Virus record (IMG/VR): IMGVR_UViG_3300021356_000166
Coordinates: 1 to 23,915 of that record
Reading direction: 5' to 3' (one strand)
DNA: 23,915 bases
Source: a virus
The notes under the pieces were generated by a model, which was given only the letters and a program-made list of their open reading frames with translations, had not been told where the DNA came from and searched no databases. Shown here in pieces: positions 1-23,915 of the stretch. A program made the position numbers and the translations under genes. How positions within the stretch are numbered: position 1 is the stretch's first letter; every line of letters begins with the position of its first letter.

Positions 1-176
1 ACTTTGGCCTGAAGTGAATCTCTCAGCACCATAACTTCGTGTAATTCCTTTAAGTGTTTAATAATGTTTTGTAAATTATTTCTTATATTTTCCTTGCAAT
101 CTTTATGTTTGATACTGTTTTGTATGGTTTCATTTACATGATCCATAGTCTTACTGTTCATCTTTTTATTTTGCAT
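1..176 (-). CDS. Unknown small protein, cut by the left window edge
   Basis: The frame opens with ATG at 174-176 and stays open for 58 codons to the first base of the window, so the C-terminus is missing. The protein starts MQNKKMNSKTMDHVNETIQ and is hydrophilic and probably helical (KENIRNNLQNIIKHLKELHE gives an amphipathic helix that could be a coiled coil). The start is supported by a strong Shine-Dalgarno, GGAGTAATCAAC directly before the ATG, the same leader used by four other genes to the right. It is the first gene after a terminator (268-304) and a pair of operator-like palindromes (203-243), so it probably has its own regulated promoter. I do not recognise the family. Confidence 0.7.
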   Translation of the reverse strand, partial: MQNKKMNSKTMDHVNETIQNSIKHKDCKENIRNNLQNIIKHLKELHEVMVLRDSLQAK

Positions 177-202
177 GTTGATTACTCCTTTTAATGTATT
201 AA

Positions 203-243
203 TTACACTAACAGCTAGTATTATTTACACTAACAGTTAGTGT
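203..243 (-). promoter_or_regulatory. Tandem operator-like palindromes upstream of the leftmost gene
   Basis: Two copies of TTACACTAACAG(C/T)TAGT begin at 203 and 225, a 22-bp step that puts them on the same face of the helix. The second copy, 227-243, is a perfect odd palindrome (ACACTAAC A GTTAGTGT); the first copy differs at one position in the core. They lie between a terminator and the ribosome binding site of the gene at 1-176. This is the usual layout for a dimeric repressor or activator site. No regulator gene is visible in the window. A TTTACA hexamer at about 249-254 (minus strand) could be a -35, but no convincing -10 at standard spacing was found. Confidence 0.5.
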
Positions 244-267
244 TTTGTTTGTAAACCCTTTGATTTG

Positions 268-304
268 AAAAAACTTATAGGCACCAGGGCTAGGTACCTA
301 TAAG
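268..304 (-). terminator. Rho-independent terminator after the 79-80-119 aa operon
   Basis: On the minus strand a 12-bp stem (CTTATAGGTACC pairing with GGTGCCTATAAG, one G-U pair; plus coordinates 293-304 with 274-285) closes a 7-nt loop and is followed by six T residues (plus-strand A run 268-273). It sits just downstream of the stop at 332 and ends the operon 1165-332 before the operator region of the leftmost gene. Confidence 0.85.
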
Positions 305-331
305 CCTATATAACATGAGGATGCTATAAAC

Positions 332-571
332 TTATATAGACACGATATCTTCTAAAGTTTTCTTGGTATCTACTATGATTGGTGTAGTCTCACCTACATA
401 TGTAGATGTGATGTTATAACTTATATGATCAAGCGCATCTTCTGTAGACATGCCCTCTTCATTTAATATTTCTACCATTTTCCATAAGTCATAAACTATT
501 TTAGGTTGAATGTTTTCTTGAACACCAATGATGGCATCATCAAATCCATTCATCTTTAAAATATCAACCAT
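332..571 (-). CDS. Small conserved marine-phage protein of unknown function
   Basis: A 79-residue acidic protein. The segment MNGFDDAIIG from residue 7, the central region EEGMSTEDALDHISYNI and the late motif YVGETTPIIV resemble a small protein I recall being common in marine T7-like and T4-like phages, where the order is also Met-x-Gly-[FY]-Asp-Asp near the start and [AT]-[WY]-[VI]-G-E-x-T-P near the end. No function is known to me. The assigned ATG overlaps the upstream gene by 8 nt; Met7 is an equally plausible start and would begin exactly at the conserved block. It is the last gene of a three-gene operon and is followed by a terminator. Confidence 0.8.
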   Translation of the reverse strand: MVDILKMNGFDDAIIGVQENIQPKIVYDLWKMVEILNEEGMSTEDALDHISYNITSTYVGETTPIIVDTKKTLEDIVSI

Positions 572-806
572 TGATTACTTTGTTACTTGATTTTTCTTTT
601 TGATATAAGACTTTATAAATTAGTATTAGCCATAATGAAGATTCTAATTTGAGTATCTTATGATCTATTAATTTTTCATAATGATCTCTCATCACGATAA
701 GCTCAGCTTTGCTGCATGAATTGGTTAGAAATTCGATCATGTTCTGTCTATCTGATTCCAAATCATTAACACTATTACAATCTATTCTTTCCTGTATATC
801 TTTCAT
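564..806 (-). CDS. Unknown small protein
   Basis: An 80-residue protein, not recognised. It has a hydrophilic N-terminal half (MKDIQERIDCNSVNDLESDR), a middle that could form a helix (LTNSCSKAELIVMRDHYEKLI) and a short hydrophobic stretch near residues 57-68 (SLWLILIYKVLY) that is rather short for a membrane span but could associate with one. The ATG overlaps the stop of the upstream 119-aa gene by one base (TAATG), and its own end overlaps the next gene by 8 nt, so it is translated as the middle cistron of the operon 1165-332. It has no independent Shine-Dalgarno. Confidence 0.65.
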   Translation of the reverse strand: MKDIQERIDCNSVNDLESDRQNMIEFLTNSCSKAELIVMRDHYEKLIDHKILKLESSLWLILIYKVLYQKEKSSNKVING

Positions 807-1165
807 TAATCTACTTTATATTTTATTGCATCTTTACATTTCAACATTGAAATCAAATGTTTCATGTATGGATTAGATTTATCTTGTGTATTCTTATCTA
901 AAGAATCCCAATCAGTTATCAAATCTGCTACTGTTCGTTGCGCATTTGATATTGCCTCTTCTGTATTAACACCTGATATTTCAAATAACTTTTGATCATT
1001 AGGTTCGAATATAACAGAACATAAACTTGTTAGTCGTAGTTCTAATTGATCGGGCCTTGCAATATTATCAACACGATCACCATATCTATCAATCTTAGTT
1101 ACATTAATATCTGAATAGCTATCATCAACTATCCATTGCTCATAATACTTATCTATTTTACTCAT
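806..1165 (-). CDS. Unknown early-region protein, first gene of a three-gene operon
   Basis: A 119-residue hydrophilic protein that I do not recognise. It begins MSKIDKYYEQWIVDDSYSD. A sequence GGAGTAAACATTT stands immediately before the ATG, so the start is well supported. A central helical region runs from about residue 65 to 108 (VNTEEAISNAQRTVADLITD), and there is one late Cys (SMLKCKD). No catalytic motif or membrane segment is visible. The roughly 365 bp upstream (1166-1530) is non-coding with repeated short motifs, so this gene probably has its own promoter. Two overlapping genes follow (80 and 79 aa), then a terminator. Confidence 0.75.
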   Translation of the reverse strand: MSKIDKYYEQWIVDDSYSDINVTKIDRYGDRVDNIARPDQLELRLTSLCSVIFEPNDQKLFEISGVNTEEAISNAQRTVADLITDWDSLDKNTQDKSNPYMKHLISMLKCKDAIKYKVD

Positions 1166-1530
1166 AAATGTTTACTCCATTTAGATTTGTGTATCTATAG
1201 GTGTACCTACATGTATAAAAAAGGTACCCATCATGCTATGAACACGATATTTGTTGCTCTGAACACGATAACTGGCCCTGGAAAAGTTTAAAAAAATCAA
1301 AAATTTTCATGTTCGTATAATGTTTTTATGAAATTTTGAAAAATCCAGGGCTGAAAATTAATTTAAAAATAATTTCTGATGATGCGCCAATCTTGGCCCC
1401 TGGTTTCGGCTGGTTTTTATGGGTTTAAAATAGGTATTATTGATATATAAAAAATATATCCTTTTTATGGCTTTAGAATGGCCATAATCAGTGTAATTAA
1501 TTCATTGGTGTATCATGTATCATCAGGCAT
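1166..1530. other. Non-coding region with repeated motifs upstream of the 119-aa gene
   Basis: I see no coding frame with a ribosome binding site on either strand here. It holds a palindrome-like TAGGTGTACCTAC at 1198-1210, a GGTACC at 1223-1228, and two direct copies of TGAACACGATA at 1239-1249 and 1260-1270, 21 bp apart. Segments around 1271-1278 (GGCCCTGG) and 1344-1351 (CCAGGGCT) are complementary and could pair in RNA over a long loop. The rest is AT-rich. It most likely contains the promoter of the operon 1165-332. I could not fix a convincing -35/-10 pair. Confidence 0.5.
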
Positions 1531-1567
1531 AAAAAAAGGCCCTAAAATGTGAATCCTAGGGCCTTTT
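1531..1567 (-). terminator. Rho-independent terminator after the 181-85-21 aa genes
   Basis: An 11-bp perfect stem, AAAAGGCCCTA (1534-1544) with TAGGGCCTTTT (1557-1567), encloses a 12-nt loop. On the minus strand the hairpin runs straight into seven T residues (plus-strand A run 1531-1537). On the plus strand it is followed only by TTTTATAAGG, so the main direction is minus, matching the genes to its right. Confidence 0.9.
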
Positions 1568-1583
1568 ATAAGGTTGTCGTTTT

Positions 1584-1649
1584 TTACTGGCTAAATATCA
1601 AATAAATAACATGCATTAAGACAATAAAAACAATGTAGTCAGCAATCAT
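1584..1649 (-). CDS. Possible 21-residue membrane micropeptide
   Basis: The frame reads MIADYIVFIVLMHVIYLIFSQ and stops with TAA. Nearly the whole peptide is hydrophobic and would make one membrane span. Its ATG is in an ATGA overlap with the stop of the 85-aa gene, and the SD-like GGCGGTG just upstream is encoded in the last codons of that gene, the same arrangement seen one gene earlier at 1900-1911. A terminator follows 17 nt after its stop. Short phage membrane peptides of this kind exist, but at 21 codons chance cannot be excluded. Function unknown. Confidence 0.45.
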   Translation of the reverse strand: MIADYIVFIVLMHVIYLIFSQ

Positions 1650-1903
1650 TTAGCACCGCCTTCATCATCTTCTAGTTCATCTGTAACATTAATCCATTTG
1701 AATGGATTGTTTGTATCATATCCACTATCAACAGTTTCAATATGTTTACCATTCACTTGGAAGTATTCACAGATTTCAAAATCAGAAAAATTATCAAACA
1801 CATTAAAACTGTCTTCACATTTTTCTTCTTTCATTAATTCTTCAACTTTATCTTCAGATAATTCAAAAATATCTTCTCTATAACTTTTAATGATAATCCT
1901 CAT
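1646..1903 (-). CDS. Unknown acidic small protein
   Basis: An 85-residue strongly acidic protein (MRIIIKSYREDIFELSEDKV...), rich in Asp and Glu with a patch at the end (DELEDDEGGAK). It is not recognised. Its ATG overlaps the stop of the 181-aa gene as ATGA, and the ribosome binding site lies in the Gly-Gly-Ala codons at the end of that gene. It ends in Gly-Gly-Ala-Lys exactly as its upstream neighbour does, because the same 12-nt junction TCATTTAGCACC (plus strand) occurs at both ends. Its acidity could point to DNA mimicry, as in some T7 early proteins, but that is speculation from charge alone. Confidence 0.7.
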   Translation of the reverse strand: MRIIIKSYREDIFELSEDKVEELMKEEKCEDSFNVFDNFSDFEICEYFQVNGKHIETVDSGYDTNNPFKWINVTDELEDDEGGAK

Positions 1904-2445
1904 TTAGCACCCCCTATTAATTCAGCATCTTGAAGTCTTACATCTTTTAAATTAAATAATATAAATTCAGCATCTTCAAAACTATAATGAGTGTGCATAT
2001 CCTCAAAAATCTCTTCTGAGTTTGAATCTTCATAATCTTCATCAATACATTCTTCAGCTAGTCCAAGAAAATCATATTCCCATTTATCATCAAATTCATG
2101 ATGGCAGACTGAAGGCGCAATCATTAATTGTTGTTTATCACTTAATGAATCCCATTCATAAGCGGTTACACATCCGGCATCTTCACAACAATCATTGTCT
2201 GAATCAAATGTATCAGCATCTCCATAATAAAAACTAATTGAATTTTTTAATTCTACCCAGTCTTCAGCAATGTTTTGAACTGTTAAAGATTTCATATAAT
2301 TTAATAATGTAATGTATTCATCTATAGCATTAGATTTTTCTATTTTAATTAAATAGGCTTTGCTATCTGAATACCCTTCACCATTCCAAACATCTACAAT
2401 GTAATAATATTTGTAATGGTGTTCTATTTGTTTTTGTGTGTTCAT
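1900..2445 (-). CDS. Unknown acidic protein
   Basis: The protein is 181 residues when started at the ATG at 2443-2445 (MNTQKQIEHHYKYYYIVDVW). That start has the leader GGAGTAACAAAA directly in front of it. The frame is open for 42 further codons upstream, but those codons run through a hairpin (2484-2522) and have no ribosome binding site, so they should not be counted. The body is very acidic with a short Cys-containing stretch (DNDCCEDAGCVTAYEWDSLSD) and a Asp/Glu-rich C-terminal third. The central pattern AYEWDSL-SDKQQ is reminiscent of small phage proteins of unknown function. No enzyme motif is seen. It heads the transcription unit that ends at the terminator 1531-1567. Confidence 0.75.
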   Translation of the reverse strand: MNTQKQIEHHYKYYYIVDVWNGEGYSDSKAYLIKIEKSNAIDEYITLLNYMKSLTVQNIAEDWVELKNSISFYYGDADTFDSDNDCCEDAGCVTAYEWDSLSDKQQLMIAPSVCHHEFDDKWEYDFLGLAEECIDEDYEDSNSEEIFEDMHTHYSFEDAEFILFNLKDVRLQDAELIGGAK

Positions 2446-2483
2446 TTTTGTTACTCCATTTTTTATTTTGTGTTTTTTGTGTG

Positions 2484-2522
2484 AACCGCTACAGGCCAAT
2501 ATTTTCGGTATCTGTAGCGGTT
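2484..2522. repeat. 11-bp stem-loop in the leader of the 181-aa gene
   Basis: AACCGCTACAG (2484-2494) and CTGTAGCGGTT (2512-2522) form a perfect 11-bp stem with a 17-nt loop. Neither strand has a proper T tract after it: the minus strand continues CACACAAAAAAC and the plus strand TCATTTTG. It therefore looks less like a terminator than like a 5'-leader structure, an RNase processing site or a protein-binding site. The arm plus five more bases (16 nt, 2484-2499) recurs in reverse complement at 3849-3864 in another non-coding region. Confidence 0.6.
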
Positions 2523-2555
2523 TCATTTTGATCGTGAGATTGTGCAATATTTGAA

Positions 2556-2888
2556 CTATTGATAATCCCAAATATTAGACTTTTCTTGCTCCTTTTTTTC
2601 CTTCTTATTCTTGAAATATTCAAGTACTGGAATTAATGCCATAGCAATCAGACAACCCAGGCCAACTATTACACCGGCTACAAATTCAGCCTGTAATAGA
2701 AACCCAAGCGCATCAGAAATGGTATTTGATATACCAGCACTATAAACACCCAATAAGAATGCACTTACTTTTAAATTTAATTTTCTTTCAATAAGAATTT
2801 CTAAATTTAAGTATGTGAAATAAAAGGCCAGGATTAAGACACCATTATCAATTAATCCAAAAATTAAAAGTGTTGTTAATGTCATCAT
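2556..2888 (-). CDS. Small membrane protein with three hydrophobic segments
   Basis: A 110-residue protein with hydrophobic segments at about residues 5-28 (including IFGLIDNGVLILAFYFTYL), 42-62 and 68-90, followed by a highly charged tail (EYFKNKKEKKEQEKSN). That shape, three spans and a basic/charged C-terminus, is what class I holins look like, but it also fits many small phage membrane proteins, and the gene is in the early-looking cluster rather than near the other lysis genes. Ser/Gly in the second segment and the Asp in the first may suggest a re-entrant or interacting helix. The first ATG overlaps the upstream stop as ATGA; a second ATG follows directly. I do not assign a function. 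Confidence 0.7.
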   Translation of the reverse strand: MMTLTTLLIFGLIDNGVLILAFYFTYLNLEILIERKLNLKVSAFLLGVYSAGISNTISDALGFLLQAEFVAGVIVGLGCLIAMALIPVLEYFKNKKEKKEQEKSNIWDYQ

Positions 2889-3076
2889 TCTTCCCCCTCT
2901 TCTTTGTATTCTTCCCAGGAAACCGGATTCTCTCTTGCAGTATCTAAACTTAAAGTTAGTGTAAAAGTTCTGCCGGTTGGTTTGTGTTTGTAATACTCTT
3001 CACATTCTCCATTCCCATCAAATTGGGATGAATCAATAAATTCACATTCCCACCATTTAATATTTTCTGTACTCAT
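2885..3076 (-). CDS. Unknown acidic 63-residue protein
   Basis: The start at 3074-3076 (MSTENIKWWECEF) is chosen because GGGAGTAACTAAA stands right in front of it; an in-frame ATG five codons upstream overlaps that ribosome binding site and is not likely used. The protein has two Cys (WECEF, GECEEYY), a middle KHKPTGRTFTLTLSLD that looks like beta strands, and an acidic end (EEYKEEGEE). It is not recognised. Its stop overlaps the ATG of the three-span membrane protein that follows, so the two are translationally coupled. Confidence 0.7.
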   Translation of the reverse strand: MSTENIKWWECEFIDSSQFDGNGECEEYYKHKPTGRTFTLTLSLDTARENPVSWEEYKEEGEE

Positions 3077-3077
3077 T

Positions 3078-3335
3078 TTAGTTACTCCCATTAAAATTAA
3101 TTTGATATTGGTGATTAGTTGAAACTATTGTTTCACCTTCATCCCAATGCCTTTGGATAGTGTCGCAGTCTATCTCACCATTTATATATTCAAGTTCTGT
3201 TGGCACTTTGAATGTGCAACCACAAACTGAACATTCCCATGTTTCATTTAATGCACCGCCAATATATTGTGCATTCTTCAATCCACAATCTTTGGCCCCA
3301 TCATAGAAACATCCGCAACCCTGTAAGATTTCCAT
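3078..3335 (-). CDS. Cys-rich small protein, possible zinc-binding
   Basis: An 85-residue protein with seven Cys: C7, C9 and C17 near the start, C35, C38 and C40 in the core (ETWECSVCGCTFKVPTE) and C57. The WECSVCG-type knuckle (Cys-x-x-Cys-Gly) is typical of zinc ribbons, and a pair from the first cluster could supply the other ligands. I infer metal binding only; no function follows. An AAGGA element 9 nt before the ATG supports the start, which also overlaps the upstream stop by one base (TAATG). The stop codon falls inside the leader GGGAGTAACTAAA of the next gene. Confidence 0.7.
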   Translation of the reverse strand: MEILQGCGCFYDGAKDCGLKNAQYIGGALNETWECSVCGCTFKVPTELEYINGEIDCDTIQRHWDEGETIVSTNHQYQINFNGSN

Positions 3336-3649
3336 TAGTCCAAATCCTTCAGGATATAAGCGCCTGATTTAATTTTCTTTTCTGTCTCCCTCTTGGTTTC
3401 ATTTAAAAATATATTTCTATACTTCCCGGTAGTTCTTGAATAATCCCAGGCATTAACATTTAGATAAGTTCTACAGATTGGACTGTCTCCGAATGTATCC
3501 ATATATCTTGGCTCTGATTCCTTCAGTGCTATTAGTCTCCCATAGCTATAGAAGGCCTCATCTCCATTAGGATATGACACTACCAATTGATTGTTTTGAA
3601 GTTGTTTATACTTAATCTTCCTAAGTGTTTCTAATGTTGTTATTGACAT
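3335..3649 (-). CDS. Unknown protein, first gene after the putative early promoter
   Basis: A 104-residue protein starting MSITTLETLRKIKYKQL. A beta-rich middle (NNQLVVSYPNGDEAFYSYGRLIAL) is followed by a segment with conserved-looking aromatic residues (TYLNVNAWDYSRTTGKYRN) and a basic C-terminus. It resembles small unnamed proteins of marine phages in pattern, but I cannot name the family. The leader GGAGTAACTAAAAT precedes the ATG. About 50 nt upstream lies an operator-like palindrome and a sigma70-like promoter, so this is probably the first gene of the run that continues to 2556. Confidence 0.75.
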   Translation of the reverse strand: MSITTLETLRKIKYKQLQNNQLVVSYPNGDEAFYSYGRLIALKESEPRYMDTFGDSPICRTYLNVNAWDYSRTTGKYRNIFLNETKRETEKKIKSGAYILKDLD

Positions 3650-3677
3650 ATTTTAGTTACTCCATAAATGTCGTTGT

Positions 3678-3698
3678 TAAGTGTATCAATTACACTTA
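3678..3698 (-). promoter_or_regulatory. Operator-like palindrome at the likely transcription start
   Basis: TAAGTGTA (3678-3685) and TACACTTA (3691-3698) are perfect 8-bp inverted arms around a 5-bp spacer. It lies directly downstream of the candidate -10 at 3707-3712, where a repressor would block initiation or early elongation. The half-site TTACACT is shared with the palindromes at 203-243. Confidence 0.5.
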
Positions 3699-3706
3699 TG
3701 GATACA

Positions 3707-3736
3707 TTTATACCATCAATGAAATGTAACTGTCTA
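3707..3736 (-). promoter_or_regulatory. Candidate host sigma70-type promoter
   Basis: On the minus strand, TAGACA (plus 3731-3736) and TATAAA (plus 3707-3712) are separated by 18 bp, close to the TTGACA/TATAAT consensus. Transcription would begin near 3700 and run into the 104-aa gene with a leader of about 50 nt. A host-type promoter here would match the T7 plan, where host RNA polymerase reads the early genes from near the genome end. It is not proven by sequence alone. Confidence 0.45.
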
Positions 3737-3968
3737 GAAAAAAACAGAAACACCCACGATAAGACAAGCGCCAAAAAATAATAAATCTGCTGGAACCCGC
3801 ATAAACATTAGCAATTGATATGAAATCCCTTGTAATTTGGCTTAAACGTTGGCCTGTAGCGGTTTTATGTACCTTGCTCAGTGTCAAAAATATTGCCCTA
3901 CACTCCCCAAAAATCGAAGAGGGGGAGATTGCCCCGGGGCATGTCGATAACCCATTCATATTTTTTTA
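3737..3968. other. Non-coding region with GC-rich stem-loops
   Basis: This 230-bp stretch lies between the metallopeptidase gene and the promoter at 3707-3736. Its right end is far richer in G+C than the genome around it: CTCCCC (3903-3908) pairs with GGGGAG (3922-3927), and 3930-3941 is a perfect 12-bp palindrome, TGCCCCGGGGCA. A 16-nt element at 3849-3864 (TTGGCCTGTAGCGGTT) repeats the hairpin arm at 2484-2499. The open frame across it has no ribosome binding site and no protein-like composition. It could be the genome-terminus region, a structured RNA, or a replication or packaging site; I cannot tell which. Confidence 0.45.
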
Positions 3969-4310
3969 CTAAATATTTGGTTGTTGTTTGAGCCACTTAG
4001 ATAGCTCAGATCTGTATAGTAATTCTGCTATGCCATTAGCTAATGTATTGACTAAGATCTCTTCAGAAGTTTTATCATCACATTCAGATATAGAATATAT
4101 ATGGTGTAGTATTTCATGGATCACTAGATTAGCTGCATCTACTCCACCAGCATTTATAATATCTCTATCAAGATATATTCTGTATGGTACTGAACCAATA
4201 TAACAACCCTGTTGCTCACCAACCTCTTTGGCCATTATTGGATCCATTAGTACCAAATGTATCTTGGTGTAACCAATGGTCACATACTCAGGGAATACAG
4301 CTTTACCCAT
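3969..4310 (-). CDS. Putative zinc metallopeptidase (HEILH motif)
   Basis: A 113-residue protein with the metalloprotease signature VIHEILHHIY: H65, E66 and H69 make an HExxH motif in which the two His would bind zinc and Glu would be the catalytic base. E83 or E84 in SEEILVNTLANGIAELL, about 18 residues on, is a candidate third ligand, as in gluzincin-like folds. The upstream region (MGKAVFPEYVTIGYTKIHLV; CYIGSVPYRIYLDRDI) reads as a small beta sheet ahead of the active-site helix, typical of short one-domain phage and ImmA-like peptidases. No signal peptide is present, so a cytoplasmic substrate is likely. The start overlaps the small membrane gene upstream by 8 nt. Substrate unknown. Confidence 0.7.
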   Translation of the reverse strand: MGKAVFPEYVTIGYTKIHLVLMDPIMAKEVGEQQGCYIGSVPYRIYLDRDIINAGGVDAANLVIHEILHHIYSISECDDKTSEEILVNTLANGIAELLYRSELSKWLKQQPNI

Positions 4311-4473
4311 GACATAAAGATGCTAATAGATACCCTAAGATCACTAACATAACAAACTCAAACCAACTAATCTCAGGTTTAAGATAAATAGTCTTTATCT
4401 TATGTAGTATTCCTGGATAGTAGTGTATAGCTATTACTATAGTACATATCAGTATGAGTAGTGTTGTAGTCAT
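4303..4473 (-). CDS. Small two-span membrane protein downstream of the terminase
   Basis: A 56-residue protein, MTTTLLILICTIVIAIHYYP..., with hydrophobic segments at about residues 4-18 and 38-53 joined by a basic loop (ILHKIKTIYLKPEISW). AAAGGAATAAG precedes the ATG, a good ribosome binding site. The end overlaps the start of the metallopeptidase gene by 8 nt. In T7 a small membrane protein (gp19.5) likewise follows the large terminase, so the position is analogous, though no sequence similarity is claimed. Function unknown. Confidence 0.65.
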   Translation of the reverse strand: MTTTLLILICTIVIAIHYYPGILHKIKTIYLKPEISWFEFVMLVILGYLLASLCHG

Positions 4474-4690
4474 CTTATTCCTTTAGTTATATTAGGTGTA
4501 CCCTAGATACTCAGAGAGGACTAGGTGGTGGTAAGATATCTAAGATACACCCATGGTTCTCTACTAGTTACCTATAGTTACCTATAGTTATACTAATAGT
4601 TATGACTAATATCTCACCCACCCTTGATTACCTAAACAGGTACCTATTAGATTTAGTAGGTATCAAGTGTCTACTTTTTGATATTAGGAA
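4474..4690 (-). promoter_or_regulatory. Intergenic region after the large terminase with repeated TAGGTA motifs
   Basis: This 217-bp gap has no credible gene. It is dense in TAGGTA/TACCTA: the minus strand carries ACTATAGGTA twice in tandem (plus 4571-4590), TAGGTACC at about 4637-4646, TAGGTA near 4632, TACCTA near 4655, and CTAGGGTACACCT at about 4494-4507. The tandem AACTATAGGTA resembles the CACTATAGGG core of T7-family promoters (A at -6, C-T-A-T-A at -5 to -1, GG at +1). A phage-polymerase promoter for the 56-aa and metallopeptidase genes, or a terminal or regulatory region, are both possible. A bulged stem (CTTGATACCT with AGGTAATCAAG) lies at about 4628-4669 and lacks a T tract. Confidence 0.4.
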
Positions 4691-6352
4691 TTAGTTAATC
4701 CAATTGTTTCTAGTCTTACGACCAATTGTATGATCTAAGAATCTATCCAGTTCTTCTTTTAATCTCTCTTCTTTAGCACTAACTAATGCCTCATCCACAT
4801 CTCTACCTATAGCCTCATTCCATACTTGAACTGCCATAGCTAATACATCTATTAAGTCATCATGTCTTAAACACCCTTTAACCCTGGTAATTCTAGACAT
4901 CTGATAAAATAATTGATGATCTTTTTCTAATTCAAAGTCTTGCTTAATAAGTTCCTGATTTACTACCAGTCTATGCTGGTTCATTACAGGCTCTAGAGTG
5001 TCTATAATCCGCTTTTCTTTTTGGACTGATGATCTTACCTCAGATAATGTAACAGGGTATAATCTGCTTAATATTGGCTCTAATAGCCTATTAAACATAC
5101 CATCACCAAAGTTACTCTCTACGACTATCTCTTTGACATCTTGGGCCTTTGCAGCTAATGCTAAATCAGCTAATGTCTTTTCATCATAGCCACCATCAAA
5201 TGATCCAATATCTGTTAAATATAAGATTCCATTTAACATCTTAACGATTGCATAAGCAGTTCTATCCTTACCTCTTCCGGCTGGATCGACTGCCATAACA
5301 GCCCCCTCGAATGGATAATATTCACTACTGAAATGCATAGGTGCTACAAAATAATCACCTTTAAGGCCGACATTAGGTAACTCAGGATCTAATGCTTTGA
5401 TCTGTTCAATCCCACTAGCCCACTGTACTTTCCCTGGAGCCTCATCCCAGGAATCAATCCCTGACATAACCATGAGATCATTTAGTTTCAATGGGTACAT
5501 ATTTACATCAGATAATGAGGTGTCTAACATAAACTGTAGTGCGAATCCTGATCGACCATAAGAGGCCTCACGTTCCATAAGATCTTCATTGTCAAATCTT
5601 TGTGGATCTACAGGATCACCAGCTTTTAAATTGTTAGCATTTTCTATAAGTGATGCTGCTAGTTTATGGCCATATTGTGTTAACCCTTTTTCATCAGGAT
5701 ATCTTGCTGACCATATTTGAGTTTTAAATCCTCTTTCTTCTAAATCATTATATAAAGACATTTCAGTTTGTGGTGTGCCTAAAAATACAATTCTACCTAC
5801 TTCAGGTTTTATAATTGAATCAAATTCTTTTACAGTTTCACCTAATCTATCTCTCATTAGTTGTGTTTGTGAGTTGTTAGCTGATTCAACATCATCAGCA
5901 ATAATGAGATCGGCTCTCGAACCTGTTAGCTGACCAGTGATACCCATGGATTTACAACTAGGTGCATGAGATGCTCTAGCTGGTCCGACATCAAATGAGA
6001 CTTTAGATTGTCTTTGATTATCTTTAGGTTTCAAATGTTCACATATTGGTAACTCATGAATCAGTCTTTGAGTAAATGTACTGAAATCATCTGCTCTAGT
6101 TTTACTAGCAGATACAACTAAAATGTTTTTCTGAGGATCCATTAACCAATTCCATACTGTAAATGCAGATGTGATCCAAGATTTACCAGCACCCCTAAAT
6201 GCCTGGATGCAAATTCTTTTTGGTCCATGTTGAAGATAATCTGCTATATCGTATTGCATTGGAGTTGGATCCGGTAATTGGAGATGTTTCCATGCAAGAT
6301 AGAGAAAATTCTTAAAAATTTTTAATTTTGTTGGTGTTTTTAATTTTTTCAC
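4691..6352 (-). CDS. terL: Terminase large subunit, T7 gp19-like
   Basis: The 553-residue ATPase/nuclease that packages DNA into the prohead. Similarity to T7 gp19 runs the whole length. The ATPase domain has Walker A AFRGAGKS (51-58), the block VVSASKTRAD (79-88), DVGPARASHAPSCKSMGITG (121-140), Walker B LIIADD (149-154) and the coupling motif LGTPQTEM (191-198). The RNase H-fold nuclease has its acidic residues in AVDPAGRGKD (D356), VESNFGDGMF (E412) and HDDLIDVLA (D498/D499). Length is near T7's 586. The start is GTG at 6350-6352; it is not ideal, since the best SD (GAGG) lies 10 nt upstream, but nothing better is nearby. The small terminase is 62 nt upstream. Confidence 0.97.
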   Translation of the reverse strand: MKKLKTPTKLKIFKNFLYLAWKHLQLPDPTPMQYDIADYLQHGPKRICIQAFRGAGKSWITSAFTVWNWLMDPQKNILVVSASKTRADDFSTFTQRLIHELPICEHLKPKDNQRQSKVSFDVGPARASHAPSCKSMGITGQLTGSRADLIIADDVESANNSQTQLMRDRLGETVKEFDSIIKPEVGRIVFLGTPQTEMSLYNDLEERGFKTQIWSARYPDEKGLTQYGHKLAASLIENANNLKAGDPVDPQRFDNEDLMEREASYGRSGFALQFMLDTSLSDVNMYPLKLNDLMVMSGIDSWDEAPGKVQWASGIEQIKALDPELPNVGLKGDYFVAPMHFSSEYYPFEGAVMAVDPAGRGKDRTAYAIVKMLNGILYLTDIGSFDGGYDEKTLADLALAAKAQDVKEIVVESNFGDGMFNRLLEPILSRLYPVTLSEVRSSVQKEKRIIDTLEPVMNQHRLVVNQELIKQDFELEKDHQLFYQMSRITRVKGCLRHDDLIDVLAMAVQVWNEAIGRDVDEALVSAKEERLKEELDRFLDHTIGRKTRNNWIN

Positions 6353-6390
6353 CTTCTCAGAGCCTCGTAATCGCTTTTAAATGACTGTTG

Positions 6391-6406
6391 GTATACCTAG
6401 GGTACC
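6391..6406. repeat. Palindromic site between the terminase genes
   Basis: GTATACCTAGGGTACC contains nested palindromes (GTATAC, CCTAGG, GGTACC) and lies in the 62-nt gap between small and large terminase genes. On the minus strand TTGGGTA and TATACCAA could pair into an imperfect stem. No T tract follows, so it is not an obvious terminator. It belongs to the TAGGTAC-type motifs seen in other gaps and could be a processing or promoter element for the large terminase. Confidence 0.35.
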
Positions 6407-6414
6407 CAAATAAT

Positions 6415-6654
6415 TTAAGTGCCATCATGCTCAAATGGAAGGCCTTCTAAGAGGTCTAGGTTCGGATCGGCCATTATTCCTGATGAATAGGTCTTACATA
6501 TATCCAAACACACCTTCATTTCACTAGCTGATAGCGGATCCGGTGATTGTAGCCTGGCATGCGCCTGTTTAATTAACATGTCTACTATTTGATCTGCTCT
6601 TTCTTTAGTTGTTAGATCTTGTTGGTGCTGGGATTTCTTGTTCGTTACTTCCAT
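6415..6654 (-). CDS. terS: Putative terminase small subunit, T7 gp18-like
   Basis: A 79-residue hydrophilic helical protein immediately upstream of the large terminase, the position of T7 gp18 (89 residues), which recognises DNA for packaging. The assignment rests on position, size and composition; similarity in sequence is not obvious. Visible features are a basic, Gln-rich N-terminus (MEVTNKKSQHQQDLTTKERAD), a helical middle (IVDMLIKQAHARLQ), the segment SPDPLSASEMKVCLDICKTY and an acidic tail (DLLEGLPFEHDGT). The SD GGAGAG sits 10 nt before the ATG. Its first 50 nt overlap the out-of-frame lipoprotein gene. Confidence 0.7.
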   Translation of the reverse strand: MEVTNKKSQHQQDLTTKERADQIVDMLIKQAHARLQSPDPLSASEMKVCLDICKTYSSGIMADPNLDLLEGLPFEHDGT

Positions 6655-6736
6655 AAACTGTAAACTCTCCGATTGTTACTGAATGTCTTGAACATGCAGA
6701 TATAAATATTAAACCTAGTATCAATATTGATCTCAT
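6605..6736 (-). CDS. Short lipoprotein, candidate outer-membrane spanin
   Basis: A 43-residue protein, MRSILILGLIFISACSRHS..., with a short basic start, a hydrophobic core and a lipobox (Ile-Ser-Ala-Cys, C15), so it should be lipidated and end up in the outer membrane. The mature part is only 29 residues and carries a small Pro-containing tail (QEIPAPTRSNN), as Rz1-type outer-membrane spanins do. Its ATG overlaps the stop of the cupin gene as ATGA, and its last 50 nt overlap the small terminase gene in another frame. T7 likewise has its spanin genes between the terminase genes. The matching inner-membrane partner could be the 78-residue protein at 7370-7606. Confidence 0.65.
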   Translation of the reverse strand: MRSILILGLIFISACSRHSVTIGEFTVYGSNEQEIPAPTRSNN

Positions 6737-7230
6737 AATCCTGTTTGTTTTTTATGGCTCTCACCCATAAAAATTTTACCATCCCAATCTGAACTAACAT
6801 GGGTTGGTGGCTCACCATTTAACCAATGTTGTATTGATAAAAAGGATCCACCATTTTTAGATGATAATGCACCATGAGGATCATTAGGCCTTACTCGAAT
6901 TGTTGTGTATGCATATTTAGGCATACCTTCATACTCTTCTAAGGATTGCTCATGATCTATTGCATATTTACCATTGTGTGTAAATTCCATTCCATATAAA
7001 AATAATTCATAACTATCTACATTAGGATGTGTATGAACCGGTATAGTTACATTAGGTTCACAGATAAATAATTCTACCTGGAAGTTATCTCTTCTATATA
7101 AGACAACACCGCTAACACCTTCTATAAATAATAGAGGATCATTGTATGGTGCATAAATTCTTTTAATGTCGCCTGAGTTAAGATACCAGTCTGCAAATTG
7201 TGATAAGGAATCTTCTTTAGGATCTATCAT
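6733..7230 (-). CDS. Cupin-fold protein
   Basis: A 165-residue single-domain cupin. The first cupin motif is PVHTHPNVDSYELFLYG (65-80), with H66, H68 and E75 as metal ligands; the second is PNDPHGALSSKNGGSFLSIQHW with H119 and H135, H119 being the likely fourth ligand. All four ligands of a metal cupin are thus present, so enzymatic activity (dioxygenase, isomerase or similar) or small-molecule sensing is possible. The substrate cannot be read from sequence. No signal peptide, so cytoplasmic. Its start overlaps the lysine-rich 46-aa gene (AAATGAT) and its stop overlaps the lipoprotein start. A metabolic or virion-protein-modifying role is open; it has no counterpart in T7. Confidence 0.75.
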   Translation of the reverse strand: MIDPKEDSLSQFADWYLNSGDIKRIYAPYNDPLLFIEGVSGVVLYRRDNFQVELFICEPNVTIPVHTHPNVDSYELFLYGMEFTHNGKYAIDHEQSLEEYEGMPKYAYTTIRVRPNDPHGALSSKNGGSFLSIQHWLNGEPPTHVSSDWDGKIFMGESHKKQTGL

Positions 7231-7367
7231 TTCTTTTTCTTTTTAGGAAATCCAGCTTTCATATTTGCATATGCTTTAGGTGTAATTGTAGATTTCTTTT
7301 TAGATCTTGAAGTTCCAGCTTTTTTTCTTTTATTTATATTTGCATAAAGTCCAGGTTTACTTGGCAT
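7227..7367 (-). CDS. Lysine-rich 46-residue protein
   Basis: The protein reads MPSKPGLYANINKRKK at its start and ends GFPKKKKK, with about one third Lys/Arg. It has two copies of a Tyr-Ala-Asn motif (LYANINKRK at 7-15 and AYANMKAGF at 32-40), suggesting an internal duplication. I recognise this MPSKPGLYANI-type peptide as recurring in marine podoviruses; its function is unknown to me, though the charge suggests binding to nucleic acid or anionic envelope. The ribosome binding site GGGAGATAATT directly precedes the ATG. Its end overlaps the cupin start by 4 nt. Confidence 0.75.
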   Translation of the reverse strand: MPSKPGLYANINKRKKAGTSRSKKKSTITPKAYANMKAGFPKKKKK

Positions 7368-7369
7368 AA

Positions 7370-7606
7370 TTATCTCCCTAGTGGATTACTGTTTTCTAAC
7401 TCTAATTGTCTAACTTGTGTTTGTAATACTTTAATCTCAGCATTATTAATTTGGATCTGAGTTTCGAGTGGTTTTATATCAACTGTTTTTTTAGCCTCAA
7501 TAGAATCTAATCTTGTAGACATTGAGCCGAACTTAGAAAAGCCGCCACCTATTGCAATTACGATTGAGAGTAATACTCCCCATGTTTTTATATCTTTAAA
7601 ATCCAT
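7370..7606 (-). CDS. Membrane-anchored coiled-coil protein, candidate inner-membrane spanin
   Basis: A 78-residue protein with a single N-terminal hydrophobic segment at about residues 9-24 (WGVLLSIVIAIGGGFS) and a predicted coiled coil over the remaining 50 residues (DSIEAKK...LETQIQINNAEIKVLQTQVRQLELENS). This N-anchor plus periplasmic coiled coil is the architecture of Rz-type inner-membrane spanins, although it is shorter than most. The candidate outer-membrane partner is the lipoprotein at 6605-6736, two genes away. Alternatives are a holin-associated or scaffold-like small protein. GAGG lies 10 nt before the ATG, and the gene starts 3 nt after the secreted 438-aa gene. Confidence 0.6.
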   Translation of the reverse strand: MDFKDIKTWGVLLSIVIAIGGGFSKFGSMSTRLDSIEAKKTVDIKPLETQIQINNAEIKVLQTQVRQLELENSNPLGR

Positions 7607-7609
7607 AAA

Positions 7610-8926
7610 TTAATAACCTCGTATATTTCTTAAATGTTCTTTTGCTTTAATTAGATCTGCATTGGCCTGGTCTACTTTTTGCTGGTATTGATAAAATACC
7701 GGTGATGATATTACACGATCATCTTTTTCCAGTTCCCTGGTATATGCATTTGTTAATGACATCTGAGGGATCTCTAATTGATTCTCAAAGATCTCATTAC
7801 CAAACTGTGAGTAACTTGTTATAGCATTATTGTTTTTACCCATCATGATCTTAGCTACGATCATTTGTGTAACTGCTATTCTTTTATCTACATCTTGAAT
7901 CTTAGATGCAACTTTATCTGCTATATCATCTATAGTTATTGCAACTTCAGTATCCCTATTGTCGTTTTCATTTTCGGAACTCTCGATACTTTCCTGATCA
8001 CTTGACATTGATTCGATAATACTTTCTGCTGATTCTGTTTCTGTAATCTCTTGGTTTTCAACTCTGCTTTCAGTTTCAATGTTTTCTGCATTATTTACCT
8101 CTACATTAGATTCAGTGTTTATTACTGCGAGAATAATTTCTTCTTCTTCTACATTTACTTCAATAAAGTTTTCCTCTGTGATTTCAACTGCTAATTCTTC
8201 AACCTCTTGTATTTGTATTTCTTCAGTAATAATTTCAGTAGGAATAACTTCTTCAAATGATTCAAGTACCTGGTTTAATTCTTCTACACTTTCAGTTATA
8301 GCTGCGGCCTGGACTTCAGTAACATATTCATTGTTATAATTTAAGACAACTTCGATATCATCAAAATTAACTCCCCCATATCCACTTTCCTGTGCAGCAT
8401 CATAACCACTTAGTTTTATGTTACCGATACTTGCACCAGTACCACTGTAAATTAATTGATCAGTGAAAGTAGATCCCAGGATCGGAGTTGGATCTGTTCT
8501 AGTATTACTTGCAGTGGCCAGGACATTATTATCACTATCTCTAAATTGTAATCGAACAGTGAAACTATCATAGCCGCCTCGGCCTGATCCAGCCCAACAA
8601 CCTGAAAGTTGACATTCACCATTTTGTACATTGAATGTGGAGATCAATGTAGAAGGATTATTATCTAACATAGGTTGAGTTATGTTATCGCTTATGAGGG
8701 AAAATGATTGTGATAATGATCCTGACTTACCGATCTCCACATCTTTAGTTGAATTGTTTAAACTACAACAATCATTGAATACTGCTACATCTCCTTCTGT
8801 AGTCCAATGATTCAAATTACCTGATTCAAAATTTCCATTTAGCAATAGGTTGTTAGTAGTCAAACTCTCAGCATGTACCAAATAAGGAGTGGAAAAAATA
8901 CATGCTAATAAAAATCTTTTAATCAT
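7610..8926 (-). CDS. Secreted acidic protein with a carbohydrate-binding-like domain
   Basis: A 438-residue protein with a signal peptide (MIKRFLLACIFSTPYLVHA, cleavage near residue 19). Residues 25-197 read LLLNGNFESGNLNHWTTEGD and end YGGVNFDDIEVVLN: this NGxFE-G-x-x-x-W start and FDDIEV end are the pattern of CBM4/9-like jelly-roll carbohydrate-binding modules. Cys pairs at 53/54 and 105/110 could form disulfides. Residues 200-335 are an Asp/Glu/Ser-rich low-complexity linker, and 335-438 is a mixed helical domain. No catalytic motif is apparent. It starts 8 nt inside the end of the upstream gene. Roles in envelope binding, lysis or superinfection control are possible. It is not a normal part of a T7 lysis cassette. 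Confidence 0.7.
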   Translation of the reverse strand: MIKRFLLACIFSTPYLVHAESLTTNNLLLNGNFESGNLNHWTTEGDVAVFNDCCSLNNSTKDVEIGKSGSLSQSFSLISDNITQPMLDNNPSTLISTFNVQNGECQLSGCWAGSGRGGYDSFTVRLQFRDSDNNVLATASNTRTDPTPILGSTFTDQLIYSGTGASIGNIKLSGYDAAQESGYGGVNFDDIEVVLNYNNEYVTEVQAAAITESVEELNQVLESFEEVIPTEIITEEIQIQEVEELAVEITEENFIEVNVEEEEIILAVINTESNVEVNNAENIETESRVENQEITETESAESIIESMSSDQESIESSENENDNRDTEVAITIDDIADKVASKIQDVDKRIAVTQMIVAKIMMGKNNNAITSYSQFGNEIFENQLEIPQMSLTNAYTRELEKDDRVISSPVFYQYQQKVDQANADLIKAKEHLRNIRGY

Positions 8927-9527
8927 TCTTTAAACTTTCTTTATAAATTCGATACTGATCTACTTGATCTGTAACATCAGCATTTAATTTATCCCATTCT
9001 GCTTTAGCCTCTTTACCTATCTTTCCATTAATTGGACAGTAACTCGCAGCATCATATAAGGCTCTACGAACATTTGGATCCTGGCATAACAGTGATAGCG
9101 CACCAATTCGTAAACCCATTTTATCCAGGGTAGTTGCTAGTAAGCGCCTTTCACAATAAGAATCATGATAATAGGATGAACCAGCGATCCCAAAAGTCAC
9201 TGTACTTAATGCACCGCTATATGCAATCGTACAACTTTGAGATGAATAGATCTGAGTTGAGGGTGCATTGGCCGGTGCAGCCGGTGTTTTATTATTATTG
9301 TGATTGTTGGTTGTAGAATTTGTAGTGGAATTAGTTACAGGATTTGAACCTGAATTATAATTAGTTGTAGACTGCTGCTCGTAACCTACAATACTTGTAT
9401 TATTTCCACTGGTACTTGTATTGCTTGATGTATTATTAGATGAAGTTACATCAGCTAATATAGTTTGCTCTAGGCCTAAAAATATAATCATTAAGATTAA
9501 AAGTAATAAACATTTTAAATATTTCAT
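8919..9527 (-). CDS. Secreted Ser/Thr/Asn-rich protein with a C-terminal Cys domain
   Basis: A 202-residue protein beginning with a hydrophobic signal peptide (MKYLKCLLLLILMIIFLGLE, cleavage near ILA at 25). Residues 26-90 are almost entirely Ser, Thr, Asn and Gly (a flexible linker), then a compact domain from about 95 has four Cys (C99, C125, C148, C164) that could form two disulfides in the periplasm. The domain motifs are TIAYSGALSTVTFGIAGSSYY, YCERRLLATTLDKMGLR and LLCQDPNVRRALYDA. It looks like a family I know only as an unnamed product in marine phages. The ATG overlaps the holin-like stop by one base. Likely role in the lysis/envelope module, but unproven. Confidence 0.7.
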   Translation of the reverse strand: MKYLKCLLLLILMIIFLGLEQTILADVTSSNNTSSNTSTSGNNTSIVGYEQQSTTNYNSGSNPVTNSTTNSTTNNHNNNKTPAAPANAPSTQIYSSQSCTIAYSGALSTVTFGIAGSSYYHDSYCERRLLATTLDKMGLRIGALSLLCQDPNVRRALYDAASYCPINGKIGKEAKAEWDKLNADVTDQVDQYRIYKESLKND

Positions 9528-9958
9528 TACTTAGCCTTTGCAATAGATGATCCTACATACATAGAAACAATAGATAGTATTATATTCTTATGCCAATCTA
9601 AGATCGCTATGCCTTCTACTTGTTGCCAGGTATATGATGTGTTCCTGGTATCAAAGATCAGCCAATCGGATCCGGTAGTTACCTCAGTTTGAATATAAAT
9701 CGGAACATCAGATATCAATGGTGCTAGTGTAGGAACTATTATGATCGAGAATATGCAACTCAAAACTATAATTCTTCTTGTCATCATAAAGAAGGAATTT
9801 GTATTATTCCTAACTTTATCTCTACTCTCTTCTTCTAGTTTATGGTTAGCAGTAAGTTGTTTCATCATCTCTGCTTGTGCATTTGCTTTAGCACCCATAA
9901 TTTGCATTATGGCACCAAGTCCGGCACTACCAAATAAGTTGATCATTTCCCAAGTCAT
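9527..9958 (-). CDS. Holin-like membrane protein (GTA-type three-span)
   Basis: A 143-residue protein: an N-terminal hydrophobic helix (about 7-23, LFGSAGLGAIMQIMGAKANA), a charged segment, a strong membrane span (about 62-82, IIVLSCIFSIIIVPTLAPLI), a polar middle with Trp residues and a C-terminal span (122-140, DWHKNIILSIVSMYVGSSI). The order MTWE...GSxGLG, charged linker, RRxIVL span, then C-terminal span matches the family described as 'holin of 3TMs, for gene-transfer release', common in marine phages. Its presence in an otherwise lysis-type cluster supports holin function by context. It starts in an ATGA overlap with the 51-residue gene upstream. Confidence 0.65.
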   Translation of the reverse strand: MTWEMINLFGSAGLGAIMQIMGAKANAQAEMMKQLTANHKLEEESRDKVRNNTNSFFMMTRRIIVLSCIFSIIIVPTLAPLISDVPIYIQTEVTTGSDWLIFDTRNTSYTWQQVEGIAILDWHKNIILSIVSMYVGSSIAKAK

Positions 9959-10110
9959 TTTCCAAAGTATCCATAAATGATTGCAGCTATACCACCAAGC
10001 CAGGCCAGTAAGGATACTGCACCTTTACCTCGGTTTACTGTATTCTGCAAGTTATCTATTTTAGCCTCTAACTTATCCAGTCGATCTGCTAGTTGTTCCG
10101 GTGTAATCAT
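9955..10110 (-). CDS. Small XhlA-like membrane protein
   Basis: A 51-residue protein, MITPEQLADRLDKLEAKIDN..., with an N-terminal amphipathic coiled coil (residues 5-28) and a single C-terminal membrane span (about 30-48, GAVSLLAWLGGIAAIIYGYF). That is the architecture of the XhlA/hemolysin-type phage lysis accessory proteins. Its stop and the ATG of the holin-like gene overlap as ATGA, so the two are translated together, which supports a shared role in membrane lysis. Its own start overlaps a 16-codon micro-ORF. No strong SD is present apart from the purine run AAAAAGAAAAAGAA. Confidence 0.65.
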   Translation of the reverse strand: MITPEQLADRLDKLEAKIDNLQNTVNRGKGAVSLLAWLGGIAAIIYGYFGK

Positions 10111-10157
10111 TTCTTTTTCTTTTTAGCTGGTTTGCTTTTTGGTTTTTTATACATCAT
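10107..10157 (-). CDS. Possible 16-residue lysine-rich micropeptide
   Basis: The frame reads MMYKKPKSKPAKKKKK. Its ATG is inside the last codons of the second desaturase and its stop overlaps the start of the XhlA-like gene. The last 21 nt, through the downstream ATG, are identical to the end of the 46-aa lysine-rich gene (plus 7226-7246 and 10106-10126). It may be a real peptide, a remnant of a duplicated copy of that gene, or a purine-rich leader with no coding role. I treat it as low confidence. Confidence 0.3.
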   Translation of the reverse strand: MMYKKPKSKPAKKKKK

Positions 10158-10914
10158 GTTTGTGATCTCCGGTTAAAAATAATTGTTCAATGAAAAATGC
10201 TGGTGGATCTATTTCCCACCACTTATGGCCATGCCTATGATCTTTAGATATTGTATGGTGATAGTTATGCCAACCTTCACCCCAGCTAATTAAACTGGTT
10301 AATGGTGAATTGACTGCGGTGCAATCTTTATTTGGTTCAATAACTATATATCCAAAATATTTACAATGTGGTATTACACCAAATGCACCAGCCGCCTGGT
10401 AAATACATGCTGCTGGAAATGAGAATCCAAAGATCCCTAACATTGGATCAATAGCATATAAAGTTATGATCCAGGTGAATAATAAGATCCAATAATGTTT
10501 AGTAATAAACATATAATCTTTATCTTTTAAAATATCTTTTACCATAGTTTTAGGTACTTTAATTGGATCATATAGTGTGAGCCAGGCTCTTATGTATCCT
10601 ATACGATCAGGTGATTCATTATCTTTATCACTACCGCTATACATATGATGATACCTATGCATTGCAGTCCAGGATAATGGACTTCCAAATGCTGATATAA
10701 CTGTAAGATATTTTAAGATCTTAGTTTTAATTGGTGTTGTACTAAAAGATCTATGAGACATAAATCTGTGGATAGCAATATTAGTTGAAAATATATTTAC
10801 TAATCCCCAGGCCACTAATCCATAAACAATATATTCAGGAAAATAAATACATCCAGCTATTGCTATAATATGATTTATTAATGCTAGTAATTGCACACCT
10901 CTTGCATGATTCAT
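10147..10914 (-). CDS. Membrane fatty-acid desaturase (SCD/DesC family), second of pair
   Basis: A 255-residue integral membrane desaturase; starting from ATG at 10912-10914 the first box is H49RFMSH54, the second W-x-A-M-H86RYHH90 and the third GEGWH216NYHH220. A ninth candidate ligand, H183 (VIPHCKYFG), also matches the animal stearoyl-CoA desaturase pattern. Hydrophobic segments at about 8-24, 28-45, 65-85, 143-160 and 163-182 fit four spans. Expected reaction: insertion of a cis double bond into an acyl chain, using O2 and electrons from host ferredoxin or cytochrome b5-like donor. GAGG lies 5 nt before this ATG and it overlaps the upstream stop as ATGA; a GTG two codons upstream has no spacing for an SD. 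Substrate and position are unknown. Confidence 0.88.
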   Translation of the reverse strand: MNHARGVQLLALINHIIAIAGCIYFPEYIVYGLVAWGLVNIFSTNIAIHRFMSHRSFSTTPIKTKILKYLTVISAFGSPLSWTAMHRYHHMYSGSDKDNESPDRIGYIRAWLTLYDPIKVPKTMVKDILKDKDYMFITKHYWILLFTWIITLYAIDPMLGIFGFSFPAACIYQAAGAFGVIPHCKYFGYIVIEPNKDCTAVNSPLTSLISWGEGWHNYHHTISKDHRHGHKWWEIDPPAFFIEQLFLTGDHKHDV

Positions 10915-11642
10915 ATCCACCTCAATTTAGTTATAATCCAAACCCAGGGATCAAATTTACAATGTTTTAGTTTAGGTTTAATATGGTGTTGTACATGAAA
11001 TGATTCTGAAAATGCAACAGGATACATATAAGGAACATCTCTAACTTTACCTAAATGACACATAATGCCTGTAACTGTCATAACCCAAAAGGTTGTCATA
11101 GCTACTGCTGTTGCCCACATCAAAAACATATCAAATGGCAAAACTAAAAAAAGAATAAAGTTAAACGTATATGCTAAAACTGTTTCATGTTTAGTTAAAA
11201 ATAGTTGCCATTTATTTCTTAACCTATCTCCACATAAAGATAAATCGTAATCTTGTTCGTGTGTTCTAAATATAATATATAACCATGAGCTATGCTTTGG
11301 ACTGTGTGGATCCGAAACAGTATCTGCATATCTGTGGTGGTTTCTGTGCCATGCACTATATGATATTGGTGTGCCTATTAATGCAGTCATAGATATTACA
11401 CTCATTATGTTTTGAAACCATACAGGTGGATTCCATAGATTGTGTGTAGCCCATCTATGAATAAACAAACTCATAGTAAATTCTAATAAAAAGTAAAAGA
11501 GTATGTAAGTGTATAAAAGTTGTAGCCAAGATAGTGCTACAAAAGAATATAATGCTAATCCAAAGTAAGTAATATATAAGATACTAAGTAACACATTAAA
11601 ATTCCCAACAATGTTGTATCTGACCTGTTTCTGTTCCATCAT
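10911..11642 (-). CDS. Membrane fatty-acid desaturase, first of pair
   Basis: A 243-residue desaturase, divergent from its downstream partner. Boxes: H62RWATH67, W-H99RNHH103 followed by RYADTVSDPHSP, and SESFH216VQHH220; H196 (GIMCHLGKV) is the likely ninth His. The HRxHHxxxD...DPHSP pattern is the classic acyl-CoA/acyl-lipid delta-9-type signature. Multiple hydrophobic segments (17-38, 42-61, 158-176, 178-195) make a membrane enzyme. The ATG pair at 11637-11642 overlaps the upstream gene by 47 nt without a clear SD; a GTG at 11592-11594 with GGGAA 7 nt in front, right after that gene's stop, is a good alternative that would drop 16 residues. ATGA-coupled to the second desaturase. Likely modifies host membrane lipids. 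Confidence 0.85.
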   Translation of the reverse strand: MMEQKQVRYNIVGNFNVLLSILYITYFGLALYSFVALSWLQLLYTYILFYFLLEFTMSLFIHRWATHNLWNPPVWFQNIMSVISMTALIGTPISYSAWHRNHHRYADTVSDPHSPKHSSWLYIIFRTHEQDYDLSLCGDRLRNKWQLFLTKHETVLAYTFNFILFLVLPFDMFLMWATAVAMTTFWVMTVTGIMCHLGKVRDVPYMYPVAFSESFHVQHHIKPKLKHCKFDPWVWIITKLRWI

Positions 11643-12108
11643 ATGTTACAGCATTTCTTGTGTAGGTGCCGAGCATTACACCATCAGCTTGTGCTTGTGT
11701 AAAATAATTATCTACTCGACTATCTTTAATGCAAGGTATTCTATACTTAGATACACCTATTGATTGTTGATATGCTTTGTGATTTGTGTGCCATTCTGAT
11801 GTATAAAACACAGCTTTACTTCCATTAATTGTGCCATTTAAAACAACGTTCCATACAAAAGTATCGCTTGGATTATTATTTCCTACTATCCAATTAATTG
11901 GAGTATTATCTTTTTTAACTAAAATTCCATGTCTTGTGTTAGATTCAAAATTAAAATGTTCTCTAGCCCATGTTTTAATTTCATCATCTGTAGTTAAATC
12001 ATTAGGATAATTAAGTGTTCCTGATTTAATGTCATCTAGTGATGTTGAAAACAAAATATCAAATGTTGCATCATCTATTGTATCTGCTCTTTCAAATGTT
12101 ATTGCCAT
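11596..12108 (-). CDS. Unknown protein of the tail-fibre module
   Basis: A 170-residue protein starting MAITFERADTIDDATFDILF, with a mixed alpha/beta look. The order of elements (helical start, GILVKKDNTPINWIVG strand pair, VWNVVLNGTINGSKAVFYTS, then KAYQQSIGVSKYRIPCI) loosely resembles GNAT acetyltransferase-like folds found in tail-proximal phage proteins, but no acetyl-CoA binding motif (Q/RxxGxG/A) is present, so this is weak. It starts 1 nt after the stop of the 355-aa gene and its end overlaps the first desaturase. By position it could be a fibre-associated chaperone or modifying protein. Not recognised with confidence. Confidence 0.6.
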   Translation of the reverse strand: MAITFERADTIDDATFDILFSTSLDDIKSGTLNYPNDLTTDDEIKTWAREHFNFESNTRHGILVKKDNTPINWIVGNNNPSDTFVWNVVLNGTINGSKAVFYTSEWHTNHKAYQQSIGVSKYRIPCIKDSRVDNYFTQAQADGVMLGTYTRNAVTYDGTETGQIQHCWEF

Positions 12109-12109
12109 A

Positions 12110-13177
12110 TTAATATACCTTTAAATTAATTTGTTGGTTGTCTGTACTGAAAAAATTCCAAAGTCCTACATTTTGGTCAATAATAAGAGATGCTCCATCT
12201 CTTACATTAGAACTTGATGCATTTTGCCCAACAGGATAAAACATTTTACTATTATTAGATTTAGTAAGAAGAATACCTCTTATTCCCTGTAATGGCGCTC
12301 CACTAAAAGCAATATTAACACTATTGTTAGGTGGTGATAGTTCATCTCCTGTTATTTGTGATATTTTAAATTCAGTAAGAGTACAAGTATTACTAGCAAA
12401 ATCATCAGGGTTGGTACATGTTGAACTTCCAAGACTTCCTTTATTACTACTTGATGAATAACCTCTAAAATTTATTCCACCAGCTTTATTGACATTACCC
12501 TGATCAAACCAATGGTCTACTGTAAGTGTTGTATCTAACCATACATCATCATCTCTCATTTCTGCCATTTCAAATGAGTAGGTTGAGCCACTAACAAAAC
12601 CAAAGTTATAGTTTGTTTTACTTCCCCAATGGAAACCAGTTGAACCTGTCAGGTTCGCATTACTGCCGCCTGTTCCCGATAAACTACCACCCTCATTAAA
12701 TAATAAATCTCCTTTTCTTCTGCTTAAATAAGTGTTGCCTATTTTTATATACCAAAAGTCTGCTATTTCTTGTGCTGACTGTACTGACGACACTTCAACA
12801 CACAGCATTTTTTGTGGGCCAGGACTAGGTGAGCCAATTTCTTCTTGGTCAAACAATCCTGTCATTTGTATTGTATTTGTACTTAATGACATAGAACCTA
12901 TACTAGAATTACCATATGCAGTATTGTTATCTCTACCTGTATATCTTGCACTGTATGAGCTATTTTTAGCCTCTGTTACTGTGCCAGCAGTCATACTACC
13001 AGCAGCTACTATTACAATGTTTGATGTACCATAAAAATCTGCTCCTAATTTTATTTGACCACTAGCTGGTACACCGCTAGCAACTCCATAGTATTCAGAT
13101 AAACTATGAGGTGCAGAGCCACCAAACTCAGTAGCTATTTCACTTAGTTTTATTTGACCACTACTTTGTAAAGCCAT
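12110..13177 (-). CDS. Putative tail-associated or receptor-binding protein
   Basis: A 355-residue protein. The N-terminus has a duplicated motif, SGQIKLSEIATEFGGSAPHS then LSEYYGV and SGQIKLGADFYG, that occurs at the head of many marine-phage tail and fibre proteins. The body is Ser/Gly/Thr/Asn-rich beta sequence (GSLSGTGGSNANLTGSTGFHW), as in receptor-binding domains, with one Cys pair (STCTNPDDFASNTCT). No signal peptide and no enzymatic motif. It begins 17 nt inside the end of the S74 gene and is followed by the 170-aa gene. Role in host recognition is inferred from composition and position. Confidence 0.65.
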   Translation of the reverse strand: MALQSSGQIKLSEIATEFGGSAPHSLSEYYGVASGVPASGQIKLGADFYGTSNIVIVAAGSMTAGTVTEAKNSSYSARYTGRDNNTAYGNSSIGSMSLSTNTIQMTGLFDQEEIGSPSPGPQKMLCVEVSSVQSAQEIADFWYIKIGNTYLSRRKGDLLFNEGGSLSGTGGSNANLTGSTGFHWGSKTNYNFGFVSGSTYSFEMAEMRDDDVWLDTTLTVDHWFDQGNVNKAGGINFRGYSSSSNKGSLGSSTCTNPDDFASNTCTLTEFKISQITGDELSPPNNSVNIAFSGAPLQGIRGILLTKSNNSKMFYPVGQNASSSNVRDGASLIIDQNVGLWNFFSTDNQQINLKVY

Positions 13178-13868
13178 TCTTTAACTCCTTAATTTCCTCT
13201 TTAAGTTCCTTAATACAGTTGATTAATAATCCATGTATAGCATCATACTCTACTGTTTTATATTTTTTACCATCTACAAGTGCTAGTTCTTTTTCTCTTA
13301 CTGCCTCTGGTAAAACTTTTTCTAATTCCTGTGCAATGATTCCAGCAGACTTCTGTCCATTGTGTCTTGTAAATGTAACACCCCTGACTTCATCAATCTT
13401 ATCTAGTGCATTAGGAATCATTTGTATATCAGATTTTAATGCAACATCTGATACTGTAGTTGAGAAAGCAATAACATCTCCATCAGCATGAAAGTCTCCA
13501 TCTGCCTCAAACCTAAATTCATTGCTATTATTTATATGTATATTCATATGAGCATTATCTGACCAACTTATATAATCTGTTGAATCTCTTCCAACATTAC
13601 CTGTGATGTATGCATTTCCTGTTGTTCCGATATTGCCTGTACCAGTTATATCATTAGAATTTAAATCTAAATTACCACCTAATTGTGGTGTTGTATCATT
13701 AACTAAATCTATTTCAGAATATTTAGCTAGTCTTGTACCACCAGCAGTTGATCCATCATGTACTCGTAAAGTATTGTTTGTTGTATCTACAGTAACTTCC
13801 CTGGCACTACCAGTGAAGGAACTATGTTCGGTAGCAGTGCCACCTCTGTGTTGTAGTAGTTTTGCCAT
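13161..13868 (-). CDS. Tail protein with C-terminal S74 intramolecular chaperone
   Basis: A 235-residue protein. Residues 1-45 (LLQHRGGTATEHSSFTGSAREVTVD...VHDG) look like the major tropism determinant N-terminal domain, an attachment module. Residues 55-80 carry DLVNDTTPQLGGNLDLNSND, shared with the fibre upstream. The C-terminus from about 135 is a peptidase S74 domain: S140-D141 is the expected self-cleavage dyad, followed by the signature LKSDIQMIPNALDKIDEVRG, FTRHNGQKSAGIIAQELEKV and LPEAV, with a final coiled coil. The domain helps trimer folding of a beta-helix fibre and then cleaves itself off. It lies 11 nt after the fibre gene, with GAGGTAACTT before its ATG. Confidence 0.85.
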   Translation of the reverse strand: MAKLLQHRGGTATEHSSFTGSAREVTVDTTNNTLRVHDGSTAGGTRLAKYSEIDLVNDTTPQLGGNLDLNSNDITGTGNIGTTGNAYITGNVGRDSTDYISWSDNAHMNIHINNSNEFRFEADGDFHADGDVIAFSTTVSDVALKSDIQMIPNALDKIDEVRGVTFTRHNGQKSAGIIAQELEKVLPEAVREKELALVDGKKYKTVEYDAIHGLLINCIKELKEEIKELKNGFTK

Positions 13869-13879
13869 AAGTTACCTCG

Positions 13880-15877
13880 TTATGTTAATCCGCCAAAGTC
13901 CAATTGAAGGTTAGTACCATCAATAGTTCCAATGTTATTTAAGTTATTATTTTGTCCATCTAATGCACCGCCTAATTGTGGTGTTGTATCACCAACTAAA
14001 TCAGTTGAAATACCTGTTAGATTAGATCCATCTATTGCCGGTAATGTACCGGTAAGATTAGCTGCTGGAATGTTTCCTGATCCTGTGATGTTATTACCAT
14101 TGAGATCTAAATCACCGCCTAGTTGTGGTGTAACATCACCTACTATATCTGTAAGTCCAGCAGTTATACTAGCCCAGGAAGTTCCATTATAATATTTCAA
14201 TGCATTATCTGTACTGTTATATGCTAGATCACCTTCATCCAAACTTGTTGTAGGATCAGATGCACCAACTCTATATCTATCAGCAAAACTATTAACACCT
14301 GAAATATTAGATGCAACTGTTGTAATATTTGAATTATTACTAGCCACAGTATTTATATTAGATGCATTACTGTTTACTGCATTAATGTTTGTTTCGTTTC
14401 CAGCAACTGCATTTATGTTTGTAGAATTGCCAGCAACACTATTTATATTTGTAGAGTTACCAGCAACTGCATTTATATTAGTTGCATTTCCAGCAACTGC
14501 AGTTATATTAGAATTATTAGTTGATACTGTAGACACATCAGATGATATACCAGCAACAGTATTTACATTTGCAATATCTCCACTTACTGTTGCAATATTT
14601 CCAACAACACCACTAGCACTTAATGTGTTCATGTTGTTTACATTTGAAGTTGTTGCTAGGGTATTTAGATCAGAAACTATATCTGCAGTAGCTAAAGTAT
14701 TTAAATCTGCAATGATATCTGAAGTTGCTAAAGTATTTACATCAGATACAAAATCTGAAGTTATATTACTTGATATACCAGCTACTGAAGTTACATCACT
14801 GGATATAGCAGCTACTGTTGTAACATTTGCATCTATTCCAGCAACTGTATTTACATTTGATATGTTACTAGCAACAGTGTTTACATTTGTAATAGATCCA
14901 GCAACTGTATTAATATCATTCCCTGATCCTGTGCTTACTGATTCAGTAATTGATCCTAAGTCATCTATATAAAGTATTTCACCAGCTACTGCATTAACAT
15001 TAGCAATGTTACTACCTACATTATTTACATTGGTTATGTTATTTGAAACTGTTTCAATATCAGATGTAGTTTCATTTAGATCATTTGCTGCAGTTTCTAT
15101 TTCTGATATAGCCTCATTAAGATCATTTGCTACTGTTACTACATCATTAATATTTGTAGCTACTGTATTTACACTTGATATTGATCCGGCCACAGTTGAT
15201 ATATTTGAATCATTATTAGCTGCAGTTGTAACATTTGCAGAGATCCCAGCGACTGTAGAAACATCTGAAGATACCCCGGCTACTGTTGTAACATTCGCAT
15301 TATTACCAGCTACAGTGCTAATGTTTGAATCATTACCAGCCACAGTATTTATATTTGTAGTATTAGCGGCTACTGTTGAAATCGAACTAGCTATACCAGC
15401 AGTAGTATTTATATTTGCTTTATCACTTGTTGATAGCCAAGTTCCTTCTAAATAATTTTTAGTTACTGCATCTTGTGCTGATGTTGGATCAGTAACATTA
15501 GTAATTCGTTTGTTAGCTGCAGTCCATTGAAAGTTTGCTGGATCCTGTTGAATCGTATTAGCTGCAGTATCAATAGCCTCTTGTGACATAAAGAATCCTT
15601 GTTTACTATCTGTATCAAGATCAGATTCTTTTAATACTGATCCAGCTACATAATCTGTAAGTCTAGTAGTTTGACTAGAAGTTCTTCTAAATTCTATAGC
15701 TGCGCCATTTGCTGGAGCAGATGCTAATGTAGCTACTGTATTTCCGGATGATAATGTATATGGTGTACTTACACCATTTACTGTGCAAGTTAAGTGACTT
15801 GCATCAATAAAGTCGAATGTAATACTGAAAGCAGTAGTATTACCATCTCCAGTGTATTGTACGAATGAGTTAGCCAT
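13880..15877 (-). CDS. Tail fibre protein, T7 gp17-like N-terminus with decapeptide repeats
   Basis: A 665-residue fibre. Residues 1-110 (MANSFVQYTGDGNTTAFSIT, YTLSSGNTVATLASAPANG, LTDYVAGSVLKESDLDTDSK) match the T7 tail-fibre N-terminal domain that docks to the tail. About 155-545 is a run of ten-residue repeats of the type Asn-[IV]-x-[TA]-Val-Ala-Gly-Asn-x-x, interrupted once around 250-330, which should form a parallel beta-helix or triple-stranded shaft. A conserved marine segment (ADRYRVGASDPTTSLDEGDLAYN) follows, then three GD-TTPQLGG-LD modules near the end. The S74 chaperone expected for such a shaft is missing from this protein and is on the next gene. Receptor specificity cannot be read. 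Confidence 0.88.
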   Translation of the reverse strand: MANSFVQYTGDGNTTAFSITFDFIDASHLTCTVNGVSTPYTLSSGNTVATLASAPANGAAIEFRRTSSQTTRLTDYVAGSVLKESDLDTDSKQGFFMSQEAIDTAANTIQQDPANFQWTAANKRITNVTDPTSAQDAVTKNYLEGTWLSTSDKANINTTAGIASSISTVAANTTNINTVAGNDSNISTVAGNNANVTTVAGVSSDVSTVAGISANVTTAANNDSNISTVAGSISSVNTVATNINDVVTVANDLNEAISEIETAANDLNETTSDIETVSNNITNVNNVGSNIANVNAVAGEILYIDDLGSITESVSTGSGNDINTVAGSITNVNTVASNISNVNTVAGIDANVTTVAAISSDVTSVAGISSNITSDFVSDVNTLATSDIIADLNTLATADIVSDLNTLATTSNVNNMNTLSASGVVGNIATVSGDIANVNTVAGISSDVSTVSTNNSNITAVAGNATNINAVAGNSTNINSVAGNSTNINAVAGNETNINAVNSNASNINTVASNNSNITTVASNISGVNSFADRYRVGASDPTTSLDEGDLAYNSTDNALKYYNGTSWASITAGLTDIVGDVTPQLGGDLDLNGNNITGSGNIPAANLTGTLPAIDGSNLTGISTDLVGDTTPQLGGALDGQNNNLNNIGTIDGTNLQLDFGGLT

Positions 15878-15928
15878 TGCTTATTTTATGATCTCCATTG
15901 TGTTGATTTATTATCTAAACATGCACTT

Positions 15929-18900
15929 CTAGTACATGATTAATCTTTCTGTAGTGCTGCCTGGTGCGCCTGTGATTGTTTCCTGATCTACACCTGATCT
16001 TCTGTTAGATCTTCTGTTTTTATCTACTTCTCTAATTGCATCTTTTAAATCAGGATATGATTTTTTAGTTAAGTTAAATGCTTTTTCTTTATATCTATTA
16101 TAGATTTGCTCTATCATAAATTCTTTTTTACCTTCAAAATTTTCATCCCCAGTTTTAGCTTTTTCAAAAGTTCTACTTTCTACTTTTCTTTTTATAGCCT
16201 CTTCTAAAGTTCTACCATTAATTTTAATGGTACCCATTTTCTCTCTCCAAAAATCTAAAGCGGTTTGACCTTTATCATTTTTAAATTCTGCTAAATCAAT
16301 TTGTTTTCTTTTTATGTATTGTTTTGGTGGAGTTAGGTTTAAATTACCATCTACAGTCAAAGCCATAATTTGAGCTTTCCACCAGTCCATGTGTAACTCA
16401 CTTTTTCTACCTATTAATAATGGGCCTTGTATAAGGCTACTAAGTCCATTATCGTTTGTATAAACAGTTGTTCCGGCTCTTGTAATGGGTTTACCAAAAA
16501 CATCTCTTTGAGGTTCTAATTCATCTCCCATATAAAGAGCATCTAACATACGATCAGAAAATGATCTAAAATCTTTTGCCTCTAGATCAAAGTTTTTGCG
16601 GAATGTATTATAAGGTGCAAAGTTAGATACTTGTTTACCAAAGAATTTAGAAACTTTATTTTCATCAGGATCTTCTAGTAACTTAATTACATCTCCAATA
16701 CCTTTAGTGTAAGATTTATCGCCTACATTTTTCATTACAGATACTAATAAATTTCCAACCATATCAGCAAAATCTGCATTAGGATGATAATTTTGTGCCT
16801 CTGATAAATCAGCCATTATTCCCCAATGAAAGAATCTAGGATCCATTCTGTTGTATTGCTGGTAATAGAATGTACCATCAGATTTTTTAACTAAGATTGA
16901 ATATTCTTGCCAACCAAATGATTTCCATATTTTTCTAGTTCTATAATCACTAGGGCCTCTACCAGTCATTTTAGGTAACTGAACAACTTTACCATCAGGT
17001 AAGGTTACTTCTTCATATGACTTGGTATTTATCCAGCCTGTTAAGATCATACCGGCACCAATTACTTGTCTACCTATAACATCTGCTCTACCTTGTGGCC
17101 CTGAGTAATAAAGTTTTTGCATCCTGTTTGTATACATACCTAAACCTGGTGTATACTCAACTGCTTGTCGCCATAAGTTAGTAGGAGTTCTAATAAAAGG
17201 TATTATAAATCTTAGGCCTGGATATGTGTTTATTACAGTTTCAATTGTTTCTCCCCAACTTTTACCTTTAGGATCAAACAACTGACCAATCAAAGGAAGT
17301 CGGTGTGCGAACCTTACATCATTACCTTTTAATTCTAATTGAAATGTATTTTCTCTAGCAGTGTATAGAGCATCTTTATATAGTGATTTAAAATTACCGG
17401 CACCTGTATCTACATTAGCCCTACCATTTGCATCAAATGCATTAGCTAGTATTTCTTTAAATAATTTTTTACCTTGTTTAGATTTTGGATCTATATTTCT
17501 TTTTAAAACTAAATCCATTGCTTGTGCATAAACTGCACCTCTATAATTTAGTTGTTTGAAAAATTCATCTCCAGTTACTAAGGCTCTACTTGGTAATTGA
17601 GTTAAATGGCCAAACCAATCAGCAACTGTTGCTGGTGCGCCTGTTAAATCAAATGCATCTCCACTAATAGGAGCTGCTTTGTTTGCACCTCTTTCTAAAT
17701 AATCTTGTGTTTGTATTTTAGTATCTAATACTGGATCACCTGATCTTGCGGCTCTCCATATAGCTTCCCACATACCACTAGCATTGTGATACATACCAGC
17801 AAATTGAGCAAAGCCATGTCGCCTCGCCTCTGCATTACCTGTAACTACACCACCTACAATTCTAGCAGCCGGTTGGCCTATTGCTTGGTATGCATTAGAT
17901 ACTAAGTTTACTGCTTGTGTCCAGTGTGATGATAGTAATGAATTTATATATAAAGACTGAAATGCTCTTAATGCTTTTCCTTTATGTACTTGCTCTAATA
18001 CTTCATTAATATCTTTTGATTCTGCTATTGCTTTAGCTAATGCGCTAGAATCTCCTTCTAACAAATCTAAATTCTTTTCTAATTTATCTATATCAATAAT
18101 TTTAGAATCACTAGCAGCCATTTCAACATTACCTTTTTGAGTAGTTTGTGCAGCACTCTTGATTTGTAATTTTAGATGCATGGACACTTGCCTAATTATC
18201 ATTGCAGTTTTATTTATATTTTTTGCTGACTGCTCGAACTCAGCACCACTTCTAATTCCTTGTTTGTTGAATTTGTTATTATGAATAACTGATAATCTTT
18301 CTATTTGTAAACCTAGTCTTTGCAGTATTGCTTTTGCAGCTAATACTTTAATAGGCATTGTCATAGCCTCATCAGTAGTTTTACTCATACCTTTAATAAC
18401 ACTTTCAGGATTTTCACCTAATGCTTGTGCTAAACCTTTGGCTGCTTTATCAGTTAATACTCCATCTTTCATAAAGCCTAATTCTTCTTTAGTAAATAAC
18501 TGTATGACATCATCTATAGATCTTAGTGCGCCTTTAGTTGAAAATGATGCAGTGTTAAATAATTGTTCAAACAAAGTTTCTAAATCACCATGTTTAGTTT
18601 CTTTTGTTATCTTAATATTTTCAGCTATATCAGGATTAATATCTCTATTAATCTCAGCCATTTTTCTTCTAGTCTTTTTACTTCTAGTTCCTCTAACAAT
18701 ATCTAAAATTATATCTCCACCTTCTTCTTTAATAATTCTTTCTTTTTCTTCAACAGTAGCCTTTTTAGCTTGTCTTGATTTTTTAATAGCTCGTATACCT
18801 ACGAATAAAGGATAAGCAACCATACTACCTACACCACCTAAAACTACACCTTCTAGCATTAGTTTCATTCTAGCCTCTAAATCACTATCATCTTCATCTA

Positions 18901-19486
18901 TTGATAAATATTGGGTAACAGTGTTATTAAGTATAGGTGAATTGAACTCTTCTAATACATTAGATAAATTTCCTTCATGAGGATTAAACACTGTAAAATC
19001 TGCAATCGCACCAGCAGTCATTCCTCTAAGTGTAGTTTTACCTAATGTACCACCTAGGCCTTTACCTTTTAAAAATTTATTAGGGCCTATAAATCCTGTA
19101 ATAAACTGACCTATTGGTGCAGTAACTTCTCCTACTTCTGTTTGAGGTTTATAAATTTGTGGGAATCTTCTTTGCTCTAGCATTTTATAATCACCTTCTT
19201 TAACTTCTGATGGTGTTATAATATCTAAATCAAATTCTCCTTTTTCATTTTGTATTTGTAAGTAACCTGTAGTTAATAAATGTTTTTGTGCAAATCTATC
19301 AAATTCATCTATAGCTAATGCTGGGCCTTCTAGTGCTGCGCTAAGTACACCATCTAAGGTGTAATCAGTCCAGCCTGGACTATCTTCATTTAATTCATTT
19401 TCTAATCCATTTTGGTATGAGCCTATAGCTTGTTTCTGATCTTCTATTTCAGCATTATTTTTTTGTATTCTATTTAATCTACTCAT
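15929..19486 (-). CDS. Large internal virion protein, T7 gp16-like
   Basis: A 1185-residue protein in the position of T7 gp16 (1318 residues), the large core protein ejected into the cell envelope to help DNA translocation. The N-terminal lytic transglycosylase domain of T7 gp16 is absent: the start (MSRLNRIQKNNAEIEDQKQA) is coiled, with no E-S or similar catalytic motif visible. A hydrophobic Gly-rich segment at about 150-170 and another at 210-232 (VVLGGVGSMVAYPLFVGI) could insert into membranes. The middle (QAVNLVSNAYQAIGQPAARI; SRALVTGDEFFKQLNYRG) is typical of these marine large core proteins. Start overlaps gp15-like gene by 8 nt, with AAAGGA as SD. Confidence 0.85.
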   Translation of the reverse strand: MSRLNRIQKNNAEIEDQKQAIGSYQNGLENELNEDSPGWTDYTLDGVLSAALEGPALAIDEFDRFAQKHLLTTGYLQIQNEKGEFDLDIITPSEVKEGDYKMLEQRRFPQIYKPQTEVGEVTAPIGQFITGFIGPNKFLKGKGLGGTLGKTTLRGMTAGAIADFTVFNPHEGNLSNVLEEFNSPILNNTVTQYLSIDEDDSDLEARMKLMLEGVVLGGVGSMVAYPLFVGIRAIKKSRQAKKATVEEKERIIKEEGGDIILDIVRGTRSKKTRRKMAEINRDINPDIAENIKITKETKHGDLETLFEQLFNTASFSTKGALRSIDDVIQLFTKEELGFMKDGVLTDKAAKGLAQALGENPESVIKGMSKTTDEAMTMPIKVLAAKAILQRLGLQIERLSVIHNNKFNKQGIRSGAEFEQSAKNINKTAMIIRQVSMHLKLQIKSAAQTTQKGNVEMAASDSKIIDIDKLEKNLDLLEGDSSALAKAIAESKDINEVLEQVHKGKALRAFQSLYINSLLSSHWTQAVNLVSNAYQAIGQPAARIVGGVVTGNAEARRHGFAQFAGMYHNASGMWEAIWRAARSGDPVLDTKIQTQDYLERGANKAAPISGDAFDLTGAPATVADWFGHLTQLPSRALVTGDEFFKQLNYRGAVYAQAMDLVLKRNIDPKSKQGKKLFKEILANAFDANGRANVDTGAGNFKSLYKDALYTARENTFQLELKGNDVRFAHRLPLIGQLFDPKGKSWGETIETVINTYPGLRFIIPFIRTPTNLWRQAVEYTPGLGMYTNRMQKLYYSGPQGRADVIGRQVIGAGMILTGWINTKSYEEVTLPDGKVVQLPKMTGRGPSDYRTRKIWKSFGWQEYSILVKKSDGTFYYQQYNRMDPRFFHWGIMADLSEAQNYHPNADFADMVGNLLVSVMKNVGDKSYTKGIGDVIKLLEDPDENKVSKFFGKQVSNFAPYNTFRKNFDLEAKDFRSFSDRMLDALYMGDELEPQRDVFGKPITRAGTTVYTNDNGLSSLIQGPLLIGRKSELHMDWWKAQIMALTVDGNLNLTPPKQYIKRKQIDLAEFKNDKGQTALDFWREKMGTIKINGRTLEEAIKRKVESRTFEKAKTGDENFEGKKEFMIEQIYNRYKEKAFNLTKKSYPDLKDAIREVDKNRRSNRRSGVDQETITGAPGSTTERLIMY

Positions 19487-20903
19487 TCAAAGTTCCTTTC
19501 CATGCCTCATATTCATCATATAATTCACCTAATTCATCTATTGTAAATGTAAATTTTTTACCATCAGCAGATGTTTTACCTCTTCCAGTTTGTCTTAATA
19601 AAGATGCAATAACTGGATCAACTAAAGTATTTGAATTAATAACTGTATCGCCAGGTACAGTTTCATTTTGAGATAATTGCACATAACTATCACCAATGAG
19701 TTTCATTCTTCCTAAAATATTAAATCTACTTCCTTTTGTATAATTATAAATTTTATTAATATCTGCCTCTTTATATTTAGCAACTAAATCATCTATTAAA
19801 ATATCTGACATCATTATCTTTTGATCAGGTGGTAAATTTTTATTTTCTCTTAAAAATGAAGTCCACTTACTATTGTATTCAATCATTAATTTATTAAATT
19901 TTTCTCTACCTTCTAGGCTTTCAGGATCGTTTTCTAATGGATCTGCAAATTTTCTTTCTGCAAGTTTAATTTTATCATTTACATATTCTGATACTGCTGC
20001 ATCTTGTGTTAGCCTTGTTAGATCTTTTTCATGTAATATTTTTTCAGCTTTTAATTTATCTATTTTTTTATTCCATGCCTCTATATCTTTACCAGCTAAC
20101 AATCTTGATCCATTAGGCCTTTTGAAATCTTTTATCATTAACATAATTTCTTCTGCTAATTCATAATCTGAATCCACACTACCCTTAACTGCTAATGTTG
20201 ATATAACATTTTCAGCAGCTTGAACTACAGTTTTATTAAAATCATTTCTTCCTACAAATCTAAATTCATTGGATTGTAAATCTAATTCATTTAAATATGC
20301 TTGTACTGTAGCTAAATCATTTGGATTTTTAGATATTGTATCTTCAACTATAAGTTGTAAATTTAATTTACCTTTCTCTTTCAATCGAGTTGCATTAGCA
20401 CTTGCATATTTACTACTTAATTGTTGTGATGACATTGCAACAAATGGATCAAAACCTTTATGAAAATGAGTAGAATACTCACCCATTTGATTCATATAAT
20501 CTCTATCATACTGTTCTGACCATTTCATATATTGTTGACCATCTACATCATCATCATCACTGTTAGTCATATCAGCAAACCAAGTTTCAAATGCTATTCT
20601 TTTTTTAGTATTGTATTCAATACCAGCAGTTTTCCCTTTTATATTATCGTAGGCTGCAATGTAAAAATCTGATTTAGTTTTTTCTATTTCACCACTATCT
20701 ACTGCATCTTGATAAGATTTAAAATTATCAATTCTTGCAGCTTGTTCGGCCTCTGCTTTTACTTTTTTATCTAACTCAGTACCTACATATTCACCATACT
20801 TTTGTAAATTTTTATTTAAACTTCCTAATGCTGATACTAATTGTTTACTGCCAGTATCTTGACCAGCAATACCTACTCCGAAGAATCCTTTTTGAAATGC
20901 CAT
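19479..20903 (-). CDS. Internal virion protein, T7 gp15-like
   Basis: A 474-residue protein that fills the position of T7 gp15 (747 residues), between the gp14- and gp16-like genes. It begins MAFQKGFFGVGIAGQDTGSK and is mostly helical and charged, with long likely coiled coils (LKAEKILHEKDLTRLTQD; KIKLAERKFADPLE). It is clearly shorter than T7 gp15. No lytic transglycosylase or other enzyme motif is evident. Assignment is by synteny and composition. The start overlaps the gp14-like stop by one base. In T7 this family forms the tube that crosses the periplasm together with gp16. Confidence 0.7.
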   Translation of the reverse strand: MAFQKGFFGVGIAGQDTGSKQLVSALGSLNKNLQKYGEYVGTELDKKVKAEAEQAARIDNFKSYQDAVDSGEIEKTKSDFYIAAYDNIKGKTAGIEYNTKKRIAFETWFADMTNSDDDDVDGQQYMKWSEQYDRDYMNQMGEYSTHFHKGFDPFVAMSSQQLSSKYASANATRLKEKGKLNLQLIVEDTISKNPNDLATVQAYLNELDLQSNEFRFVGRNDFNKTVVQAAENVISTLAVKGSVDSDYELAEEIMLMIKDFKRPNGSRLLAGKDIEAWNKKIDKLKAEKILHEKDLTRLTQDAAVSEYVNDKIKLAERKFADPLENDPESLEGREKFNKLMIEYNSKWTSFLRENKNLPPDQKIMMSDILIDDLVAKYKEADINKIYNYTKGSRFNILGRMKLIGDSYVQLSQNETVPGDTVINSNTLVDPVIASLLRQTGRGKTSADGKKFTFTIDELGELYDEYEAWKGTLNE

Positions 20904-21529
20904 TAATAATTACCTCGCAATGCTCTTTGTGATTCAACACTCATTCCATAAGTAGTTCTATTATATTTTTCTGTTTCAGTAGGTAGATCACTTGATGAGG
21001 ATTTACCATACTTACCTGATACTAAATTAGAATAACTACCAACTGCTGATGAGCCTATACCAATTAGTAAACCAGCTTTACTAGGTTGAAATACATCCGG
21101 TAATTTACTATAAGATCTTCTCATAGCTGCATATGCATCATCTTGGGCGAAGATATTAGATATGTTGGCATCTTCTTGTTTATCACTTAACATGCTAAAT
21201 GTAGGTTGATAATCAAAACCTATATCTCTTAGTAATGCCTCAACATTTTGATTACCACTTTCTAATCCTTTAAGTAATCCTTTATCTTGTGCTTTGAGTA
21301 ATTCTAATGATTTACCTTCTTTTTCTTTAGCAGCATCTCTTAATTCATTTTCTTTGATTCTATCTAGTTCACTTAAATCAGCTAGGTATGCTCTATTTGC
21401 AGATTTTCTAGCCTCTTTATTTTTAAGTTCTTGTGCTGCTGCTTGATCTTTTTGAGCCTGGTATTGTTGTTGTTGTTGTAACACACTTAAACCAAATGAT
21501 GCTATTGCTATAGTTGTGGGTTCACACAT
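20903..21529 (-). CDS. Internal virion protein, T7 gp14-like
   Basis: A 208-residue protein that starts MCEPTTIAIASFGLSVLQQQ: a short hydrophobic segment at the N-terminus and then a long Gln/Ala/Lys-rich helical region (about 19-95, with 'AQKDQAAAQELKNKEARKS'). This short hydrophobic start followed by a coiled coil is the pattern of T7 gp14 (196 residues), which is ejected and forms the outer-membrane part of the ejection channel. A later hydrophobic Gly/Ser stretch (AGLLIGIGSSAVGSYSNLV, about 150-170) matches the Ala/Gly segment of T7 gp14. The ATG overlaps the upstream stop (TAATG). Confidence 0.8.
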   Translation of the reverse strand: MCEPTTIAIASFGLSVLQQQQQYQAQKDQAAAQELKNKEARKSANRAYLADLSELDRIKENELRDAAKEKEGKSLELLKAQDKGLLKGLESGNQNVEALLRDIGFDYQPTFSMLSDKQEDANISNIFAQDDAYAAMRRSYSKLPDVFQPSKAGLLIGIGSSAVGSYSNLVSGKYGKSSSSDLPTETEKYNRTTYGMSVESQRALRGNY

Positions 21530-22005
21530 TATTTTTCTTTTGACCTCATAATTAAAATAAATGGTTTGTTATATCTTCCTATGTTTTTTGTAGCTAGTGG
21601 TTTAAACCCACATATTTGCAACCACTTTAATGATTGCCAATTTTTTTCATACACAAAATTATAAATATGATCATAATTTTTATGTAACTTCTCAATCCAT
21701 TTAACTGAATCTTTGAAAAATGATATAGGAAATTTTTGTAATTTAGCTGATGACAATAACCATACAACCCCGAAACCTTCTAATTCAGGATCTGCATTAA
21801 CTCCAAACATTCCATAGATAGTTCCATTTGGAGATACTATAGAATAATTATCTGCATCCTTTTGTGAAAAACAACTTAGTAATGCATCTATCGGTGTATC
21901 ATCATGTGAATATTTAATTTCTAATTCATCTATAGGTTTTAAATCTTTTGATAATTTAACTGCATCAGTGATTTCGGCTTGTCTAACTTTATAATGGTTA
22001 TGCAC
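21529..22005 (-). CDS. Internal virion protein A-like (T7 gp13 position, acetyltransferase-like fold)
   Basis: A 158-residue protein. The start is taken as GTG at 22003-22005 (MHNHYKVRQAEITDAVKLS if read from there), because AGGAGATC lies 5 nt before it and it begins 8 nt inside the gp12-like gene; an upstream ATG 15 codons earlier has no SD and would overlap far into that gene. The family, like T7 gp13, has the fold of GNAT acetyltransferases without clear catalytic residues: the segment YNFVYEKNWQSLKWLQICGF corresponds to WNYVWVGNTSHIRFLKTIGA in T7. Function in morphogenesis is inferred from synteny. Confidence 0.75.
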   Translation of the reverse strand: MHNHYKVRQAEITDAVKLSKDLKPIDELEIKYSHDDTPIDALLSCFSQKDADNYSIVSPNGTIYGMFGVNADPELEGFGVVWLLSSAKLQKFPISFFKDSVKWIEKLHKNYDHIYNFVYEKNWQSLKWLQICGFKPLATKNIGRYNKPFILIMRSKEK

Positions 22006-23915
22006 GATTAGATCTCCTATAATAAAATCCTTCCATTTCAGCAGATACAATATTTGCCGGTAAATAAGAAGATGATTTTACAGTTACAGAATGTTGTGTA
22101 TTTTGTGCCTGGATCGGTATTCTAAATGTACCGGTATTTAATACTGGTTGGTCTATTAAAGATGTTGAGCTATCAATAATGTAACCATTAAAGGTATATG
22201 TTTTAGATGTTCTATTATCATGATCTACAACTACTTGAAAGAATCCAGTGTTAGCATAATCAAAACTCATAGTTCTTACTTGTAATCTTCCTGAAGTAAT
22301 AGCGGCTAGGCCACCAGTCTTTCCAGGTTCTCTTAAATATTGAGTAGATAAAGTGTATAAACTTGTAAATGAAAATCCAAAATATGCACTAGCTATATTA
22401 CCTTCAACAGTTACAGTAGTTCCTGATTGTGAATTTATAACTAGATCAGATCCTGAAGTAGCATTAATACATTGTAATCCAGCTTTAACTGTGTAAGGCA
22501 TTGTAAATGTTGTAAGGCCTGTAACTGAATCATACGATCCTGTAAGTTTAACTCTTTGATCTAAATATATATTCATATCTAGATTGCTATCTTCTAAATT
22601 TCTTAAATCAATTTTATATAAATTAGCTTGTTGTCTTTCATTAGCAATAATGTAGACATTAGATTCATTTGAAAATGCACCTACAATTTGCACATTTGGA
22701 AACTCCCAGTATGACCAGGCTGATTGTACTTTTTCATTTCCATTCCAAAAATATTTATAAATATATAATCTATTTGCAAGTGTAGGATTAACATTAGATC
22801 CAGCAGAATATGGTGCAGTGTTTAAATCAGTACCATCATCTACTAATGCTAGTAATGTATTTTCAATAGTATTACTTATAACTGAATAACAGTTACTACT
22901 AATTAAACTTGGTACACCAACAGTCACATCAATAGAATCGTAGTTAGTAGTATCAGGTTGAACATAATATTCTCTTAGTGAGATCTTATCTCCCCTGGAC
23001 TGTGCAAAATATAAATAGTTACCAGCACCAACAGGTGTAACACTAGATTTATTTTCAAACCTAGTAGTAAGTGTTATAGCTGCATCAGCCGGTGATAATG
23101 AATTAGTTCCACTATCAACTTTAAATTGTGCTAAATCACTAAATAATATTAATTCTTCATTAAATGGTATTGCATGTTTTAATACTGATACTTCATTTGA
23201 TGTAGCTGCAAGATCAATACAATCTGTATCTAAGACTGCTGCTACAGTTTGACTAAAGAAATTAAAGTATCCACCAGCCTCACTCATAATAATATTTTCA
23301 TCAGCTAATAAACATAATCTGTTTTTATGAAATGTAATGTTATTAATATTGAATCCTATAAATGAAGGTTCCGGATTTGTATTATCATCTCCACAAACTC
23401 TTTCAGTCCATTCGCACTCTTCAAATATAAATGTGTTATTAGTTTGCCTAACTAATTTATGAGGCATTGTAGCTGGATCTATAGTTGTTTTAATTCCAGG
23501 CGCAGCACATTCTAACCATGTACCAGTACCTTGAAATTTTACATAGTAATCAGTTGTTACCTGTCCTTCATCACCAGTAATTTTCATTATGGTACCAATA
23601 GGTGCATAGTAAGGTAGATCAGTAAAATCATTTATAGAATCTTTAATGACATACATTGCGCTATCACCAGCACCATCAGATGTAGTGATCGTAAAATTAG
23701 CATTGTTATCAGTAGGCCTAATATGGATCACTGAATTGTATTGTGTAATCGTAAAATAATTTGAGATAGCTGCATTAGTTAAAGCAGTACCTGAATGAGT
23801 ACCTGGAGATCCACCTGATCCTGTTCTTAATATAGATGCAATTTTTGCAGTATCTCTTAGAAATCCCTGGGTAGCCACATTATCACCATTCGGCATAGCA
23901 AATGAACTAGTCAAA
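21998..23915 (-). CDS. Tail tube protein B, T7 gp12-like (5' end cut by the window)
   Basis: About 639 residues of the C-terminal part of the tail nozzle protein gp12 (794 residues in T7); the N-terminal portion lies beyond the right edge, since the frame is open to the last base. The hallmark block is FIGFNINNITFHKNRLCLLADENIIMSEAGGYFNFF, which contains the NRL-L---N-I-S--G---NF signature of this family, and GTIMKITGDEGQ, YYVKFQGTG and YWEFPNVQIVGAFS follow the gp12 order (beta-propeller fold). Assembles as a hexamer at the end of the tail. First gene of the ejection module in this window, 8 nt overlap with the next gene. Confidence 0.92.
   Translation of the reverse strand, partial: LTSSFAMPNGDNVATQGFLRDTAKIASILRTGSGGSPGTHSGTALTNAAISNYFTITQYNSVIHIRPTDNNANFTITTSDGAGDSAMYVIKDSINDFTDLPYYAPIGTIMKITGDEGQVTTDYYVKFQGTGTWLECAAPGIKTTIDPATMPHKLVRQTNNTFIFEECEWTERVCGDDNTNPEPSFIGFNINNITFHKNRLCLLADENIIMSEAGGYFNFFSQTVAAVLDTDCIDLAATSNEVSVLKHAIPFNEELILFSDLAQFKVDSGTNSLSPADAAITLTTRFENKSSVTPVGAGNYLYFAQSRGDKISLREYYVQPDTTNYDSIDVTVGVPSLISSNCYSVISNTIENTLLALVDDGTDLNTAPYSAGSNVNPTLANRLYIYKYFWNGNEKVQSAWSYWEFPNVQIVGAFSNESNVYIIANERQQANLYKIDLRNLEDSNLDMNIYLDQRVKLTGSYDSVTGLTTFTMPYTVKAGLQCINATSGSDLVINSQSGTTVTVEGNIASAYFGFSFTSLYTLSTQYLREPGKTGGLAAITSGRLQVRTMSFDYANTGFFQVVVDHDNRTSKTYTFNGYIIDSSTSLIDQPVLNTGTFRIPIQAQNTQHSVTVKSSSYLPANIVSAEMEGFYYRRSNRA

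Follow-up and report, generated by a model that had tools for sequence, protein, structure and literature searches.

In the viral genome fragment analysed here, a stretch of 319 bp (3650-3968) separates the stop codon of a 113-aa gene from the start of a 104-aa open reading frame, and the question arises which element is situated at this border between late and early genes. The fragment, hereafter the window, is the whole IMG/VR virus record of 23,915 bases, the long open reading frames of which lie on the minus strand. A sequence-only reading of the same DNA had described the stretch as a non-coding region between a late peptidase gene and a run of small genes, and had proposed that it contains the genome terminus. 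The former statement is confirmed, and the latter is strongly supported by boundary signals which follow one another in the same order as at the ends of T7, T3, gh-1, Syn5, Pasto, P-SSP7 and HTVC019P. We consider it very likely that the stretch is the concatemer junction, or genome terminus, of a T7-type phage with a direct terminal repeat; this conclusion is based on the sequence, its conservation, its probable non-coding status and the match of both boundaries to records that carry the repeat.

Genomic context of the 319-bp stretch

The terminase large subunit encoded in the window shares 82.8% identity with that of AP013540 (uncultured phage MedDCM-OCT-S28-C10), 77.1% with that of HTVC200P and 76.4% with that of HTVC119P, all of which are classified as Votkovvirus within the Autographiviridae. 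Judged by these comparisons, the window phage is Votkovvirus-like and T7-like and related to SAR11 phages of the ocean, and its kinship suggests SAR11 as the host. By synteny with AP013540, the order in the window is structural genes, terminase, peptidase-like gene, the 319-bp stretch and small genes; in the relatives (AP013540, HTVC200P and HTVC119P), the same order is continued by a MarR-type or other regulator, an integrase and the phage RNA polymerase. The genes for the RNA polymerase and for an amidase/lysozyme lie outside the window fragment and are annotated in the relatives. The stretch is located between the last late and the first early gene, downstream of the terminase large subunit gene, and this gene order implies that the two ends of a T7-like gene map, right and left, meet in it (Table 1). 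For the peptidase-like protein itself, no Pfam match was found.

An 83-aa open reading frame (3708-3959, minus strand) covers much of the stretch. Stop codons interrupt it in 14 of 14 relatives when the same frame is followed from the repeat start with indels uncorrected, and two of them (L002 and L008), for which no indel needs to be assumed, also lack the ATG. The frame is therefore very unlikely to be a gene; a coding reading was rejected on these grounds, and the stretch is probably non-coding.

Other parts of the window offer observations of their own. Two adjacent desaturase-like genes in the late region (10147-10920 and 10911-11642, minus strand) match PF00487 (fatty acid desaturase-like) with E-values of 7e-13 and 2.8e-6, the second just under the curated cut-off, and are candidates for an auxiliary metabolic role in membrane lipids. 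Not far upstream of the terminase, a 165-aa gene (6733-7230, minus strand) gives a weak match to PCO_ADO, a cysteine/cysteamine dioxygenase-like cupin, with an E-value of 3.6e-5 that is below the curated cut-off. The non-coding interval between the terminase and the next small gene (4474-4690) contains three copies of a AGTTACCTAT-like 10-mer, which can be likened to the short CCTAAAG repeats near the ends of T7.

Table 1. Positions of the genes and signals at the late/early border of the window
Feature	Position	Strand	Remark
Terminase large subunit, T7 gp19 type, presumed cutting enzyme	4691-6352	-	Sequence comparison
Small gene	4303-4473		
Last late gene, 113 aa, HEILHH motif, peptidase-like	3969-4310	-	AP013540 homologue annotated 'peptidase'
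Pre-cut block AATATTTAGTAAAAAAATATGAATGGGTTA	3948..3977	-	Conserved in relatives; similar block directly before the repeat of T7, T3, Pasto, HTVC019P and others
Predicted direct terminal repeat, 202 bp	3746..3947	-	Boundaries by homology to the exact 162-bp HTVC019P repeat
12-bp palindrome TGCCCCGGGGCA, perfect, inside the predicted repeat	3930..3941	.	Not a conserved part
C-run CCCCC, position +23 of the predicted repeat	3921..3925	-	Constant part of the 'GC-rich stem-loop'
C-run/G-run hairpin CTCCCC...GGGGAG	3903..3927	-	Foldable; no consensus pairs
Junction box TTTCTGTTTTTTTC	3737..3750	-	Spans the predicted right cut (between 3746 and 3745); conserved in relatives
Candidate host sigma-70-like early promoter TAGACA-18-TATAAA	3707..3736	-	10/12 consensus matches
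Inverted repeat AAGTGTA-ATTGA-TACACTT	3679..3697	-	Near the expected transcription start; near-copy in L002/L008
First early gene, 104 aa, unknown function	3335-3649	-	Open reading frame

Boundary signals and their conservation

Read leftward, the region consists of a pre-cut block, which overlaps the last codons and the stop of the peptidase-like gene and lies directly upstream of the predicted left repeat boundary, followed by the predicted repeat with the C-run 23 nt inside it, and by TCTGTTTTTTT over the predicted right cut. The window carries a single copy of the predicted repeat, as expected of an assembly in which the two genome ends are fused. With cuts marked by a slash here and below, the predicted left cut reads ...ATATGAATGGGTTA/TCGACATG and the right cut ...GGGTGTTTCT/GTTTTTTTC, or in short GGGTTA/TCG and GTTTCT/GTTTTTTT; we infer the exact cut bases by homology, and they could be a few bases off. 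The junction box resembles ATCTGTT, the class II pause/termination signal of T7 RNA polymerase, and the pause-type box at the right boundary takes the form TTCTGTTTTTTT in the window. The predicted repeat length of 202 bp recurs in L002, L008, AP013540 and L032, and amounts to 211-212 bp in HTVC200P, HTVC119P and their near relatives.

The boundaries were placed by comparison with HTVC019P (KC465901), a cultured pelagiphage of the genus Pelagivirus, in the deposited record of which both ends consist of an exact direct repeat of 162 bp, with the cuts ...ATTATGAGGGGGTA/TCGTATTACAC and ...GAGGGTCT/GTTTTTTTGC (in short GGGGGTA/TCG and GGTCT/GTTTTTTT). The two phages share the type of pre-cut block, the TA/TCG left boundary, the CT/GTTTTTTT right boundary and the position of the repeat between the last late and the first early genes, and the C-run starts at +26 in HTVC019P and at +23 in the window. 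They belong to different genera, however, and their repeats differ in length (162 versus a predicted 202 bp) and look mostly unlike inside. T7, with a repeat of 160 bp (231 bp in T3), likewise has a AAAAATCTGA block before the cut, a C-run at +26, ATCTGTT at the right edge and host promoters downstream, where the window has its candidate. The T7 cut precedes ATCTGTT, whereas that of HTVC019P, and by analogy probably that of the window, falls inside the box, and the T-run after the box is longer in the window than in T7. Polarivirus skadi, a SAR11 podophage of another, HTVC010P-like group, has likewise been described as having a direct terminal repeat (125 bp), with the terminase gene placed within the repeat region (PMC10504331); its likeness to the window is one of description.

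The comparison was extended to ten Autographiviridae whose records carry or annotate a terminal repeat, namely T7, T3, gh-1, Syn5, Pasto, P-SSP7, HTVC019P, LUZ100, SP6 and phiKMV. A pre-cut block like that of the window is found in 8 of the 10, displaced in LUZ100 and divergent in Syn5, and is missing from SP6 and phiKMV. Immediately before the repeat, the sequences are AATATACCATAAAAATCTGAGTGACTA/TCTC in T7, AATTTACCACAAAAATCTGAATGGGTA/TCTC in T3 (or AAAAATCTGAATGGGTA/TCTC), AATCTGACAGAAAAATCTGAATGGTCA/CCTC in gh-1, AAATTTGCCCCAAAAATCCGAGACACTG/AACT in Pasto, AGTATTTTGGCATAATTTTGTGAAGGGGTA/GCTA in Syn5, ATTTTGGCAGAAATGTCTGAGGTCATA/TATA in P-SSP7 and AATATTTCATAGAAAATTATGAGGGGGTA/TCGT in HTVC019P, compared with AATATTTAGTAAAAAAATATGAATGGGTTA/TCGA in the window. 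At the right end, ATCTGTT occurs in T7, T3, Pasto and Syn5, A/TCTGTT in SP6, CCTATCTGT in gh-1, ACCTGTT in P-SSP7 and GGTCT/GTTTTTTT in HTVC019P. Seven of 9 phages have TCTGT between -2 and +5 relative to the end of the repeat, and P-SSP7 has the CCTGTT variant; no TCTGT was found at the right cut of phiKMV and LUZ100. The departures of SP6, phiKMV and LUZ100 from the pattern count against the junction. The C-run starts at +25 to +29 in 9 of the 10, the exception being LUZ100 (+14 by its annotation), and its background frequency per position is 0.001-0.029 in T7, LUZ100, Pasto and the window and 0.000 (rounded) in HTVC119P. In P-SSP7, which was examined last and the ends of which have been determined experimentally according to PMC3350473, the pre-cut block, the C-run and the variant right box are all present.

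Two of these comparisons touch on the annotation and diversity of left ends. The LUZ100 block (L055, 37054-37099) lies 10 nt upstream of the annotated repeat start, and block and C-run distance together suggest that the repeat begins about 10-13 nt before the annotated position. SP6 (L072/L073) and phiKMV (L074/L075) have in common a different pre-repeat sequence, AATTTTGATAT...CGTGTG, in spite of which both have the C-run; the Autographiviridae may therefore have left-end signals of two classes.

Among the relatives of the window, an alignment of 11 revealed two conserved blocks about 200 nt apart, of which the first, AATATTTnGTAnAAAAATATGAGAGGGTTATCG, adjoins the peptidase stop and the second, GGTGTTTCTGTTTTTTTC, precedes the first early gene. 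The first C of the C-run is at +23 to +25 in all 16 distinct sequences (window and relatives). In AP013540, the nearest annotated relative and a metagenomic complete genome, the peptidase end and the region are 69% identical to the window and contain the same blocks, with no annotated repeat, and without the 12-bp palindrome and the promoter hexamers. The records of HTVC200P and HTVC119P, the two closest isolates, begin at a gene. A pattern scan of the viral collection for the first block returned 25 stretches, 21 of them with junction context as judged by eye; the other four (L021, L026, L037 and L041) were excluded from matrix training. Scanning for a repeat-interior pattern gave 12 stretches, five of them new, and in these 12 no contig end was found at a predicted boundary. 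One short contig (L036) ends at position 5366, 1 nt past the pre-cut pattern and about 4 nt into the predicted repeat, which is possibly a physical or processing end; as a single case it was not counted as evidence. The second block by itself had 17 exact matches in the viral collection, with the first block upstream in six and absent in 11, and the right box was for this reason rejected as a stand-alone marker. In L032 and L010 (AP013540), two AATGATTCCGCCA-type near-copies lie about 40-50 nt apart inside the predicted repeat as seen by eye, and these are possible binding sites.

Since the pre-cut block had first been noticed by eye, the motif is post hoc, and matrix tests across independent sets served as the control. 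A matrix built from T7, T3, gh-1, Syn5 and Pasto ranked the window site 5th of 47,764 positions at full length and 4th of 47,786 with the core; with another column cut the site was 3rd of 47,784, and after addition of LUZ100 it was 3rd in both versions. Among the relatives, the five-phage matrix ranked the site (full length, core) 1st and 3rd in HTVC119P, 1st and 3rd in HTVC200P, 2nd and 7th in AP013540, and 1st and 1st in L009. In L007 it came 23rd of 30,824 at full length and 2nd of 30,846 with the core, and the close relative L008 ranked poorly (48th of 31,190 and 26th of 31,212). That the site is not first in the window, and that the matrix performs poorly on L008 and, at full length, on L007, counts against the junction. 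In the opposite direction, 11 distinct blocks taken from the window and its relatives were made into a matrix which, with about 75,000-86,000 sites scored per genome, placed the repeat start 4th in T7 and 3rd in Pasto, and 6th in LUZ100, there 10 nt off.

Phage-polymerase promoters were also considered. A scan of six sequences (the window, AP013540, HTVC200P, HTVC119P and parts of L008 and L007) with the pre-cut block matrix yielded a single strong site per sequence. The block is therefore not a repeated promoter, and its interpretation as a promoter of the phage polymerase was rejected. A search for repeated promoter motifs in three relatives returned low-complexity, protein-repeat or weak matches only and no phage promoter. 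That no such promoter was identified upstream of the predicted junction likewise counts against the stretch being one.

Stem-loops, early promoter and alternative explanations

The sequence-only reading had drawn attention to GC-rich stem-loops in the stretch, including the palindrome TGCCCCGGGGCA, and had considered them as a packaging (terminal) element or a structured RNA. The region is indeed rich in G+C, with 59% over the 49 bases at 3897-3945 compared with 33% in the window, a value reached by 9 of 23,867 stretches of the same length. Palindromes of this length are not rare (8 in the window versus 9.7 expected), a GC-rich one of at least 10 bp occurs once (TGCCCCGGGGCA) versus 0.18 expected, and TGCCCCGGGGCA is lacking from all 15 other distinct relative sequences in the comparison. 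The stems can thus be folded in the window and the palindrome is perfect, but the pairing is not conserved: the covariation which had been suggested as a check is absent, as RNAalifold returned 0 pairs for 13 aligned sequences. A G-run follows the C-run in part of the sequences, which would give a short hairpin in some members: GGGG lies within 30 nt past the C-run in 4 of 16 sequences (window, L006, AP013540 and L032) and in 4 of 10 phages with known repeats (T7, gh-1, P-SSP7 and LUZ100), and GGG in 9 of 16 (window included) and 6 of 10, respectively.

A structured regulatory RNA or an intrinsic terminator at the late/early boundary would account for the two GC-rich hairpins of the window, for the G-runs in some relatives and known-repeat phages, and for a whole-region fold slightly better than that of shuffled sequences (z -1.8, with 6 of 100 shuffles as good). 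Such an RNA is nevertheless highly improbable, given that no pairs were found in the alignment, that the GC-rich segment as RNA folds no better than shuffles (z 0.23), that neither an Rfam match nor a terminator-like site was detected in the scan, and that in T3, Syn5, Pasto and HTVC019P the C-run is retained and the 30 nt after it contain no GGG. As the constant element is the C-run and not the pairing, a packaging element is the role that is supported for this part of the stretch, and a structured RNA is not.

The early promoter proposed in the same reading stands as a sequence and is well placed, starting at the 10th base past the predicted right cut, but its statistics are not compelling. 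By chance, 319 nt should contain about 0.12 such promoter-like sites on each strand, but when the 180 nt after the cut were resampled with a Markov model, 27 of 200 sequences reached the score of the candidate, so that the promoter is weak by itself and was rejected as strong evidence. The hexamers are identical only in L002 and L008 among the aligned relatives, and of eight other sequences scored, L002 alone has the promoter. It is missing from the automated scan because the latter requires a T at the last -10 position. With only 96 nt between the right cut and the first early gene, it is still the best candidate; its function as an early promoter is plausible. The candidate lies about 10 nt from the cut, as opposed to hundreds in T7, and in HTVC019P the best sigma-70-like site past the repeat reaches only 6/12. 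The operator-like palindrome is present as well, as an inverted repeat which is possibly an operator or a 5' UTR hairpin, although a like repeat arose in 306 of 2000 simulated regions and chance is also an explanation.

Promoter and inverted repeat just before the first early gene could mean that the stretch is an early promoter/operator region only, with the junction elsewhere. The probability of this is very slight, as the conserved blocks lie upstream of the promoter and match the repeat boundaries of other phages, whereas few parts of the stretch are less conserved than the promoter. Equally remote is an attP site, in which the GC-rich palindromic part would duplicate the end of a host tRNA and serve the tyrosine integrase of these temperate phages. 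An integrase is encoded in the relatives, and HTVC019P has been shown to integrate in its host, as stated in PMC10134795; yet no tRNA gene was found in the window, a tRNA feature is annotated in AP013540 directly beside the integrase, 5 kb from the junction region, and LUZ100 has a tRNA-Leu beside its integrase, so that attP is probably located there. The boundary signals are, moreover, common to T7, T3, Syn5 and P-SSP7, and on the tRNA scan of the window and the annotation of AP013540 and LUZ100, attP was rejected for the stretch.

Proposed processing of the junction and a probable end code for T7-like phages

For the window phage, the concatemer junction would imply cutting, pausing and promoter activity along the following lines. 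In the infected cell, genomes would be joined head to tail via one shared repeat copy of about 202 bp (3947-3746, minus strand). The phage RNA polymerase, arriving from the late genes, would by analogy pause at TCTGTTTTTTT at the right repeat edge, and a complex of polymerase and lysozyme would recruit the terminase, which may then cut at the repeat boundaries beside the conserved pre-cut block and the C-run. The repeat would be duplicated, leaving a copy at both ends of the DNA in each virion, and in the next infection the left end would deliver the host promoter beside the repeat for transcription of the early genes. According to PMC3276506, the complex of polymerase and lysozyme pauses at the concatemer junction, and this pausing is linked to packaging; ATCTGTT followed by a U-run is described in PMC11617373 and PMC9624206 as a class II signal for pausing or termination of T7 polymerase. 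The response is not universal, since the signal is ignored by the polymerase of phage VSW-3 (PMC9624206).

Across much of the Autographiviridae, including coliphages, cyanophages and SAR11 phages, the sequences probably share a three-box end code, composed of the pre-cut block (by-eye consensus approximately AATTTnGnnnAAAAATCTGAGnGGGTA/TC), a C-run some 26 nt from the start of the repeat, and TCTGTT, which marks the right cut. Since its distance is nearly fixed, the C-run may be a recognition element measured from the cut. Conservation of the start within a genus is already known, as PMC10438801 notes that przondoviruses have almost the same starting sequence, which helps to find the repeat start. 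In passages of the open-licence literature, PMC9437464 and PMC12753301 among them, we found no statement of the HTVC019P repeat or of the three-box signature; the older T7 literature lies mostly outside that body of text. A T7-type junction is a known kind of element, and more on the shared signals may be in print.

SAR11 phages are abundant in the sea, and their physical genome ends are often not given in the records. The present analysis places the predicted ends of one uncultured SAR11-phage relative to within a few bases, offers an explanation for a conserved non-coding stretch and corrects the idea of the stem-loops, in that the C-run is constant and the pairing is not. It also provides a testable rule for locating the ends of other T7-like phages: if true, the end code would predict the ends and repeat lengths of uncultured T7-like phages from circular or fragmentary metagenomic contigs.
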